Source: Thiohalobacter thiocyanaticus
GTDB lineage: Bacteria > Pseudomonadota > Gammaproteobacteria > Thiohalobacterales > Thiohalobacteraceae
Assembly (NCBI RefSeq): GCF_002356355.1
Contig: NZ_AP018052.1
Location: 3,150,501-3,214,500, forward strand
DNA: 64,000 nucleotides
Reading direction: 5' to 3'
Shown: piece after piece, positions 1 to 64,000 of the stretch
Layout: the number at the start of each line of letters is the position of its first letter
Numbering within the stretch: position 1 is the first letter of the stretch
Made by a program: the position numbers and the translations under genes
The notes under the pieces: model-generated
The model's database searches: none
Seen by the model: the letters and a program-made list of their open reading frames with translations, nothing else
What the model was told of the DNA's origin: nothing

Positions 1-657
1 CGTCACGCCGTGAAGGTATTGCGACTGAAACCGGGCGCTGCCCTGATCCTGTTCAACGGCGATGGCGGCGAATACCATGCCACGCTCGAGGACACCCGCC
101 GGGAAGGCGCTCAGGTCAGGGTCGGCGAACATATCGCACAGGAACGCGAATCCCCGCTGGACATCGAACTGCTGCAGGGCGTGGCGCGCGGCGAGAAGAT
201 GGACCTGATCCTGCAGAAGGCGGTGGAACTGGGGGTGAACCGCATCGTGCCGCTGGCCACCGAACGCAGCCAGGTCAAGCTCAGCGGCGAGCGCCTGGAC
301 AAGCGCATGCAGCACTGGCGGGGCATCATCATCCACGCCTGCGAGCAGTGCGGCCGCAACCGCCTGCCGGAACTGGCCGGCATGCAGACGCTGGATACGG
401 CGCTGGCCGCGCATGCCCCGGACCGGCTCGGGCTGCTGCTGGACCCGACCGCTGAGCGCGGCCCGCACGACCTGGCGCAGACGCCAGCCCTCAGCCTGCT
501 CATCGGCCCCGAGGGCGGACTGGCCCCGGCCGAGCGGGACCAGGCCCGCGCCGCCGGCTTTCAGGGGGTACGCCTGGGCCCGCGCATCCTGCGTACCGAG
601 ACCGCCGGGCTGGCCGCCCTGGCTGCCCTGCAGTGCCTGTACGGGGATCTGCGCTAG
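1..657 (+). CDS. rsmE: RsmE, 16S rRNA (uracil-1498-N3)-methyltransferase, 5' end cut by window
   Basis: Methylates N3 of U1498 in 16S rRNA using S-adenosylmethionine; a cytoplasmic SPOUT-fold enzyme. The reading frame is open from base 1 (R-H-A-V-K-V-L-R-L-K-P-G), which matches the family's internal motif just before the LFNGDGGEY block, so the true start lies upstream and about 20-25 N-terminal residues are missing. The C-terminal SPOUT knot is clear: LLIGPEGGL followed by LGPRILRTETA. The gene converges on the DUF4168 gene and is followed directly by a palindromic repeat. In enterobacteria rsmE sits next to gshB, which fits the neighbourhood here. Confidence 0.95.
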   Translation, partial: RHAVKVLRLKPGAALILFNGDGGEYHATLEDTRREGAQVRVGEHIAQERESPLDIELLQGVARGEKMDLILQKAVELGVNRIVPLATERSQVKLSGERLDKRMQHWRGIIIHACEQCGRNRLPELAGMQTLDTALAAHAPDRLGLLLDPTAERGPHDLAQTPALSLLIGPEGGLAPAERDQARAAGFQGVRLGPRILRTETAGLAALAALQCLYGDLR

Positions 658-660
658 CGC

Positions 661-694
661 GCAGGTCAGGTTAGACTACGCTAACCCGACCTGC
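661..694. repeat. Palindromic intergenic repeat, GGTCGGGTTAG family
   Basis: Two 14-base arms (661-674 and 681-694) are reverse complements with one mismatch around a 6-base loop. The core (GGTCGGGTTAG) is shared with the hairpin at 59303-59341, so this is a dispersed element rather than a one-off hairpin. It begins three bases after the rsmE stop codon. Confidence 0.75.
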
Positions 695-710
695 CTCACT
701 CCTCGCTCCA

Positions 711-738
711 AAACAAAAAAAGCCCCGCCAAGCGGGGC
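711..738 (-). terminator. Rho-independent terminator of the DUF4168 gene
   Basis: A GCCCCGC/GCGGGGC stem at 722-738 with a 3-base loop is followed, reading on the minus strand, by a run of T (complement of the A-rich 711-721). It lies about 30 bases past the stop codon of the minus-strand gene at 770. Confidence 0.85.
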
Positions 739-769
739 AATCATGAAGGAGGAGGCAGAACCGTCAGGT

Positions 770-1186
770 TCAGTTGGTACCCAGTACCTGGCTGCGCAGT
801 TCGGGGTCCTGCTGGATGGCACCGGCAATGCGGTTATAGTCCTGCACGGACAGCCCGGAATCCTCGACGGCCTCCACCATCTCGGACTGCGCCCGCTGCT
901 GCAGTTCGCGCGCCTTGTTCGGATCCTCGGCATTCTGCAGTTCGCCGGCATAGGCCTGACGGATGGTGCTGATCTCGTCGAACGCCGCCTTGAACTGGCT
1001 GATCTCTTGATCGCTGAGATCCACCTGGGGCGCAGTGGCACCTCCGGGCTGCTGGGCAGCGGGCGGCTGTCCCTGTTGCGGGTAGCCGCCCCCCTGACCC
1101 TGGCCATATTCCTGAGCCTGCGCGCTGAAGGACAGCCCCAGTCCGCAGAGGGCGATTGCAACGGGTGCGAGTACAGATTTGATCAT
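770..1186 (-). CDS. Secreted DUF4168 domain protein
   Basis: A 138-residue exported protein of unknown function. Residues 1-24 form a signal peptide ending SAQA, followed by a Gly/Gln/Pro-rich linker (about 25-52). A helical DUF4168 domain fills the rest (about 55-135), with conserved segments around DQEISQFKAAFDEIS and LSVQDYNRIA. The start has a GGAG ribosome site six bases upstream. A near-consensus sigma-54 promoter lies about 40 bases upstream, and the gene is directly downstream of, and on the same strand as, an NtrC-type activator. I infer that it is a target of that two-component system. DUF4168 proteins have no established biochemical role. Confidence 0.85.
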   Translation of the reverse strand: MIKSVLAPVAIALCGLGLSFSAQAQEYGQGQGGGYPQQGQPPAAQQPGGATAPQVDLSDQEISQFKAAFDEISTIRQAYAGELQNAEDPNKARELQQRAQSEMVEAVEDSGLSVQDYNRIAGAIQQDPELRSQVLGTN

Positions 1187-1224
1187 GGTCTACTCCGTGT
1201 TCATTGAATGGCACACGGGACAGG

Positions 1225-1241
1225 AGCAACCACCATGCCAG
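1225..1241 (-). promoter_or_regulatory. Sigma-54 (-24/-12) promoter for the DUF4168 gene
   Basis: On the minus strand the sequence reads CTGGCATGGTGGTTGCT. This matches the RpoN consensus YTGGCAYG-N4-TTGCW at every fixed position, with the required GG-N10-GC spacing. The predicted transcript would start near 1214 and give a leader of about 28 bases containing the GGAG ribosome site of the gene at 1186. An NtrC-family activator is encoded immediately upstream. Confidence 0.8.
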
Positions 1242-1395
1242 TTGCTTTCTGCAGCGCTGATCCCTCCGGTGGACAACAGGAATACAAAACAAACATCAAG
1301 AAGTTGCAGACAGGACAGAACGCGTGAAGGGCCATTCGGGCTGCGCGCCCGTGAACTGCGGGCAGCCGCTTTATCGCATCAGGGCTGTGGCAAAG

Positions 1396-1409
1396 CGGCA
1401 CATGTGCCG
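1396..1409. promoter_or_regulatory. 14-bp perfect palindrome, candidate activator-binding site
   Basis: CGGCACATGTGCCG is self-complementary and centred about 176 bases upstream of the -12 element of the sigma-54 promoter at 1225-1241. That is a usual enhancer distance for NtrC-type regulators. The half GGCACATG recurs at a similar distance (about 164 bases) from the second sigma-54 promoter at 4474-4489. Its role as an enhancer is inference. Confidence 0.45.
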
Positions 1410-1419
1410 GACGCCCGGA

Positions 1420-2823
1420 TCAGTCGGTGTCACTCTCGCCCAGGCGGCGGTACAGGGTACGGCGCCCGATGCCCAGAATCTGGGCAGCCTGGCGCTTGTT
1501 GCCATCGACTTGTTCGAGCACATGGTCGATGTAGCGCCGTTCAACCTGGGCCAGTGTAGGCAGGGGTTCATCCTCTCCCCGCCAGGGCGGGGGCGCGTCG
1601 GCTGCCGGCGCGGACTCCAGCGTCACCGCCCCGGACAGCCGCTCCGGCAGATGCACCAGATCGATCTGGCTCTCATGGCAGAAGGTCACCGCCCATTCGA
1701 TGACATTGGCCAGTTCGCGCACATTCCCGGGGTAGCTGTAGGCCTGGAGCCGGCGCAGCGCGGCCTGAGTGATGCCCTGCACTGAATGATCCTGGCGGGC
1801 GCTGAACTGATCGATGAAACGCGCCGTGAGCAGTTCCAGGTCCTCACCCCGTTCCCGCAGCGGCGGGACCTGCAGGGCAAAGGTGTTGAGCCGGTAGTAG
1901 AGGTCCTCACGGAAGCCGCCCTCATTCACCTCACTGGCCAGATCGCTGTTGGTCGCGGCCAGGATGCGCACATCGACCCCTTCCTCGCGGTCGCTGCCAA
2001 CCGGCCGCAGCGTCTGCTCCTGCAGCACCCGCAGCAGCTTGGCCTGCATCGCCAGCGGCATCTCGCCGATCTCGTCCAGCAGCAGGCTGCCGCCACTGGC
2101 CTCCAGGAACAGGCCACGCCGGGCCTTCTGCGCTCCGGAGAAGGCACCGGCGGCATGCCCGAACAGTTCGCTCTCCAGCAATTCGGCGGGAATGGCGGCG
2201 CAGTTGATGGCAACAAAGGGGCCATCCGCGCGTTCGCTCTCCCGATGCAGGGCGCGGGCGACCAGTTCCTTTCCGGTGCCACTCTCGCCCTCGATCAGCA
2301 CCGGACCCGCGGCACGGGCGATCTGACGGATCTGGCCATAGAGGCGCTGCATGGGCGCACTGCGGCCGACCATGCCGTGAAAGTCCGCCTCGCCGAGCAG
2401 CGCCCGATACCGTGCCAACTCCAGCCGCAGACGCCGGGTCTCGCTCACCCGGCGCACGCTCATCAGCAGGTGCTCCAGGTCCACCGGCTTGGTCAGGAAA
2501 TCATCCGCCCCCTCTCTGAGCGCCTCCACCGCCTGGGGGACAGTGCCGAAGGCGGTGATGATGATGAAGCCGGGCGCGGCCGGCAACTGCCGCACCTGGC
2601 CCAGCAGAGTCATGGCATCGGCGCCGGGCAGGCGCAGGTCGCTGATCACCAGGTCCTGTTCCCGGGCCTGCAGGCGCTGCCAGGCCTGTTCGGCATCCGG
2701 TACCGCCTCGGCGGCATAACCGGCATCCTCCAGTTCCTCCACCAGCAGCGTGCGCAGGGCGGCATCGTCCTCCACCACCAAGGCCCGTTGCGGGGCGGCG
2801 GCTGTTGTCTGCGCTGAACTCAT
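1420..2823 (-). CDS. NtrC-family sigma-54-dependent response regulator
   Basis: A 467-residue activator of RpoN-dependent transcription. An N-terminal receiver (about 13-125, phospho-acceptor Asp62 in SDLRLPG) is followed by an AAA+ domain with Walker A GESGTGKE near residue 178. The sigma-54 contact loop near 226 reads GAFSGA instead of the usual GAFTGA. A Fis-type helix-turn-helix is at the C-terminus (DGNKRQAAQILGIGRRTLYRRL). The ATG overlaps the stop of the sensor-kinase gene by four bases (ATGA), so the two are translationally coupled. The frame stays open further upstream, but the MSSAQ start is fixed by the coupling and by the receiver boundary. The likely targets are the two flanking genes with sigma-54 promoters. 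Confidence 0.93.
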   Translation of the reverse strand: MSSAQTTAAAPQRALVVEDDAALRTLLVEELEDAGYAAEAVPDAEQAWQRLQAREQDLVISDLRLPGADAMTLLGQVRQLPAAPGFIIITAFGTVPQAVEALREGADDFLTKPVDLEHLLMSVRRVSETRRLRLELARYRALLGEADFHGMVGRSAPMQRLYGQIRQIARAAGPVLIEGESGTGKELVARALHRESERADGPFVAINCAAIPAELLESELFGHAAGAFSGAQKARRGLFLEASGGSLLLDEIGEMPLAMQAKLLRVLQEQTLRPVGSDREEGVDVRILAATNSDLASEVNEGGFREDLYYRLNTFALQVPPLRERGEDLELLTARFIDQFSARQDHSVQGITQAALRRLQAYSYPGNVRELANVIEWAVTFCHESQIDLVHLPERLSGAVTLESAPAADAPPPWRGEDEPLPTLAQVERRYIDHVLEQVDGNKRQAAQILGIGRRTLYRRLGESDTD

Positions 2824-4283
2824 GACTGCACCTCGGCATCGGCCAGGGGCAACAGGATCCGGAACCGCGCCCCACCCATGGAACCCGGATCGACCTCGAT
2901 CCGGCCACCGTGGTCCTTGACCGCAGCCGCGGCAACGGCCAGTCCCAGGCCGGTCCCCTCGGCCACCCCCTTGGTGGTGTAAAAAGGTTCGAAGATCTTC
3001 TCCCGCTCCGATGCCGGAATGCCCGGGCCGTCGTCCTCGATGCTGAAACCCGCCTGATCGCCTTCGACAAACCATCCCAGACGCACCCGTGCGGTCGCCG
3101 CCTGCAGGGCATTGCGCAACAGATTCGACAGCGCCTGCTCCATCCGCAGCCGGTCCAGTGGCAACACCGGCGCCGGCGGCTGCCCAACCATCTCCAGGAC
3201 GACATCGCGACCTGCCGCCGCGTCGCCGCACTGGGCCTGGACCGTGCGTATCAGCCGGTCGGCGCGCTCCGGCTGGCATTGCAGCGGATTATTGCGGCCG
3301 AAATCCATCAACTGGCGGACAATGAAATTCATCCGTCTGACCTCAGCGCGAATATCCTCCAATCCCCGGACCAGATGGGGATCCAGCCCCGGCTGGCGCA
3401 GAGCGCGTTGGGCCTTTCCGTCGACCACGTTGAGCGGTGCGCCCAGTTCGTGCGCCACCCCTGCAGCCAGACGGCCGATGGCCGCCATGCGCTCGGACTG
3501 GTGCAGTCGATCCTCCAGCCTGGCCTGCTCGCGCCGGTGTTCATCCAATACCTCGCGCTGGGTGGTCAGGCTCTCCAGCATCCGATTGATGCCCACCGCC
3601 AGCTGATTCAATTCGCGCGGGCCGTGCATGGGCAGACGCCGGTCACGCTGCCCGCGACTGACCTGGCGCATCGCCGTCAGCATGGCGCGAACATGCGAGC
3701 CCACCGCCTTGTGATGACCGATATAGATGACAACGGTCAGCAGCAGAGAGGTCAGCACCAACGCCGCCAGCCCCTGGGTGCGCAGACGGGCGATATAGTC
3801 CCGGAACTCGCTGGTCCGCCGCGTGACCTGGAGCAGACCGCTGATGCGCCCCCCGCTGTCGGCCAGGGGCAGAAAATAGGAATAGACGTCCTCGCCCCCC
3901 TCCACTCGCTGAAATTCGTCCCGGCGGTCTCCCTCGGACACCAGTTCCGCAGCGCGGCGACTGCCGGCCGCGGGCGCCGTCGGGCCACTGGTGCCGATGC
4001 GGTTGCCGTCGGAATCATAGACATAGACCCCGTAGACCCGTCCGATGCGGCTGGCCGAGTCCAGGGCCTGGGCCAGGCTGCCCTCGCGCCCCTGTTCAAT
4101 GGCATAGCCCAGGGGCTGACGGATGGCGCGGGCGATCAGGTCGATTTCGTCCCGCATGCGTTTCTCGCCCTGCCTCTCCAGCAGCTGCAGCGTATACCAG
4201 CCGGCCAATCCCGCCAGGGCCAGCACGGGCAACAGGACGAAAACCAGCAAGGCAGCGCGCAGGTTGTAGTGTTGGAGTCCCAT
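2820..4283 (-). CDS. Membrane-bound sensor histidine kinase
   Basis: Partner of the NtrC-type regulator encoded just downstream. TM1 spans about 9-31 and TM2 about 172-190, flanking a roughly 140-residue periplasmic sensor region. A HAMP linker, a HisKA domain with phospho-acceptor near His278 (AHELGAPLN) and a HATPase domain follow (NLLRNALQAA, DDGPGIP, GTGLGLAV). I chose the ATG at 4283 because it has a GGAG site six bases upstream and begins just before TM1. An in-frame ATG at 4334 would add 17 residues and cover a candidate regulator-binding site. The signal sensed is unknown. Confidence 0.92.
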   Translation of the reverse strand: MGLQHYNLRAALLVFVLLPVLALAGLAGWYTLQLLERQGEKRMRDEIDLIARAIRQPLGYAIEQGREGSLAQALDSASRIGRVYGVYVYDSDGNRIGTSGPTAPAAGSRRAAELVSEGDRRDEFQRVEGGEDVYSYFLPLADSGGRISGLLQVTRRTSEFRDYIARLRTQGLAALVLTSLLLTVVIYIGHHKAVGSHVRAMLTAMRQVSRGQRDRRLPMHGPRELNQLAVGINRMLESLTTQREVLDEHRREQARLEDRLHQSERMAAIGRLAAGVAHELGAPLNVVDGKAQRALRQPGLDPHLVRGLEDIRAEVRRMNFIVRQLMDFGRNNPLQCQPERADRLIRTVQAQCGDAAAGRDVVLEMVGQPPAPVLPLDRLRMEQALSNLLRNALQAATARVRLGWFVEGDQAGFSIEDDGPGIPASEREKIFEPFYTTKGVAEGTGLGLAVAAAAVKDHGGRIEVDPGSMGGARFRILLPLADAEVQS

Positions 4284-4316
4284 TCTGTTCTCCATTGATT
4301 CATGCATGCGCCATTC

Positions 4317-4330
4317 TGGCACATGGGCGC
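4317..4330. promoter_or_regulatory. GGCACATG site, candidate activator-binding site
   Basis: TGGCACATGGGCGC shares the GGCACATG half with the perfect palindrome at 1396-1409. Its centre is about 164 bases upstream of the -12 element of the sigma-54 promoter at 4474-4489. It lies just upstream of the chosen sensor-kinase start. Function is inferred from the shared sequence and spacing only. Confidence 0.35.
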
Positions 4331-4379
4331 TCATGGCGTAGCCCGGCGGCCTCTCGACAACCCCGGCATGACCCCGGGT

Positions 4380-4402
4380 ATTGAATTCAATTTATTGAAT
4401 TC
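4380..4402. promoter_or_regulatory. AT-rich direct repeat in divergent promoter region
   Basis: ATTGAATTC occurs twice (4380-4388 and 4394-4402), 14 bases apart start to start, inside an AT-rich patch that stands out in a GC-rich genome. It lies between the divergent sensor-kinase and secreted-protein genes. TTGAAT (4395-4400) and TATGAA (4417-4422), 16 bases apart, could also be a weak sigma-70 promoter toward the plus strand. Confidence 0.3.
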
Positions 4403-4473
4403 TCGTCTATTCTCAATATGAACTGAATATCACACCCAGCCCGGGACAAGACCGGCGTCCGCCGGACAGCCCG

Positions 4474-4489
4474 TGGCATGGAAGCTGCA
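4474..4489 (+). promoter_or_regulatory. Sigma-54 (-24/-12) promoter for the secreted protein at 4522
   Basis: TGGCATGGAAGCTGCA fits TGGCAYG-N4-TTGCA with one mismatch (C for the first T of the -12 box) and keeps GG-N10-GC spacing (GG 4475-4476, GC 4487-4488). Transcription would start near 4500, about 22 bases before the ATG at 4522. It shares the same TGGCATG -24 box as the promoter at 1225-1241. Confidence 0.65.
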
Positions 4490-4521
4490 ATCAACGGGCC
4501 AGACGAAAGGATGGAGTGATT

Positions 4522-4899
4522 ATGAAAGCCGATCTGCTGCTGGTGCTGGGCATGATTGCCAGCGCTGCCGTCCCGGGCCTCAGCCTGGCCGGGGAGACAC
4601 CGACCGAGGACTGCATCGAGCTGATCGAATACAGCGTGGGCGAACCGGACGAGGGTTACGGCATCGTGGAAATCGAGTGGCAGGCCAGGGTCAGAAACCG
4701 CTGCGACCAATCCCATTACGCCACCCTGACCCTGCAATTCCTGGATGCCGAAGGCGAAAGCCTGCACGATTCCCAGACCCGCTCCGTCATCGATCCCGGC
4801 CCGGCCGTGGTCATCAGCAAACTGGCCATGCTCGACGAGGAGCAGGCCGAACGCTATACCGGCACCCGCCTGAGAATCGGCGGCCAGGCCCTGCCCTGA
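4522..4899 (+). CDS. Small secreted protein of unknown function
   Basis: A 125-residue protein with a signal peptide (about 1-25, cleavage likely after SLAG or SLA). The mature acidic domain has two cysteines (TEDCIELIEY and RNRCDQSHYA) that could form a disulfide, and a beta-rich pattern (VEIEWQARVRN, YATLTLQFLDAEG) that looks like a small immunoglobulin-like or FxLYD-like fold. I do not recognise a family with confidence. The start is the ATG preceded by GGAG at 4513-4516. A GTG two codons earlier overlaps that ribosome site and is unlikely. A sigma-54 promoter sits just upstream. Confidence 0.75.
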   Translation: MKADLLLVLGMIASAAVPGLSLAGETPTEDCIELIEYSVGEPDEGYGIVEIEWQARVRNRCDQSHYATLTLQFLDAEGESLHDSQTRSVIDPGPAVVISKLAMLDEEQAERYTGTRLRIGGQALP

Positions 4900-4940
4900 G
4901 TTGCATCTCAAGCCTCCCTTGCGGCGCTCCCTGCAAACGC

Positions 4941-6392
4941 TCAACTCAGCACAGCTTCCACCAGCGTCAGCACCACCAGGGTCACCACCGCCAGCGCCAG
5001 CAGGCTCAGCTGCCAGCCGGCCCGCACCATGTCGGGCACCTCGAGCCGCCCACTGCCGAACACGATGGCATTGGGCGGCGTGGCCACCGGGAGCATGAAG
5101 GCGCAGGAGGCCGCCAGCGCCACGGGGACGGTCAGCAGCAGGGGGGATTGGCCGAGGCTCAACGCCAGTGCCGCGGCCAGAGGTAGCAGGGTGGCAGCGG
5201 TGGCAGTGTTGCTGGTGACATGACTGAGCAGCATGGCCACCAGGGCCACCAGACCGATCACCGCCCATACCGGCCAGCCCCCCAGATCGCCCAGACCGAC
5301 CACCACCGCGCCGGACAGGCCGCTGCTGCTGATCGCCGTGCCCAGACTGAGCCCGCCGCCGACCAGTACCAGCACGCCCCAGGGCAGTTGGGCGGTCGCC
5401 TCCCACTGCAGCAGCCCGCCCCTGAACCCGCCGCCGGCGGGAATCAGGAACAACAGCAGCGCTCCCAGTACGGCGATCCCCGGGTCGCTCAACCCGGCAC
5501 CCGGCAGTGCCGTCTCCAGCAGGGGCCGGCCGAGCCAGGCCAGGGCGACGGCGGCGAATACCAGCGCCACCCGGCGTTCGGGCACGGTCATCCCACCCAG
5601 CGCGGCTTGCTGGCGGGCGATCAGATCCTCGATCCCCTCGATACGCCGCGACGGCAGGGGAAAGACCCGGCGACACAGCACCCACCAGCAGGCCAGCAGC
5701 AGGATCAGGGCGGCGGGCAGCCCCACCGCCATCCACTGCACGAAGCCGACCTGCACCCCGTACTGTTCGGCCAGATAACCGGCCAGCAGGGCGTTGGGCG
5801 GAGTGCCGATGAGGGTGGCCATGCCGCCGATGTTGGCGCCGAAAGCGATGCCCAGCAGCAGGGCGCGGGCGAAGTTGCGGCCGTGCTCCGGGGCCACCTC
5901 CTGCTCCTCCAGCAACACCAGCACCGAAACCCCGATCGGCAGCATCAGCGCCGCCGTGGCGGTATTGCTCACCCACATGCTGAGTGCCGCGGTGGCGGTC
6001 ATGAAACCGGCCACCAGCCGGTCCAGGCCATGGCCGGTCAGCCCCAGGATGTGCAGGGCGATGCGCCGGTGCAGGTTCCAGCGCTGCAGGGCGGCCGCGA
6101 TCATGAACCCGCCCAGGAACAGGAAGATCAGCGGATTGGCATAGGGCGCGGCGGCATCGGCGATATCCATCATGCCCAGCAGGGGCAACAGCGCCACCGG
6201 CAGCAACGCCGTCACCGGGATGGGCACGGCCTCTGTCACCCACCAGACCGCCATCAGGGCAGTGAGCGCGGCCACCTGCCAGGCAACTGCAGAGATCCCG
6301 GCCGGCGTTTCCATCAATGCCATGAACAGGAACAGCCCCGGCCCCAGAAACAGGCCCAGGCGCTGGCGCCAGGGTTGTGGAGAAGGCGTCAT
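4941..6392 (-). CDS. SLC13/DASS-family sodium-coupled anion transporter
   Basis: An inner-membrane symporter of 483 residues, predicted to import dicarboxylates, sulfate or related anions with Na+. It is hydrophobic throughout. The two family repeats are visible as SNTATAALMLPIGV and SNTATAATLLPLAAAL, each followed by a second loop (IGTPPNALLAGY and VATPPNAIVFGSG). These paired SNT-TPPN motifs form the ion and substrate site in the family. Substrate cannot be assigned from sequence. It is followed on its 3' side by the convergent secreted-protein gene and is not obviously in an operon. Confidence 0.92.
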   Translation of the reverse strand: MTPSPQPWRQRLGLFLGPGLFLFMALMETPAGISAVAWQVAALTALMAVWWVTEAVPIPVTALLPVALLPLLGMMDIADAAAPYANPLIFLFLGGFMIAAALQRWNLHRRIALHILGLTGHGLDRLVAGFMTATAALSMWVSNTATAALMLPIGVSVLVLLEEQEVAPEHGRNFARALLLGIAFGANIGGMATLIGTPPNALLAGYLAEQYGVQVGFVQWMAVGLPAALILLLACWWVLCRRVFPLPSRRIEGIEDLIARQQAALGGMTVPERRVALVFAAVALAWLGRPLLETALPGAGLSDPGIAVLGALLLFLIPAGGGFRGGLLQWEATAQLPWGVLVLVGGGLSLGTAISSSGLSGAVVVGLGDLGGWPVWAVIGLVALVAMLLSHVTSNTATAATLLPLAAALALSLGQSPLLLTVPVALAASCAFMLPVATPPNAIVFGSGRLEVPDMVRAGWQLSLLALAVVTLVVLTLVEAVLS

Positions 6393-6506
6393 AGAGAAAT
6401 CCGGAGCCCGATCACGATCCGGGGCAATCTACGCGGATGTCAGCCGGTCAGCAATGCAGCAAAAGGAAAAGACGGAAAACAGGGCGACGAATGGCACTTA
6501 CTTGAG

Positions 6507-6646
6507 CGTCATTGCGGTGCCCGGACCCGAAGGATGGGGTACCCATAATGAAGCCCGAAGGGATTCTAAGGGAGGAGCGTGGCAATCTCCAACCGGTTGA
6601 TCCTGCAGCAGGAGATTGCCACGTCACTTCGTTCCTCGCAATGACG
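6507..6646. repeat. Long inverted repeat, CATTGCG/GGCAATCTCC family, with inserted module
   Basis: The outer arms CGTCATTGCG (6507-6516) and CGCAATGACG (6637-6646) and the inner arms (cgtggcaatctcc at 6578-6590, ggagattgccacg at 6611-6623) are exact reverse complements. A module of about 55 bases (ACCCGAAGG..GGGGTACCCATAATGAA) sits between the left outer and inner arms. The same module occurs in the copies at 42167-42301 and, inverted, 27752-27897. This and the next feature occupy most of the 394-base gap between the transporter and chpC genes, where I see no gene. Confidence 0.8.
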
Positions 6647-6667
6647 GAGAAAAGGGAGAAAAGGCCG

Positions 6668-6767
6668 AGAAAAGGGGTCGGCGAGAAAAGCGAGAAAAGG
6701 GGTCCGAGAAAAGGGGTCGGTGACAAATAATGATACGAATTACTCTCTTTTGTCACCGACCCCTTTT
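6668..6767. repeat. GAAAAGGGGTCGG cluster with a 19-bp inverted repeat
   Basis: Three near-identical GAAAAGGGGTC units (starting about 6669, 6694 and 6708) precede a perfect 19-base inverted repeat. Its arms are 6709-6727 and 6749-6767, separated by 21 bases. On the minus strand the hairpin ends in TTTT about 20 bases past the chpC stop, so it may terminate the pil-chp operon. Similar sequences border REP-associated transposase genes in other proteobacteria, but no transposase is present here. Confidence 0.7.
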
Positions 6768-6786
6768 TGCCGCGTAGACGGCCGGA

Positions 6787-7260
6787 TCAGGCGACCTGGC
6801 GGACGTAGTCCGCCGCCAGCGCCTCCAGCGCATCCAGGTCGGGGATGATGGCGCGCTGGTTGTCGAACTGCACCCGCGCCAGTTCGCCGCTGGCCGCAAC
6901 ACCGTCGAAGGCGCCGGTATGCTGCAACTCGCCCTCGCCCAGGCGCGCCAGGTGGGGGATGCCGGCGGTGACCAGCGCATAGAAGGGCACACCCTGCTCG
7001 CCCCTGACCGAATTCATCACTGCGATATGCGTCTGGTCATCGGTCGCGGGCCGGGCATCGCCGCGCACGGCCTCGAAGGAGATCACCGGCAGTTCGTACC
7101 CGCGCCAGTTCAGAATCCCCATCAGCCAGTCGGGGGCGCTATCGACCGGCGCCAGGTCCTGCCAGGGGATCAGTTCGGCGATGGCGATATTGGGGACCAG
7201 CAGGGTACGGTCCCGCAACGGGACCAGAAGACTGCGAACCTTGTCCTGTACGACGTCCAT
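6787..7260 (-). CDS. chpC: ChpC, CheW-like adaptor of the Pil-Chp system
   Basis: A 157-residue cytoplasmic CheW-domain protein, last gene of the Pil-Chp operon. In Pseudomonas ChpC is the second CheW-like adaptor, thought to link additional receptors to the ChpA kinase. The CheW fold is seen as IAIAELIPWQDLAPV, DWLMGILNWRGYELPVISFEA and the C-terminal strand FDGVAASGELARVQFDN. The frame is open upstream, but MDVVQDKVRSLLVPL at 7260 is the natural domain start and lies 17 bases after the chpB stop. Confidence 0.85.
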   Translation of the reverse strand: MDVVQDKVRSLLVPLRDRTLLVPNIAIAELIPWQDLAPVDSAPDWLMGILNWRGYELPVISFEAVRGDARPATDDQTHIAVMNSVRGEQGVPFYALVTAGIPHLARLGEGELQHTGAFDGVAASGELARVQFDNQRAIIPDLDALEALAADYVRQVA

Positions 7261-7277
7261 GGCGTGACCTCCAGGGC

Positions 7278-8315
7278 CTAGTTGTCGGACTGCCTGCGAT
7301 CGGCGATCCAGTCCAGCATGCGCCGCGTCAGCGCCTCGGGCGCAGCGGATTCGCCCACCGTGGTGCTGCGGCGCACGGCATCCGGCATGCTGCTTATGAC
7401 ACAAGTGTCGGCGGACTGGGCGAAAACTGTACCGCCGGCACGGACGATGGCACCCGCGCCGCGGCTGCCGTCATCGCCCATACCGCTGAAGACGACGGCG
7501 CAGGTACTGTGCTTGTAATACCCCACCACCTGTTCCATGACGTCATCGATGCAGGGGCGGTAAGTGCCGGGAATGACCTCCCCGGTCAGGGCGATCAGAC
7601 CCTGATCGGTCAGGGTGAAGCGCCGGTCGACCGGTACCAGCGTGACCTGGCCGGTCAGGATCGGGCTGCCTTCGCGAGCCACGGCCACCGGGATGCCGGT
7701 CATGCGCTGCAGCTGCTCAGCCAGCAGCGGCACGAAGGCATCGCCGATGTGCTGCGCCAGCACCAGTCCCACCGACGGCGGTTTGCCGTCCAGGGCGGCG
7801 AGGAAGGACCGCACCGCCTGGGGGCCGCCCAGCGAGGCGCCCAGCACCCAGACCGCAACGGCCCGGGGACGCCGCTGTTCCTGCGAGGCGACGATCTGCA
7901 GGGGTGCCGGCGTGGCATCGGCCGTGGTCCCGGCATCACCGGCAACCGGTTTGAGCACGGGTTCGGCAGACACCTGACGCGGTTCGCGCCGCACCAGTCG
8001 TTCCAGCTTGGCGCGCAGCTTGCCGCCCCAGCCCGGGTCGCGCGGCACCGCCCCCTCATGAAACAGCAACGGCACCTCGACTTCCTCGATCAGCAGTTCG
8101 AGTTCGTCAATGGCCTGTTCGGCCTCGCCGTTGATCAGGATGACCAGGGCATCGGCCGGACTGGCGCGGACCGCTTCGATATCGATCGCGCCGGTCTGAA
8201 AGCCCGTCACCACGTTGAGGCCGTTGGCCTCGAGCAGTTCGCGCAGGTAGCGCTCCTGCCTCTCCTGCCCGGTGATCAGCCCGACCCGCAGTTCGGTCTC
8301 CCCCTGGTCAGGCAT
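7278..8315 (-). CDS. chpB: ChpB, CheB-type receptor methylesterase
   Basis: Predicted to remove methyl groups from PilJ glutamates, opposing PilK. 345 residues. The C-terminal CheB catalytic domain has the serine motif GASLGG (about residue 157), the histidine in LAQHIGDAF, and the aspartate in FSGMGDDGSRGA. The N-terminal third resembles a receiver in length, but it lacks the acidic pocket at the first strand (LITGQ) and has ILINGE where the phospho-acceptor is expected, so it is probably not phosphorylated. The start overlaps the chpA stop by eight bases. Confidence 0.9.
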   Translation of the reverse strand: MPDQGETELRVGLITGQERQERYLRELLEANGLNVVTGFQTGAIDIEAVRASPADALVILINGEAEQAIDELELLIEEVEVPLLFHEGAVPRDPGWGGKLRAKLERLVRREPRQVSAEPVLKPVAGDAGTTADATPAPLQIVASQEQRRPRAVAVWVLGASLGGPQAVRSFLAALDGKPPSVGLVLAQHIGDAFVPLLAEQLQRMTGIPVAVAREGSPILTGQVTLVPVDRRFTLTDQGLIALTGEVIPGTYRPCIDDVMEQVVGYYKHSTCAVVFSGMGDDGSRGAGAIVRAGGTVFAQSADTCVISSMPDAVRRSTTVGESAAPEALTRRMLDWIADRRQSDN

Positions 8316-11300
8316 GCGCCTGCCGGTCCTGTATCACCTGGCGGATGGTATCGAGCAGCTGCTGCTCCTGATAGGGCTTGCCCAGGTAGAAGTCGACCCC
8401 GATGTCCATGGCGCGCTGGCGGTGCTTCTCGCCGGTGCGCGAGGTGATCATGATGATCGGGATGTGCTGCAGCCGCGGCTCGTTGCGGATGTGGGTGGCC
8501 AGTTCGAAACCGTCCATGCGCGGCATCTCGATATCCAGCAGCATGACGTCCGGGATGTGTTCCTGCAGCCTGGCGACGGCATCGACCCCGTCCTTGGCCG
8601 TGCTCACCTCCATCTCGTTGCGCTCCAGCAGGCGGGTGGTGACCTTGCGCACGGTGATGGAGTCATCGACCACCATCACATGCAGGGCGCGATCGACCTC
8701 TGCCGCCGGCGCCGGTGCCGCTGTCTCGCCGCCCAGATGGGTGGTGATCTCGCCGGCGCGCAGCAGCCCGCCCAGATCCAGGATCAACACCACCCGGCCG
8801 TCGCCGAGAATGGTGGCACCGGAAATGCCGCGCACCGTGCTGATCTGGGGGCCGACCGACTTGACCACCGTTTCGCGGCTGCCCAGCAGGGCGTCGACCT
8901 GCAACGCCATGTGGTGATCGCCCGTGCGCACCAGCAGCACCGGCAGGCGCCTGGGCTGGCCGGCGACGCCGAGCGTCGGCTCGCCGGTCCCCAGCATGCT
9001 GCCCAGGTAGCGCACATCATAGTCGTAGCCGGCATAGCTGAACTTCTTCTCCGGATCGGCGTAATGCGCTTCCAGCTGCTCCTGCGGCATGCGCACGATG
9101 CCTTCGATGCCGGTCAGCGGAATGGCGTAGGTTTCCTCATGCACCTGCACCAGCAGCGCCTGGCTCATGGCCAGGGTGAAGGGCAGCCGGACAGTGAAAC
9201 TGGTGCCCTGACCGGCGGCCGAATCGATGTGCAGCGAGCCGCCCAGCTGCTTGACCTCGCTGTTGACCACGTCCATCCCCACGCCGCGCCCGGCCACCTG
9301 AGTGACCTCGCTGGCAGTGGAAAAGCCGGTCTCCAGCACGAACTGCATGATCTCGTTGTCGGTGAAATCGGTATCGGGTGTGATGAAGCCGCGCTCCAGC
9401 GCCTTGGCGCGGATGGCCTCGATGTTCATGCCGGCGCCGTCATCGGACAGGCGGATGACCACCTCGGAGCCTTCGCGGCGCAGCGTCAGGCGGATGCTGC
9501 CGGCCTCGGGCTTGCCCTGCTCGCGCCGCTGCTCCGGCGCCTCGATGCCGTGGGCAATGGCGTTGCGCAGCATGTGCTCGAGCGGGGCGACGATGCGGTC
9601 GATGACGGTGCGGTCCATCTCGCTCTCGGCCCCCTCGATCTCCAGCTCGGCGCGCTTGCCCACCTCCTGGCATACCTGGCGCACGATACGCCGCAGACGC
9701 GGGGCCAGGCCGGAGAAGGGCACCATGCGGGTGCGCATCAGCCCCTCGGACAGATCGGTGTTCACGCGCGACTGCTGCAGCAGCAGGGTCTCGGATTCGC
9801 GGGTGATGTTGTCCAGCAGGCTCTGCAGGCTGACCATGTCGCTGATCGATTCCATCATCGAACGCGACAGGGTCTGCAGGGTGGAGTATCGGTCCATCTC
9901 CAGCGGATCGAAGTCCGCGTCGTACTCCTCACTCTCGGCATACTCGCGCTCGTAGCGCGACAGCACCTGGGCCTCGGTCTCGATCTCCATCTTGCGCAGC
10001 TGCTCGCGCATGCGGTCGACCGTCTGGCTCAACTCAAACAGGTTGAACCGGAAGGCGCCGACCTGCTGCTCCAGGCGCGAGCGGTAGATGCTGATCTCAC
10101 CGGCATGGTTGACCATGTCGTCGAGCAGGTCGGCACGGATGCGCACCAGTTCCTGCTGGGTGCGCTCCTGGCGCTCGGGCTGAGCCCGGGGCAGTTCCTC
10201 GACCGGCGGGATCGGCACGACCTCCACGCCCTCGGCCTCGGCGGCGGGCGCCGGAACGTCCGCCGGTGCGGATGCCGGCTCGGGCGATGCCGTCGTCTCG
10301 ATCCCGGCCCCGGCCTCACCCTTGCGGATACGCTCGATGCGGTCGATCAGGTCCTCGCCGGCGGGCACCGGGTTGCCGGCCTTGACCGCTTCCAGCATCT
10401 GCACCAGCCGATCCTGTGACAGCTGCATCAGATCGAACAGATCCTGCGAGGGCGCGACCTGGCCATCGCCGGCGGCGATCATCAGGGATTCCAGATGATG
10501 GGTCAGGTCACCGATGGGCGCGAGGTTCGCCATCCGGGCACCGCCCTTGAGGGTGTGCAGATCGCGCTGCATGGCGGCCATCAGTTCGGCATCCTCGGGC
10601 TGACGGATCCACTGCTGCAGCACCTGCTCGGCGTTGTCCAGGATCTCGTCACCCTCCTCGAGGAAGATATCGATCAGTTCCTGGTCTGCTTCGGTCTCGG
10701 TCTCGGATTCGCCGGCGATTTCCACTTCGGGTTCGGCCTCGGCGGCTTCGGGCGCGGGTGCGGGTGCGGGTTCGAGTTCCACTTCGGGCTCGGGCGCGCC
10801 GGCCTCGATTTCGATGACCGTATCCGCCTCCGTCTCCGCGGCCGGGACGGCGGCTTCCTCCTCGGGCGTCCAGGGATGGCTGCTGCCCGGAGTGGCCACC
10901 GGCACACCCTGCGCCTGCAGCTGCTCCGCCTCGCGCGGCAGGGCACGCAGGCTCGCGATCAGTTCGTCCGTCTCGGGCAGTGCGGCCCCGGTCTGCTGCA
11001 GCAGCGGAATCAGGCTCTCGACCCTATCCACCGCATGGGCCAGGGACGCGCGGCCGGGTTCGGGAATCTGCATCCCCGCCTGCATCAGCGCCTTGGTATA
11101 GCGCTCCATCTCGGCGGCGATGGCGGCGACGCGGGTCGCACCGGCCATGTGGGCACTGCCATGCAGGGTGTGCACGGCACGGATCAACTCGTCGGTGACA
11201 CTGCTGTCGCCGTTCGCCGCGGCCGACTCGAGGAAGGCGCGAATGCTGGCGAGATGATCCCGGGCCTCGTTGTCGAAGATCTCGAACAGCACCGGGTCGA

Positions 11301-13935
11301 TGGCGGGCGCCGTCGGTTCGGCCTCGAGCGTCACTTCGATCCCGGATTCGGACTCGATGGCGACACCCGGCTCCACGGCCGGCTCCGACTCTGCCGCCTC
11401 GACGGCAGGCGCCGCCGATGCCGCCGGCGCCTCAAAGTCCTCGGGCGCCGGTGTTTCGCCCCGGGACAGGGCCTCGGCGGCCTGCATCATGGCATTGATG
11501 TCGAGACTCGGGCCGCCCTCGCCCTGGATCTGGGCCACCAGTTCGGGCAGGGTCCGGCCGGCGGCGGCGAGCAGCCGGCACATCGCGTCGCTGCGTTCGA
11601 TGGTGCCGTCGATCAGACGGTTGAGCATGTTCTCGAAGGCCCAGGCGAACTCGCCGATCAGCATGGCGCCGACCAGCCGGCCGCTGCCCTTGAGGGTATG
11701 GAAGGAGCGGCGGATCTCGGTCAGGGCCTCCTGCTCCTCGGGGTTGTCCAGCCAGCGCGGCAGCCGCTCGCCGATGGCGGCGACCTCCTCGGTCGCCTCC
11801 TCGATGAAGATCTCGAGGATCTCGTCGTCGATCTCACCGCCTTCGAGCACGGGATAGGGCAGTTCCTGCGCCTGCGGCGCGGGTACTGCTTCCGCCGGCG
11901 GCTCGACAGCGGTCTGCGCGTCATCGCCAGCGAGCGTGACGGGCTCGGCTTCGGGCGTCTCGGCGGGCAGCTCGATTTCGATGGTCTCGAGTGCATCGCT
12001 ATCCATCAGGTCGGCATCGAAGGCCTCGACCTCGCTGGTTTCCGAGGATTCCAGTTCGATCACCTCGAAATCGTCCGCAGTCGCAGCCGGCAACTCGTCC
12101 TGCGCTGTCGCTTCCGGCGCGGCGATCTCGATTACATCTTCGTCTTCGCTCTGAAGCGTGGCGTCATCCCCGGAGAAGCCGGGGGCGGCCATCGACTCGG
12201 GTTCGGAGCCAACATCGGCGGCCGGGACCGGGCTGTCTGCAGCCGGCCCGGCACCGGTCAGCTGCCTCAGGCTGTCGCGGGCCACGTCCAGGATGGAAGC
12301 GCTGAAGACCTTGCGTTCCTGCAGGTTTTCGAGGAAATACTCGATGCTGGAGATGGCATCGGCCAGCTGATCCAGTTCGGTCTCGGACAGCCGGCGCTGC
12401 TGCGCCAGCATCTGCTCATCCACGAAATCCGCCACCTGCGCCAGCAGCCCGGCCGCATGGCTTTCATTGAGCAGCAGCAGGCTGCCCTTGATCTGGTTGA
12501 ACAGCGCCGGCACGGGTTCGAGCAGGGCGAAATTGTCCGGGGTCTCGATGTACTGCAGGATGCTGTCCTTGGCCCGCGCGACATCTCGAATGGCCTCCTC
12601 GGCCACCACCCCGCGCACCTGATTGAACTCGCTCTCCGGCACCATGGCTTCGATCTGCCGGGACTCGTCGGCGAAATCCGCCTGACGCACATCACCGTGG
12701 AGCAGCCCGTCGAGCGATGACTCCACGTAGAGCACGGCGCTGGCCGCCTGCATCAGCAGGTCGTCTTCGATCTCGCGACTACCGTCGACCATGGCATGCA
12801 TCATGCCGGCCTGCTCGACGATCTGCTTGCGCAGCGCGCCCATGCCGAGCATACCCAGGGTGTCGCCGACCCGGTCGAGGGTTTCGGCGGCCGGGACCAG
12901 GGCGGCCGGATCACGCTCGCTGCTGCGCAGACAGACATCCAGTGCGTCCTTGATCCGGGCCAGGTCCTCCTTGATGGCGGCGGTGACCGTGGCCATCAAC
13001 TCCATGTTATGACCGCTCAGGCTCTGGCGCGCCTGCTCCATCTGCTCCTCGTCCGGCAGCAGGTCTGCCAGGCGGTAGGTCGCCTGGATCTCGGCTGCCA
13101 TGCCGGCGGCCTCCTCGGCGCGGGCAACGTAGAACAGCAGGTTCTTCAGCAGTTCCACCGGCGGTTCCTGCTGCAGCACGGCCTCGCCGCCGTCGATCAC
13201 CCGCTTGATCTGGCGGTCGACCTGACCCAGCAGCAGCTTGGTCGCCATGCTGGTCTCGAGCCGGTCCGCGCGCAGCGACTGGACCAGGCCGCGGGCGATC
13301 CACCACAGGCGGCGGGCCTGCGGGCCGGTGCTGGCCGCCTGCAGGCGGGCCAGCACGGTTTCCATCTGCTCCAGGCTGGCGGCCACGTCACGGCCGCGGA
13401 ACCAGCCCAGCAGGGCAACCTGGTAGGCATGCCGCTGGCCGCGGGCCAGTTCGTCCAGGGCCGCGTCCTCGGTCTCGGCCAGGGCCGATTGCGGCAGCAC
13501 GGCATCGATGTCGGGGGAGAACAGGGCATTCTCGGACACCAGGCTCTCGCCCTGCACGGCCCGCAGGTCGTTGAGCAGGGGCAGCAGCACCAGCGGGATG
13601 TCCTGGTAGCCGGCAATCAACCGGTCGAGATAATCGGGCAGCTGCAGGATGCCGCGCATCAGCAGCTCCAGGGCCTCGTCCTTCTGCGCGATGTTGCCTT
13701 TCTGCAGGGCCAGCAGCAGCTGCTCCATTTCCTCGGCCAGCATGCTGGCGCCGTAGAGCTCGACCATCTGCAGGGTGCCGGAGACCTGATGCAGGTGGGC
13801 CGAACAGAAGCGCAGCTGGGAGTCGTCCTCCGGGTCCTCGACGAAGGCCTCCAGCGCCTGCCGGGCCTGCCTGAGGGTTTCGTCCAGTTCCGATTTCACC
13901 CACTTGAGCGTACTGAAATCCATGGCTCCACTCAT
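8308..13935 (-). CDS. chpA: ChpA, multi-HPt CheA-like hybrid kinase of twitching chemotaxis
   Basis: Central kinase of the Pil-Chp system, 1875 residues. An N-terminal helical part has a degenerate HPt-like segment (LHQVSGTL near 48). Three canonical HPt domains follow, with phospho-histidines near 745 (FHTLKGSGR), 921 (VHTLHGSAH) and 1126 (LHTLKGGAR), joined by long acidic Glu/Ala/Pro linkers. Next come a dimerisation helix pair, a HATPase (LRNAIAHG near 1458), a CheW domain (about 1580-1720) and a C-terminal receiver (about 1755-1870, LLDIEMPRMDG near 1800). The P. aeruginosa protein is about 2470 residues with more transfer domains, so this is a compact form. The ATG abuts the pilK stop with no gap. 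Confidence 0.95.
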   Translation of the reverse strand: MSGAMDFSTLKWVKSELDETLRQARQALEAFVEDPEDDSQLRFCSAHLHQVSGTLQMVELYGASMLAEEMEQLLLALQKGNIAQKDEALELLMRGILQLPDYLDRLIAGYQDIPLVLLPLLNDLRAVQGESLVSENALFSPDIDAVLPQSALAETEDAALDELARGQRHAYQVALLGWFRGRDVAASLEQMETVLARLQAASTGPQARRLWWIARGLVQSLRADRLETSMATKLLLGQVDRQIKRVIDGGEAVLQQEPPVELLKNLLFYVARAEEAAGMAAEIQATYRLADLLPDEEQMEQARQSLSGHNMELMATVTAAIKEDLARIKDALDVCLRSSERDPAALVPAAETLDRVGDTLGMLGMGALRKQIVEQAGMMHAMVDGSREIEDDLLMQAASAVLYVESSLDGLLHGDVRQADFADESRQIEAMVPESEFNQVRGVVAEEAIRDVARAKDSILQYIETPDNFALLEPVPALFNQIKGSLLLLNESHAAGLLAQVADFVDEQMLAQQRRLSETELDQLADAISSIEYFLENLQERKVFSASILDVARDSLRQLTGAGPAADSPVPAADVGSEPESMAAPGFSGDDATLQSEDEDVIEIAAPEATAQDELPAATADDFEVIELESSETSEVEAFDADLMDSDALETIEIELPAETPEAEPVTLAGDDAQTAVEPPAEAVPAPQAQELPYPVLEGGEIDDEILEIFIEEATEEVAAIGERLPRWLDNPEEQEALTEIRRSFHTLKGSGRLVGAMLIGEFAWAFENMLNRLIDGTIERSDAMCRLLAAAGRTLPELVAQIQGEGGPSLDINAMMQAAEALSRGETPAPEDFEAPAASAAPAVEAAESEPAVEPGVAIESESGIEVTLEAEPTAPAIDPVLFEIFDNEARDHLASIRAFLESAAANGDSSVTDELIRAVHTLHGSAHMAGATRVAAIAAEMERYTKALMQAGMQIPEPGRASLAHAVDRVESLIPLLQQTGAALPETDELIASLRALPREAEQLQAQGVPVATPGSSHPWTPEEEAAVPAAETEADTVIEIEAGAPEPEVELEPAPAPAPEAAEAEPEVEIAGESETETEADQELIDIFLEEGDEILDNAEQVLQQWIRQPEDAELMAAMQRDLHTLKGGARMANLAPIGDLTHHLESLMIAAGDGQVAPSQDLFDLMQLSQDRLVQMLEAVKAGNPVPAGEDLIDRIERIRKGEAGAGIETTASPEPASAPADVPAPAAEAEGVEVVPIPPVEELPRAQPERQERTQQELVRIRADLLDDMVNHAGEISIYRSRLEQQVGAFRFNLFELSQTVDRMREQLRKMEIETEAQVLSRYEREYAESEEYDADFDPLEMDRYSTLQTLSRSMMESISDMVSLQSLLDNITRESETLLLQQSRVNTDLSEGLMRTRMVPFSGLAPRLRRIVRQVCQEVGKRAELEIEGAESEMDRTVIDRIVAPLEHMLRNAIAHGIEAPEQRREQGKPEAGSIRLTLRREGSEVVIRLSDDGAGMNIEAIRAKALERGFITPDTDFTDNEIMQFVLETGFSTASEVTQVAGRGVGMDVVNSEVKQLGGSLHIDSAAGQGTSFTVRLPFTLAMSQALLVQVHEETYAIPLTGIEGIVRMPQEQLEAHYADPEKKFSYAGYDYDVRYLGSMLGTGEPTLGVAGQPRRLPVLLVRTGDHHMALQVDALLGSRETVVKSVGPQISTVRGISGATILGDGRVVLILDLGGLLRAGEITTHLGGETAAPAPAAEVDRALHVMVVDDSITVRKVTTRLLERNEMEVSTAKDGVDAVARLQEHIPDVMLLDIEMPRMDGFELATHIRNEPRLQHIPIIMITSRTGEKHRQRAMDIGVDFYLGKPYQEQQLLDTIRQVIQDRQAHA

Positions 13936-14829
13936 TTAATCCCTTACCTCCGGGTCAACCCGGCGTTGATAAGCCAGCGTGCCTTCGCAGCGGACCCGTT
14001 CCAGCTGCGGATGCGACCAGTGCAGTACATCCCCCGGCGCGAGCACCAGCATGCCGCCCGGTGCCAGCCGGTCGGCCAGGCGGTCGAGGATGCCGTGACG
14101 CTCGCTGCGGTCGAAATAGATCAGCACGTTCTGGCAATAGACAAGATCGAAACCGTCCAGCGGGAAGCGCTCCAGGTCGGCGATGCCGAGCGGCGAGAAG
14201 CAGATCCGTCGGCGCAGCCGCGGTGTAATGCGGAACCGCTGTTCCGAGACGGTCTCACAGTAATGCTGACGGTAGGTCTGCGGGATGCCGTCCAGGCGAC
14301 GCCGGGCATACTCGCCCTGCCGGGCCGCGGCCAGCGCCGGACGGCTGATGTCGGTGGCGGTGATGCCGAAGCGGGGCGCGGAGCCGGCGGGCAGCGCCTG
14401 ATCCAGCAGCATAGCCAGGGAATAGGCCTCCTCGCCGCTGGCACAGCCCAGGCTCCAGGCCTGCAGGCTGCGGCTGGCGTCCTGCACGAACCCGGGCAGC
14501 AGCCGTGTCTCGATCAGGCGCAGCGCATCGGGATCGCGGAAAAACCGCGTCTCGTGCACCGTCAGCCGGTCGATGAGGATGGCCCACTCCGGCACGCTGT
14601 CGCGTTGGCTCAGCTGTTCGTAGTAGGCCTGGTAGTCCTCGCAGCCGACCTCGCGCATCCGGGCGCGCAGCCCGGACAGGAACAGCGGCTTGCGCTGCGG
14701 ACTCAGGCGGATGCCGGCCCGCGCCTCCAGCAGCTCACGCCACCGGCCGAACTCGGCATCGCTGAGATCCGGCAGCCACCCGCGCCGCGCCTGGAGCGGC
14801 AGTTTCTGGCTCGGCATCTGCACCGTCAT
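13936..14829 (-). CDS. pilK: PilK, CheR-type chemoreceptor methyltransferase
   Basis: Uses S-adenosylmethionine to methylate glutamates of the PilJ receptor. 297 residues. The N-terminal CheR helical region is seen in HETRFFRDPDALRLIETRLLP. The SAM-binding region has WSLGCASGEEAYSLAMLL (about 130) and an Asp-containing strand near ITATDISRPALAAARQG. The C-terminal end of the fold is YCQNVLIYFD and LAPGGMLVLAPGD. The neighbours are the receptor gene pilJ upstream (30-base gap) and chpA directly downstream. Confidence 0.93.
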   Translation of the reverse strand: MTVQMPSQKLPLQARRGWLPDLSDAEFGRWRELLEARAGIRLSPQRKPLFLSGLRARMREVGCEDYQAYYEQLSQRDSVPEWAILIDRLTVHETRFFRDPDALRLIETRLLPGFVQDASRSLQAWSLGCASGEEAYSLAMLLDQALPAGSAPRFGITATDISRPALAAARQGEYARRRLDGIPQTYRQHYCETVSEQRFRITPRLRRRICFSPLGIADLERFPLDGFDLVYCQNVLIYFDRSERHGILDRLADRLAPGGMLVLAPGDVLHWSHPQLERVRCEGTLAYQRRVDPEVRD

Positions 14830-14859
14830 CGTCCCCCATCCGTCGGCATCGGGCCGGAC

Positions 14860-16881
14860 TTATTCCGGCAGCTTGAAGCCGGACACCGACCGCTGCAGAT
14901 CCGACGCCAGTTCGGTCAGGTTGCCGATGGAGGCCGCCGTCTCGTTGGTGCCGGTGTTGGTCTGGGTGGTGATCTCCTGGATGACGTTCATCGTCTCGGT
15001 GATGTTGCTGGCCGCCTTGGACTGCTGGGCCGCGGAGTTCGATATGTTCTCGATCAGACCGGCCAGGCTCTCGGACACGCTGACGATCTCCTCCAGTGCG
15101 TCGCCGGCGTCCTCGGCCAGGTGGGCACCCGTGACCACACCCGAGGTGCTCTGCTCCATGGAGATCACGGCCTCGTTGGTGTCGGTCTGGATGGTCTTCA
15201 CCAGCGCCTCGATCTGCTTGGTGGCGTTGGAGGAACGCTCGGCCAGACGCTGCACCTCGTCGGCCACCACCGCGAAACCACGGCCGGCCTCGCCGGCCAT
15301 GGCGGCCTGGATGGCGGCATTGAGCGCGAGGATGTTGGTCTGTTCGGCGATGTCGTTGATCAGTTCCACGATGTCGCCGATCTCCTGGGAGGACTCGCCC
15401 AGGCGCTTGATGCGCTTGGAGGTCTCCTGGATGTGCTCGCGGATCTGGTCCATACCCTCGATGGTACGGCGCACGGCCTTGCCGCCCTTGTTGGCGATCT
15501 CCACCGATTTCTGCGACACCTCGGACGATTCCTTGGCGTTCCTGGACACCTCGTCGATGGACACGGCCATCTCGTTGATGGCGGTTACCGCCGAGGTGAT
15601 CTCCTGGGCCTGGTGCTCACTGGCCTCGGACAGGTTCATGGCGGTGGTCTTGGTCTGCTCGGCCGCCGAGGTCACCTGACCCGATGCACTGTTGATGGTG
15701 GTGACCACCTCGCGCAGGGCGTCGATGGTGAAGTTGATGGAGTCGGCGATGGCGCCGGTGAAGTCCTCGGTCACCGTGGCGTAGCTGCTCAGATCGCCGT
15801 CGGCCAGGTTGCCCATTTCGTCGAGCAGCCGCAGGATGGCCTCCTGGTTCTTCTTGTTGGTCTCCTCGGCAGCCTGACTGCGGCGGTCGGCGTCACGCTT
15901 GAGCGACCAGCCCAGCCAGATCAGGAAGATCAGGGCCAGACCGCCGAACATGTAGGCATGATGCACCTTGATCGGTCGCTGGGTCGGTGCCAGCGAGTAG
16001 GCCGACTGCAGATTGGCGGAGGCGGCGAACAGCTGATCGGACTGATCCGAAGCGGCGCTGGCCGCGGCCTGCACCCCCATCAGGGCGTCGGCGTTGTCCA
16101 GCATCTCGCCGACATAGTCGCTGACCGAGCTGAACAGCATGGCGATCTCACGCAGCTTGGCCTGGGCCTCGGGGTCCTGGATCTGCGGAGCGTTCTCGCC
16201 GCCGCGGATCTGGTCTTCCAGCACCATGCCGAATTCCTCGGTATCCTGGGCGAACTGTTCGGTGGCGGCCTCGGCATCCTCACCGGCCAGCACCTTGTTC
16301 AGATTGTTGACGATGCGCTGGGACAGCATCAGCTGGCGGCTGGCCACGCGCACGGCCTCCTGGCCGGCGTTGCGATCGACCAGCACCCGCACCACGTCCT
16401 CGTAGTGGGCCAGCAGCTGCGGCATGAACTCGTTGATCACCGCCGCCGTCTCCTTGACCGCCAGCACCAGTTCCTCGCCCTCGAGCACCGTATTGACGGT
16501 GCCGCGGAACTCGTTCCACTTGCGCTCCACCGCCACCAGTTCCTCGTGGGCGACGGATTCCTCAGCGGTCGGCGGCAGCCCGGAATTGACGTTGCCGTTG
16601 CGCAGCACCTTCAGGGTCTGATCGAAGCGATCCCGGTTCATCACCACCTGATCGAAGGCCTCCTCGCCGCCCGAAGCCGCCTCCAGGGCGTACTTGGCGA
16701 TCTGCTGCGACAGCACCTGCTGTTCACTGGTATAACCGATACGTTCCTTGTCGAATGCCGCCTGACGGGCGGTGTAGACGAAGATCGCCGCCATGGCCAG
16801 CACCGAGGCGAGCAACAGCAGGATAAGATTGCGTACCATCTTTCCCTGCCCCTGCCGGTCCGTTGAAGTTTGAGTACTCAT
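14860..16881 (-). CDS. pilJ: PilJ, methyl-accepting receptor of the twitching system
   Basis: Inner-membrane chemoreceptor, 673 residues. TM1 is at about 15-35 (LILLLLASVLAMAAIFVY). A large periplasmic region with two PilJ sensor repeats contains QQVLSQQIAKYALEA and the later SRQLMLSQRIVNNLNKVL. TM2 lies near 308-324 (MFGGLALIFLIWLGW). A HAMP-like segment and a cytoplasmic signalling helix follow, with the conserved hairpin DIAEQTNILALNAAIQAA and GRGFAVVADEVQRLAERS. The C-terminus (SGFKLPE) has no NWETF-type CheR tether. PilJ senses pilus-related signals in Pseudomonas. Confidence 0.94.
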   Translation of the reverse strand: MSTQTSTDRQGQGKMVRNLILLLLASVLAMAAIFVYTARQAAFDKERIGYTSEQQVLSQQIAKYALEAASGGEEAFDQVVMNRDRFDQTLKVLRNGNVNSGLPPTAEESVAHEELVAVERKWNEFRGTVNTVLEGEELVLAVKETAAVINEFMPQLLAHYEDVVRVLVDRNAGQEAVRVASRQLMLSQRIVNNLNKVLAGEDAEAATEQFAQDTEEFGMVLEDQIRGGENAPQIQDPEAQAKLREIAMLFSSVSDYVGEMLDNADALMGVQAAASAASDQSDQLFAASANLQSAYSLAPTQRPIKVHHAYMFGGLALIFLIWLGWSLKRDADRRSQAAEETNKKNQEAILRLLDEMGNLADGDLSSYATVTEDFTGAIADSINFTIDALREVVTTINSASGQVTSAAEQTKTTAMNLSEASEHQAQEITSAVTAINEMAVSIDEVSRNAKESSEVSQKSVEIANKGGKAVRRTIEGMDQIREHIQETSKRIKRLGESSQEIGDIVELINDIAEQTNILALNAAIQAAMAGEAGRGFAVVADEVQRLAERSSNATKQIEALVKTIQTDTNEAVISMEQSTSGVVTGAHLAEDAGDALEEIVSVSESLAGLIENISNSAAQQSKAASNITETMNVIQEITTQTNTGTNETAASIGNLTELASDLQRSVSGFKLPE

Positions 16882-16970
16882 GGTTCCTCTCCTGCCCTCG
16901 ATAAACCAGTATCCTGGTTGATGGTTGGTCTTTGGTTGCGCAAAGCCGCGTTGTTGTTAAATCCCTTTGT

Positions 16971-17519
16971 TCACAGTGCCGCCTGCAGGAACTGCGGAGT
17001 TTCCGCCAGCCGCCGCATGCTGAATACGCCCCAGTGTTCATCGCCGATACGGAAACCGCCGTCCAGGTAGGGTTGGATGGCGGCATCGTCGGTCGGCGGC
17101 TCGGGAGTCTGGTCTTCCGGCATGAAATGCTTCAGCCCCAGCACCTCGTCGACCACCAGCCCGGAGTGTACGCCGGCATGGTTGATCACCAGCACGCGGC
17201 TGCGGCGGGTGGCGGCGGCTCTGTGGCCGTGCAGAAATCCCTGCAGATCCATGATCGGCAGCAGATTGCCGCGCACATTGGCGATGCCCTGCACCCAGTT
17301 CTTGGCGCCAGGCACCTTGGAATAATCGGTGGGGGTGAGTATCTCGGTCACCTCGCCCAGCGGCGAGACGAAACGATGTCCGCCGAGGCGGAAACCGATG
17401 CCGACCCAATCCTCGCGCAGTTCGACTTCACTGGGCAGCGGCCGGGCCGCGCGGCGCAGCCGCCGTTCCAGATCGAAGAGAATGTGGACCGGGTCCTTGT
17501 TATCAGGGGTCTGGCTCAT
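16971..17519 (-). CDS. pilI: PilI, CheW-type adaptor
   Basis: Couples PilJ to ChpA. 182 residues, with a CheW domain visible in WVGIGFRLGGHRFVSPLGEVTEIL, VQGIANVRGNLLPIMDLQGFL and RVLVINHAGVHSGLVVDEVLGL. The N-terminal extension of about 40 residues (DPVHILFDLERRLRRAARPLP) is usual for PilI. It sits between pilH and pilJ in the standard order pilG-pilH-pilI-pilJ. Confidence 0.92.
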   Translation of the reverse strand: MSQTPDNKDPVHILFDLERRLRRAARPLPSEVELREDWVGIGFRLGGHRFVSPLGEVTEILTPTDYSKVPGAKNWVQGIANVRGNLLPIMDLQGFLHGHRAAATRRSRVLVINHAGVHSGLVVDEVLGLKHFMPEDQTPEPPTDDAAIQPYLDGGFRIGDEHWGVFSMRRLAETPQFLQAAL

Positions 17520-17545
17520 GACACCTCCCTGTCCGTACGTCCCTG

Positions 17546-17911
17546 TCAGGCGCCGAGCACGGTATTGATCTTGCTGACCAGATCGGCCTCGGTCACCGGC
17601 TTGGTGATGTAGTCCTTCGCGCCCTGGCGCATGCCCCAGACGCGGTCGGTTTCCTGATCCTTGGTAGTGCAGATGATCACCGGGATATCCGCCGTCTCCG
17701 CGCCCTTGGTCAGCTGACGGGTGGCCTGGAAACCGTTCAGTCCGGGCATCACCACATCCATCAGCACCAGATCGGGCTTCTCCGCCTTGGCGACCTCGAT
17801 GCCTTCCTCGCCGGAACCGGCGGTCAGGGTCTCGTGGCCATTCTTCTCCACCATGCTCTTGAGCACATGCATTTCCGTGGGAGAATCATCCACAATCAGA
17901 ATACGAGCCAT
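17546..17911 (-). CDS. pilH: PilH, CheY-like response regulator
   Basis: A single-domain receiver, 121 residues, with the acidic pair in ILIVDDSPTE, phospho-acceptor Asp in LVLMDVVMPGLNG (about residue 52), conserved Thr/Ser in IICTTKD and Lys in DYITKPVTE. In Pseudomonas PilH governs retraction through PilT/PilU and acts as a phosphate sink for ChpA. An AGGAG-like ribosome site precedes the ATG. Confidence 0.93.
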   Translation of the reverse strand: MARILIVDDSPTEMHVLKSMVEKNGHETLTAGSGEEGIEVAKAEKPDLVLMDVVMPGLNGFQATRQLTKGAETADIPVIICTTKDQETDRVWGMRQGAKDYITKPVTEADLVSKINTVLGA

Positions 17912-18075
17912 GTAACGTCTCCTTTCATCAACTGGTTGGCGCGCTGTTTTATTTCCGGCACGTCCTGGTACCTGTTATCGCCCGCGGACACGGAAGGTTT
18001 AGGTCAGACCCTCGGCGACCCGTGGCGGATGGTTGGGGAACGGCGCTCCCCCGGCAGACCGCGGGAGAGGCAGGA

Positions 18076-18480
18076 TCAATCGCGGACGACGTGGTCCCGG
18101 ATCGCACCCAGCAGTTCCTCCTTGGAAAAGGGCTTGGTGACATACTGCTCCGATCCCACGATCCGGCCCCGTGCCCGGTCGAACAGGCCGTCCTTGCTGG
18201 AAAGCATGATCACGGGCGTGCCCTTGAAGGCCTGGTTGTGCTTGATCAGGGCACAGGTCTGATAGCCGTCAAGGCGCGGCATCATGATGTCGACGAAAAT
18301 GATATCGGGCTTGTGATCGGCGATCTTGGAAAGGGCCTCGAAGCCGTCGGTGGCCGTGATGACCTCGCAACCGGCTTTCTTGAGAAGGGTCTCGGCGGTG
18401 CGGCGGATGGTCTTGCTGTCGTCAATCACCATCACCCGCAGGCCTTCGAGCGTATCGATCTGTTGGGCTGCACTCTCCAC
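18076..18480 (-). CDS. pilG: PilG, CheY-like response regulator
   Basis: First gene of the pil-chp operon; in Pseudomonas it promotes pilus extension through PilB and cAMP signalling. 134 residues with MVIDDSKTIRRTAETLLKKAGCEVITA, IIFVDIMMPRLDGYQTCALIK and QYVTKPFSKEELLGAI, nearly identical to the Pseudomonas protein over the core. I place the start at a GTG (18480) preceded by a GGGGG site seven bases away, which gives a short N-terminus like that of known PilG. A GTG at 18495 would add five residues but has no ribosome site. Confidence 0.92.
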   Translation of the reverse strand: MESAAQQIDTLEGLRVMVIDDSKTIRRTAETLLKKAGCEVITATDGFEALSKIADHKPDIIFVDIMMPRLDGYQTCALIKHNQAFKGTPVIMLSSKDGLFDRARGRIVGSEQYVTKPFSKEELLGAIRDHVVRD

Positions 18481-18746
18481 AGCGTATCCCCCCACTGACT
18501 GGTTCCTTGTAGTGTTATGGGCGCGAACCGGCCGCGCCCCATACAGTTAGCACAAAAATCTACGACTTTCCATTAGTTGCGTGTTCGCCCCACCCCTGCA
18601 GCGGGGGACTGAACCCGCACCGGACAGTGCAGTCCAACGGCATATCGGGTCATCCCTCCGACGCCGGTATTGGCGTCGGAACGCTGAATTCCATTACTAT
18701 TACGCCGTTACCTGTCTCCTGTAGCGTCCACCCGGCAGCAAACTTT

Positions 18747-20075
18747 ATGACCTCAGACCATCCCCACGTGCCGCACCTGACCACGGCCCTGACCGGCCCC
18801 CTGCAGCAGATCGAGAGCCATCTGCTGGAGCAGCAGTCGCGCATCGAGGCGTGGCTGCGGGCCCAGTGGCGCGAGACCCCCGCACCCCTGTACGCCTCGG
18901 TGGATCTGCGCAACGCCGGCTTCAAGCTGGCCCCGGTGGACACCAACCTGTTCCCGGCCGGGTTCAACAACCTCAACCCCGCCTTCCTGCCGCTATGCAT
19001 CCAGGCTTTTCAGACCAAGATGGAGCACATCTGCGAGACCGCCAGCAACATCCTGCTGGTGCCGGAGGAGCACACCCGCAACCTCTTCTACCTGGAAAGC
19101 GTGGCCACCCTGCGCGACATCATCCTCAAGGCCGGCTACCAGGTGCGCATCGGCTCCACCCGCGAGGATCTGGACGCGCCGCTGACCCTGGACCTGCCCT
19201 CCGGCGGCCAGCTGACCCTGGAGCCGATCCAGCGCCGCGGCAACCGGGTGTACCTGGAGGGCTTCGACCCCTGCATGGTGCTGCTGAACAACGACCTGAT
19301 CGGCGGCCACCCGGAGAAGCTGCGCGACCTGGAGCAGATGGTGATCCCGCCGCCGGACCTGGGCTGGACCGTACGCCTGAAATCCGGCCATTTCACCCAC
19401 TACCACGAGGTGGCCACCGAATTCGCCAGGATGCTCGACATCGACCCCTGGCTGATCAATCCCATGTTCCGCAACTGCGGCGAGCTGAACTTCCAGAAGC
19501 GCGAGGGCGAGGAATGCCTGCTCATCAACGCCGGCAGGCTGCTGGAGGATATCCAGAGGAAATACGACGAATACGACATCGACCGCGAGCCCTTCGTGGT
19601 GATCAAGGCCGATGCCGGCACCTACGGCATGGCCATCATGTCGGTCACCAGCGTCGATGAACTGCGCAGTCTCAACCGCAAGCAGCGCAACAAGATGGGA
19701 TCGATGAAAGGCGGCGCGAGCGTGAGCAAGTTCCTGCTCCAGGAAGGGGTCTACACCTTCGAGACCTGGGGCGCGGAGGAGGCCGTGGCCGAACCGGTGG
19801 TCTACATGATCGATCACTTCGTGGTCGGCGGTTTCTACCGGGTGCACAAGGGCCGCGGGGTACACGAGAACCTCAATGCGCCGGGGATGCAGTTCGAGCC
19901 GCTGGCCTTCGTCGAGTCCTGCATCAATCCTGACACCAACCAGGCCCCGGACGCCGAACCCAACCGCTTCTATGCCTACGGCGTGATCGCCCGGCTGGCC
20001 CTGCTGGCCGCCGCCCGCGAGCTGGCCGACCACCGCGAGGAACTGGCCGAGGGCGCGGCCGAGGCCCAGGCATGA
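18747..20075 (+). CDS. gshA: Glutamate-cysteine ligase, Acidithiobacillus-type
   Basis: First step of glutathione synthesis: ATP-dependent ligation of glutamate and cysteine. 442 residues of the ferrooxidans-type family, unrelated in sequence to E. coli GshA. Recognisable blocks are ASVDLRNAGFKLAPVDTNLFPAGFNNL, ILLVPEEHTRNLFYLESV and FVVIKADAGTYGMAIMSVTS. The frame is open for 40 more codons upstream, but MTSDHPH is the sensible domain start. It overlaps gshB by four bases (ATGA), so the two synthesis steps are coupled. It diverges from the pil-chp operon. Pseudomonas has only gshB at this position. Confidence 0.93.
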   Translation: MTSDHPHVPHLTTALTGPLQQIESHLLEQQSRIEAWLRAQWRETPAPLYASVDLRNAGFKLAPVDTNLFPAGFNNLNPAFLPLCIQAFQTKMEHICETASNILLVPEEHTRNLFYLESVATLRDIILKAGYQVRIGSTREDLDAPLTLDLPSGGQLTLEPIQRRGNRVYLEGFDPCMVLLNNDLIGGHPEKLRDLEQMVIPPPDLGWTVRLKSGHFTHYHEVATEFARMLDIDPWLINPMFRNCGELNFQKREGEECLLINAGRLLEDIQRKYDEYDIDREPFVVIKADAGTYGMAIMSVTSVDELRSLNRKQRNKMGSMKGGASVSKFLLQEGVYTFETWGAEEAVAEPVVYMIDHFVVGGFYRVHKGRGVHENLNAPGMQFEPLAFVESCINPDTNQAPDAEPNRFYAYGVIARLALLAAARELADHREELAEGAAEAQA

Positions 20076-21022
20076 CCCGCCTGGGCGTGCTGATGGATCC
20101 CATCGGCTCCATCAACATCAAAAAGGACAGCACCTTCACCATGCTGCTCGCCGCCCGGGCGCGGCACTGGGAGGTCCTCTATTTCGAACAGGCCGACCTG
20201 TTCCTGCGCGACGGCCGCCCCTGGGCCCGGATGCGCGGGCTCGAGGTCCGGGACGACCCCGACGACTGGTTCGACCTGGCGCCGCCGCAGACCCGGCCGC
20301 TGGAGGAACTCGACATCCTGCTGATGCGCAAGGACCCGCCGGTCGATCTGGAGTACTTCGCCACCACCTATATCCTGGAACGCGCCGAGGCGGCCGGCGT
20401 GCTGGTGGCCAACCGCCCGGCCAGCCTGCGCGATGTCAATGAAAAGCTCTACACCGCCTGGTTCCCACAGTGCTGCGTGCCGACGCTGGTCAGCCGCGAC
20501 CCGGTCCGGCTGCGCGAGTTCATCGTCGAGCAGCAGGACGCCATCCTCAAACCCCTGTACTCGATGGGCGGCAGCTCCATCTTCCGGGTGCGCCTGGACG
20601 ACCCCAACACCAGCGTCATCCTCGAATCCCTCACCGATCTGGGCCGCACGTCGGTCATGGCGCAGCGCTTCATCCCCGAAATCCGCGACGGCGACAAGCG
20701 CATCCTGCTCATCGACGGCGAGCCGGTACCCTATGCCCTGGCCCGTATCCCGCCCGCGGGCGAGACCCGCGGCAACCTGGCCGTGGGCGGACGCGGGGTC
20801 GGGGTGGAACTGACCGAGCGCGACCGCTGGATCTGCGCCCAGGTCGCGCCGGCGCTGCGCGAGAAGGGCCTGTATTTCGTCGGCCTGGACGTGATCGGCG
20901 ACTACCTCACCGAGGTCAATGTCACCAGCCCGACCTGCATCCGCGAGCTGGACCGGGAATACGGTCTGGATATCGCTGGCGAACTGATGGACTGTCTGCA
21001 AGGTAAACTCCATGACCGCTGA
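20072..21022 (+). CDS. gshB: Glutathione synthetase
   Basis: Adds glycine to gamma-glutamylcysteine with ATP; cytoplasmic ATP-grasp enzyme, 316 residues as usual. Motifs include LMDPIGSINIKKDSTFTMLL at the N-terminus, LMRKDPPVDLEYFATTYILE, the ATP-grasp loop LKPLYSMGGSSIFRV, and GVGVELTERDRWIC with FVGLDVIGDYLTEVNVTSPT for the Mg/ATP site. It overlaps gshA by four bases and apbE by eleven. Confidence 0.97.
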   Translation: MTRLGVLMDPIGSINIKKDSTFTMLLAARARHWEVLYFEQADLFLRDGRPWARMRGLEVRDDPDDWFDLAPPQTRPLEELDILLMRKDPPVDLEYFATTYILERAEAAGVLVANRPASLRDVNEKLYTAWFPQCCVPTLVSRDPVRLREFIVEQQDAILKPLYSMGGSSIFRVRLDDPNTSVILESLTDLGRTSVMAQRFIPEIRDGDKRILLIDGEPVPYALARIPPAGETRGNLAVGGRGVGVELTERDRWICAQVAPALREKGLYFVGLDVIGDYLTEVNVTSPTCIRELDREYGLDIAGELMDCLQGKLHDR

Positions 21023-22061
21023 ACTGCACAAACGGATTGCCGTCCTGGGCCTGCTGCTGGCCACGCTGCTGCTGACCGGCTGCCAGCCGGCCGAATCGCC
21101 CCTGCTCGAGCGCCGCTTCATCGCCCTGGGCACCATCATCGACATCACCCTTTACGGCGCGGAAGCTGAACAGGCCGATCCGGTGCTGGCGGCGATCGAG
21201 CGCGACTTTCATCGCCTGCACCACGACTGGCACGCCTGGGAGGACAGCCGGCTGACCGCGCTCAACACCGCCCTGCAGCGGGGGGAACACGCCCCGGTTC
21301 CCGCCGAACTGATGGCGGTGCTCAAGCAGGCCCGCGCGCTGAACCGCAGCAGCAACGGCCTGTTCGAACCCGCCATTGGCGGTCTTATGGCCCTGTGGGG
21401 CTTTCACAGCAACGATCTGCCCGACAGCGTTCCGGACAACGACACCATCGCGGCCTGGCTCGCCGGGCGCCCGCGCATGACCGATCTGGCACTGGAAAAC
21501 GGCCAGGCCCACAGCGACAACCCGCGCCTGCAACTCGATCTCGGCGCCTTCGCCAAGGGAGTGGCCGTCGACCGTGCCATCGCCGCCTTGCGCGCGGCCG
21601 GCATCGACAACGCCATCGTCAACGCCGGCGGCGACCTGCGCGCCATCGGCGCGCGCGATCGGCCCTGGCGCATCGGCATTCGCCACCCGCGCGCGCCGGG
21701 CGTGCTGGCCTCGATCGCGACCCGGAACGACGAGAGCATCTTTACCTCGGGGGACTATGAGCGCTATTTCGAGTTCGAGGGCAAGCGCTATCATCATATT
21801 ATCGATCCACGCAGCGGCTACCCGGCGCGCGACACCGCATCGCTCACGGTCATCCACAGCGAGGCCGCCACGGCCGATGCCGCCGCCACCGCCCTGTTCG
21901 TGGCCGGCGATGCCTGGCCACGAACCGCCGCGGACATGGGCATCGAGCGGGTGTTGCGGGTGCGTGCGGATGGGACGGTGGAAATGACACCGGCCATGGC
22001 CGAACGCATCCGTTTCGAAACCGAGGTCGAGCCGGTCGTTGTGCTGCAGGAGTTGCCCTGA
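21012..22061 (+). CDS. apbE: ApbE-type FAD:protein FMN transferase (lipoprotein)
   Basis: Transfers FMN from FAD to a Thr/Ser of extracytoplasmic FMN-binding proteins. 349 residues. The N-terminus is a lipoprotein signal (LLLATLLLTGCQP; lipidation Cys near 24), so it is anchored outside the cytoplasm. Family motifs include LGTIIDITLYG, NRSSNGLFEPAIGGLMALWGFH, LDLGAFAKGVAVDRAIAAL, AIVNAGGDLRAIG, HHIIDPRSGYPA and the Mg-site region HSEAATADAAATALFV. It is fused by overlaps to gshB before it and to the NusG-II protein after it. No FMN-binding acceptor protein is encoded in this window. Confidence 0.94.
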   Translation: MTAELHKRIAVLGLLLATLLLTGCQPAESPLLERRFIALGTIIDITLYGAEAEQADPVLAAIERDFHRLHHDWHAWEDSRLTALNTALQRGEHAPVPAELMAVLKQARALNRSSNGLFEPAIGGLMALWGFHSNDLPDSVPDNDTIAAWLAGRPRMTDLALENGQAHSDNPRLQLDLGAFAKGVAVDRAIAALRAAGIDNAIVNAGGDLRAIGARDRPWRIGIRHPRAPGVLASIATRNDESIFTSGDYERYFEFEGKRYHHIIDPRSGYPARDTASLTVIHSEAATADAAATALFVAGDAWPRTAADMGIERVLRVRADGTVEMTPAMAERIRFETEVEPVVVLQELP

Positions 22062-22426
22062 TGCGCGCAGTCCGCCCCGCCGATCTGCTGGTGCTGGTGC
22101 TGGCCGTCGGCCTGGTCGGCTGGAGCTATATCCATTTCTGGCAGACCGAACAGGCCGCCAGCCTGGAGATCTGGGTCGACGGCCGCCACCAGGCCAGCCT
22201 GCCGCTGATCGAGGCGCGGACCCTGGAGGTCGAGGGCAGTATCGGGACCAGCCGGATCGCGCTGGCCCCCGGCCGCGCCCGCTTCCTGGACTCGCCCTGC
22301 GAGAGCAAACGCTGCGTGCATACCGGCTGGATCGATCAGGGCGGCATGGTCGCCGCCTGCCTGCCCAACCGGATCAGCCTGCACCTGCAGGGCCGCGACC
22401 GGCGCTATGACGCGATCAATCTCTGA
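22061..22426 (+). CDS. NusG domain II-containing membrane-anchored protein
   Basis: A 121-residue protein with one N-terminal membrane anchor (about 8-26) and a NusG domain II-like fold outside the membrane. It carries two cysteines in the conserved pattern SPCESKRCVHTGWI and a third in AACLPNRISL. The start overlaps the apbE stop by one base (TGATG). These proteins habitually sit between apbE and a Gx transporter gene, as here, and are presumed to serve extracytoplasmic flavin or redox chemistry. No activity is established. Confidence 0.85.
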   Translation: MRAVRPADLLVLVLAVGLVGWSYIHFWQTEQAASLEIWVDGRHQASLPLIEARTLEVEGSIGTSRIALAPGRARFLDSPCESKRCVHTGWIDQGGMVAACLPNRISLHLQGRDRRYDAINL

Positions 22427-22429
22427 CCC

Positions 22430-22978
22430 ATGCCCGTCGAGACCGTCATCACCCGCCCCGAGGATCATCGCATCGCCTGGCTGGCCGCGCTGGCCATCGC
22501 CATCCATGTCCTCGAGGCGGCCATCCCCAGTCCGGTACCGGGGCTCAAGCCGGGGCTGGCCAACCTGGTCACTCTGCTGGCGCTGCTGGTCTTCGGCTGG
22601 GGCGCGGCGGTCTGGGTCAGCCTGCTGCGGGTGCTGGTCGGCAGCCTGCTGCTGGGGACCTTCCTCACCCCCACCTTCATGCTCAGCCTGGCCGGGGCGC
22701 TGGCCAGTCTGCTCGCGCTCGGTCTGGGCCGGGGTCTGGCGCGGCGCTGGCTGGGCCCGCTCGGCCTGAGCCTGCTCGCCTCCCTCGGACACATCAGCGG
22801 CCAGTTCGCCCTGGCCTATGCCCTGTTCATTCCGCACCCGGGCCTGTGGCACCTGTATCCGCCCCTGCTGACAGCCGCCCTGATCTTCGGCATCCTCAAC
22901 GGTATAATCGCCAGCCTGGCACTACAGGGTATGGACCGGGCTCACGCGCCCCAGCAGGAAACCGCATCAAGGACATGA
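22430..22978 (+). CDS. Gx transporter family membrane protein
   Basis: A 182-residue integral membrane protein (about five hydrophobic segments) of the family once named heptaprenyl diphosphate synthase component I. Typical features are IHVLEAAIPSPVPGLKPGLANLVTLLAL and the small-residue-rich helices LVGSLLLGTFLTPTFMLSLAGALASLLAL. The family looks like the substrate-binding S-component of a vitamin-type importer; substrate unknown. It follows the NusG-II gene by three bases and overlaps tonB by four, so it belongs to the same transcript as apbE. Confidence 0.85.
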   Translation: MPVETVITRPEDHRIAWLAALAIAIHVLEAAIPSPVPGLKPGLANLVTLLALLVFGWGAAVWVSLLRVLVGSLLLGTFLTPTFMLSLAGALASLLALGLGRGLARRWLGPLGLSLLASLGHISGQFALAYALFIPHPGLWHLYPPLLTAALIFGILNGIIASLALQGMDRAHAPQQETASRT

Positions 22979-23823
22979 GCCAGAACATCCTCGGCAACCG
23001 GCCGCAGTACCAGGGCGATCCACTGATCGTCGCCCTGCTGCTGGCCGGCGCGCTGCACGCCCTGCTGCTGCTGGGCGTGTCCTTCACCTTCGAGCCCGAC
23101 GCCGTCCGCGAGGCCCCGCCGCCGCTGGATATCGCCCTGCTGCCGCGTCAGAACACCGAAACGCCCGAAGAGGCCGACTACCTGGCCGAACACAGCCAGA
23201 CCGGCACCGGCAACGTGGATGAGCGGGTCGAACCCACGCCGCCGCAGCCGGCGCAGCAGGCCAGCGCCCCGCCGCCGGAGCCGGCCCCCGAGCAGCCGCA
23301 GGTCATGACCCAGGCCGAATCCCCGACCCGGGTCGCCCCCAGCGAGGCCGAGCCCAGGCCCGAGGCGCCCCGGCCCAGCGCCAGCGAACTGATCGAGCAC
23401 AGCATGGAACTGGCCAACCTGGACCAGCAGATCAGGCAGTCGCTGCAGGCCTATTCGGAGCGCCCGCGCAAGACCTTCGTCTCGGCCAGCACCCGCGAGT
23501 ACAAGTACGCCAGCTACATGAGCGACTGGGTGCGCAAGGTCGAGCGGGTGGGCAACCTCAACTACCCCGACGCCGCCCGGCGCCAGGGCGTGTCGGGCAA
23601 GCTGCTGCTGCAGGTCGCACTCAAGCCCGACGGCAGCATCCACGGCATCACTCTGCTCAAGTCCTCCGGCCATCAGGTGCTCGATGACGCCGCCATCCGC
23701 ATCGTGGAACTGGCCGCGCCCTTCCCGCCGCTGCCGGACGACATCAGAAAGGACACCGATCTGCTCTACATCACCCGCACCTGGGAATTCCTCAGCAGCG
23801 GCCTGCAGACGCAGGGGAGGTAG
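22975..23823 (+). CDS. tonB: TonB-family energy transducer
   Basis: Links the proton-motive force at the inner membrane to outer-membrane partners. 282 residues. An N-terminal anchor (about 14-36, LIVALLLAGALHALLLLGVSF) is followed by a long Pro/Glu/Ala-rich periplasm-spanning region (about 60-140) and a C-terminal TonB domain (YPDAARRQGVSGKLLLQVALKPDGSI through LLYITRTWEF). ATGA overlap with the previous gene sets the start. In P. aeruginosa the gene at this position is tonB3, reported to be needed for twitching motility. There is no exbB or exbD nearby. Confidence 0.92.
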   Translation: MSQNILGNRPQYQGDPLIVALLLAGALHALLLLGVSFTFEPDAVREAPPPLDIALLPRQNTETPEEADYLAEHSQTGTGNVDERVEPTPPQPAQQASAPPPEPAPEQPQVMTQAESPTRVAPSEAEPRPEAPRPSASELIEHSMELANLDQQIRQSLQAYSERPRKTFVSASTREYKYASYMSDWVRKVERVGNLNYPDAARRQGVSGKLLLQVALKPDGSIHGITLLKSSGHQVLDDAAIRIVELAAPFPPLPDDIRKDTDLLYITRTWEFLSSGLQTQGR

Positions 23824-23839
23824 CAGCCGCGGCGGCGAT

Positions 23840-23926
23840 AACGCAGAGGACGCAAAGGCTCGGAGACGCAGAGATTTTTATGGTCTTATGCCTCTGCGCC
23901 TCTGCGTCCTCTGCGTCCTCTGCGTT
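23840..23926. repeat. Inverted repeat built of GCAGAGGAC / CCTCTGCGT units
   Basis: Perfect 15-base arms (23840-23854 and 23912-23926) enclose further CTCTGCG units repeated about every nine bases (23892-23925). The sequence is low in complexity and fills the gap between tonB and yqgE. A fragment of the same style (AACGCAAAGACGCCAGGACGCA) occurs at 28864-28885. It breaks an otherwise gap-free operon and could act as an attenuator or processing site. Confidence 0.65.
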
Positions 23927-23978
23927 CCTGCCGCGCGATCCCTTGCACCGCCCGGCGGGCTCGCCGATACTAGGGCCC

Positions 23979-24542
23979 ATGGCGGAATCCCCCTACCTGG
24001 CCAACCACTTCCTCATCGCCATGCCCGGCCTGGCGGACCCGAACTTTTTCCATACCGTCACCTATATCTGCGAGCACGACGCCGACGGCGCCATGGGCCT
24101 GGTGATCAACCGGCCGCTGGACATGCGCCTGGACGACGTGTTCGAGCACATGCAGCTGGAAGCCAGCGACCCCTTCATCGCCGACCTGCCGGTCTACCAG
24201 GGCGGGCCGGTCCAGCCCGAGCGCGGCTTCATCCTGCACCAGCCGCTGGGCCAGTGGGAGGCGACCATGCAGGTGACCGAGGACACCGGCGTGACCGCCT
24301 CCCAGGACATCCTGGCCGCCATGGCCGAAGGCCGGGGGCCGAGCCGGGCGCTGGTCGCCCTGGGCTACGCCGGCTGGGGCGCCGGCCAGCTCGAGCACGA
24401 GATGGCGGAAAACGCCTGGCTCAGCGGCCCGGCCGACCCGCGGGTGATCTTCGATACCCCGGTGGAGAAACGCTGGGAGGCGGCGGCGGCCCTGATCGGG
24501 GTGGACGTCAAGCTGCTCTCGGGCGACGCCGGGCATGCCTGA
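23979..24542 (+). CDS. yqgE: YqgE/AlgH family protein (UPF0301)
   Basis: A 187-residue soluble protein of unknown activity, almost always next to ruvX, as here. Conserved blocks are NHFLIAMPGLADPNFFHTVTYICEHDADGAMGLVINRP, VYQGGPVQPERGFILH and ALGYAGWGAGQLEHEMAENAWL. The frame is open for 33 codons upstream through the repeat, but MAESPYL is the family start. In Pseudomonas the homologue is AlgH, named for an effect on alginate. The end overlaps ruvX by eight bases. Confidence 0.95.
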   Translation: MAESPYLANHFLIAMPGLADPNFFHTVTYICEHDADGAMGLVINRPLDMRLDDVFEHMQLEASDPFIADLPVYQGGPVQPERGFILHQPLGQWEATMQVTEDTGVTASQDILAAMAEGRGPSRALVALGYAGWGAGQLEHEMAENAWLSGPADPRVIFDTPVEKRWEAAAALIGVDVKLLSGDAGHA

Positions 24543-24948
24543 GGCCGCAGCGGCCACCCTGCTCGGCTTCGATCACGGCAGGAAAAAAATCGGTGTCGCC
24601 GTCGGCCAGACGGTGACAGGGACGGCGCGTGCGTTACAATCGCTCCCCGCCCGCGACGGTCAGCCGGACTGGGGCCGGGTCGCCGCCCTGCTGGACGAGT
24701 GGCGGCCCCAGGCCCTGGTGGTGGGCCGGCCGCTGTATCTCACCGGCGATACCAGCGCGACCACGGCCGCGGCCGAGCGTTTCGCCCGCCGGCTGCACGG
24801 GCGCTTCGGGCTGCCGGTGCACCTGATGGACGAGCGCCTGAGCTCGCAGGCGGCGCGTCGGCTCGAGACCGGCAATGACGCAGACATCGATGCCCAGTCG
24901 GCACGCATCATCCTGCAGGACTGGCTGGACGAACATAAGGAACACTGA
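24535..24948 (+). CDS. ruvX: RuvX/YqgF, Holliday-junction resolvase-like nuclease
   Basis: An RNase H-fold nuclease involved in pre-16S rRNA 5' processing; also named a putative Holliday junction resolvase. 137 residues. The catalytic strand [16 protein letters not shown] carries the first Asp, [10 protein letters not shown] the Glu, and [15 protein letters not shown] the C-terminal Asp. It overlaps yqgE (eight bases) and pyrR (one base). Confidence 0.95.
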
Positions 24949-25451
24949 TGACCCAGACCCCTGTCGAACCCCTGCTGGCCCAGATGGCCGGGGATCTCAG
25001 CGCCCTGCTCCAGCGCCGCGGCGTGGAGGATCCGGCCATGGTCGGCATCCATACCGGCGGGGTCTGGGTGGCAAGCGAGCTGCATCGTGCGCTGGGGCTG
25101 GAACAGCCGCTGGGCAGCCTGGACATCACCTTCTACCGCGACGATTTCACCCGCATCGGCCTGCACCCCCAGGTCAAGCCGTCGGACATCCCGTTCCAGG
25201 TCGACGACCGCCACATCATCCTGGTCGATGATGTGCTGCACACGGGGCGCACCATCCGCGCGGCCATGAACGAGATCTTCGACTATGGCCGCCCGGCCTC
25301 GGTGATCCTGGCGGTGCTGGTCGAGCGCGGCGGGCGCGAGCTGCCGATCGAGGCCGACGTGGTCGGCACCCGGCTCAAGCTCAACCTGGGCGAACACGTC
25401 AAGCTCACCGGGCCCGAGCCCCTGATACTGGAGATTCACGAGGCGGCATGA
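24948..25451 (+). CDS. pyrR: PyrR, bifunctional pyrimidine regulator / uracil phosphoribosyltransferase
   Basis: 167 residues. A type I PRTase fold with the PRPP loop [21 protein letters not shown], the flexible region [10 protein letters not shown] and [15 protein letters not shown]. In Bacillus PyrR binds pyr mRNA; in Gram-negative relatives it is mainly a regulator or salvage enzyme. I see no PyrR-binding attenuator in the short overlap to pyrB. It is coupled to pyrB by a four-base overlap. Confidence 0.95.
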
Positions 25452-26434
25452 GCGGCACCAACCTGCAAGTCGACGATCAGGGCCGGCTGCGCCACTTCCT
25501 CACCATCGAGGGGCTTTCGCATTCCATTCTCACCGAGATACTGGACACCGCCGAATCCTTCGCCGGCGTGACCGCCCAGCAGGTGAAGAAGGTACCGCTG
25601 CTGCGCGGCAAGACCATCGTCAACCTGTTCTTCGAGGCCAGCACCCGCACCCGCACCACCTTCGAACTGGCGGCCAAGCGCCTGTCGGCGGACGTGCTCA
25701 ACATCAACATCGACGCCTCCAGCGCGGTGAAGGGCGAGACCCTGCTCGACACCCTGCGCAACCTGGAGGCCATGCACGTGGACATGTTCGTGGTGCGCCA
25801 CGCCGACAGCGGCGCGGCCCACTTCTTCGCCCGCCATGTGGCCCCGCACATCAGCGTGCTCAACGCCGGTGACGGCCGTCACGCCCACCCCACCCAGGCG
25901 ATGCTGGACATGTTCACCATCCGTCGGGTGAAGGGTCCGGATTTCGGCCGGCTGCGGGTGGCCATCGTCGGCGATGTCATGCACTCGCGCGTGGCCCGCT
26001 CGCAGATCCATGCGCTGAACACGCTCAACACCGGCGAGGTGCGCATCGTCGCACCCAAGACGCTGATCCCGGTGGATGCCGAAGCCCTCGGGGTACAGGT
26101 CTATCACGACCTGGAAGCCGGCATCCGCGACGTGGATGTGATCATCATGCTGCGGCTGCAGCGCGAACGCATGCAGGGCGCGATGCTGCCGAGCGAACAC
26201 GAATACTTCCGGCTGTTCGGTCTGACCGAGCAGCGCCTGGCGGTGGCCGATCCGGACGTCACCGTGATGCATCCGGGGCCGATCAACCGCGGGGTGGAGA
26301 TGGACTCCCAGGTCGCCGACGGCCCGCGTTCGGTGATCCTGGAGCAGGTCACCCACGGCATTGCCGTGCGCATGGCGGTCATGTCCATGACCATGCGCGC
26401 CCACGGCGAAGCCGAGGCCGGGGACAGGCACTGA
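25448..26434 (+). CDS. pyrB: Aspartate carbamoyltransferase catalytic subunit
   Basis: Condenses carbamoyl phosphate with aspartate, the committed step of pyrimidine synthesis. 328 residues. The carbamoyl phosphate motif [13 protein letters not shown], then the KGET loop, [14 protein letters not shown], and the aspartate-domain motifs MLRLQRERM and [12 protein letters not shown] are all present. No pyrI follows; instead pyrC' overlaps by one base, as in Pseudomonas, where PyrB and the inactive PyrC' form a dodecameric complex. Confidence 0.97.
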
Positions 26435-27735
26435 TGGCGGCCAGGAAACCCCGCATACTGATCCGCGGCGGCCGCGTCATCGACCCGGCCAACCACCTCG
26501 ACGCCGAGGTCGACGTCGCCGTCGCCGCCGGGCGCATCACCGGCGTGGGCGAAGCCGTACCCGACGACTTCAAGCCGGAACTGGAGATCGACGCCCGCGG
26601 CCTGGTCGTCTGCCCCGGTCTGGTGGAACTGGCCGCGCACCTGCGTGAGCCGGGCCACGAGAACAAGGCCACTATCGCCTCGGAGACCCGCGCGGCGGCC
26701 GCCGGCGGCATCACCACCCTGTGCTGTCCGCCGACCACCGACCCCATCATCGACACCCCGGCCGTGGTGGAACTCATCCGCCAGCGCGCCGAACGCGCCG
26801 GCCATGCCCGCGTCGTCACCCTGGGGGCGCTGACCCAGGGGCTGGCCGGCGAGCATCTGACCGAGATGGCCGCCCTCAAGGAGGCCGGCTGCCGCGGTGT
26901 GAGCAACGCCCAGTCGCCGATCCTGCATACCGCCGTGGTGCGGCGGGCGTTCGAATACGCCGCCACCTTCGACCTGACCGTATTCATCCATCCGGAGGAG
27001 TACTGGCTGGCCAACGGCGGCGTCGCCCATGAGGGCGCCGTCGCCACCCGCCTGGGTCTGCCCGGCATCCCGGCCGCGGCCGAGACCGCCGCCGTGGCCC
27101 GGGACCTGGCCCTGATCGAACACACCGGGGTGCGGGCGCACTTCTGTCGCCTGACCCACAGCCGCTCGGTGCAGATGATCGCCCGTGCCCAGTACGACGG
27201 CGTGCCGGTCACGGCCGACGCGGCCATCCCGTATCTGTATTTCACCGAGCTGGACATCGCCGACTTCGACAGCCAGTTCCATGTCTACCCGCCGCTGCGC
27301 ACCCAGCGCGACCGTGAGGGCCTGCGCGCCGGCCTGGCCCGCGGCACCCTGTCGGCCCTGTGCAGCGACCACCAGCCGCACGAGGCCGATGCCAAGCTCA
27401 ACCCCTTCCCGGCCACCGAGCCCGGCATCTCCGGCCTCGACACCCTGCTGCCGCTGGCACTGCGGCTGGTCGAGGACAAGCTGCTGACCCTGCCCGAGGT
27501 CATCGAGCGCCTGACTGCCGGCCCGGCCCGTATCCTGGGGCTGTTCGAACAGGGCACCGGCACCCTGAACCCGGGGGCGGCGGCCGACATCACCCTGTTC
27601 GACCCCGAGGCAACCTGGCGCATCGCGCCCGCCAGCCTGCTCAGCCAGGGCCACAACACGCCCTTCATGGGCTGGGAAGTGAAGGGGCGGGTCATGCACA
27701 CCCTGCTGGGCGGACGGCGGGTGTTCGAGCGCTAG
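26434..27735 (+). CDS. pyrC': PyrC', dihydroorotase-like subunit with broken zinc site
   Basis: A 433-residue amidohydrolase-fold protein of the class I dihydroorotase family. Active enzymes have DxHxHLREPG near the N-terminus; here the segment reads VELAAHLREPG, so the aspartate and the first metal-binding histidine are replaced. The later HxxHxS region also deviates (HFCRLTHSRS), although CSDHQPH is kept. This matches the Pseudomonas PyrC', which is inactive and serves as a structural partner of PyrB. A genuine dihydroorotase should be encoded elsewhere. It is the last gene of the overlapping run that begins at pyrR. Confidence 0.9.
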   Translation: MAARKPRILIRGGRVIDPANHLDAEVDVAVAAGRITGVGEAVPDDFKPELEIDARGLVVCPGLVELAAHLREPGHENKATIASETRAAAAGGITTLCCPPTTDPIIDTPAVVELIRQRAERAGHARVVTLGALTQGLAGEHLTEMAALKEAGCRGVSNAQSPILHTAVVRRAFEYAATFDLTVFIHPEEYWLANGGVAHEGAVATRLGLPGIPAAAETAAVARDLALIEHTGVRAHFCRLTHSRSVQMIARAQYDGVPVTADAAIPYLYFTELDIADFDSQFHVYPPLRTQRDREGLRAGLARGTLSALCSDHQPHEADAKLNPFPATEPGISGLDTLLPLALRLVEDKLLTLPEVIERLTAGPARILGLFEQGTGTLNPGAAADITLFDPEATWRIAPASLLSQGHNTPFMGWEVKGRVMHTLLGGRRVFER

Positions 27736-27751
27736 CGACCACTTTTTTACG

Positions 27752-27897
27752 CGTCATTGCGAGCGCAGCGCGGCAATCTCGTAATGCAGCACCAACCTGT
27801 AGGGATTATTCGCTACGCCCACCCCTTCGCACCCATAGAAGCCCTCCGGGTTTCATCATGGGCACCCCACCCTTCGGGTCTGGGCATCGCAATGACG
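27752..27897. repeat. CATTGCG/GGCAATCTC inverted-repeat element with module
   Basis: It starts with CGTCATTGCG followed by a GCGGCAATCTC inner arm (27752-27780) and ends with CGCAATGACG (27888-27897). Between them lies the module CATGGGCACCCC..CCTTCGGGTCTGGGC, which is the reverse complement of the module in the copies at 6507-6646 and 42167-42301. The following 70 bases up to the PyrK-like gene hold a TTCTTCGTGTTC-type low-complexity tail. No gene is seen in the 239-base gap. Confidence 0.75.
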
Positions 27898-27974
27898 GAT
27901 CATCGGCTTCCGAAAGCGGTGGATAACCGTTTTCCAAGTGTTCTTCGTGTTCCCTGTGGTTCATAATTGACCCC

Positions 27975-28853
27975 ATGACCACTGCCAAACCCCACCGCGG
28001 CACCATCCAGCTGGAAGACGCCGAGATCCTGGACCACGAGGCGCATCCGGGCGAGCAGTACATCCTGCGCGTCCGCAGCCCCGAGTGCGCCCGCCGCGCC
28101 GAACCGGGCAGCTTCGCCCATCTGACCTGCGACCCGCTGCTGCCCATGCGCCGGCCGCTGTCGATCATGCGCACCGATCCGGAGGCCGGCTGGGTGGAGT
28201 TCCTGTACAAGGTGGTCGGCGCGGGCACCCGACTGCTCAGCCGCCGCCAGGTGGGTGAATCGCTGAGTGTGCTGGGTCCCATCGGCCAGCCGTTCCGGCC
28301 GCGCCCTGAACGCCCGCGCACCCTGCTGCTGGGCGGCGGCGTCGGCATCCCGCCCATGGTGTTTCTGGCCGACGCCCTGCGCCGGCAACCGGCGTACAAG
28401 CCGCTGGTGCTGATGGGATCCGAAGTCCCCTTCCCCTTCACCCGCCGGCCGTCGCAGATCCTGGTGCCCGGCATTCCCGACGGGGTGATCGCCGCCATGC
28501 CGCTGCTGGAGGACTGGGGCGTGCCCAGCCGCCTGTGCAGTCAGCAGGACTTCCCCGGCTGCTTCCAGGGCTATATCACGGATCTCGCCCGTGACTGGCT
28601 GGCCGCACTCAATACGCAGCATCTGCATGAGGTGGAGATCTTCGCCTGCGGCCCCCACGCCATGCTGGAGGCCGTCGCCGGACTGGCACGCGAGTACGAT
28701 CTGCCCTGCCAGGTCTCGCTGGAGGAATTCATGGCCTGCGCCGTCGGCGGCTGCGCCGGCTGCACCGTGCAGGTGGCAACCGAGCAGGGCCCGGCGATGA
28801 AACGCGTGTGCGTGGACGGGCCGGTGTTCGATGCGCGGGCGGTGTTTCCCTGA
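27975..28853 (+). CDS. PyrK-like FAD/2Fe-2S electron-transfer protein
   Basis: A 292-residue protein resembling the electron-transfer subunit of class 1B dihydroorotate dehydrogenase. It has an N-terminal FAD-binding barrel (MRRPLSIMRTD is the flavin RxxS motif), an NAD-binding domain (LLLGGGVGIPPMVFLADAL, EIFACGPHAMLEAV) and a C-terminal 2Fe-2S site (CAVGGCAGCTVQV plus a later Cys in MKRVCVDG). No pyrD catalytic subunit lies next to it. It may serve dihydroorotate oxidation with a distant partner, or another ferredoxin-NAD reductase task. Confidence 0.85.
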   Translation: MTTAKPHRGTIQLEDAEILDHEAHPGEQYILRVRSPECARRAEPGSFAHLTCDPLLPMRRPLSIMRTDPEAGWVEFLYKVVGAGTRLLSRRQVGESLSVLGPIGQPFRPRPERPRTLLLGGGVGIPPMVFLADALRRQPAYKPLVLMGSEVPFPFTRRPSQILVPGIPDGVIAAMPLLEDWGVPSRLCSQQDFPGCFQGYITDLARDWLAALNTQHLHEVEIFACGPHAMLEAVAGLAREYDLPCQVSLEEFMACAVGGCAGCTVQVATEQGPAMKRVCVDGPVFDARAVFP

Positions 28854-28906
28854 GCTGAACAGCTCAACGCAAAGACGCCAGGACGCAGGGAACAGCAAAG
28901 AGCGTA

Positions 28907-29200
28907 ATGGTGACTCCCATGGACAATCACATCGAAATCCATTACTGCAATCAATGCCGGTGGCTGCTGCGCTCGGCCTGGATGGCACAGGAACTGCTGA
29001 CGACGTTCGCGGACGAGATCACCGAACTCACGCTGCGTCCGGGCACGGGCGGCGTATTCGAGGTCAGCGTCAACGGCAAGCAGGTATGGTCACGCAAGGA
29101 AGCCGGCCGCTTTCCGGAGATCACGGAGTTGAAGCAGCGGGTGCGCGACGAGGTCGCGCCGGACAAGGGGCTGGGGCATTCCGACAAGAAAAAGGATTAA
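28907..29200 (+). CDS. SelT/SelW/SelH (Rdx) family thioredoxin-like protein
   Basis: 97 residues with the Rdx redox motif CxxC (IHYCNQCRWLLRSAWMAQELL), where animal homologues carry CxxU. The rest of the family fold follows (TELTLRPGTGGVFEVSVNG, KEAGRFPEITELKQRVRD). Role in bacteria unproven; presumed redox. The ATG at 28919 (residue 5, MDNHIEIHY) is an equally good start. It converges with pilU. Confidence 0.85.
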   Translation: MVTPMDNHIEIHYCNQCRWLLRSAWMAQELLTTFADEITELTLRPGTGGVFEVSVNGKQVWSRKEAGRFPEITELKQRVRDEVAPDKGLGHSDKKKD

Positions 29201-29215
29201 AGGCACCCGCCAACA

Positions 29216-30385
29216 TCAAGTCCGCTTCTTCTCCCCGCGCTTGTGGCCGGACAGGGCGTACTGATCCGAGTTGTCGATCTCCAGGTCGGCGATGGCATCG
29301 CCGAGCTTGTCCACATCCTCTTCGTCCAGCTTGATCATCAACCGCACCTCGTTGGGCGAGTCGGCGTAGTGCAGGGCGTTGTCATAGCTGATGTCGCCGG
29401 CCTTGTAGAGTTCGAACAGGGCCTGATCAAAGGTCTGCATGCCCTGCTCGCGGGAGCGCTTCATCAGGTCCTTCAGACGATGGATCTCGCCATTGCGGAT
29501 GTATTCCGAGGCCAGTGGACTGTTGATCAGCACCTCGACGGCGGCACGACGGCCCTTGCCGTCAACGGTGGGAATCAGCTGCTGGGCGATCATGGCCTTG
29601 AGGTTGAGCGACAGGTCCATCAGCAGCTGGTCGCGGCGGTCCTCGGGGAAGAAGTTGATGATGCGGTCCAGTGCCTGGTTGGCGTTGTTGGCGTGCAGCG
29701 TGGACAGACACAGGTGGCCGGTCTCGGCGAAGGCGATGGCGTAGTCCATGGTCTCGCGGCTGCGGATCTCGCCGATCAGGATCACATCCGGGGCCTGACG
29801 CAGGGTGTTGCGCAGGCCGATCTCGTAGGAATCGGTGTCCAGCCCGACCTCCCGCTGGGTGACGATGCAGCCGTCATGCTGGTGGATGAACTCGATGGGG
29901 TCTTCCAGGGTGACGATGTGGCCGTTGCCGTGATGGTTGCGATAGCCGAGCATGGCGGCCAGCGAGGTGGACTTGCCGGTGCCGGTCGCGCCCACGAACA
30001 GCACCAGGCCGCGCTTGGTCATGGCCAGCTTCTCGAGCACGGGCGGCAGGTTCAGCCCCTCGAAGTCGGGGATCCGGGTCTCGATCCGACGCAGCACCAT
30101 GCCGACGTGGTTGCGCTGGTAGAAGGCGCTGACACGGAAGCGTCCGAGGCCGGTCTCGCTCAGGGCGAAGTTGCATTCATGGGTACGGTTGAACTCATCG
30201 CGCAGATGCTCGGGCACCGTCGCCATGACCATGTCCCGGGCCTCGGCCGGGGCCAGCGGCTCCCTGGCCGCAGCCACGATCTTGCCGTCGACCTTGATGC
30301 TGGGCGGCACACCGGCGGTGATGAACAGATCGGAGGCCTTCTTCCTGACCACCAGCATGAGCAGTGTCTTGAGGTCCTGTGCCAT
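29216..30385 (-). CDS. pilU: PilU, accessory pilus retraction ATPase
   Basis: A hexameric cytoplasmic ATPase of the PilT family, 389 residues. Walker A is in FVGATGTGKSTSLAAMLGYRN, the Asp box in HIVTLEDPIEFIH, Walker B in DVILIGEIRSRETM and the His box in TGHLCLSTLHANNANQALDR. The C-terminal extension past the AIRNLI-equivalent region (about 330-389, rich in Asp/Glu) distinguishes PilU from PilT. It is downstream of pilT on the same strand, separated by a repeat-bearing gap of about 190 bases. Confidence 0.95.
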   Translation of the reverse strand: MAQDLKTLLMLVVRKKASDLFITAGVPPSIKVDGKIVAAAREPLAPAEARDMVMATVPEHLRDEFNRTHECNFALSETGLGRFRVSAFYQRNHVGMVLRRIETRIPDFEGLNLPPVLEKLAMTKRGLVLFVGATGTGKSTSLAAMLGYRNHHGNGHIVTLEDPIEFIHQHDGCIVTQREVGLDTDSYEIGLRNTLRQAPDVILIGEIRSRETMDYAIAFAETGHLCLSTLHANNANQALDRIINFFPEDRRDQLLMDLSLNLKAMIAQQLIPTVDGKGRRAAVEVLINSPLASEYIRNGEIHRLKDLMKRSREQGMQTFDQALFELYKAGDISYDNALHYADSPNEVRLMIKLDEEDVDKLGDAIADLEIDNSDQYALSGHKRGEKKRT

Positions 30386-30419
30386 GTCGTTTCCCTTTGC
30401 GTTGCACCAGCGGTTCCAT

Positions 30420-30541
30420 CATCCCCTCTCCCTTGAGGCAGCACCCAGGGGGCATAAAAGGGGCAGAGGCGAGGGGGGGGGCAAACGCCTGACCCCCCCT
30501 CACCCTGACCCTCTCCCCCCGCAAGCGGGAGGGAGAGGGAG
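30420..30541. repeat. CCCTCTCCC/GGGAGAGGG hairpin element between pilT and pilU
   Basis: A pyrimidine/purine-asymmetric stretch ends in a hairpin with arms CCCTCTCCC (30509-30517) and GGGAGAGGG (30531-30539). Its inner stem is CCCGC/GCGGG. This type of CCCTCACCCTGACCCTCTCCC unit is widespread in proteobacterial intergenic DNA. It has no T-run and so is probably not a simple terminator, but it could change the PilT:PilU ratio. Confidence 0.65.
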
Positions 30542-30577
30542 CTGTTTATATACCGCCAGAAAACATTCCAACAGCGC

Positions 30578-31615
30578 CTAACGGAACAACTCCTTGTTGG
30601 CCGCCTTGGCGCGGGCATCCTGCCGGCTGACGAGTCCTTTCTGCACGATCTCCTGCAGGTTCTGATCCAGGGTCTGCATGCCGGCAGCCTGACCGGTCTG
30701 GATGGCCGAGTACATCTGGGCCACCTTGTCCTCGCGGATCAGGTTGCGGATGGCCGGGGTGCCGATCATGATCTCGTGCGCGGCGACACGCCCGCCGCCG
30801 GTCTTCTTGAGCAGCGTCTGGGAAATGACCGCGCGCAGCGACTCGGAGAGCATGGACCGGACCATGGATTTCTCCGCCGCGGGGAAGACGTCGATGATGC
30901 GGTCGATGGTCTTGGCCGCGGAACTGGTATGCAGGGTGCCGAACACCAGGTGGCCGGTCTCGGCCGCGGTCAGCGCCAGGCGGATGGTCTCCAGGTCGCG
31001 CATCTCGCCCACCAGCACGATGTCCGGATCCTCGCGCAGGGCGGAACGCAGCGCCTCGGCGAAGCCCAGGGTGTCGCGGTGCACCTCGCGCTGGTTGACC
31101 AGGCATTTCTTGGATTCGTGTACGAACTCGATCGGGTCCTCGATGGTGAGGATGTGTTCGTAGCGGGTCTCGTTGACGTGGTTCATCATCGCCGCCAGGG
31201 TGGTGGACTTGCCGGAACCGGTCGGGCCGGTGACCAGCACGATGCCGCGCGGCTGATCGGCGATATCCTTGAACACCGGCGGGCAGCCGAGGTCCTCCAG
31301 GCTCAGTATCTTGGAGGGGATGGTACGGAACACCGCGCCGGCGCCGCGATTGTGGTTGAAGGCGTTGACACGGAAGCGCGCCAGGTTCGGGATCTCGAAC
31401 GAGAAGTCGGTCTCGAGGAATTCCTCGAAGTCCTTGCGCTGCTTGTCGTTCATGATGTCGTAGACCAGCGCGTGGACTTCCTTGTGCTCCAACGCCGGCA
31501 CATTGATGCGGCGGATGTCGCCGTCGACGCGGATCATGGGCGGCAGCCCGGCGGAGAGATGCAGGTCGGAGGCGTTGTTCTTGACCCCGAAGGCGAGCAG
31601 TTCTGCGATATCCAT
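30578..31615 (-). CDS. pilT: PilT, type IV pilus retraction ATPase
   Basis: Drives pilus disassembly and twitching. 345 residues, the usual PilT length. Walker A is GPTGSGKSTTLAAMMNHVN, the Asp box HILTIEDPIEFVH, Walker B DIVLVGEMRDLETIRLALTAAETGHLV, and the C-terminal PilT signature AIRNLIRED is present. The N-terminus DIAELLAFGVKNNASDLHLSAGLPPMIRVDG is typical. It diverges from yggS, the order found in Pseudomonas. Confidence 0.97.
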   Translation of the reverse strand: MDIAELLAFGVKNNASDLHLSAGLPPMIRVDGDIRRINVPALEHKEVHALVYDIMNDKQRKDFEEFLETDFSFEIPNLARFRVNAFNHNRGAGAVFRTIPSKILSLEDLGCPPVFKDIADQPRGIVLVTGPTGSGKSTTLAAMMNHVNETRYEHILTIEDPIEFVHESKKCLVNQREVHRDTLGFAEALRSALREDPDIVLVGEMRDLETIRLALTAAETGHLVFGTLHTSSAAKTIDRIIDVFPAAEKSMVRSMLSESLRAVISQTLLKKTGGGRVAAHEIMIGTPAIRNLIREDKVAQMYSAIQTGQAAGMQTLDQNLQEIVQKGLVSRQDARAKAANKELFR

Positions 31616-31772
31616 TCGTTTCCCCTGAACGATTATTTCCGGTCCCTGTTATAGCGTCACTTTACCCCAAGCCTTGATACAGGGGAATCCGGCCGCGCGC
31701 ATGGCACCCGCCCCCCCACCCGGGGTATAGTAGTCCCCGGTTTACCGAACGGGTCAGCCCGCAAGGCTCGAT

Positions 31773-32492
31773 GTGACGCTCCCACACGACCAGCAACTGT
31801 GTCAGCGCCGGCAGGAACTGCTCGACCGTATCGGCGAGTGGTGCGACCAGTATGGACGTGCGCGTGACTGTGTGCGGCTGCTGGCCGTCTCCAAGCACTT
31901 CCCCGCCGGTGACATCCAGACCCTGGCCGGCTGCGGCCAACTCGCCTTCGGCGAGTCCTACCTCAAGGAGGCGGTCGACAAGCTCGATGCCCTCGCCGGA
32001 CTGCATCTGGAGTGGCACTTCATCGGGCCCATGCAGTCGAACAAGACCCGGCGCGTCGCCGAACGCTTTGCCTGGGTGCAGAGCCTGGACCGGCTGAAGA
32101 TCGCCCAGCGCCTGGCCGAGCAGCGCCCGGCCGATCTGCCGCCGCTCAACATCTGCCTGCAGGTCAACATCAGCGGTGAGACCAGCAAGTCCGGTGTGGA
32201 GCCCGCCGCCGCAGCGGAACTGGCCGCCGCCGTGAGTGAACTGCCGCGGCTGCGCCTGCGCGGCCTGATGGCCATACCGGCGCCGACCATCCAGTTCGGC
32301 GAACAGCGCCGGGGCTTCGCCCGGCTGCGGGAACTCTTCGAGGACCTGACCGCGGCCGGCCATGCGCTGGACACCCTGTCCATGGGCATGAGCAACGACC
32401 TGGAGGCGGCCATCGCCGAGGGCAGCACCCTGGTGCGGGTCGGAACGGCCCTGTTCGGCCAGCGTCCACCCCCTGATGGCGTGCCGCCTTGA
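31773..32492 (+). CDS. yggS: YggS/PLPBP family pyridoxal phosphate homeostasis protein
   Basis: A 239-residue PLP-binding protein of the alanine-racemase N-terminal fold. It has no known catalysis; loss disturbs PLP and amino-acid balance. The PLP lysine is in LLAVSKHF (about residue 36). Other blocks are FGESYLKEAVDK, EWHFIGPMQSNK, QVNISGETSKSGV and LSMGMSNDLEAAIAEGSTLVRVGTALFG. The start is a GTG with an AAGG site seven bases upstream. The ATG two bases earlier is out of frame and followed at once by a stop. Confidence 0.94.
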   Translation: MTLPHDQQLCQRRQELLDRIGEWCDQYGRARDCVRLLAVSKHFPAGDIQTLAGCGQLAFGESYLKEAVDKLDALAGLHLEWHFIGPMQSNKTRRVAERFAWVQSLDRLKIAQRLAEQRPADLPPLNICLQVNISGETSKSGVEPAAAAELAAAVSELPRLRLRGLMAIPAPTIQFGEQRRGFARLRELFEDLTAAGHALDTLSMGMSNDLEAAIAEGSTLVRVGTALFGQRPPPDGVPP

Positions 32493-32550
32493 TGACACCG
32501 GCACTGAACGGCGACAATCGGCATCAACAATCCGAGCAACAGGCCCTGAC

Positions 32551-33381
32551 ATGAACGAATCCCAGCTCTGCTTCATCGGCGCCGGCAACATGGCTCGCAG
32601 CCTGATCGGCGGGCTGCTGGCCGACGGCTTTCCCGCCGACCGCATCCGCGCCAGCGACCCGGATGCCGGGCAGCGCGAGGCGGTCGCCCAACGCTTCGGC
32701 GTTCAGGTCTTCGCCGATAACGCCGAAGCGCTGGCCGGTGCCCATGTGCTGATCCTGGCGGTCAAACCCCAGGGGCTGGCTGCACTGGCCCGGGAACTGG
32801 CGCCGCAGCTGGATGCGGCCAATCCCCTGCTGATCTCCGTGGCCGCAGGCATCCGCGCCTCCGACCTGGACCGCTGGCTGGGCGGCAACCGCCCGCTGGT
32901 GCGCTGCATGCCCAACACCCCGGCCCTGGTGCAGAGCGGGGCCACTGCGCTGTATGCCACCGCCGCGGTCAACGACGCCCAGCGCAACCTGGCCGAGTCC
33001 ATTCTGCGCGCCGTGGGCCTGACCCTGTGGGTCGAGGATGAGACCCAGATGGATGCGGTCACCGCCCTGTCCGGCAGCGGTCCCGCCTACTTCTTTCTTA
33101 TGATCGAGGCCATGCAGCAGGCCGGAACGGACCTGGGGCTGCCGGCCGACACCGCCCGGCTGCTGGCACTGCAGACCGCCTTCGGCGCGGCCAGGATGGC
33201 GCTGGAATCCGAGGACCCGCCGGGGCGGCTGCGTGAGCGCGTCACCTCCCCCGGCGGCACCACCGAACGGGCCCTGGCGGCCCTGGAGGACGGCGGCTTC
33301 CGCGCACTCGTCGCGCGGGCCATGCAGGCCGCGCAGGCGCGCTCGCGGGAACTGGCCGAACAACTGGGAGCGGACGCATGA
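32551..33381 (+). CDS. proC: Pyrroline-5-carboxylate reductase
   Basis: Last step of proline synthesis, reducing P5C with NAD(P)H. 276 residues. The Rossmann motif FIGAGNMARSLIGGL opens the protein; ILAVKPQGL, RCMPNTPALVQSG, ALSGSGPAYFFLMIEAM and the signature VTSPGGTTERALAALEDGGFR follow. It lies between yggS and yggT, the classic gammaproteobacterial arrangement. Confidence 0.97.
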   Translation: MNESQLCFIGAGNMARSLIGGLLADGFPADRIRASDPDAGQREAVAQRFGVQVFADNAEALAGAHVLILAVKPQGLAALARELAPQLDAANPLLISVAAGIRASDLDRWLGGNRPLVRCMPNTPALVQSGATALYATAAVNDAQRNLAESILRAVGLTLWVEDETQMDAVTALSGSGPAYFFLMIEAMQQAGTDLGLPADTARLLALQTAFGAARMALESEDPPGRLRERVTSPGGTTERALAALEDGGFRALVARAMQAAQARSRELAEQLGADA

Positions 33382-33950
33382 ACGGCGGCAATCTGCTGGG
33401 CGACACCCTGGGCTTCGTCATCCAGGTGCTGGTGGGCCTGTACGTGCTGGTACTGATGCTGCGCCTGCTGCTGGGCTGGCTGCGGGCGGATTTCTACAAC
33501 CCCTTAAGCCAGTTCATCGTCAAGGTGACCAACCCGCCGGTGATTCCGCTGCGGCGCCTCCTGCCGCCCCTCGGGCGCCTCGACACCGCCACCGTGGTGG
33601 TGATGCTCGTCGTGCAGATGCTGGGCGTGGCGCTGGTGATGCTGGTCTCCGGCCGGCCGGTACACCCCTACCCGCTGCTGGCGCACAGCCTGATTGAGTT
33701 GATTTCACTGGGTTTTTCAGTATTCATCTTCGCCATCCTGATCCAGGCCATCCTCAGCTGGGTCAACCCGGGCGGCTACAATCCGGCGCTCGCGATCCTG
33801 CATTCCCTCACCGAACCGGTGTTGCGGCCGCTGCGCGGTCTGATCCCGCCCATTTCGGGGATCGATCTCAGCCCGCTGTTCGCCATTCTCATCCTGGAGG
33901 TTGCCCGGCGCCTGGTGCTGGGGCTGCTCACCGCCCTCCTGTTTGCCTGA
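33378..33950 (+). CDS. yggT: YggT family inner-membrane protein
   Basis: 190 residues with two YggT repeats, each a pair of membrane helices. The first is around LVGLYVLVLMLRLLLGWLR with NPLSQFIVKVTNPPVIPLRRLLPP. The second is around FSVFIFAILIQAILSWVNPGG with NPALAILHSLTEPVLRPLRGLIPP. Linked to osmotic stress and cell-division related functions in some bacteria; no established activity. It overlaps proC by four bases (ATGA). Confidence 0.93.
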   Translation: MNGGNLLGDTLGFVIQVLVGLYVLVLMLRLLLGWLRADFYNPLSQFIVKVTNPPVIPLRRLLPPLGRLDTATVVVMLVVQMLGVALVMLVSGRPVHPYPLLAHSLIELISLGFSVFIFAILIQAILSWVNPGGYNPALAILHSLTEPVLRPLRGLIPPISGIDLSPLFAILILEVARRLVLGLLTALLFA

Positions 33951-33951
33951 G

Positions 33952-34245
33952 GTGAGTACCCCCGCCTGGTACCGCTGGGACGGCGAGGATCTGATCCTCG
34001 ACCTGCACGTCCAGCCCGGTGCCCGCCGGGAGGAACTGGCCGGAGAGCATGGCGGGCGGCTCAAGGTACGGATCAAGGCTGCACCGATCGAAGGCAAGGC
34101 CAACCGCGGCCTGATCAGGTTCCTGGCCGATCTGTTCGGCGTCGCCCCGCGCGATATCCAACTGTTGCGGGGCGAAACCGGCCGGGACAAGCGCCTGCGC
34201 ATCCCCCGCCCGGCGCGATTGCCGCCGGAGGTCACCCGCCCCTGA
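33952..34245 (+). CDS. yggU: YggU, DUF167 family protein
   Basis: A 97-residue soluble protein of unknown function with the family signature LHVQPGARREELAGEHGGRLKVRIKAAPIEGKANRGLIRFLADLFGVAPRDIQLLRGETGRDKRLRI. The start is the GTG two bases past the yggT stop. An upstream in-frame ATG at 33901 lies inside yggT in another frame and gives a non-family N-terminus. It completes the yggS-proC-yggT-yggU set. Confidence 0.9.
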   Translation: MSTPAWYRWDGEDLILDLHVQPGARREELAGEHGGRLKVRIKAAPIEGKANRGLIRFLADLFGVAPRDIQLLRGETGRDKRLRIPRPARLPPEVTRP

Positions 34246-34442
34246 TTCCAGCAGCCGACCTGCGCTGTACCGCCATTCGCCTCAGACCCGTGACGGGGTT
34301 CACATCCTGGCCGGACTGCCGGGCAGCGCCATCTAAGCTCCTGTAAAGCGTCTCAAGATTCCTCTGCCGCGGTCGAAAGCCCGGATATAGGGAGTCGCGC
34401 CGCCGGCACGGCCGGTGGATTCTGTCTGGAGGAAAACACACA

Positions 34443-36419
34443 ATGCAAAACGACGCGTTCAGTGGGCGACTGGAAGCCTATGCCAACTGGAAGTCCGAGG
34501 TGCTCGACACCCTGCAGGCCTTCCAGAAATGGCTCGATGAACACGAAATGGACGAAGGCGAAACCGATCTGCGCATCTTCGAGACCATGGAGGCACTGCG
34601 CCAGGACCGGCTCAATCTGGCCTTCGTGGCCGAATTCTCGCGCGGCAAGACCGAACTGATCAACGCCATCTTCTTCGCCGACTACGGCTGCCGGCTGCTG
34701 CCCTCCGACGCCGGGCGCACCACCATGTGCCCGAGCGAGTTGTTCTACGATCACCGGGCCGACTCGGCCTATCTGCGACTGCTGCCCATCGAGACCCGGC
34801 GCGAGGAGCGCGCCATCGCCGACTACAAGAATGCGCCCGAGCACTGGGTCACCCTGCCCCTGGACACGGATTCGCCCGAGCAGATGAGCGAGACCTTCCG
34901 CGAGGTGATCCGCACCAAGACGGTCAAGCTGGATACGGCGCGCGAACTCGGACTGTACGACGAAACCCAGGACAGCCGCTTCAAGAAGACCGGCGAGTAT
35001 CCCGAGCAGGTCGAGATCCCGATGTGGCGCCACGCCCTGATCAGTTTCCCGCACCCCCTGCTCAAGCAGGGCCTGGTCATCCTCGACACCCCGGGCCTGA
35101 ACGCCCTGGGCAACGAACCGGAACTGACCGTGAGCATGCTGCCCTCGGCTCAGGCGGTGCTGTTCGTGCTGGCGGCCGATACCGGCGTGACCAAGTCCGA
35201 CCTGGAGATGTGGGAGCATCATGTGCACAACCTGGGCAGCCAGCACAACAAACACCTGGTGGTGGCGCTGAACAAGATCGACACCCTGTGGGACGACCTC
35301 AAGGACAATGCCAGCGTCGACCAGACCATCGCCACCCAGCGCCGCAAGGCCGCCGAACTCCTGCACGTGGACGAGCAGCAGGTTTTCCCGCTGTCGGCAC
35401 TCAAGGGTCTGGCCGGCAAGATCCGCGACGAGGAGGAACTGCTCACCCGCAGCCGCCTGCCTGAACTGGAGCATTTTCTTTCCGACGAGGTGCTGCCCAA
35501 CAAACTCAACGTCCTGCGCGAGCACATCCTGCACGAGATCGGCGGACTGCAGAACGAGATGCACGACATCCTCGGCAGCCGTCTGGAGCAGACCCGCAAG
35601 GAACTGGAGAATCTCGGCTCGCTGCGCGGCAAGAACGCCGATGTCATCCAGCACCTGATGCAGAAATCACGCGAGGAGCAGTCGGCCTACATGCGCAACG
35701 TCGAGAGCTTCCAGTCCAGCCGCCGGGTGCTGCAGAGCCAGGCCAGGGAGATGCTGGACGCGCTCAGCCTGGAATCCTTCGACAAGCTGATCGACAAGAC
35801 CCGCAAGGAGATGACCGGGGCCTGGACCACGTCCGGACTCAAGCGCGGCATGGAGGCCTTCTTCGAGGGCGCACGCGACACCATGGACCAGGTGGCGCAC
35901 TCGGCCGAGCAGACCCGCAACCTGATCCGTTCGACCTACCGCAAGTTCCACGAGGAGCACGGCCTGCCGTCGATGACGCCCAAGGTGTTCTCGGTCGACC
36001 AGTTCAATATGGATTTCCATAACCTGCTCAAGGAGGCCGAGGCCTTCCGCAACAGTCCGTCCATGGCCATGACCGAGCAGAGCTTCGTCATCAAGAAATT
36101 CTTCGTCTCGCTGGTCAGCCAGGCCCGCAGCATCTTCTTCCGCGCCAACCAGGAAGCCAACGCCTGGCTGAAGGAAGTCATGAACCCGCTGGTACAGCAG
36201 ATCAAGGACCACAAGCGGCTGATGGAGAAACGCCTGGAGACACTGCGCCGGATCAACGAATCACGCGATACGCTGGAAGCCCGGATCAAGGAACTGGAAA
36301 CCGAGCAGACCGGGCTGGAGACGGACCTGCAGACCCTGGAACGGCTGCGCGAGGTGCTGCACCAGCCCCTGCCTGACGGCGACGGCAATTCCGACCAGGC
36401 CCGGATTGCGGTCGGCTGA
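34443..36419 (+). CDS. Dynamin-like large GTPase
   Basis: A 658-residue protein with an N-terminal GTPase domain and long helical C-terminal half. P-loop AEFSRGKT is at 63-70, a switch I threonine in DAGRTTMCPSE, switch II DTPG near 215-218, and the G4 motif NKID near 277-280. Predicted coiled-coil segments occur near 395-425 and 590-640. I see no transmembrane helix, only short amphipathic stretches (FVIKKFFVSLVSQARSIFF). Bacterial dynamins usually act on membranes (surveillance, fusion, repair or phage defence). The gene has its own GGAGG ribosome site and a strong terminator, so it is monocistronic. Confidence 0.88.
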   Translation: MQNDAFSGRLEAYANWKSEVLDTLQAFQKWLDEHEMDEGETDLRIFETMEALRQDRLNLAFVAEFSRGKTELINAIFFADYGCRLLPSDAGRTTMCPSELFYDHRADSAYLRLLPIETRREERAIADYKNAPEHWVTLPLDTDSPEQMSETFREVIRTKTVKLDTARELGLYDETQDSRFKKTGEYPEQVEIPMWRHALISFPHPLLKQGLVILDTPGLNALGNEPELTVSMLPSAQAVLFVLAADTGVTKSDLEMWEHHVHNLGSQHNKHLVVALNKIDTLWDDLKDNASVDQTIATQRRKAAELLHVDEQQVFPLSALKGLAGKIRDEEELLTRSRLPELEHFLSDEVLPNKLNVLREHILHEIGGLQNEMHDILGSRLEQTRKELENLGSLRGKNADVIQHLMQKSREEQSAYMRNVESFQSSRRVLQSQAREMLDALSLESFDKLIDKTRKEMTGAWTTSGLKRGMEAFFEGARDTMDQVAHSAEQTRNLIRSTYRKFHEEHGLPSMTPKVFSVDQFNMDFHNLLKEAEAFRNSPSMAMTEQSFVIKKFFVSLVSQARSIFFRANQEANAWLKEVMNPLVQQIKDHKRLMEKRLETLRRINESRDTLEARIKELETEQTGLETDLQTLERLREVLHQPLPDGDGNSDQARIAVG

Positions 36420-36448
36420 AGCCCGCCCGCACCGCCGCGCTTCAGTCA

Positions 36449-36485
36449 CGGCGCCTGACCCATCGGTCCGGCGCCGGATTTTTTT
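36449..36485 (+). terminator. Rho-independent terminator of the dynamin-like gene
   Basis: A stem of 7+4 base pairs (36449-36460 with 36465-36476, one internal mismatch, loop CATC) is followed by seven T (36479-36485). It lies 30 bases after the stop codon. Confidence 0.9.
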
Positions 36486-36540
36486 CCAGCGCATGTACGC
36501 TATACTCGGGAAAAGACCCATTCCAACAAGGAGGCAGTCC

Positions 36541-36990
36541 ATGCGCCCGATGCTTCGTGTCACCACCGTCCTGTTCACCCTCGCCCTGCTGCTGACCGCA
36601 CCTGCGCGGGCAGAGAATATCCAGGACTTCGGCGATTATGTGGTGCACTACAATGCCCTGACCACGGACATGATCCCGCCCATGGTGGCCCGGGAAAACG
36701 ACATCACCCGCTCCAAGAACCGGGCCATGCTCAACGTGGTGGTGCTGAAGAAGGTACTGGGCGCCAGCGGCAAGCCGACCGCAGCCGAGGTCAGCGGCCG
36801 CGCTGTCGACCTGACCGGCAAGCAGAACACAATCGAGTTCCGCGAGGTGCGCGAGACCAACGCCATCTACTACATCGCGGAATTCGCCGTCAGCAACGAA
36901 CAACGCCTGACCTTCGATATCACCGTCACCCCCGAAGGCGAAAAGGAAGCGCTCGACGTGCGTTTCCGCAAACAGTTCTTTACCGACTGA
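36541..36990 (+). CDS. Secreted DUF4426 domain protein
   Basis: 149 residues: a signal peptide (about 1-23, APARA) followed by a DUF4426 domain (NIQDFGDYVVHYNALTTDMIPPMVARENDITRSKNRAMLNVVVLKK through TFDITVTPEG). A strong GGAGG site (36530-36534) precedes the ATG, and TATACT at 36501-36506 may be its -10 box. In Pseudomonas a DUF4426 gene also follows yggT in the metX region. Function unknown; periplasmic by prediction. Confidence 0.9.
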   Translation: MRPMLRVTTVLFTLALLLTAPARAENIQDFGDYVVHYNALTTDMIPPMVARENDITRSKNRAMLNVVVLKKVLGASGKPTAAEVSGRAVDLTGKQNTIEFREVRETNAIYYIAEFAVSNEQRLTFDITVTPEGEKEALDVRFRKQFFTD

Positions 36991-37006
36991 ACATCTGTCC
37001 CCGCCC

Positions 37007-37040
37007 CGTCATTGCGCGGCGCATAGCGTCACGCAATGGC
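37007..37040. repeat. Short, solitary CATTGCG palindrome
   Basis: CGTCATTGCG (37007-37016) faces CGCAATG (37032-37038) around GCGCATAGCG. This is the left half of the larger CATTGCG/GGCAATCTC elements found elsewhere in the window, here as a minimal copy between two convergent genes. Confidence 0.55.
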
Positions 37041-37049
37041 AGGTGGCCC

Positions 37050-37742
37050 TCAGGCGAACTGCCACAGCGATCGCCCGATCATTACCACGCCGAAGACGAT
37101 CACCGCCGCCCCGGCCAGCCGCCGCACCCATGGCTTGCGCAGCCACTGGCTCATGCGGGCGGCAACCACCCCCATCAGCAGCAGGTTGGGCAGGGTGCCC
37201 AGCCCGAAGCCCAGCATCAGCCACGCGCCCTGGGCGGCGCTGCCGGCCGACAGGCTCCAGATCAGCACGCTGTAGACCAGGCCACAGGGCAGCCAGCCCC
37301 AGATCAGCCCGAGCGCGAAGGCGTGTCCGGCGCTGCTCACCGGCAGCAGCCGCCGGCCCAGCGGCTCGATATGCCGCCACAGGCGCGCGCCCAGGCCCTC
37401 GACCCGGGCCAGCCCCAGCCACCAGCCGGCCAGATACAGGCCCATCAGGATCAGGAAAGCGCCGGCGAACAGCTGCAGCACGAGCTGCGCCTGACGCACA
37501 TCCAGCAGATGCATGGCCAGGGCGCTGATGCCGCCCATGGCTGCACCGGCCACCGTATAGCTGAGGATGCGGCCGCCGTTGTAGGCCACCAGGTAGGGCA
37601 GCTGCGCCAGCGGACGCTGGCGGGTGGATTCCGGCAGACCGAAGCTCAGGGCCCCGACAATGCCGCCGCACATGCCGACACAGTGCACCCCGCCGAGCAG
37701 CCCGACCAGGAAGGCCGCCAGAAAATTCACCTCGCTCAGCAT
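37050..37742 (-). CDS. UreH/TauE-like membrane protein (DsbD-type transmembrane domain)
   Basis: 230 residues, about six membrane helices. The signature cysteines are in LLGGVHCVGMCGGIVGAL near the start and GLIWGWLPCGLVYSVLIW in the middle, the pattern of the family annotated as sulfite exporter TauE/SafE-like or urease-accessory UreH-like. Relatives near cbb3 oxidase genes are linked to copper or thiol transfer across the membrane. No such partner is seen here. It overlaps the exonuclease gene by seven bases (ATGCTGA) and so is probably co-transcribed with it. Confidence 0.85.
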   Translation of the reverse strand: MLSEVNFLAAFLVGLLGGVHCVGMCGGIVGALSFGLPESTRQRPLAQLPYLVAYNGGRILSYTVAGAAMGGISALAMHLLDVRQAQLVLQLFAGAFLILMGLYLAGWWLGLARVEGLGARLWRHIEPLGRRLLPVSSAGHAFALGLIWGWLPCGLVYSVLIWSLSAGSAAQGAWLMLGFGLGTLPNLLLMGVVAARMSQWLRKPWVRRLAGAAVIVFGVVMIGRSLWQFA

Positions 37743-38527
37743 CCCTGCCCGCCCGGCAGCGCCCAGTCATAGTCCATGATCAGGGGGGCATGGTCGGAGA
37801 AGCGCCTGGCCGTGTAGACCCGGGCGCGCTGCACCCGATCCTTCAGCCCGGGGGTGATCACCTGATAGTCGATGCGCCAGCCGACGTTCTTCTCCCAGGC
37901 CCGGCCACGGTTGGACCACCAGGTGTAGACCTCGGGCCGCGGCTCGACGACCCGGTGGCCGTCGACGAAACCGGCCTCGCCGAACAGGCGGTCCAGCCAG
38001 GCGCGTTCCTCCGGCAGAAATCCCGAGTTCTTCTGGTTGCTGCGCCAGTTCTTCAGATCGATCGGCTTGTGGGCCATGTTCCAGTCGCCGCAGATGATGT
38101 ATTCGCGGCGGCGGCGACGCAGACTCCTGAGATAGGGCAGCAACCGGTCCAGCACCTCGAACTTGACCTGCTGGCGCGCCTCCGATGAGGTCCCGGACGG
38201 CAGGTACAGCGAGATGACGCTCAGGCGGCCGACCTGCACCTCGAGATAGCGGCCCTCGGCGTCGAATTCCGGCCAGTCCAGACCGATCTGCACCCGGTCC
38301 GGTTCGATCCGGCTGTAGATGGCCACGCCGCTGTAGCCCTTTTTTTCGGCATCGTGGTAGAAGCAGTGGAAGGGACGCGGACGGAAGCAGCGGTCGCCGA
38401 GCTGGTGCTCCTGGGCCCGGGTCTCCTGCAGGCAGACGAAATCGGCCCGTTGGCGCGCCAGCCAGGGATACAGCCCCTTGCGCGCGGCGGCGCGGATGCC
38501 GTTGGCATTGAGGGAAATGACTCGCAA
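37736..38527 (-). CDS. xthA: Exonuclease III family protein at the crc locus
   Basis: A Mg-dependent AP endonuclease/3' exonuclease fold, 263 residues. Catalytic residues of active family members are all visible: Glu in CLQETRA, Asp and Asn in ICGDWNMAH, and Asp-His in [14 protein letters not shown]. The protein is strikingly like Pseudomonas Crc (REYI.CG, KNWR, ERAWLD, GWR.DYQV.TPGL), and crc occupies the same place next to pyrE. In Crc those catalytic positions are lost, so this looks like an active nuclease ancestral to Crc rather than the RNA-repression cofactor. Confidence 0.92.
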
Positions 38528-38608
38528 GGCTGGCCTCTGTTGTGCACGCTGCCGGTGGTGGCGTGTATGATACCGGACCTGTCCCCGAATTCAGCCCCGG
38601 ATAACCCC

Positions 38609-39250
38609 ATGCACGACTATCAGCACGAGTTTCTGCGCTTCGCCATCGACAACCAGGTCCTCAGGTTCGGCGAATTCACCCTCAAATCCGGCCGCAGGAG
38701 CCCCTATTTCTTCAATGCCGGGCTGTTCAACACCGGCGCCCTGCTGGCCCGGCTGGGGCGTTTCTACGCCGAGGCCGCGGTCACGGCGGGGGTGGAGTTC
38801 GACGTGCTGTTCGGGCCGGCCTACAAGGGCATCCCGCTGGCCGCGGCCACCGCCATCGCCCTGGCCGATCAGCACGGCCAGGACCTGCCCTGGTGTTTCA
38901 ACCGCAAGGAGGCCAAGGACCACGGCGAGGGCGGCAACCTGGTCGGCGCCCCGCTCGCGGGCCGGGTGCTGATCGTCGACGACGTCATCACCGCCGGCAC
39001 CGCCGTGCGCGAGTCCTTCGACATCATCGCCGCCGCCGGCGCCACCCCGGCCGGCATTCTGATCTCGCTCGACCGTCAGGAACGCGGCCGCGGCGAGCGC
39101 TCGGCTATCCAGGAGATCGAGGCCGAATACGGCATCCCCGTGGTCAGCATCGTCGCCCTGGACCAACTCACCGACTTCCTGCGCGACCAGCCCGCGCTGC
39201 AGGAACACCTGCCCGCGGTGGAGGCCTACCGGGCGGAGTACGGGGTCTGA
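38609..39250 (+). CDS. pyrE: Orotate phosphoribosyltransferase
   Basis: Converts orotate and PRPP to OMP. 213 residues. Motifs include [61 protein letters not shown] and the PRPP loop [18 protein letters not shown]. The frame extends upstream across the divergent exonuclease start, but [13 protein letters not shown] is the family N-terminus. Confidence 0.97.
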
Positions 39251-39270
39251 GGCGAACAGCACTTACTTAA

Positions 39271-39294
39271 GCCAAAGCCAAAGCCAAAGCCAAA
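39271..39294. repeat. Tandem hexamer (GCCAAA)x4
   Basis: Four exact consecutive GCCAAA units directly follow the pyrE 3' region and precede the CATTGC element at 39302. It is a short microsatellite, potentially length-variable, with no reading frame across it. Confidence 0.8.
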
Positions 39295-39301
39295 TAACGC
39301 T

Positions 39302-39467
39302 CGTCATTGCCAGGAACGAAGTGAAGTGGCACAAGCGAGCTTGCGAGCGCAGAACGCCTTTATGCCCTTTGGGTACGCAGGGCGGCCCCGAAGGGGTGAG
39401 CGCAGCGAATAATCTCCAGCCGATTGATTCTGAAGTACGAGATTGCCACGCTTTGCTCGCAATGACG
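39302..39467. repeat. CATTGC/GGCAATCTC family element, diverged copy
   Basis: The outer arms CGTCATTGC (39302-39310) and GCAATGACG (39459-39467) are exact. The inner right arm GAGATTGCCACG (39440-39451) is kept, but the inner left arm has decayed to GAAGTGGCA. The interior contains TACGCAGGGCGGCCCCGAAGGGG, different from the module in other copies. It fills most of the gap between pyrE and the TauE-family gene. Confidence 0.7.
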
Positions 39468-39519
39468 GCTAACTAAATGCCATTCGGCTCTGAGGCGGCT
39501 TTCGCGGCCCGGACCCCGC

Positions 39520-40281
39520 TTATCCTCCTTTCAGGATCAGCTGCAGCCCGACCAGGATGGTGATCACCTCGTAGACCCGCTTGATCCAGCGGTTGCCCTT
39601 GACGATGGACAGATGCGCGCCCAGGTAGCCGCCGATGAGCGAGCCCAGGATCAGGGCCGGCAGCCAGGCCCAGTGGATGGTGCTGAGCAGGCCCAGGGTC
39701 AGCGCGCCGGCACCGTTCCAGAACACCCCGACCAGCACCAGGGTCAGCGCCACCGCACGGCGGTAATCCAGTCCGAACCAGCCCACCAGCCACAGGGTGA
39801 CGAACAGTCCGGTGCCCGAGGTGAGCGAGCCGTTGAGCACCCCGATCAGGAACAGGCCCAGACCGCCCAGCAGCGGGCCGCTGCCGCTGCGGTGGCGTGC
39901 TTCCAGCTGCAGGCCCAGTTGGGGGCGCAGCACGGAATACAGGCCGAGACCGATGGTGAGCAGACCGAGAGCGATTTCGGCCAGACGGTCCTCCACCCGC
40001 AGGATCAGGTTGGCGCCCACCAGCACGCCGGGCAGACCGGCCAGCAGCATGATCAGGGCGAAACGCGGCTCCAGCCCGCCCTCTCTCAAGTGCCTTATCG
40101 TGGCGCCGATACCAAGGGCAACACTGGCGACCTTGTGCGTGGCCAGCGCGATCGCGAACGGCAGCCCGAGAAAGATCAGCACGGGCAGCTGGATCAGGCC
40201 GGCGCCGCCGCCGGAAAATGCGGAAAACAGGTTCGCGATCAGGGCGATCACGAACAGGATGATCTGGTCAGCCAACTCCAC
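39520..40281 (-). CDS. TauE/SafE family membrane transporter
   Basis: 253 residues, about eight membrane helices in two repeats, each with the family's glycine-rich loop: FSAFSGGGAGLIQLPVLIFLGLP near the start and FLIGVLNGSLTSGTGLFVTLWLVGWFG in the second half. The family exports sulfite or sulfonates or moves other small anions; substrate not predictable. It stands alone between a repeat and the divergent DUF4124 gene. Confidence 0.9.
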   Translation of the reverse strand: MELADQIILFVIALIANLFSAFSGGGAGLIQLPVLIFLGLPFAIALATHKVASVALGIGATIRHLREGGLEPRFALIMLLAGLPGVLVGANLILRVEDRLAEIALGLLTIGLGLYSVLRPQLGLQLEARHRSGSGPLLGGLGLFLIGVLNGSLTSGTGLFVTLWLVGWFGLDYRRAVALTLVLVGVFWNGAGALTLGLLSTIHWAWLPALILGSLIGGYLGAHLSIVKGNRWIKRVYEVITILVGLQLILKGG

Positions 40282-40417
40282 CGGGGCGCTCTTGAACCTG
40301 ATTGCGGGCCGCGACGCGGGCGACTAGGATGAAGTCTGCTCCAATCGCGGCCCGAAGTGGGAACAACGGCCGTGTGCGGCCGCCAGCGCAAATTATCATA
40401 CAAGGTAGTCGACGATC

Positions 40418-41098
40418 ATGCAGCGATTCACACCGACCCTCACTGGCCGCTCCATCCCGGGATGGCTCCTGCTTGCCCTGATGCTCGCGCTGCTGCCGCT
40501 GCAGTCCGAATCCGCGCGTCTGTACAAGTGGGTCGATGAGCAGGGCAATGTGCACTACGGCGACAAGGTGCCGCCGGAGTACTCCAGGCAGGAGCGCAAG
40601 GTGCTCAACGACCAGGGCGTGCAGGTGGACACCCTGGAGGCGGCCAAGACGCCCGAGCAGATCGCCGAGGAACGCCGGCTGGAGGAAATCCGCCGCGAGG
40701 AGGAGCGCAAGGCCGCCAGGCAGCGCGCTCACGACCGCATGCTGCTGTCGACCTTCACCACCGAGGACGACATGATCATGACCCGGGACGGCAAGATCGC
40801 CGCCATCGACAGCGTGATCCGCATCACCCGGGGCCGGATCGACAAGCTCGAACAGGAGATCGAGCAGGACACCCGCCGGGCGGCCAACCTGGAGCGCGCC
40901 GGCCGGGCCGTACCGAAGGACCTGGATGAACGCATTGCAGGCAACCGCGAGCGCATCCAGCGCTATGAAGACTTCATCGAATCCAAGCAGGCCGAACAGG
41001 AGGCTATCCGCCGCCAGTTCGAGGCCGACATCCGCCGCTTCCGCGAACTCAGGGCCATGCAGGACAAATCACCCGAGGAGGCGGTGAAGCGGCGGTGA
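40418..41098 (+). CDS. DUF4124 domain protein with coiled-coil tail
   Basis: 226 residues. A signal peptide or N-terminal anchor (about 14-33) leads into DUF4124, recognisable as ARLYKWVDEQGNVHYGDKVPPEYS. The remaining two thirds are highly charged, Glu/Arg-rich helices (IAEERRLEEIRREEERKAARQRAH and IDKLEQEIEQDTRRAANLE) that should form a coiled coil. Probably periplasmic; function unknown. Confidence 0.88.
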   Translation: MQRFTPTLTGRSIPGWLLLALMLALLPLQSESARLYKWVDEQGNVHYGDKVPPEYSRQERKVLNDQGVQVDTLEAAKTPEQIAEERRLEEIRREEERKAARQRAHDRMLLSTFTTEDDMIMTRDGKIAAIDSVIRITRGRIDKLEQEIEQDTRRAANLERAGRAVPKDLDERIAGNRERIQRYEDFIESKQAEQEAIRRQFEADIRRFRELRAMQDKSPEEAVKRR

Positions 41099-41104
41099 AA
41101 TATA

Positions 41105-41215
41105 GCCACTAAATCCACGAAACCCACTAAAGGTGTCATTATTGTCATTGCCAAGGCGCTACGCGCCGGACAATGAACAAGCAGGAATTTTCGTGGGTTC
41201 AGTGAATTTCGTGGC
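41105..41215. repeat. Imperfect inverted repeat, GCCACTAAATCCACGAAACCCAC type
   Basis: The left arm (41105-41129) and right arm (41191-41215) are reverse complements with a few mismatches. The sequence belongs to the CACGAAATTCACTGAACCCACGAAA style of dispersed element. A partial CATTGCC palindrome lies nested between the arms (41144-41177). It separates the convergent DUF4124 and argB genes. Confidence 0.6.
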
Positions 41216-41223
41216 GCATTGTA

Positions 41224-42301
<1,078 letters not shown>

Positions 42302-42318
42302 AGAAACAATCAAGCGGA

Positions 42319-44898
42319 TCAGAACGGCAGTTGCAGCCCCGGCTCGACCGCCAGCATGGCATTGCGGAACTGCTCCTGGATGCGCGACAGCGCCAGTTCA
42401 TCATCGGCCTCGAAGCGCAGCACCAGGCAGGGCGTGGTATTGGAGGCGCGCACCAGCCCCCAGCCGTCGGCGAATTCCACCCGCAGGCCGTCAATGGTGT
42501 AGAGCTCGCCGTCGGGGAAGCCGGCATTGGCCTGCAGCTGTTCCATGAAGGCCGCCGGACGGCCTTCCTCCATGCACAGGTTCAACTCGGGCGTGCTGAC
42601 ACTCTGCGGCAGCACGGCGAACACCCCGCTGGTCTCGCGATGGTCGTTGGCCAGCACCTCCAGCAGGCGGGCGCCGGTGTAGAGGGCGTCATCGAAGCCG
42701 TACCAACGCTCCTGGAAGAAGATGTGGCCGCTCATCTCGCCGGCGAGCAGGGCCCCGGTCTCCTTCATGCGCGCCTTGATCAGGGAGTGGCCGGTCTTCC
42801 ACATCTCGGGCACACCGCCGAAATCACGGATGATCCTGCCCAGGTGCCGCGAGCACTTGACGTCATAGATGATCTCGCCGCCGGGGTTGCGGCTGAGCAC
42901 GTCCATGCCCAGCAGCATCATCAGCCGGTCGGGCCAGATGATGTTGCCGGCGGAATCGACCACGCCCAGGCGGTCGCCGTCGCCGTCGAAGGCCAGCCCC
43001 AGATCGGCCTGGTTGTCGCGCACCGCCTGGATCAGGGCCTCGAGGTTCTCGGGCCGGCTGGGATCGGGGTGATGATTGGGGAAGCTGCCGTCGACTTCGC
43101 AGTACAGCGGTATGACCTGGCAGCCGAGCGACTCGAACAGCGAGGGCGCGAATGCCCCCGCTGCGCCGTTGCCGCAGTCGACCACCACCTTGAGCGACTT
43201 GGCTAGCTGCACATCGGAACGGATGCGTTCCAGGTAGTCGCCGGCGACATCGACCGCCTCCAGGCCACCCCGCCCGCTGGCATAGTCCTGCTGTTCGACC
43301 CGCCGACGCAGGGCCTGGATGGCCTCGCCGGACAGGGTCTGGCCGGCGATGACCACCTTGAGGCCGTTATATTCGGACGGATTGTGACTGCCGGTGACGA
43401 CCACACCGGAATTGCTGTCCAGGTAATGGGTGGCGAAGTAGACCAGCGGCGAGATGGCCTGGCCGATATCCTTGACGTCGATGCCGGTGGCACGCAGGCC
43501 GCGGATCAGGGCCTCGGCCAGTTCCGGGCTGGAGTCGCGGCCGTCGCGGCCGACCACGATGCTGCTCTCGTCCTGGGTCAGGGCCTGGGAGCCGATGGCG
43601 CGGCCGAGTTCATGCACCACGTCGGGACTGAGCGTTTCACCGACGATGCCGCGGATATCGTAGGCGCGGAAGATGCTCGGGTCGGCATTGACCCGGCTGA
43701 CCTTGAGCGGCGCGGCGCCCAGTGCGCTGTCATCGAGCACGGTCAGATCGGGCGGTGTTTCCTCCTCCAACTCGATCCCGCCCGTGGTCGGGGTGCTGCT
43801 GGCCATGGCTGCCGACATGCGCTCGATGCCGGCACTGCCGCGCAGGGCACCTGACTCGACGAGCGAGCGCAGCCCCTCGAGCAGGGGACCGCTCTCACGG
43901 GCATGCAGATCGTAATGGTTCTGCAGCCGCCCCTCACGGGCATCACGCAGTGCGCCCAGCAGGGTCACCTGATCCTGTTGCAGGGCCCGAGCATAGAGCC
44001 GCAGCAGCAGATAGAACACCAGGATCAGCACCAGGGCGCCGGCGCCGCCCAGCATCAGTACGTTGTTCCAACTCGCGCCCGGATCCACGGGGGGCGCCCA
44101 GTAGGCGACCTTCAGCCGGCTGCCCGCCACCGGCAACTCCACTGCGGGAGCGCCCTGCCGGAAGGCCTCCCGTCCCTGTTCGGCGATCACCAGGGGCTGG
44201 CCGCCGTTGACCTGCTGCTGCACCTCGCCATAGCCCTGACCCAGGTGCGCGCCCTCCAGCGCCTGATGCAGGGTCTGGACCGGGAAGCCGAGCATGAGAT
44301 GGCCGACGATGCGGCGCCCGTCGTCGTCCAGCACCCGTCGCACCAGGTTCAGGTGCTGCCCCGGCTTGTTGAACAGATGCACCTCGGCCGGCGGCGGCGT
44401 GTCGCGGGTCTCGGCCTGGCGCAGCAGGTCGAGCGCGGCATAGCTGATGGGGGGATTGGCCTCCAGGTCAACCGCCTCGACGCCGGGCGGCAGCAGATTG
44501 ACGCCGCTGGCCGCGGGAAACAGCTGGCGGATGCGCGCCGCCTGCTCCCGCAGCGCGGCCGCATCCCCGGACTGCAGGGCATGCCTGAGGGCCGGATCCT
44601 GCGTCAGCGCATCCATTTCGGCCCCGCGTCCGCCGACAAAGGCGGCCAGACGATCGGCGACATTGTCGGCCATCATGGCCACTTCCCGGTCCCGACTGGC
44701 CGCGATCTCCAGGTCGGCCATATGACGCACATAAGCACTGATGCCAAGGATGATGACGGCACCGAGCAGGCCGGCAAACAGTCCCAGCCGCATCAGGCCG
44801 ATCCGTCCGCCGCTGCGGCGCCGGCCGGCCTGCTTGTCACCACCCCGTTTCTTTGCCGGCTTGTCGGACCCCTTGGCCCTGGACAGCTTGAATCCCAT
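42319..44898 (-). CDS. algC: AlgC-type phosphomannomutase/phosphoglucomutase with membrane-anchored N-terminal region
   Basis: 859 residues. The C-terminal half (about 405-859) is a full hexose-phosphomutase: SIFRAYDIRGIVG, the phosphoserine loop VVTGSHNPSEYNGLKVV, the metal site FDGDGDRLGVVD, MSGHIFF, and the phosphate-binding RASNTTPCLVLRFEA. It makes mannose-1-P and glucose-1-P for LPS and exopolysaccharide. The N-terminal half has a basic leader, TM1 at about 33-52, a likely periplasmic sensor-like domain (about 55-280) and TM2 near 283-303. Long AlgC forms with this architecture also occur in Pseudomonas. Order argB-algC-dut is conserved there. Confidence 0.94.
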   Translation of the reverse strand: MGFKLSRAKGSDKPAKKRGGDKQAGRRRSGGRIGLMRLGLFAGLLGAVIILGISAYVRHMADLEIAASRDREVAMMADNVADRLAAFVGGRGAEMDALTQDPALRHALQSGDAAALREQAARIRQLFPAASGVNLLPPGVEAVDLEANPPISYAALDLLRQAETRDTPPPAEVHLFNKPGQHLNLVRRVLDDDGRRIVGHLMLGFPVQTLHQALEGAHLGQGYGEVQQQVNGGQPLVIAEQGREAFRQGAPAVELPVAGSRLKVAYWAPPVDPGASWNNVLMLGGAGALVLILVFYLLLRLYARALQQDQVTLLGALRDAREGRLQNHYDLHARESGPLLEGLRSLVESGALRGSAGIERMSAAMASSTPTTGGIELEEETPPDLTVLDDSALGAAPLKVSRVNADPSIFRAYDIRGIVGETLSPDVVHELGRAIGSQALTQDESSIVVGRDGRDSSPELAEALIRGLRATGIDVKDIGQAISPLVYFATHYLDSNSGVVVTGSHNPSEYNGLKVVIAGQTLSGEAIQALRRRVEQQDYASGRGGLEAVDVAGDYLERIRSDVQLAKSLKVVVDCGNGAAGAFAPSLFESLGCQVIPLYCEVDGSFPNHHPDPSRPENLEALIQAVRDNQADLGLAFDGDGDRLGVVDSAGNIIWPDRLMMLLGMDVLSRNPGGEIIYDVKCSRHLGRIIRDFGGVPEMWKTGHSLIKARMKETGALLAGEMSGHIFFQERWYGFDDALYTGARLLEVLANDHRETSGVFAVLPQSVSTPELNLCMEEGRPAAFMEQLQANAGFPDGELYTIDGLRVEFADGWGLVRASNTTPCLVLRFEADDELALSRIQEQFRNAMLAVEPGLQLPF

Positions 44899-44940
44899 TA
44901 TCGGCCCAACCTCATATCAGCTTTCTGTGTACAGCAGCCG

Positions 44941-45399
44941 TTATTGCCGGCCCGTATGCCCGAAACCGCCGGCTCCGCGCACGCTTGCGTCGAACTCGCT
45001 GACCCGCTCGAATTCCGCCCTTACCACCGGCACGAACACCATCTGCGCGATCCGATCCCCCGGCTCGATGGTAAAAGCGCCCTCCCCGCGGTTCCAGCAG
45101 GACACGAACACCTGCCCCTGGTAGTCCGAATCGATCAGTCCGACCAGGTTGCCCAGCACGATGCCGTGCTTGTGGCCCAGCCCGGAACGCGGCAGCAGCA
45201 CGGCGGCCAGATCGGTCTGCTCCATATGGATGGCGATCCCGGTCGGGATCAGCACGGTCTCGCCCGGGGCGACGGTGAGGGCCGCGTCCACGCAGGCGCG
45301 CAGGTCCATGCCGGCCGCGCCGTCGGTGGCGTAATCGGGAAGGGGAAATTCATGTCCCAGACGTTCATCCAGAACCTTGAGCTGAACCTTTCTCTGCAT
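44941..45399 (-). CDS. dut: Deoxyuridine 5'-triphosphate nucleotidohydrolase
   Basis: Hydrolyses dUTP to dUMP, lowering uracil in DNA. 152 residues, trimeric all-beta enzyme. The five motifs are visible: [39 protein letters not shown] and the C-terminal [10 protein letters not shown] arm. The start ([10 protein letters not shown]) lies 35 bases inside the 3' end of coaBC, so the two genes overlap in different frames. Confidence 0.97.
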
Positions 45400-46621
45400 G
45401 AGTTGCCTTTGTTGTGTTATCGGACGAAGCGTCGTGAAACCGTTGCGCGACAATTGCAATCAATTCCCGTGCCAGCTGCGGCTTGGACTGGCGCGGCAGT
45501 GATTCGGAGCCCCCTTCCCAGTACAGGGTCAGGGCATTGTCCTCGGCGTCGAAGCCCAGCCCCGGGCCCACCAGGTTGGCGGCGATCAGATCCAGCGATT
45601 TCTGCATCCGTTTGGTGCGCGCATTGGCATCCAGATCACCGGTCTCGGCAGCAAAGCCGACGGTGAAGGGCCGCGGTTCACCCTGGGCCACTTCCGCCAG
45701 AATATCCGGATTGCGCACCAGATCCAGCGACAGGTTCGCATCCCGCTTTTTCAGTTTCTGCGCCGCCGCCTGCGCCGGACGGTAGTCGGCCACGGCGGCG
45801 GCGCCGATGAAGATGTCGCAGCCGGGCAGCTGCGCCCGTACCGCTGCGCGCATCTCCTCCGCGGTCTCCACCATCACCCGTTCGATGCCCGGCGGGCCGT
45901 CCAGTGCCACCGGCCCGCTGACCAGGGTCACCCGTGCACCCGCCTCGCGCGCCGCGGCGGCCACGGCATAGCCCATGCGGCCGGAACTGCGGTTGCTGAC
46001 GTAACGCACCGGGTCGATGGCTTCGCGGGTCGGACCGGCCGTGACCAGCACCCGCAGCCCGGCCAGCCGGCCGGTCTCGAAACCGGCGGCCAGGTCGGCG
46101 ATCAGGTCCTGCGGCTCCCGCATCCGGCCCGGGCCGGTCTCGCCGCAGGCCTGTTCACCGACCTCCGGCCCCAGCAGCCGGGCACCGCGCCCGGCGAGCA
46201 GACTGACATTGGCCCGGGTCGCCGGATGCGCCCACATGGCCTGGTTCATGGCCGGCGCCAGCAGCAGCGGCGCCCGGCTGGCCAGGCACAGGGTGGCGAG
46301 CAGGTCGTCGGCCCGCCCCTGGGCCAGCCGGGCCAGCAGGTCGGCGCTGGCCGGGGCCACCAGTACGGCATCGGCCCAGCGCGCCAGCTCGATGTGATCC
46401 ATGCCGGCCTCGGCATGCGCGTCGAACAGTTCGCTGCGCACCGGCTGCCCCGACAGGGCCTGCAGGGTCAGCGGCGTGATGAAGCGTTGAGCGCCGGCGG
46501 TCATCACCACCCGCACCTCGGCCCCGGCCGCGCGCAGGCCGCGCACCAGTTCGGCGCTCTTGTAGGCGGCGATGCCGCCGCTCACCCCGAGCAGGATGCG
46601 TTTTCCGATAAGGGATTGCAT
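45365..46621 (-). CDS. coaBC: Bifunctional phosphopantothenoylcysteine decarboxylase/synthetase
   Basis: Two consecutive steps of coenzyme A synthesis. 418 residues. The N-terminal CoaC flavoprotein domain has [20 protein letters not shown], the catalytic His region around [27 protein letters not shown] and the CoaC Cys in [13 protein letters not shown]. The C-terminal CoaB domain starts at [29 protein letters not shown] and carries the Lys-Lys segment [15 protein letters not shown]. The tail past residue 400 extends over the dut start. Confidence 0.97.
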
Positions 46622-46739
46622 GACGGGAAGTTTATCAGAGGTTGCGCCATTCACCCACGCGCCGGGGCCAGGCCGCTGGTCCCGGCCCATGCCCCCGGCT
46701 ATGATACGCCCGTTGAGACTGTCGACACGGAGGTTGACC

Positions 46740-47414
46740 ATGACGATCCGGGACTGGCCGGCGCAGGAGCGGCCGCGCGAAAAACTGCTGTCCCAGGGGG
46801 CGGCGGCCCTGTCGGATGCCGAACTGCTGGCCATCTTTCTGCGCACCGGAATACCCGGCAAGGACGCCGTGGCCCTGGCCCGGGAACTGCTCCGCAGCCA
46901 TGACGGCCTGCGCGGCCTGCTCAGCCTGGGACCGCGCGAGCTGGAAACCGCCCCGGGGCTGGGGCCGGCCAAGTACGTCCAGCTGCAGGCCGCCCTGGAA
47001 ATGGCGCGGCGCCACTACCTGGACCGGCTCAAGCGCGGCAGCGTGCTGAGCAACCCCGACGACACCCGCCGCTACCTGCACGCCCGCCTCAGCCATTATC
47101 CCCATGAGGTCTTCGCCTGCCTGTTCCTGGACAACCGCCATGCCGTGATCGAATGCGAGGAACTGTTCCGCGGCACCCTGAACAGCGCCGCCGTCCATCC
47201 CCGCGAAGTGGTCAAGGCCGCGCTCGGCCACAACGCCGCCGCCGTGATCCTGGCCCACAACCATCCCTCCGGGGTGGCCGAGCCCAGTCATGCCGATCAG
47301 CAGCTGACCCGGCGCCTGAAGGAGGCGCTGGCCCTGGTCGAGATCCGGGTGCTGGACCACCTGGTGATCGGGACCGGCGAGACGGTTTCCCTGGCCGAGC
47401 GGGGACTCATATGA
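46740..47414 (+). CDS. radC: RadC family JAB/MPN protein
   Basis: 224 residues: an N-terminal helix-hairpin-helix-like UPF0758 region ([33 protein letters not shown]) and a JAB1/MPN metalloprotease-like domain with the metal motif [21 protein letters not shown]. It was historically tied to DNA repair, but its activity is unproven. It diverges from coaBC and precedes rpmB, as in enterobacteria and Pseudomonas. Confidence 0.95.
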
Positions 47415-47465
47415 ATCAATGAGTTGCCGCCGCATGCCGGCGCCGGCGACCGGCATCGGGGATGC

Positions 47466-47494
47466 TTGCCCCGTCGCCCGGGTTCTGACATAAT
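47466..47494 (+). promoter_or_regulatory. Sigma-70 promoter for rpmB-rpmG
   Basis: TTGCCC (47466-47471) and CATAAT (47489-47494) are separated by exactly 17 bases, about 58 bases upstream of the rpmB start. The downstream leader is GC-rich and discriminator-like (GCGCGG), as in growth-controlled promoters. Confidence 0.7.
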
Positions 47495-47551
47495 GCGCGG
47501 CTCTTCTCGGCGTGTGAGCCGAATGGAACGATTTTCTGAAGGGTTCTAGCC

Positions 47552-47788
47552 ATGTCCAGAGTATGCCAGGTCACGGGGAAGCGTCCGGTCACGGGCAACA
47601 ACGTCTCCCACGCGAACAACAAGACCAAGCGGCGCTTTCTGCCGAATCTGCACACCCACCGCTTCTGGGTGGAGAGCGAGCAGCGCTGGGTGAAACTGCG
47701 TGTCTCCGGCAAGGGCATGCGCATCATCGACAAGAAGGGCATCGAGACCGTCCTGTCCGAAATCCGCGCCCGCGGCGAACAGGTCTGA
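47552..47788 (+). CDS. rpmB: 50S ribosomal protein L28
   Basis: A 78-residue basic ribosomal protein. [41 protein letters not shown] is the family signature; the C-terminal [20 protein letters not shown] is also typical. Only the Cys in VCQVTG remains of the zinc-binding set, the zinc-independent form. It is followed after 10 bases by rpmG. Confidence 0.98.
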
Positions 47789-47798
47789 GGAGGCAAGC

Positions 47799-47966
47799 AT
47801 GGCCAAGGCAATCCGCGAAAAGATCAAGCTGGTCTCCAGCGCCGGCACCGGTCACTTCTATACCACCACCAAGAACAAGCGCAACACGCCGAACAAGCTC
47901 GAGTTCAAGAAGTACGATCCGGTGGTGCGCCAGCACGTGACCTACAAGGAAGCCAAGATCAAGTAA
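47799..47966 (+). CDS. rpmG: 50S ribosomal protein L33
   Basis: 55 residues: [40 protein letters not shown] and a lysine-rich tail. It lacks the CxxC pairs of the zinc-binding form, so it is the C-minus paralogue type. An AGGAGG site overlaps the end of rpmB. The frame is open upstream, but this ATG is the family start. Confidence 0.98.
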
Positions 47967-47982
47967 GGCTTCCGATCACCGG

Positions 47983-48023
47983 ACCCAATAAAAAACCCGG
48001 CCATGCCGGGTTTTTTATTGGGT
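47983..48023. terminator. Bidirectional rho-independent terminator
   Basis: A perfect 19-base inverted repeat (47983-48001 and 48005-48023) with a 3-base loop. The central CCCGGC/GCCGGG is flanked by A6 on the left and T6 on the right, so it can end both rpmB-rpmG (plus) and the convergent desaturase gene (minus). Confidence 0.92.
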
Positions 48024-48071
48024 TGGTCACGCCTGCCTGTGCCGCCGGAGTCCGCCGGCTCAGGTCATCGG

Positions 48072-49274
48072 TCAGGCCGGCTGCGGCAGACTGTAGCAGC
48101 GCAGGCGCCGGGCGAACTGCTGCAGGGCCTGGATGCCGGTGGCCTCGGCCTGGGCGCACCAGTCCTGCAGCGCAACCAGCATCTGCTCATGACTGGTCGG
48201 ACGCTGGGCCCACAGCGCGGTCAGCCGGCGCTTGAACTCGTACACCACCTGCAGCCGCTGGCGCTCGTTGAGCGCCCGTTGCAGCAGGCTCTCGCTGCGC
48301 GCATCCAGCAGGGTCTCGTTGCGCACCAGCACCTTGCGCGCGCGCCGCAGCAGGCGGCGGCAGGAGCGGTCGGCGCTGCGCCACTCCTCGCGCAGCACCG
48401 GCAGCATGACCTGGCGGGCATAGTCCGACATGACGTGCAGGCGGTTGCGCACCACGGCGCGCACGGTGTCGACGTCCAGCGCCTGCTTGGCCGGATCCAG
48501 GCGGGGCATGGGGGCGGTCTTGTTGACCGCGGCCAGGCCCAGGATCTCCAGCAGTCGGATATAGAACCAGCCGATGTCGAATTCCCAACGCCGCGAGGAC
48601 AGCTTGGCCGAGCCGGGGAAGGCGTGATGGTTGTTGTGCAGTTCCTCGCCGCCGATGATCAGGCCCAGCGGCACGATATTGGTCGACAGATCGGCACTCT
48701 CGAAGTTGCGATAACCCCACCAGTGGCCGAGGCCGTTGATCACGCCCGCCGCCCAGATGGGGATCCACAGCATCTGTACCGCCCACACGGTCAGACCGAT
48801 GACACCGAACAGCGCCAGGTCGATCAGCAGCATCAGGCTGACGCCGAGCATGGGAAAACGCCGGTACAGGTGCCGCTCCAGGGCGTCATCGGGCGTACCC
48901 TGGCTGAACCGGGCCAGGGTCTCGGGATTTTCGGCCTCGGCCCGGTACAGTTCGGCGCCCCGCCACAGGACCGTGCCGATGCCGCGCGTGTTCGGGCTGT
49001 GAGGATCGTCCTCGGTCTCGCACCTGGCGTGGTGCTTGCGGTGGATGGCAACCCACTCGGCGGTGACCATGCCGGTGGTCAGCCACAACCAGAAGCGGAA
49101 AAAGTGGCTCACCGCCGGATGCAGGTCCAGGGCCCGATGGGCCTGATGGCGATGCAGGAAGACAGTGACGCTGACAATGGTAATATGGGTCAGGCCGAGG
49201 ACGGCCAGCACGAGGCCCCACCAGGGCAGATCAGCAAGCCCCTGAGCAAGCAGGGAGAGCATAGGGTCAAACAT
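48072..49274 (-). CDS. Membrane fatty-acid (acyl-CoA delta-9 type) desaturase
   Basis: A 400-residue di-iron membrane enzyme introducing a double bond into acyl chains. The three histidine boxes are HRHQAH (about 41-46), HRKHH (about 78-82) and HNNHH (about 213-217), among four hydrophobic helices. The C-terminal 150 residues are a soluble helical extension (Arg-rich, LRRARKVLVRNETLLDARSESLLQRAL) seen in many gammaproteobacterial desaturases and absent from the yeast enzyme. It probably adjusts membrane fluidity. It converges on rpmG. Confidence 0.93.
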   Translation of the reverse strand: MFDPMLSLLAQGLADLPWWGLVLAVLGLTHITIVSVTVFLHRHQAHRALDLHPAVSHFFRFWLWLTTGMVTAEWVAIHRKHHARCETEDDPHSPNTRGIGTVLWRGAELYRAEAENPETLARFSQGTPDDALERHLYRRFPMLGVSLMLLIDLALFGVIGLTVWAVQMLWIPIWAAGVINGLGHWWGYRNFESADLSTNIVPLGLIIGGEELHNNHHAFPGSAKLSSRRWEFDIGWFYIRLLEILGLAAVNKTAPMPRLDPAKQALDVDTVRAVVRNRLHVMSDYARQVMLPVLREEWRSADRSCRRLLRRARKVLVRNETLLDARSESLLQRALNERQRLQVVYEFKRRLTALWAQRPTSHEQMLVALQDWCAQAEATGIQALQQFARRLRCYSLPQPA

Positions 49275-49440
49275 GAAGTAATGGCTCTTTCGGACGTTAC
49301 AGAAGGGTAAACCCTACTCTAGCACGGCTGTCAGGGCTTTGCCGAAACAAATTCACCCGCCGGCAGTCCCCAAATCCCGGCAACCGTGGGCGGACCGATC
49401 CCGAGAGAGGCACCCGGCGTGCCGCCCCAGGACAGCGTAC

Positions 49441-50655
49441 ATGCAGGACATCTACATCGGCCGCCAGCCGATCTACGACCGCAACCTCAATGTCTATGCC
49501 TATGAGCTGCTGTTTCGCAGCGGGCTGGAAAATGCGGCCATGTTCTCCGACGGCGACCGGGCGACCTCTCATGTCATCAACAATGCCTTCCTGGAGTTCG
49601 GCCTGGAAAAACTGGTCGGCCGCCACCGCGCCTTCATCAACCTGACCCGCGCCTTCCTCACCGGGGAATGGCAGCTGCCCTTCCCCAAGGACCGCATCGT
49701 GCTGGAAGTGCTGGAAGACATCGAACCCGATGCGGCCGTGATCGGCGCCGTGCGCGAACTGCGCCGCTCGGGCCACACCCTGGCCCTGGACGATTTCCTC
49801 TACCACGACAAGCTGCGTCCCCTGATCGAACATGCCGACATTATCAAGATCGACCTGATGGCCGTCCCGGACGGGGAACTGGTGGCCCACCTCGACCAGT
49901 TGCGCGGCTATCCCGTGCACCTGCTGGCCGAAAAGATCGAGACGCTGGAGCAGTTCGAGCAATGCCGTGAGCTGGGCTTCGACTATTTCCAGGGCTACTT
50001 CCTCTCGCGCCCCCAGGTGATCTCCGGCCAGGCCGTGCCCGCCAGCGGCCTGGCCACGGTCCGGCTGCTGGCCCAGCTGCAGGACCCGGATGTGACGCCC
50101 GAGGAACTGGAGGCGCTGATCAGCCAGGACCTGGGCCTGAGCTACAAGCTGCTGCGCTATATCAACTCCGCCTTCTTTGCCCTGCCCCGCAAAGTGGATT
50201 CCATCCGCCAGGCGGTGGTCTACCTGGGCAACCGGACCATCAAGACCTGGGCCACATTGCTGGTGTTCTGCGGCGTGGAAGACCGGCCCACCGACCTGAT
50301 GACCATCGCCATGCTGCGGGCCCGGATGTGCCAGCTGCTGGCGGAAAAGACCGGCGACGCCGAACCGGAGATCTATTTCACCGCCGGCCTGTTCTCGGCC
50401 CTGGAGGCGCTGCTGGGAATGCCGCTGGACCAGATCCTCGAGGCCCTGCCGCTGTCGGACACTCTCAAGGCCGCCCTGCTGCATCATCAGGGCGCCATTG
50501 GCGAGGCTCTGAGCTGCGTACTGGCCTACGAGCGCACCCAGTGGGATAGCGCGCAGTTCCGTGACCTGACGCCGGCCGGGATCACCGAGGCCTATGTGGA
50601 GGCGGCCCGCTGGGCCGACGAGACCACCGAGCTGCTGCTGGGGACCACGAACTGA
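49441..50655 (+). CDS. EAL-HDOD signalling protein with degenerate EAL
   Basis: 404 residues. The N-terminal EAL-type domain starts IYIGRQPIYDRNLNVYAYELLFRSG; it keeps LEVLEDI, LALDDF, KIDL and QGYFLSRP. The usual DDFGTGYSS loop is replaced by DDFLYHDKLRP, so cyclic-di-GMP hydrolysis is doubtful. The C-terminal HDOD domain (about 200-404) reads DLGLSYKLLRYINSAFFALPRKVDSIRQAVVYLG. This YuxH-like pair is a common regulator. The in-frame extension to 49339 has no family similarity. Confidence 0.9.
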   Translation: MQDIYIGRQPIYDRNLNVYAYELLFRSGLENAAMFSDGDRATSHVINNAFLEFGLEKLVGRHRAFINLTRAFLTGEWQLPFPKDRIVLEVLEDIEPDAAVIGAVRELRRSGHTLALDDFLYHDKLRPLIEHADIIKIDLMAVPDGELVAHLDQLRGYPVHLLAEKIETLEQFEQCRELGFDYFQGYFLSRPQVISGQAVPASGLATVRLLAQLQDPDVTPEELEALISQDLGLSYKLLRYINSAFFALPRKVDSIRQAVVYLGNRTIKTWATLLVFCGVEDRPTDLMTIAMLRARMCQLLAEKTGDAEPEIYFTAGLFSALEALLGMPLDQILEALPLSDTLKAALLHHQGAIGEALSCVLAYERTQWDSAQFRDLTPAGITEAYVEAARWADETTELLLGTTN

Positions 50656-50688
50656 GGTGGCCGTAACACGCGGGGCGCAGGGCCGGTA

Positions 50689-50775
50689 CGTAGGATGGGT
50701 GAAGCGCAGCGCAACCCATCATTCCACCCGGGCCAGGCGATGGGTTACGGCGCATGCGCCTCCACCCATCCTACG
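50689..50775. repeat. GTAGGATGGGTG nested palindromic element
   Basis: The outer arms CGTAGGATGGGTG (50689-50701) and CACCCATCCTACG (50763-50775) are perfect reverse complements. The inner arms CAACCCATC (50712-50720) and GATGGGTTACG (50739-50749) form a second stem. The HyuA gene's stop codon (complement of 50771-50773) lies inside the right outer arm. Confidence 0.85.
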
Positions 50776-52741
50776 CGCCGGCTGAAAAAGTCAGCAGCAG
50801 GTTGCCCCAGCGATCCACCTCGCAACGCCAGCCCGGCGCCAGCCAGGTGGTGGCCACGGTCTCGGTGATCAGGGCCGGCCCCGCCAGACACTGGCCGGCG
50901 CCGAGCGCGTCGCGGGCATGGACCGGCACCTCCGCCTCCAGCCCCGGCATCGCAACCCGGGCTTCGGGCGCGGCCTCATCCGGCGCACGTTCAGGCAGCA
51001 CCAGATCCGGGGCCGGCCCCGCGACCTCCAGCCGCAGATTGACCAGTGCGACCGGCCGCGCCAAACGGTGACCGTAGCGGGCCTCGTGCGCGGCATGAAA
51101 GGCCGCAGCGGTGGCGGCAATCCCCTCCCAGAGCAGGGTGAGCACGAAGGACTGGCCTTCGTAACACAGATCCAGCGAGGCGCGCCGCTGCAGCCGCCCG
51201 GCATCCAGACCCTCGGCCGCCAACTCCGCGCCCCCCTGGATTGCCAGTTCATTGAGTGCCGCCTCGAGCTCGGCGGCTGCGCAATCCTCCAGCCGGGCCG
51301 GCCAGGCCCGCGACAGCTGCCGCGCCGGCGCCGCGCTCAGCATGCCCAGCGCCGACAGCACCCCGGCCTGCACCGGCACCAGCGCCCGGCGCATGCCCAG
51401 CGCCTCGGCCAGGGCGCACACATGCAGGCCGCCGGCCCCGCCGAAGGAAGTCAGCACATAGTCGCGCGGGTCCAGGCCGCGCTGCACCGAGATCACCCGC
51501 AGCGCCCGGGCCATGTGCTCATTGGCGACCCGGACGATGCCGGCGGCCGCCGCTTCCGGCGTCAGGCCGAGCGGTTCGGCCACCCGCAGCACGGCCATGC
51601 GGGCAGCCTGCGCATCCAGCCGCATGCCACCGTCGAGGAAGGCCTCGGGCCGCAGCCGCCCCAGCACCAGGTTGGCGTCGGTGACTGTGGGTTCGGTCCC
51701 GCCGCGGCCGTAGCAGGCCGGCCCGGGGGCGGCCCCGGCCGATTCCGGCCCCACCAGGAGCATCCCGCCGGCATCGACCCGGGCAATGGAGCCGCCGCCG
51801 GCACCGATGGTGTGCATGTCCACCATGGGCACGGCCACCGGGTAGCGGCCGATGCGGCCCTCGGTGGTCAGGCGCGGCTCGCCCTCGATCAGGGCCACGT
51901 CGGTGGAGGTCCCGCCCATGTCGAAACTGAGCAGGCGCTCGCAGCCGGCCAGCCGGCCGACGAAGCCGGCACCCCTCAGACCGCCGGCCGGCCCCGACAG
52001 CAGCAGGTGCACGCCGTGACGGGCGGCCTGGTCAGCATCCACCAGGCCGCCGGCGCTCTGCATCACCGCCACCGGCGCCGGGGCCACACCGGCCTTCAGC
52101 CGCTGCAGGTAGCCCTCCACCAGCGGGCCGACATGGGCATTGAGAAAGGTGGCCATGCCGCGTTCGTATTCCCGGATCTCGGGCAGCACCTCGCTGGAAC
52201 AACTCACGAACAGGTCAGCGGGCAGGGCGGCGGCAATGCGCCGCTCGTCCTCGCCGTCGAGGAAGGCGAACAGCAGGTTGATGGCCACGGCACGCGGCTG
52301 CAGGCGTTCGATCGCTGTCTTCAGTTCGGCCAGATCCGCATCGGTCAGGGGCGTGATGACTTTGCCCCGGGCATCGCGCCGGCCGCCGGTCTCCAGGCAG
52401 TGTTCCGGCGGCAGCGGGGGTTCGACCGGTTCGGGCTGCAGGTTGTACAGCTCGGCCCGGGCCTGGCGGCCGATGGCCAGCACATCGCCCAGGCCGCGGT
52501 TGGTGATATAGACCGTCTTCACCCCCTTGGCTTCGAGCACTGCGTTGGTGGCGACGGTCGAACCGTGCACCAGACTCATGCCCGAGGCGCCGGCCAGACC
52601 CAGCTCATCCAGGCCCTGCAGGATGGCGCGCTCGGGCGCGTCCGGGGTGGACAGCACCTTGTGCACGCGCACCCGCCCGTCCTGCAGAACGACGAAATCG
52701 GTGAAGGTGCCGCCGGTGTCTATGCCTACCCGTATTGACAT
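50771..52741 (-). CDS. HyuA-type hydantoinase/oxoprolinase family protein
   Basis: 656 residues of the ATP-dependent hydantoinase A / 5-oxoprolinase alpha family. The actin-like phosphate loops are visible: VGIDTGGTFTDFVVL at the start and LLSFDMGGTSTDVALIEG in the centre. The family signature GAGGGSIARVDAGGMLLVGPESAGAAPGPACYGRGG is also present. The usual HyuB partner is not in the window, so substrate is unclear. With gshA, gshB and ggt nearby, 5-oxoproline is a tempting but unproven substrate. The stop codon TAG belongs to the adjacent palindromic repeat. Confidence 0.88.
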   Translation of the reverse strand: MSIRVGIDTGGTFTDFVVLQDGRVRVHKVLSTPDAPERAILQGLDELGLAGASGMSLVHGSTVATNAVLEAKGVKTVYITNRGLGDVLAIGRQARAELYNLQPEPVEPPLPPEHCLETGGRRDARGKVITPLTDADLAELKTAIERLQPRAVAINLLFAFLDGEDERRIAAALPADLFVSCSSEVLPEIREYERGMATFLNAHVGPLVEGYLQRLKAGVAPAPVAVMQSAGGLVDADQAARHGVHLLLSGPAGGLRGAGFVGRLAGCERLLSFDMGGTSTDVALIEGEPRLTTEGRIGRYPVAVPMVDMHTIGAGGGSIARVDAGGMLLVGPESAGAAPGPACYGRGGTEPTVTDANLVLGRLRPEAFLDGGMRLDAQAARMAVLRVAEPLGLTPEAAAAGIVRVANEHMARALRVISVQRGLDPRDYVLTSFGGAGGLHVCALAEALGMRRALVPVQAGVLSALGMLSAAPARQLSRAWPARLEDCAAAELEAALNELAIQGGAELAAEGLDAGRLQRRASLDLCYEGQSFVLTLLWEGIAATAAAFHAAHEARYGHRLARPVALVNLRLEVAGPAPDLVLPERAPDEAAPEARVAMPGLEAEVPVHARDALGAGQCLAGPALITETVATTWLAPGWRCEVDRWGNLLLTFSAGA

Positions 52742-52853
52742 GAGTATGATTAACGCCTCGAATATCCGCCTGACACAGGGAGCGCCGCCCGGCCCCCACT
52801 GCGGATCTGCCCGCACCGGGCGGTCAGACAACAAGCCGGGGATAGTAAAAGAA

Positions 52854-53795
52854 ATGGACCGCGAAATCCTCATCCAGGCCGAACACCTGCAGCGTGACTA
52901 CGGCCCCATCCGCGCCGTGCACGATGTCAGCTTCGAACTGGCCAAGGGCGACGTGCTGGGCTTTCTCGGCCCCAACGGGGCCGGCAAGTCCACCACCATG
53001 CAGATGCTGACCGGCACCCTTGCGCCCAGTGCCGGCACCATCCGGGTCCGGGGCGTGGATCTGCTGGACCATCCCAGGCGCGCCAAGCGCGAACTCGGCT
53101 ATCTGCCGGAGCAGCCGCCGCTGTACCGGGAACTGACGGTCGACGAGTACCTGCGCTACTGCGCCCGCCTGCGCGGCGTGCCCGGACGCGAGGTCACCGC
53201 TGCGGTGGACCGGGCCCGCGCCCGCTGCGGACTGAACGAGGTGCGCCGGCGCCTGATCGCCAATCTGTCCAAGGGCTACCAGCAGCGCGTCGGCATCGCC
53301 CAGGCCATCCTGCACAACCCGGCGGCGGTGATCCTGGACGAGCCCACCGTGGGCCTGGACCCCATCCAGATCCGCGAAATCCGCGGCCTGATCCGCGAAC
53401 TGGGCGAGGCGCACGGCATCATCCTCTCCACCCACATCCTGCCCGAGGTGCAGGGCACCTGTAACCGGGTGCAGATCATCCACCGCGGCCGGCTGGTGTT
53501 CGCCGACAGCATGCAGGGACTGGAATCGCATCTGCAGGCACAGGCCTGCATCGTCGCCTTCCGCCAACCGCCCGCCATCGAGACGCTGCAGCAGCTCGCG
53601 GGCGTGGAGGAAGTGGCCGAACTGGGTCAGGGCCGCTTCCGGCTGCGCTACACCGGCGACAACCCGGCCGAGGCCCTGACCGAACGGGCCGTGAATGCCG
53701 GCTGGGGCCTGCAGGAACTGATCCCCGAACGCCGCACCCTGGAGCAGATCTTCGTCGAACTGACCAGCCGCGACGCCGCCGAGGAGGCCGCCTGA
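52854..53795 (+). CDS. ABC transporter ATP-binding protein, GldA-like
   Basis: 313 residues. Walker A GPNGAGKST near 41-49, signature helix NLSKGYQQRVGIAQAIL (SKGYQQR in place of LSGGQ, typical of this group), Walker B VILDEPTVGLDP and switch His in LSTHILPEVQ. The C-terminal 90 residues are the accessory domain of ABC-2 ATPases. First gene of a four-gene operon with the permease, a GldG-like protein and a DUF4340 protein; overlaps the permease by one base. Confidence 0.93.
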   Translation: MDREILIQAEHLQRDYGPIRAVHDVSFELAKGDVLGFLGPNGAGKSTTMQMLTGTLAPSAGTIRVRGVDLLDHPRRAKRELGYLPEQPPLYRELTVDEYLRYCARLRGVPGREVTAAVDRARARCGLNEVRRRLIANLSKGYQQRVGIAQAILHNPAAVILDEPTVGLDPIQIREIRGLIRELGEAHGIILSTHILPEVQGTCNRVQIIHRGRLVFADSMQGLESHLQAQACIVAFRQPPAIETLQQLAGVEEVAELGQGRFRLRYTGDNPAEALTERAVNAGWGLQELIPERRTLEQIFVELTSRDAAEEAA

Positions 53796-54547
53796 TGATC
53801 CGCGTCATCGCGGCACGCGAACTCAAGACCCTGTTTCTCTCGCCCCTGGCCTGGTCGATCCTGGGCGTGGTGCAGCTGCTGCTGGCCTACCTGTTCCTGT
53901 CCCAGATCGATCTGTTCATGACCTACGCCCCGCAGCTGGCCGGCCGGCCCAATGCCCCCGGCGTGACCGACATCGTGATCACGCCGCTGCTGGGCAATAC
54001 CGGCGTCATCCTGCTGCTGATCGCGCCGCTGATCACCATGCGGGCGCTCAGCGAGGAAAGCCGCAGCCGCACCCTCAACCTGCTCATGTCCTCGCCGGTA
54101 TCCATGACCGAGATCGTGCTGGGCAAGTACCTCGGGCTGCTGGGTTTCTTTCTCATCCTGCTGGCCATGATCAGCCTGATGCCGCTGTCGCTCATGGCCG
54201 GCACCGAACTCGATACCGGCAAGCTCGCCAGCGGTCTGCTCGGCCTGGCCCTGCTGCTGGCGGCCTTCACCGCCGCCGGGCTGTTCATGTCAAGCCTCAC
54301 CGATCAGCCCACCGTGGCCGCGGTGAGCAGCTTCGGCCTGCTGCTGCTGCTGTGGATCATCGACTGGGCCGGTAATTCCGGCGCCGGGGTCAGCGAACTG
54401 TTCCGCTATCTGTCGCTGGTGCGCCATTATGAATCGCTGCTCAAGGGATTGTTCGATTCCAGCGACGTCGTCTACTACCTGTTATTCATTCTCACCTTCC
54501 TGGTGCTGACCGTGCAGCGCCTGGATGCCCGGCGGATGCCGCACTAG
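53795..54547 (+). CDS. ABC-2 type permease, GldF-like
   Basis: 250 residues, six predicted membrane helices. RVIAARELKTLFLSPLAWSILGVVQLLLAYLFL, ITMRALSEESRSRTLNLLMSSPVSMTEIVLGKYLG and the late SLVRHYESLLKGLFDSSDVVYYLLF are features of GldF-type permeases. It partners the upstream ATPase; substrate unknown. Confidence 0.92.
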   Translation: MIRVIAARELKTLFLSPLAWSILGVVQLLLAYLFLSQIDLFMTYAPQLAGRPNAPGVTDIVITPLLGNTGVILLLIAPLITMRALSEESRSRTLNLLMSSPVSMTEIVLGKYLGLLGFFLILLAMISLMPLSLMAGTELDTGKLASGLLGLALLLAAFTAAGLFMSSLTDQPTVAAVSSFGLLLLLWIIDWAGNSGAGVSELFRYLSLVRHYESLLKGLFDSSDVVYYLLFILTFLVLTVQRLDARRMPH

Positions 54548-54557
54548 GAGCCCCGGC

Positions 54558-55931
54558 ATGGATGTGACGCGCCAGACCAAACGCAACCTGCGCCTGCAGC
54601 GCTATCTGTTCACCCTGCTGCTGCTGGCCGCGGTCGGGCTGCTGGGCTGGCTCAGCACCCAATACCGCATCCAGACCGACTGGACCTACGGCGCGCGCAA
54701 CAGCCTGTCGGCCGACAGCGAACGCCTGCTCGCGGAACTCGAGGGCCCGCTCACCATCACCGCCTTCGTCCGCGACCAGGGGCCGCTGCGTGACCAGGTA
54801 CGCGAACTCGTCGGTCGCTATGAGCGGGTCAAACCGGACATCCAGGTCGAGTTCGTCAACCCTGACCGCGCCCCGGAACGGGTGCGCGAACTGGGGGTGA
54901 GCATGGAGGGTGAGCTGCGCATCGCCTATCAGGGCCGCAGCGAACGGGTACAGGAACACACCGAGCAGGCCCTCAGCAATGCCATCCTGCGGGTGGCGCG
55001 TCAGGGCGAGCGCTGGATCGGCTTTCTCACCGGCCACGGCGAACGCGACCCGCACGGCCAGGCCAATCACGACCTGGGGCACTTCGGGGCCGAGCTTGAG
55101 CGCAAGGGGCTCAAGGTGCAGAGCCTCAACCTGGCCGAGACGCGCGCGGTGCCGGACAACCTCAGCGTGCTGGTCATCGCCAGCCCGCAGCTGGATCTGC
55201 TGCCGGGCGAAGTCAGGCTGGTGCGCGAGTACCTGGAGGCCGGCGGCAACCTGCTGTGGCTGGCCGATCCCGGCGAGACCGGCGGCATGGCCAGCGTAGC
55301 CGAATACCTCGGCGTGGAGTTCCTGCCCGGCGTGATCGTCGATGCCAGCACCCAGCTGTTCGGCATCGAGAGCCCCGACGTGGTGCTGGTCACCGCCTAC
55401 ACACCGCATCCCGTGACCCGCGAGCTGCGCGCCATGACCCTGTTCCCGCACGCTCAGGCACTGCAGCTCAACACCACCGGCGACTGGGACGTCGAGCCCC
55501 TGCTCTCCAGCATGGAAAACACCTGGACTGAACTCGGTACGCTGGAAGGCCGCATCGGCTTCGATGCGGGCAGCGACGAGCGCGCCGGCCCGCTGGACCT
55601 GGCGCACGCCTTCACCCGCAGCCTGGACGCCGGCAGCGAGGCCGGCGAGGGTCGCACAACGGGCCAGCGGGTCGCGGTCATCGGCGATGGCGATTTCCTG
55701 TCCAACAGCTTTCTCGGCAATGTCGCCAACCTGGACCTGGGCCTGAACCTGATCGACTGGCTCAGCCACGATGACAGCTTCATCGCCATCCGCCCGCGCG
55801 CGGCCCCGGATCAGAGCCTGGAACTGGGCCGCACCGCTCAGGCCGTGATCGGCTTCGGCTTCCTGTTCGTGCTGCCGGCACTGCTGGTGCTCGCCGGCCT
55901 CATCGTCTGGCTGCGCCGGCGCAAACGCTGA
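54558..55931 (+). CDS. GldG-like ABC-associated membrane protein
   Basis: 457 residues. One N-terminal helix (about 15-35), a large extracytoplasmic region starting with YGARNSLSADSERLLAELEGPLTITAFV, a GldG/IFT52-type domain (IGFLTGHGERDPHG, VLVIASPQLDLLPGEVRLVREYLEAGGNLLWLADPGE), and a C-terminal helix (about 430-452) ending in RRRKR. It is ten bases past the permease gene. In Bacteroidetes GldFG is needed for gliding; proteobacterial copies have no known cargo. Confidence 0.9.
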   Translation: MDVTRQTKRNLRLQRYLFTLLLLAAVGLLGWLSTQYRIQTDWTYGARNSLSADSERLLAELEGPLTITAFVRDQGPLRDQVRELVGRYERVKPDIQVEFVNPDRAPERVRELGVSMEGELRIAYQGRSERVQEHTEQALSNAILRVARQGERWIGFLTGHGERDPHGQANHDLGHFGAELERKGLKVQSLNLAETRAVPDNLSVLVIASPQLDLLPGEVRLVREYLEAGGNLLWLADPGETGGMASVAEYLGVEFLPGVIVDASTQLFGIESPDVVLVTAYTPHPVTRELRAMTLFPHAQALQLNTTGDWDVEPLLSSMENTWTELGTLEGRIGFDAGSDERAGPLDLAHAFTRSLDAGSEAGEGRTTGQRVAVIGDGDFLSNSFLGNVANLDLGLNLIDWLSHDDSFIAIRPRAAPDQSLELGRTAQAVIGFGFLFVLPALLVLAGLIVWLRRRKR

Positions 55932-56794
55932 TGCCCGGCCCCCGCTCCCTCGTCAATGTCGTATTGCTGCTGCTGGTCGCGGCGCTGGCCGCGCTGGTCT
56001 ACCTGCGCCCCGGCACGCAGACGGCGGACAGCACGTCCCTGACCCGGCTCGACCCGGCGCAGGTCCAGTCCATCCGGATCGACAATGACCGCGGCCGGAT
56101 CGAACTGGTGCGCCATGATGGCGGCTGGCAGCTGCGGGAGCCGGATCTGCCCGCCGATGCATTCCAGGCGAAGATCCTTCTCAATCTGCTGAACCAGCCC
56201 TCGCAGCGCCAGTACCCGCTGGCGGAAATCGATCCCGCCGACATCGGCCTGGATCCGCCGCAGCTGGTGCTGCATTACGACGATGCCGAACTGCGCCTGG
56301 GCGGAACCGAGCCGCTGCAGGACCTGCGCTACGTGCAGTACGGCGACACGGTCCACCTGATCGAGGACCGGGTGCTGAACCTGCTCGGCGCCGGGGCCAG
56401 CGACCTGGTCAGTCGCCGGCTGGTGCCGGCGGGCACCGAACTGCAACGGCTGGCGCTGCCGGAATTCACCCTGGCACGCACCGACACCGGGGGCTGGGCC
56501 GTCAAGCCCGACCGCCCGGATATCTCCGCTGACCGGCTGCAGCGACTGGTCGACACCTGGCGCACCACGCAGGCGTTATGGGTGGGCGAGGACAAGGGCG
56601 GACCGCTGCAGGGCGAAGTCGAACTCACATTCGCCGACGGCGAACGGATACGTTACGGCATCCGCCGCAGCGAGGCGGACTTCGTGCTGGTGAGAGAGAA
56701 GCCGGGACTGGCCTATCATCTGGGGACGCAGCAGGCGGGACGGTTGCTGGAGCTCGATGCCGGCAAGGACGCAAACCCCGCTCCCGAACCGTAG
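55931..56794 (+). CDS. DUF4340 domain protein
   Basis: 287 residues with an N-terminal membrane anchor (about 8-25) and DUF4340 repeats outside the membrane: LDPAQVQSIRIDNDRGRIELVRHDGGWQLREP followed by LADTEP-like LRLGGTEPLQDLRYVQYGDTVHLIEDRVLNLL. DUF4340 genes regularly follow gldG-like genes, as here (TGATG overlap), so the four gene products likely form one envelope complex. Confidence 0.9.
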   Translation: MPGPRSLVNVVLLLLVAALAALVYLRPGTQTADSTSLTRLDPAQVQSIRIDNDRGRIELVRHDGGWQLREPDLPADAFQAKILLNLLNQPSQRQYPLAEIDPADIGLDPPQLVLHYDDAELRLGGTEPLQDLRYVQYGDTVHLIEDRVLNLLGAGASDLVSRRLVPAGTELQRLALPEFTLARTDTGGWAVKPDRPDISADRLQRLVDTWRTTQALWVGEDKGGPLQGEVELTFADGERIRYGIRRSEADFVLVREKPGLAYHLGTQQAGRLLELDAGKDANPAPEP

Positions 56795-56864
56795 GCCGAC
56801 CTGAACAACGCAAAGCCCGGCATAGCTTGCCGTCACATGTTCTGCAGCGGAAGCTTCACCATAC

Positions 56865-56954
56865 CCTGTCATTGCGAGGCGCATAGCGCCGCGGCAATCT
56901 CGAAACAGTTGCATCTGCAGCACGAGATTGCCGCGCTGCGCTCGCAATGACAGG
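56865..56954. repeat. CATTGCG/GGCAATCTCG element, intact minimal copy
   Basis: The outer arms CCTGTCATTGCGAG (56865-56878) and CTCGCAATGACAGG (56941-56954) and the inner arms GCGGCAATCTCG (56891-56902) and CGAGATTGCCGC (56923-56934) are all perfect. It is 90 bases with no inserted module, so it is the cleanest reference copy of this family in the window. It lies between the convergent DUF4340 and Lpd-like genes. Confidence 0.88.
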
Positions 56955-56986
56955 ATCGCCTGACGACTGGCAATAAGATTGAGCAG

Positions 56987-58393
56987 CTATTTCAGCGGTT
57001 TCAGCTCGATCGGGTGATCAAGCTCCTCGTCGAATTTTCCCTTGAGATCATACAACGCCGCCTGCAGCCCCTCCTCCATGGTGGGATGATAGAAGGGCAG
57101 ACTGAGCAGATCGAACACGGTCAGATGCTGGCTGATGGCCCAGCACAGCAGGTGCCCCAGGTGCTCGGCCAGGGCGGCGACGAAGGTCGCGCCCAGGATG
57201 CGGCCATCGTTCTTATCGGCGTATACACGCAGCACGCCGCGGTTGCGGCCCATGATGATGGCCCGGCCCAGCAGCCCCATCTTCACCTCGCCAACGGCGA
57301 TGGCGTCCTCATCCAGTTCGCCCCAGCCCTGGCCGACCATGACGATGTTGGGGTCGCAGAAGGTGATGGACAGCGGCGTCTTGCGTTCGAAGGCCACGGG
57401 CGTGTCCTGCACCGCGTTGAAGCCGGCGATGCGGCCCTCGTCGCCGGCCTCGTGCAGGATGGGCCGCTCGCCGGTCACGTCGCCGGCGATGAACACCGGC
57501 AGGTCGCCGACCTGCATGGTATGCGGGTCGAACGCCGGCACACCCTTGGCGTCCAGTTCGACCCCCAGCGCCTCGAGGTTGAGGGTCTTCACATTCGGCA
57601 CCCGGCCCATGCACACCAGCAGCTTGTCGACCACCACCTCGTTGTCGCCGGCCGTCACCTTCAGCCTGCCTTCACCGGCTTCGCTCACCTCGGCGGCCTG
57701 CCCCAACCACAGGGGGAACTCCTTGCCGATCAGCTCGATGGCGGCATCCCGGGCGACCGGATCCTCCAGCCCGCCGATGGTCTCGGCCATATCGATGCCG
57801 GTGACATCCACCCCGAAGCGGTGCAGGGCCTGGCCCAACTCCAGGCCGATCACGCCCAGGCCGATCACGGCGACCGACGCCGGCAGGGACTCCTGCTCGA
57901 AGAACTCGTCGGTGGTCAGGATGCGGTCGCGGAAGGGTTCCCAGGCGCCGGGCACCAGCGGGGTCGAGCCGGTGGCGATAATGATCTTCTTCGCCTCGAT
58001 GCGCTCGCCGTTCACCTCCAGCACATTCGGCTCGACGAACCGCGCATTGCCCTCGATGAACTCCTCCTCGCTCATCTCGTCGGTGCTGGTGGAGAGCACC
58101 TTGTCGACGAACACGTCGCGCAGGTCCTGGACGTGCTCCATGGCGTCCTCCTGGTTCAGCACCAGGCTGTCGCCGCCCTCGATGCCCTCGCGCTCGAAGA
58201 TGCTGCGCCGGTGCATGTCCTCGCCGATCTGGATGGCGACCTTGGACGGCATGCAGCCGACCCGGGCGCAGGTCGTGCCCAGCTCGCCGCCGTCGATCAG
58301 CACCCAGTTGTCGGTGGCCTTGCGCACCTGGCCGACGGCGTACAGGCCGGCGCTGCCGGCGCCGAGGATGGCAACATCTACTTGTCTGGTCAT
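56987..58393 (-). CDS. Dihydrolipoyl dehydrogenase-like flavoprotein disulfide reductase
   Basis: 468 residues. FAD motif ILGAGSAGLYA, redox disulfide in GTTCARVGCMPSK, ATG motif IIIATGS, NAD motif VIGLGVIGLELGQALHRFG, second FAD motif FIAGDVTGE, and the C-terminal His-Glu pair in YHPTMEEGL. All catalytic residues of dihydrolipoyl dehydrogenases are present, but no 2-oxoacid dehydrogenase subunits are nearby. It belongs to a divergent branch (GTTCARVGCMPSK rather than GGTCLNVGCIPSK), so another disulfide substrate is possible. Confidence 0.85.
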   Translation of the reverse strand: MTRQVDVAILGAGSAGLYAVGQVRKATDNWVLIDGGELGTTCARVGCMPSKVAIQIGEDMHRRSIFEREGIEGGDSLVLNQEDAMEHVQDLRDVFVDKVLSTSTDEMSEEEFIEGNARFVEPNVLEVNGERIEAKKIIIATGSTPLVPGAWEPFRDRILTTDEFFEQESLPASVAVIGLGVIGLELGQALHRFGVDVTGIDMAETIGGLEDPVARDAAIELIGKEFPLWLGQAAEVSEAGEGRLKVTAGDNEVVVDKLLVCMGRVPNVKTLNLEALGVELDAKGVPAFDPHTMQVGDLPVFIAGDVTGERPILHEAGDEGRIAGFNAVQDTPVAFERKTPLSITFCDPNIVMVGQGWGELDEDAIAVGEVKMGLLGRAIIMGRNRGVLRVYADKNDGRILGATFVAALAEHLGHLLCWAISQHLTVFDLLSLPFYHPTMEEGLQAALYDLKGKFDEELDHPIELKPLK

Positions 58394-58490
58394 GGCTTGG
58401 CCCTTGTGACTGCTTGCATTGATATTGTCGCGTCGTGTCAGGCTGGTATTCTAACGCTCCCGACCGATACTGACGAAATCCCGCGATCCC

Positions 58491-59306
58491 ATGCCTGAAT
58501 TACCCGAAGTCGAGACCACACGGCGTGGGATCGAACCGCACCTGACCGGCCGGCGCATCGTCCGGCTGGCGGTCCGCGAACGCCGCCTGCGCTGGCCGGT
58601 GCCGCGCGGCCTGGAGACCACCGTAGCGGGCCAGCGCATCCATGGCGTGCGCCGCCGCGCCAAATACCTGCTCATCGAACTCGATACCGGCAGCCTGATC
58701 CTGCACCTGGGCATGTCGGGCGCGCTGCGCATCCTGCCCACGGCGACACCCCCGGACAAACACGACCACCTGGACCTGGAACTGGACGACGGCCAGTGCC
58801 TGCGCCTGACCGACCCGCGCCGCTTCGGCGCCCTGCTCTGGACCACCCGGGCGCCGGAGTCGCACAAGCTGCTGCGCGAACTCGGGCCCGAGCCCCTGTC
58901 CGATGAATTCAACGGGGAGTATCTCCATGCGCTGTCACGCGGCCGCCGGGCGGCGGTGAAGAGCTTCATCATGGACAGCCATGTGGTGGTGGGGGTGGGC
59001 AACATCTACGCCAACGAGGCGCTGTTTCTGGCCGGTATCCATCCGGCCCGCGCGGCCGGCCGCATCAGCCGCCAGCGCTATGAACAACTGGCAGCTGCCA
59101 TCAAGGCGGTGCTGGAACAATCCATCCGGGTCGGCGGCACGACGCTGCGGGATTTCACCGGCAGCGACGGCCGGCCCGGTTATTTCCGCCAGTCACTGCG
59201 GGTCTATGAGCGCGCAGGCCGGCCCTGCCCGGTCTGCGGCGAGGCGATACGGTTGAAACGCATCGGCCAGCGCTCCAGCTATTACTGCCCCCATTGCCAG
59301 AGGTAG
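58491..59306 (+). CDS. mutM: Formamidopyrimidine-DNA glycosylase
   Basis: Removes 8-oxoguanine and FapyG and nicks the abasic site. 271 residues. N-terminal catalytic Pro in [14 protein letters not shown], Lys in [10 protein letters not shown], the H2TH domain [21 protein letters not shown], and the C-terminal zinc finger CPVCG...YYCPHCQR. The TAG stop (59304-59306) lies inside the left arm of the palindromic repeat at 59303-59341. Confidence 0.97.
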
Positions 59307-59341
59307 GTCGGGTTACGCCCTCACGGGCTAACCCGACCTAC
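59303..59341. repeat. GTAGGTCGGGTTA palindrome overlapping two stop codons
   Basis: The arms GTAGGTCGGGTTA (59303-59315) and TAACCCGACCTAC (59329-59341) are perfect, and the stem continues with GCCC/GGGC around the loop, with one bulged C. The mutM stop TAG is 59304-59306. The ggt stop (complement of 59321-59323) is in the loop. Same family as 661-694. Confidence 0.88.
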
Positions 59342-61051
59342 ATGTTCAATCAGGGCCTCCCCGATTCCCCGTGGATCACTCGCGGCCCGCACTTCGCCGG
59401 TAGCACGATTCCACTGAATCGCCTGCATGTTGCCGTAGCTGCTGTCCAGCGGCTTCAATTCGTGCCCCATGGCCTTCAGCTGCTGCTGCATTTCAGCACC
59501 AAATGCCTCCGGCTCGAACTGGATCACATCCGGCAGATACTGGTGATGGAAGCGCGGCTCGCTGACCCAATCCTGCACCGGCTTGTCCGCGGCAAAACCC
59601 AGAATACCGTGCAGCACCATGGTGATGATGCGGCTCCCGCCGGGCGTGCCCAGGATAGCGACGCGGTCATCGGTCTCGACGAAGGTCGGCGACATGCTGG
59701 ACAGCATGCGCTTGCCGGGGGCGATGGCATTGGCCTCGGTGCCGACCAGGCCGTAGGCGTTGGGCACGCCCGGCTTGGCGGAGAAGTCGTCCATTTCGTC
59801 GTTGAGCAGCACGCCGGTGCCCGGCACCACGAAGCCCGCGCCGAAGGGATAGTTGATGCTGAGTGTGGCCGCGACCCGGTTGCCCTCCCGGTCCAGGATG
59901 GAGAAGTGGGTGGTGTGATTGCCGCCGCCGAAGGCCTCCGGTCCCGGCAGCGAGGCACTCGGCGTGGCCTGGTCGCGGCGGATGCCGTTGCGCAGGCCGG
60001 CGGCATAATGCGGGCTGGTGAGCATCGCCACCGGCACCTCGACGTAATCGGTATCGCCCAGATACACCGCGCGATCGCGGTAGGCGCGGCGCATGGCCTC
60101 GACTATAAGATGCGTGCGTTCGACCTCGCACAGGTCCTGCAGCCCGTAGCCTTCGAGGATGTTGAGCATGGTCACCAGGGCGATGCCGCCCGAGGACGGC
60201 GGTGCGGCGCTGGTGATGCGCATACCGTGGTACTCGCCGCGCACAGGCTCGCGCTCGATGACTTCATATTCATCCAGATCCCGCTGCGTCCAGATGCCGC
60301 CGGCCGCCCGCACGCCCGTGACCAGCCGGTCCGCGACCTTGCCGGCATAGAAGCCGTCCCGCCCCTGCCCGGCCAGGGCCTGCAGCGTATCTGCCAACTC
60401 AGGCTGACGGATCACCACACCCTCGGCGGGCACCTCGCCCTCGCGCAGAAAGATGCGTGCCGCATCGGCGGACTCCCGCAGAACATCCCGGCGGAATGCC
60501 GCCATGCGGCGGTAATGGGCCTCCACCTCGAAGCCCGCGCGCGCCAGCCGGATCGCCGGCGCCAGACTCCGGGCCAGCGGCAGGCGACCGTATTGCTCCG
60601 CCAGGTGCACCAGCGCCGCCGGCTCGCCCGGGATCCCGGCCGCCAGCGGTCCGTTCATGGAGGCACCGGGGATCAGATTACCTGCGTCGTCGAGATACAT
60701 ATCCCGGTGCGCGGCCAGCGGCGCCCGTTCCCGGCCGTCGATCATGACATCACGGTTCTCAGTCGCGACATGCAGCAGCCAGAAACCGCCGCCACCGATG
60801 CCGGAACCGTAGGGCTCGACCACCGCCAGCGCAGCGCTGACCGCCACGGCGGCATCGAAGGCATTGCCGCCCGCGGCCAGGATCTCGAAACCGGCCGCGG
60901 TGGCGTGCGGATGCGCGGAGGCAATCGCGGTGGCGCCGGGACGCTCGGCAGCGGAGGCCACCTGCACGGGGACGCCCACCACCAATAAGCTCAATGCCAG
61001 CACGGGCAGAGACTGCAATAGAGACAGGCAGTAGCGGAGTCGCTGGAACAT
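59321..61051 (-). CDS. ggt: Gamma-glutamyltransferase
   Basis: Cleaves the gamma-glutamyl bond of glutathione and transfers it; periplasmic, self-processing. 576 residues. The signal sequence (about 1-34, VQVASAAERPG) precedes GATAIASAHPHATAAGFEILAAGGNAFDAAVA. The autoprocessing and catalytic Thr is in GGNHTTHFSILDREGN. SPTF and GTPGGSRI form the substrate and oxyanion sites. The C-terminus after DPRGIGEALIEH is VGRVSP, encoded entirely by the palindromic repeat, which also supplies the stop. Confidence 0.95.
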   Translation of the reverse strand: MFQRLRYCLSLLQSLPVLALSLLVVGVPVQVASAAERPGATAIASAHPHATAAGFEILAAGGNAFDAAVAVSAALAVVEPYGSGIGGGGFWLLHVATENRDVMIDGRERAPLAAHRDMYLDDAGNLIPGASMNGPLAAGIPGEPAALVHLAEQYGRLPLARSLAPAIRLARAGFEVEAHYRRMAAFRRDVLRESADAARIFLREGEVPAEGVVIRQPELADTLQALAGQGRDGFYAGKVADRLVTGVRAAGGIWTQRDLDEYEVIEREPVRGEYHGMRITSAAPPSSGGIALVTMLNILEGYGLQDLCEVERTHLIVEAMRRAYRDRAVYLGDTDYVEVPVAMLTSPHYAAGLRNGIRRDQATPSASLPGPEAFGGGNHTTHFSILDREGNRVAATLSINYPFGAGFVVPGTGVLLNDEMDDFSAKPGVPNAYGLVGTEANAIAPGKRMLSSMSPTFVETDDRVAILGTPGGSRIITMVLHGILGFAADKPVQDWVSEPRFHHQYLPDVIQFEPEAFGAEMQQQLKAMGHELKPLDSSYGNMQAIQWNRATGEVRAASDPRGIGEALIEHVGRVSP

Positions 61052-61103
61052 GGGATCTTACCTGGTCGCGAACATGAGATTAGTCACGATAAGGCGAATA
61101 CAG

Positions 61104-61131
61104 AAAAAAACAAGGCGGCCATTCGGCCGCC
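61104..61131 (-). terminator. Rho-independent terminator of the VPLPA-CTERM gene
   Basis: The stem GGCGGCC/GGCCGCC (61114-61120, 61125-61131) with loop ATTC is followed on the minus strand by a seven-T run (complement of 61104-61110). It lies about 30 bases after the stop codon at 61162. Confidence 0.88.
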
Positions 61132-61161
61132 CTGTGTGTCAGGATAAACTGTTACTGTCGT

Positions 61162-61875
61162 TTAGTACCGACGCCGCGCAATCCCGACCAGGCCCAGCAG
61201 GCCGGAACCGAACAGCCATACTGCCGCCGGCACCGGGATAGCAGAAGGCGGAATCACCTGATCCGGGTCGTTGACAAAACTCTCACTGCCGCCGCTGTCA
61301 AAGGCTATGACATGCATGCCCACACGCAGATCGCCTGAAATCAAATCAGCAATTATATCGTTGAAGGTTTTGCCGGTCTTGAGATCGAACACGACATCCA
61401 GCCATTCACCCGGGTTGACCCCCTTCTTGGGAGGCGGCGGATCAGACTCAGCCTTGAAATACCCTGTCACTTCAAACTTCGGGGTAATCGAATCACCACC
61501 CGGCAAATCCGGAGGACTTGCATCACCCGCTGTCCATGAATCACCCGCACTGTGACTCACGTCGGCTATACCAAGCAGTTCGCCATCATCGAAATAGACT
61601 TCGGTGATAGCTGAATCAGCCGACCCGGAATTATTGAAACGGAAATTAACCTGGTTTCCACCCGGATCAGTGACATCCACGGTCAGCTGGCTTTCACCGA
61701 TAGCGCAATCGCCCGAGTCGTTACCGGTGATGCACATGAAGTCCAGGCTGACCGCCGATACTGGCCCGGCGAATGCGAATGCAGCTACCGCCGCAAGTCC
61801 GCCGAGGAAACGGCGAGCCCAGTCCGACAAGCCGCTGCACGACCACAGCATATCCCTACTATTTTGATACTCCAT
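61162..61875 (-). CDS. VPLPA-CTERM sorting-domain exported protein
   Basis: 237 residues. A signal peptide (about 25-43, ending VSAVS) leads to a beta-rich mature region with few cysteines (CITGNDSGDC) and a proline-rich spacer (SDPPPPKKG). The C-terminus is a textbook exosortase signal: IPVPAAVWLFGSGLLGLVG followed by IARRRY. Such proteins are cleaved and handed to the surface or exopolysaccharide matrix by an exosortase, which is not in this window. The start is the ATG with GGAGGAG eight bases upstream. Confidence 0.88.
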   Translation of the reverse strand: MEYQNSRDMLWSCSGLSDWARRFLGGLAAVAAFAFAGPVSAVSLDFMCITGNDSGDCAIGESQLTVDVTDPGGNQVNFRFNNSGSADSAITEVYFDDGELLGIADVSHSAGDSWTAGDASPPDLPGGDSITPKFEVTGYFKAESDPPPPKKGVNPGEWLDVVFDLKTGKTFNDIIADLISGDLRVGMHVIAFDSGGSESFVNDPDQVIPPSAIPVPAAVWLFGSGLLGLVGIARRRY

Positions 61876-62154
61876 GGGTTTTTCTCCTCCAGGCAAGCCT
61901 GCTGTTGTTCTTGTTCGTTGGCGCTGTTGTCATTATTGCGCGCATCTGGCATCCGAGTTGTTGATTGCGGATGCAATTTTTACATTGACTTTCAAGCAAT
62001 ATTTATTCCCGGCAATGTTTTATCTTGAAACACAGTGGGTTATGCGTTACGTCAGAGATAGCACTACCCGGACTTGCAAACTTTTCCGACATGTTCGTGC
62101 GACGGAGAACGGATAAGCCGGAAATAATTATTCAAAAAATATAGTGGGTTGCAT
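61876..62154. other. Gene-free AT-rich interval upstream of the VPLPA-CTERM gene
   Basis: This is the most AT-rich stretch of the window. It contains no supported gene. A weak dyad TTTCAAG/CTTGAAA (61990-61996, 62034-62040) and a repeated AGTGGGTT (62033-62041 area and 62143-62150) are seen. I looked for a sigma-54 promoter toward the minus strand and found none. The promoter of the gene ending at 61162 must lie here. Confidence 0.5.
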
Positions 62155-62181
62155 ACAAAACACCGGGCAGAAGGCCCGGTG
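62155..62181 (-). terminator. Rho-independent terminator of the ferredoxin gene
   Basis: CACCGGGC (62161-62168) pairs with GCCCGGTG (62174-62181), loop AGAAG, followed on the minus strand by TTTTG. It lies 41 bases after the ferredoxin stop codon. Confidence 0.85.
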
Positions 62182-62221
62182 TTAAGGATTTCGTCGGTAA
62201 GTGGGTGGAAACGGCCTGGGA

Positions 62222-62488
<267 letters not shown>

Positions 62489-62537
62489 TCAGGACTGCCG
62501 CGCCGGGCGCGCGGGGGTATATCAGATGAAAGCGATA

Positions 62538-63627
<1,090 letters not shown>

Positions 63628-63711
63628 GACTTCCCCATAGCTGATGAAATATCGAAGGGTGACGGGACCGGCCGCAGATCCGACCGCGGAGGCTCGACCG
63701 TCGCGGAAACC

Positions 63712-63815
63712 GGCAAGGCCACGGACTTGATGCCGGAACGCCCGGGAGGCATCCCTGCAGGCTTGGCGGCCGCGTCCCTGCGGCCGACATCCGGCATCAA
63801 GTCCGTGGCCTTGCC
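63712..63815. repeat. Perfect 26-bp inverted repeat with 52-base centre
   Basis: The arms 63712-63737 and 63790-63815 are exact reverse complements (outer end GGCAAGGCCACGGAC, inner end TTGATGCCGGA). The centre is GC-rich and contains a smaller CGGCCGC/GCGGCCG pairing. It has no T-run and no obvious gene. It occupies the interval between rsmD and the partial VPLPA-CTERM gene. Confidence 0.8.
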
Positions 63816-63888
63816 TGCCCCAGTCCCCACGCCTGGAAGCGGAACATCATCCGGGCGCCCGGGGACGGGGTCAATGCGGACGCAGCAG

Positions 63889-64000
63889 TCAGGCGGTCTC
63901 GTGGCGGCGCAGCCGGGTGCCCAGCAGTGCCAGCCCCGACCCCATGAGCCAGACCGCCGCCGGGACCGGTACGGCGCTGATGGCCGTGGTCCCGGGCGTG
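63889..64000 (-). CDS. VPLPA-CTERM sorting-domain protein, C-terminal end only
   Basis: The minus-strand frame reaching the stop at 63889-63891 reads AISAVPVPAAVWLMGSG then LALLGTRLRRHETA. This is an exosortase sorting signal: the VPxPAAxWL motif, a hydrophobic helix and an Arg-rich tail. The rest of the gene lies beyond the window. It is a second exosortase substrate about 2 kb from the one at 61162. Confidence 0.8.
   Translation of the reverse strand, partial: TPGTTAISAVPVPAAVWLMGSGLALLGTRLRRHETA

Follow-up and report, generated by a model that had tools for sequence, protein, structure and literature searches.

A dispersed gammaproteobacterial repeat with a common two-hairpin core, copy-specific arms and putative CsrA/RsmA-type loops

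Described repeats and RNAs closest to the element

Members of a MITE family share their terminal repeats, and attC sites conserve their outer boxes and vary inside. CsrA/RsmA is a global post-transcriptional regulator, and the CsrB/CsrC and RsmX/Y/Z RNAs are encoded by one or few genes per genome. REPs, in the parts of PMC2817692 and PMC3733652 available to us, are 20–40 bp long and combine a GTAG or CGTC tag with a conserved palindrome. The available part of PMC6849547 gives CANGGANG as the motif for RsmA, RsmE, and RsmI. According to the accessible sections of PMC7652899, a CsrA dimer bridges sites that are 10–63 nt apart, and the CsrA SELEX consensus is RUACARGGAUGU.

The usual definition of a dispersed palindromic repeat rests on its conserved palindrome or ends. 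In the element described here, the ends vary around a common centre. The copy that led to it lies near the end of the window, the whole stretch of 64,000 nucleotides of Thiohalobacter thiocyanaticus that was analysed. Like the REP, BIME, and REPIN sequences associated with RAYT, as far as these are covered in the parts of PMC2817692 and PMC3733652 at hand, the element is short, dispersed, palindromic, non-coding, chromosomal, and gammaproteobacterial, and is found mainly beside gene 3′ ends. Unlike REPs, it consists of a 52-nt two-hairpin core with no fixed tag and with copy-specific arms of about 25–33 bp. No REP tag emerged from the column counts over 83 rows, in which both the core ends and the arms are variable; GTAG precedes the second hairpin in part of the copies only, and the others have GTAC.

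With MITEs, the element shares its small size, its lack of genes, and its inverted terminal arms, and some copies are contained in longer MITE-like units (genomes G008 and G077). However, its terminal arms are variable outside a few subfamilies, and it is the centre that is common. The likeness to CsrB/CsrC and RsmX/Y/Z lies in a hairpin-loop GGA matching CANGGANG (PMC6849547, in part) and in two sites spaced within the reach of a CsrA dimer (PMC7652899, in part). The element differs from these RNAs in being dispersed, in having just two hairpins, borne by a very long stem, and in lacking a preferred gene orientation. Integron attC sites also keep a structure while the arm sequence varies, and there too the folded single strand matters; in the element, by contrast, conservation lies inside and variation in the outer arms, as judged from the 83-row counts. 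In its dispersal the element resembles a REP or MITE, and in its loops a CsrA-site RNA. A search of the open-access literature returned no description of it, and a term search of the RepRanger paper (PMC12306157) gave no occurrence.

The window copy and the dispersed family

The repeat is located in the gap between a VPLPA-CTERM-like gene, the stop codon of which occupies 63889–63891 on the minus strand, and rsmD, which is followed by coaD and then by a YfhL-type ferredoxin gene. The features of the locus are as follows.

63025–63627, minus strand: rsmD, downstream gene, context only (TIGR00095, 173.8 bits, cut-off 117.5)
63712–63737, plus strand: left arm of the outer stem P1 (inverted-repeat search)
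63738–63789, plus strand: 52-nt core, member of the dispersed family (gap-free alignment with 42 members and covariance model)
63740–63762, plus strand: hairpin H1 of the core (position by alignment)
63750–63757, minus strand: CANGGANG motif in the H1 loop (CAGGGATG), putative CsrA/RsmA-type site (motif from PMC6849547, in part)
63764–63789, plus strand: hairpin H2 of the core (alignment position and fold of both strands)
63773–63780, minus strand: CANGGANG motif in the H2 loop (CAGGGACG), putative CsrA/RsmA-type site (motif from PMC6849547, in part)
63790–63815, plus strand: right arm of the outer stem P1 (inverted-repeat search)
63889–64000, minus strand: 3′ end of the VPLPA-CTERM-like gene, which continues past the window (TIGR03370, 21.3 bits, cut-off 25.35)

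An earlier sequence-only reading had reported a perfect 26-bp inverted repeat around 52 bases. The repeat search returned exactly this, with 26-nt arms of 100% complementarity at 63712–63737 and 63790–63815, separated by 52 nt. About 1e-8 such arm pairs are expected in a random window (64,000 positions × ~500 spacings / 4^26). The same reading had remarked on the lack of a T-run, and inspection by eye confirmed that none follows either arm; the terminator scan, which allows loops of 3–8 nt only, reported no intrinsic terminator at the repeat. Elsewhere in the window, a second VPLPA-CTERM-like gene (61162–61896) and the one at 63889–64000 onward bracket the fdx-coaD-rsmD group, and a clear intrinsic-terminator pattern is present at 61135–61110 on the minus strand, after the gene at 61162–61896.

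Folded as RNA, a 128-nt stretch reaches −82.5 kcal/mol on the plus strand and −87.7 kcal/mol on the minus strand, with z-scores of −7.29 and −7.36, respectively, and none of 200 shuffles is as good. The predicted fold contains two further hairpins inside the centre, which is therefore more than a GC-rich loop. The window core is written in the TCC-loop orientation, and the GGA strand is the minus strand here. The window core carries both loop motifs and scores 77.1 bits (E = 5.7e-17 in the window) against covariance model R1, of which it is one of the 43 training rows. By eye, its H1 stem is partly decayed, and the window copy is probably an old, isolated member of the family. A known RNA family was considered and set aside: no Rfam family exceeded its threshold in the window, and a search of 351 bases at E ≤ 10 gave only six sub-threshold matches to unrelated families.

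The T. thiocyanaticus genome (G000, one contig of 3.23 Mb) contains the element once by sequence and once by the covariance model. For the 17-nt middle of the arm, the genome holds no further match with fewer than two mismatches; besides the two arms there are one match with two mismatches and 63 with three. A control with reversed patterns gave 17 and 12 matches against 33 and 33, so that the arm matches number about twice the control. Further arm copies in this genome were rejected, none of these matches being close. A REP-like repeat that starts with GTAG has about 30 listed matches in the genome, for example at G000:C1 503147–503226, 1063297–1063376, and 2135868–2135955.

Both congeners compared carry the element at the same locus. 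It is complete in G002; in G001 it is truncated within the core, where the contig ends. The region is 82.8% identical between G000 and G002 over a 1,856-column alignment. All retained arm bases (51 of 52) are identical; the missing one is the innermost base of the right arm, which a 2-nt gap removes from G002. The core, by contrast, shows clear divergence. At another locus of G002 (L240), for which no empty site could be read, a copy of the GTAG-starting repeat adjoins the element. In more distant relatives the query finds matches to its centre only, in several of them at more than one place.

At least 120 stretches in species genomes matched a degenerate pattern written for the latter half of the core. 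By their record titles, the matches listed are nearly all from Gammaproteobacteria and include Marinobacter, Thioalkalivibrio, Methylomonas, Nitrococcus, Sedimenticola, Chromatiales, and many bins. Of 369 genomes sampled from the class, 83 contain the element by a covariance model of 27 pairs at E ≤ 0.01; at most 13 candidates were scored per genome, and copy numbers are lower bounds. Plasmids, phages, and E. coli gave no match to a 72-nt composite query at E 1e-5, and viral contigs contained no stretch with the exact degenerate pattern. A phage or plasmid origin was accordingly dropped, nothing having been found in plasmids, phages, or viral contigs at the sensitivity used. The element is a dispersed chromosomal family of Gammaproteobacteria.

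This distribution bears on a local duplication accident, which the sequence-only reading had tied to a repeat that is single-copy and absent from close relatives. The arms are indeed single-copy in the genome, but the same locus is occupied in both congeners. At the level of the class the idea fails: the core belongs to a class-wide family, and a local accident is ruled out.

The P1 arms enclose a three-way junction with the hairpins H1 and H2. The 43 cores of model R1, namely 42 chosen from the 61 distinct arm-filtered rows (arms of at least 10 bp required) and that of the window, align without gaps at 52 nt. In these sequences 95.2% of the cells are paired, compared with 73.6% in shuffles, and all ten P1 pairs have changed on both sides; controls with slid pairing collapse. 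A set of 83 distinct rows, orthologues included, gives 96.3% pairing and a covariation score of 0.649, against 0.176. The conserved letters are the unpaired ones: the stems covary and the loop letters stay fixed. The computed picture is of a core structure held by two-sided changes and of arms that are near-perfectly paired and differ between copies. The earlier suggestion of a MITE-like or structured RNA element therefore stands as to a dispersed unit with a structure kept by covariation. It does not hold for an ordinary MITE, since the conserved part is the centre rather than the terminal repeats and the arms vary from copy to copy.

Both hairpins follow the pattern C-N-TCC-N-T-G on the TCC strand. 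None of the 83 rows departs from TCC in H1, and the corresponding three letters of H2 are conserved in 81, 83, and 83 of these rows. The two N positions of the loops vary in these rows, matching the free positions of the CsrA/RsmA motif. As the pattern had prescribed the H2 loop and the model had been built on it, each loop was also checked in copies found by way of the other. The H1 loop is kept in 100 of 115 distinct pattern matches listed, for which the pattern did not require H1, and the H2 motif is present in 104 of 106 copies selected on H1 only, many of these loci having been fetched by the covariance model or by similarity. The presence of two motifs in 114 of 115 copies is circular, as the finder demanded both loops, and carries no weight as evidence.

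On the opposite (GGA) strand, both loops read CANGGANG, giving the element at least two loop GGA motifs of the kind expected of a CsrA/RsmA-binding RNA. The two sites are 23 nt apart, start to start. Many H1 copies resemble the SELEX consensus RUACARGGAUGU, 16 exactly and 40 with one mismatch, in counts that lean on a copy finder already requiring both loops. At three loci of a sister genus (L304, L307, and L310), H1 contains another two-hairpin unit, unlike the core and about 41 nt long, and in Marinobacter locus L042 an unrelated insert lies in H1.

Arms and element-free sites

Of 121 matches listed, 111 had enough flanking sequence for the arms to be measured. The longest ungapped helix adjoining the core has a median length of 26 bp, is free of mismatches in 58 of the 111, and is 8 bp or shorter in 28 of them. 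These short-arm matches include truncated, nested, and bulged copies as well as two chance matches in Actinobacteria (L043 and L082). Arm length peaks at 27–30 bp, and 143 of the 178 arms of at least 14 bp measure 25–33 bp.

Identical cores mostly bear unrelated arms. In 83 of 117 identical-core pairs, which are mutually dependent and include orthologues, arm identity is at most 0.4 (rounded), whereas random pairs average 0.33; the terminal repeats that MITE family members would share are missing from these pairs. In one Thioalkalivibrio genome, five loci (L080, L367, L368, L369, and L370) have identical cores and different arms of 28–33 bp. In G099, the identical cores L233/L236 and L234/L235 likewise have different arms. 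The exceptions are arm-sharing subfamilies in G099 (L220–L231), G077, and G008. The innermost five base pairs of the arms are often common (GCGGG, GGGAC, CAGGT, or AAGAC), as if they travelled with the core. Since identical-core pairs mostly have unrelated arms, the arms seem to be remade at each locus. Arms that are copy-specific and yet pair almost perfectly within a copy require some mechanism by which matching arms are written or rewritten. Locus L380 (G395:C229:8000–8900) contains tandem half elements, each a left arm and the start of a core, beside a complete copy.

The history of the arms is inconsistent between orthologous pairs. They are unchanged between G000 and G002, and other pairs have many matched changes. 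Between L089 and a relic in L112, with a flank identity of 85.5%, four of 28 arm positions have changed, all matched in both arms by eye, and the Marinobacter orthologues L042 and L113 display many more such changes. These matched changes suit an old REP/MITE-like family, whole palindromes of which moved long ago by ordinary transposition; its cores would stay alike through selection or gene conversion, and template switching at replication (quasi-palindrome correction) would preserve the match between its drifting arms. The arm-sharing subfamily of G099 and the MITE-like copies of G008, which share long arms and are cleanly absent from G010, fit such a history as well. On the other hand, identical cores with arms at random level (83 of 117 pairs) would demand that cores be homogenised much more quickly than arms drift, and G000 and G002 show the reverse, the arms being kept and the core changed. 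Neither the peak of arm length at 27–30 bp nor the strand-biased mismatches described below agree with this history, the latter not being predicted by correction alone. We regard it as improbable.

Element-free sites in relatives were found for L241, L065, L112, L116, L371, L365, and the MITE-like L245. No clear direct target-site duplication is visible at these sites, several of which may be losses. Three of them (L241, L116, and L371) retain the outer portion of a single arm. Such a lone outer arm could reflect an inverted copy made at insertion, or loss of the palindrome through slippage. An inverted target duplication is hinted at by one site (L241 of G002, compared with G000 and G001). 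The stretch missing at L116 is bounded by a 3-bp direct repeat, and for L116 versus G389 and L371 versus G396, loss between short direct repeats explains the junction about equally well.

The core is inverted between its arms in L374 relative to L413 (sister genomes) and in L192 relative to L193 of G077; these are draft assemblies, and the inversion could be an assembly effect. In one intergenic gap common to two sister species, L246 of G010 and L277/L300 of G008 have different arms and opposite core orientations. Loci L244 and L245 of G008 comprise a 182-bp MITE-like unit with ends TATTGAGACTTACA that carries the core, and the unit is cleanly absent from the orthologous site G010:C288.

Gene neighbourhood, candidate working strand, and spread

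Both neighbouring genes were called for 78 of 115 independent copies, with orientations taken from a simple longest-ORF heuristic. Tandem gene pairs account for 24 and 22 copies in the two directions, 18 copies lie between convergent genes, and four lie between divergent genes; in 10 of the 78, a neighbour is more than 500 nt away. The element favours the 3′ sides of genes and has no orientation preference. Because its orientation to the neighbouring genes is neutral, the GGA strand cannot in general stem from read-through of an upstream gene, and the idea of such read-through at every site is not supported.

The scarcity of divergent gaps (4/78) and the frequency of convergent ones (18/78) would be expected if the stems were terminators or 3′-protecting hairpins of single genes with the core inserted into their loops. 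A short hairpin, identified by eye, is also found at three element-free sites (those in G001, for L089, and in G396), but such hairpins may be remains of lost elements. The stem of the window copy has no T-run behind it by eye, and the arm lengths peak at 27–30 bp. A collection of native terminators would not show such a peak. Hairpins of this origin are very improbable.

Mismatches inside the helix were counted on 115 arms less than 70% alike. The TCC strand has 98 A·C and 30 G·T mismatches, which correspond to 98 G·U and 30 A·C on the GGA strand (binomial p = 1.3e-9). The trend reverses outside the arms, at 153 to 229. The bias is found in three gene settings: 19:5 with the neighbours against the core, 19:8 with them along the core, and 18:4 in convergent gaps. 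Among the rarer mismatches of all 178 arms, read as complements on the GGA strand, G·A (47) and G·G (39) exceed C·T (15) and C·C (4). Arms that lack wobble and are shaped at the DNA level only had been considered; this description is true of the TCC strand, and it was rejected as the GGA strand is enriched in wobble. The pattern agrees with selection on a folded GGA strand; mutation biased by strand is an alternative source.

Three results point to the GGA strand, the minus strand here, as the working one: its loops read CANGGANG, its arm mismatches are G-U rather than A-C, and its stems covary while its loops stay fixed. We tentatively favour, at a little short of an even chance, a propagating element whose GGA-strand RNA is a long hairpin presenting a site for a CsrA dimer. 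The GGA strand would work as RNA, form the long stem, and offer its two putative CsrA/RsmA sites to one dimer; these genomes presumably possess a csrA gene, as we assume from general knowledge. The core would propagate from place to place by means of a moving enzyme, and the arms would be created or exchanged locus by locus, with templated correction or selection maintaining their match afterwards. In the orientation of the window copy, read-through from the VPLPA-CTERM-like gene would carry the GGA loops. CsrA binding, transcription, the core-moving enzyme, and the making of arms are steps that we infer.

G·T is also more stable than A·C in single-stranded DNA, which is a counterpoint to an RNA. 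The main rival is a single-stranded DNA element, in which the GGA strand is the one that folds and moves, an HUH transposase (Y1, IS200/IS605-like) acting in trans recognises the hairpins, and the CsrA likeness is incidental. Two similar hairpins in direct orientation, a strand-specific tolerance of mismatches, and the lack of a preferred orientation to genes would all be at home in such an element. The T. thiocyanaticus genome supplies a candidate source of the enzyme, with two Y1 matches, one over the family cut-off (L160) and the other below it (L161). Against this stand the inspected Y1 gene at L160, which by eye is flanked by an unrelated inverted repeat, the lack of any gene seen between the two core halves, and the absence of REP/RAYT-type tags from the core consensus. 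The loops, moreover, match the CsrA/RsmA motif down to its free positions. A mobile single strand of this kind is less likely than the RNA, yet a serious possibility.

To return to the CsrA-docking RNA, a further version, which would make it a type of mobile element new to the literature, is that the twin-hairpin core spreads through chromosomes without a gene of its own and gives each copy arms of about 29 bp made at the site, while the GGA-strand RNA docks CsrA/RsmA. Taken as a whole, this is doubtful, if still a serious possibility. The docking may be part of the spread, or may tap the global regulator of the host. The strand-biased mismatches and the fixed CANGGANG loops offer a direct, testable link to CsrA/RsmA. 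If the link is true, a good part of the Gammaproteobacteria would carry unannotated CsrA-type docking hairpins, and some genomes would hold more than a dozen.

At L160 (about 1359–2180; G000:C1:661838–662164), the Y1 transposase gene lies between inverted copies of AGGGGTCGGTGACAACTGAG, as judged by eye. The arrangement is like that of the TIR-flanked tyrosine transposases described in the available part of PMC3733652.
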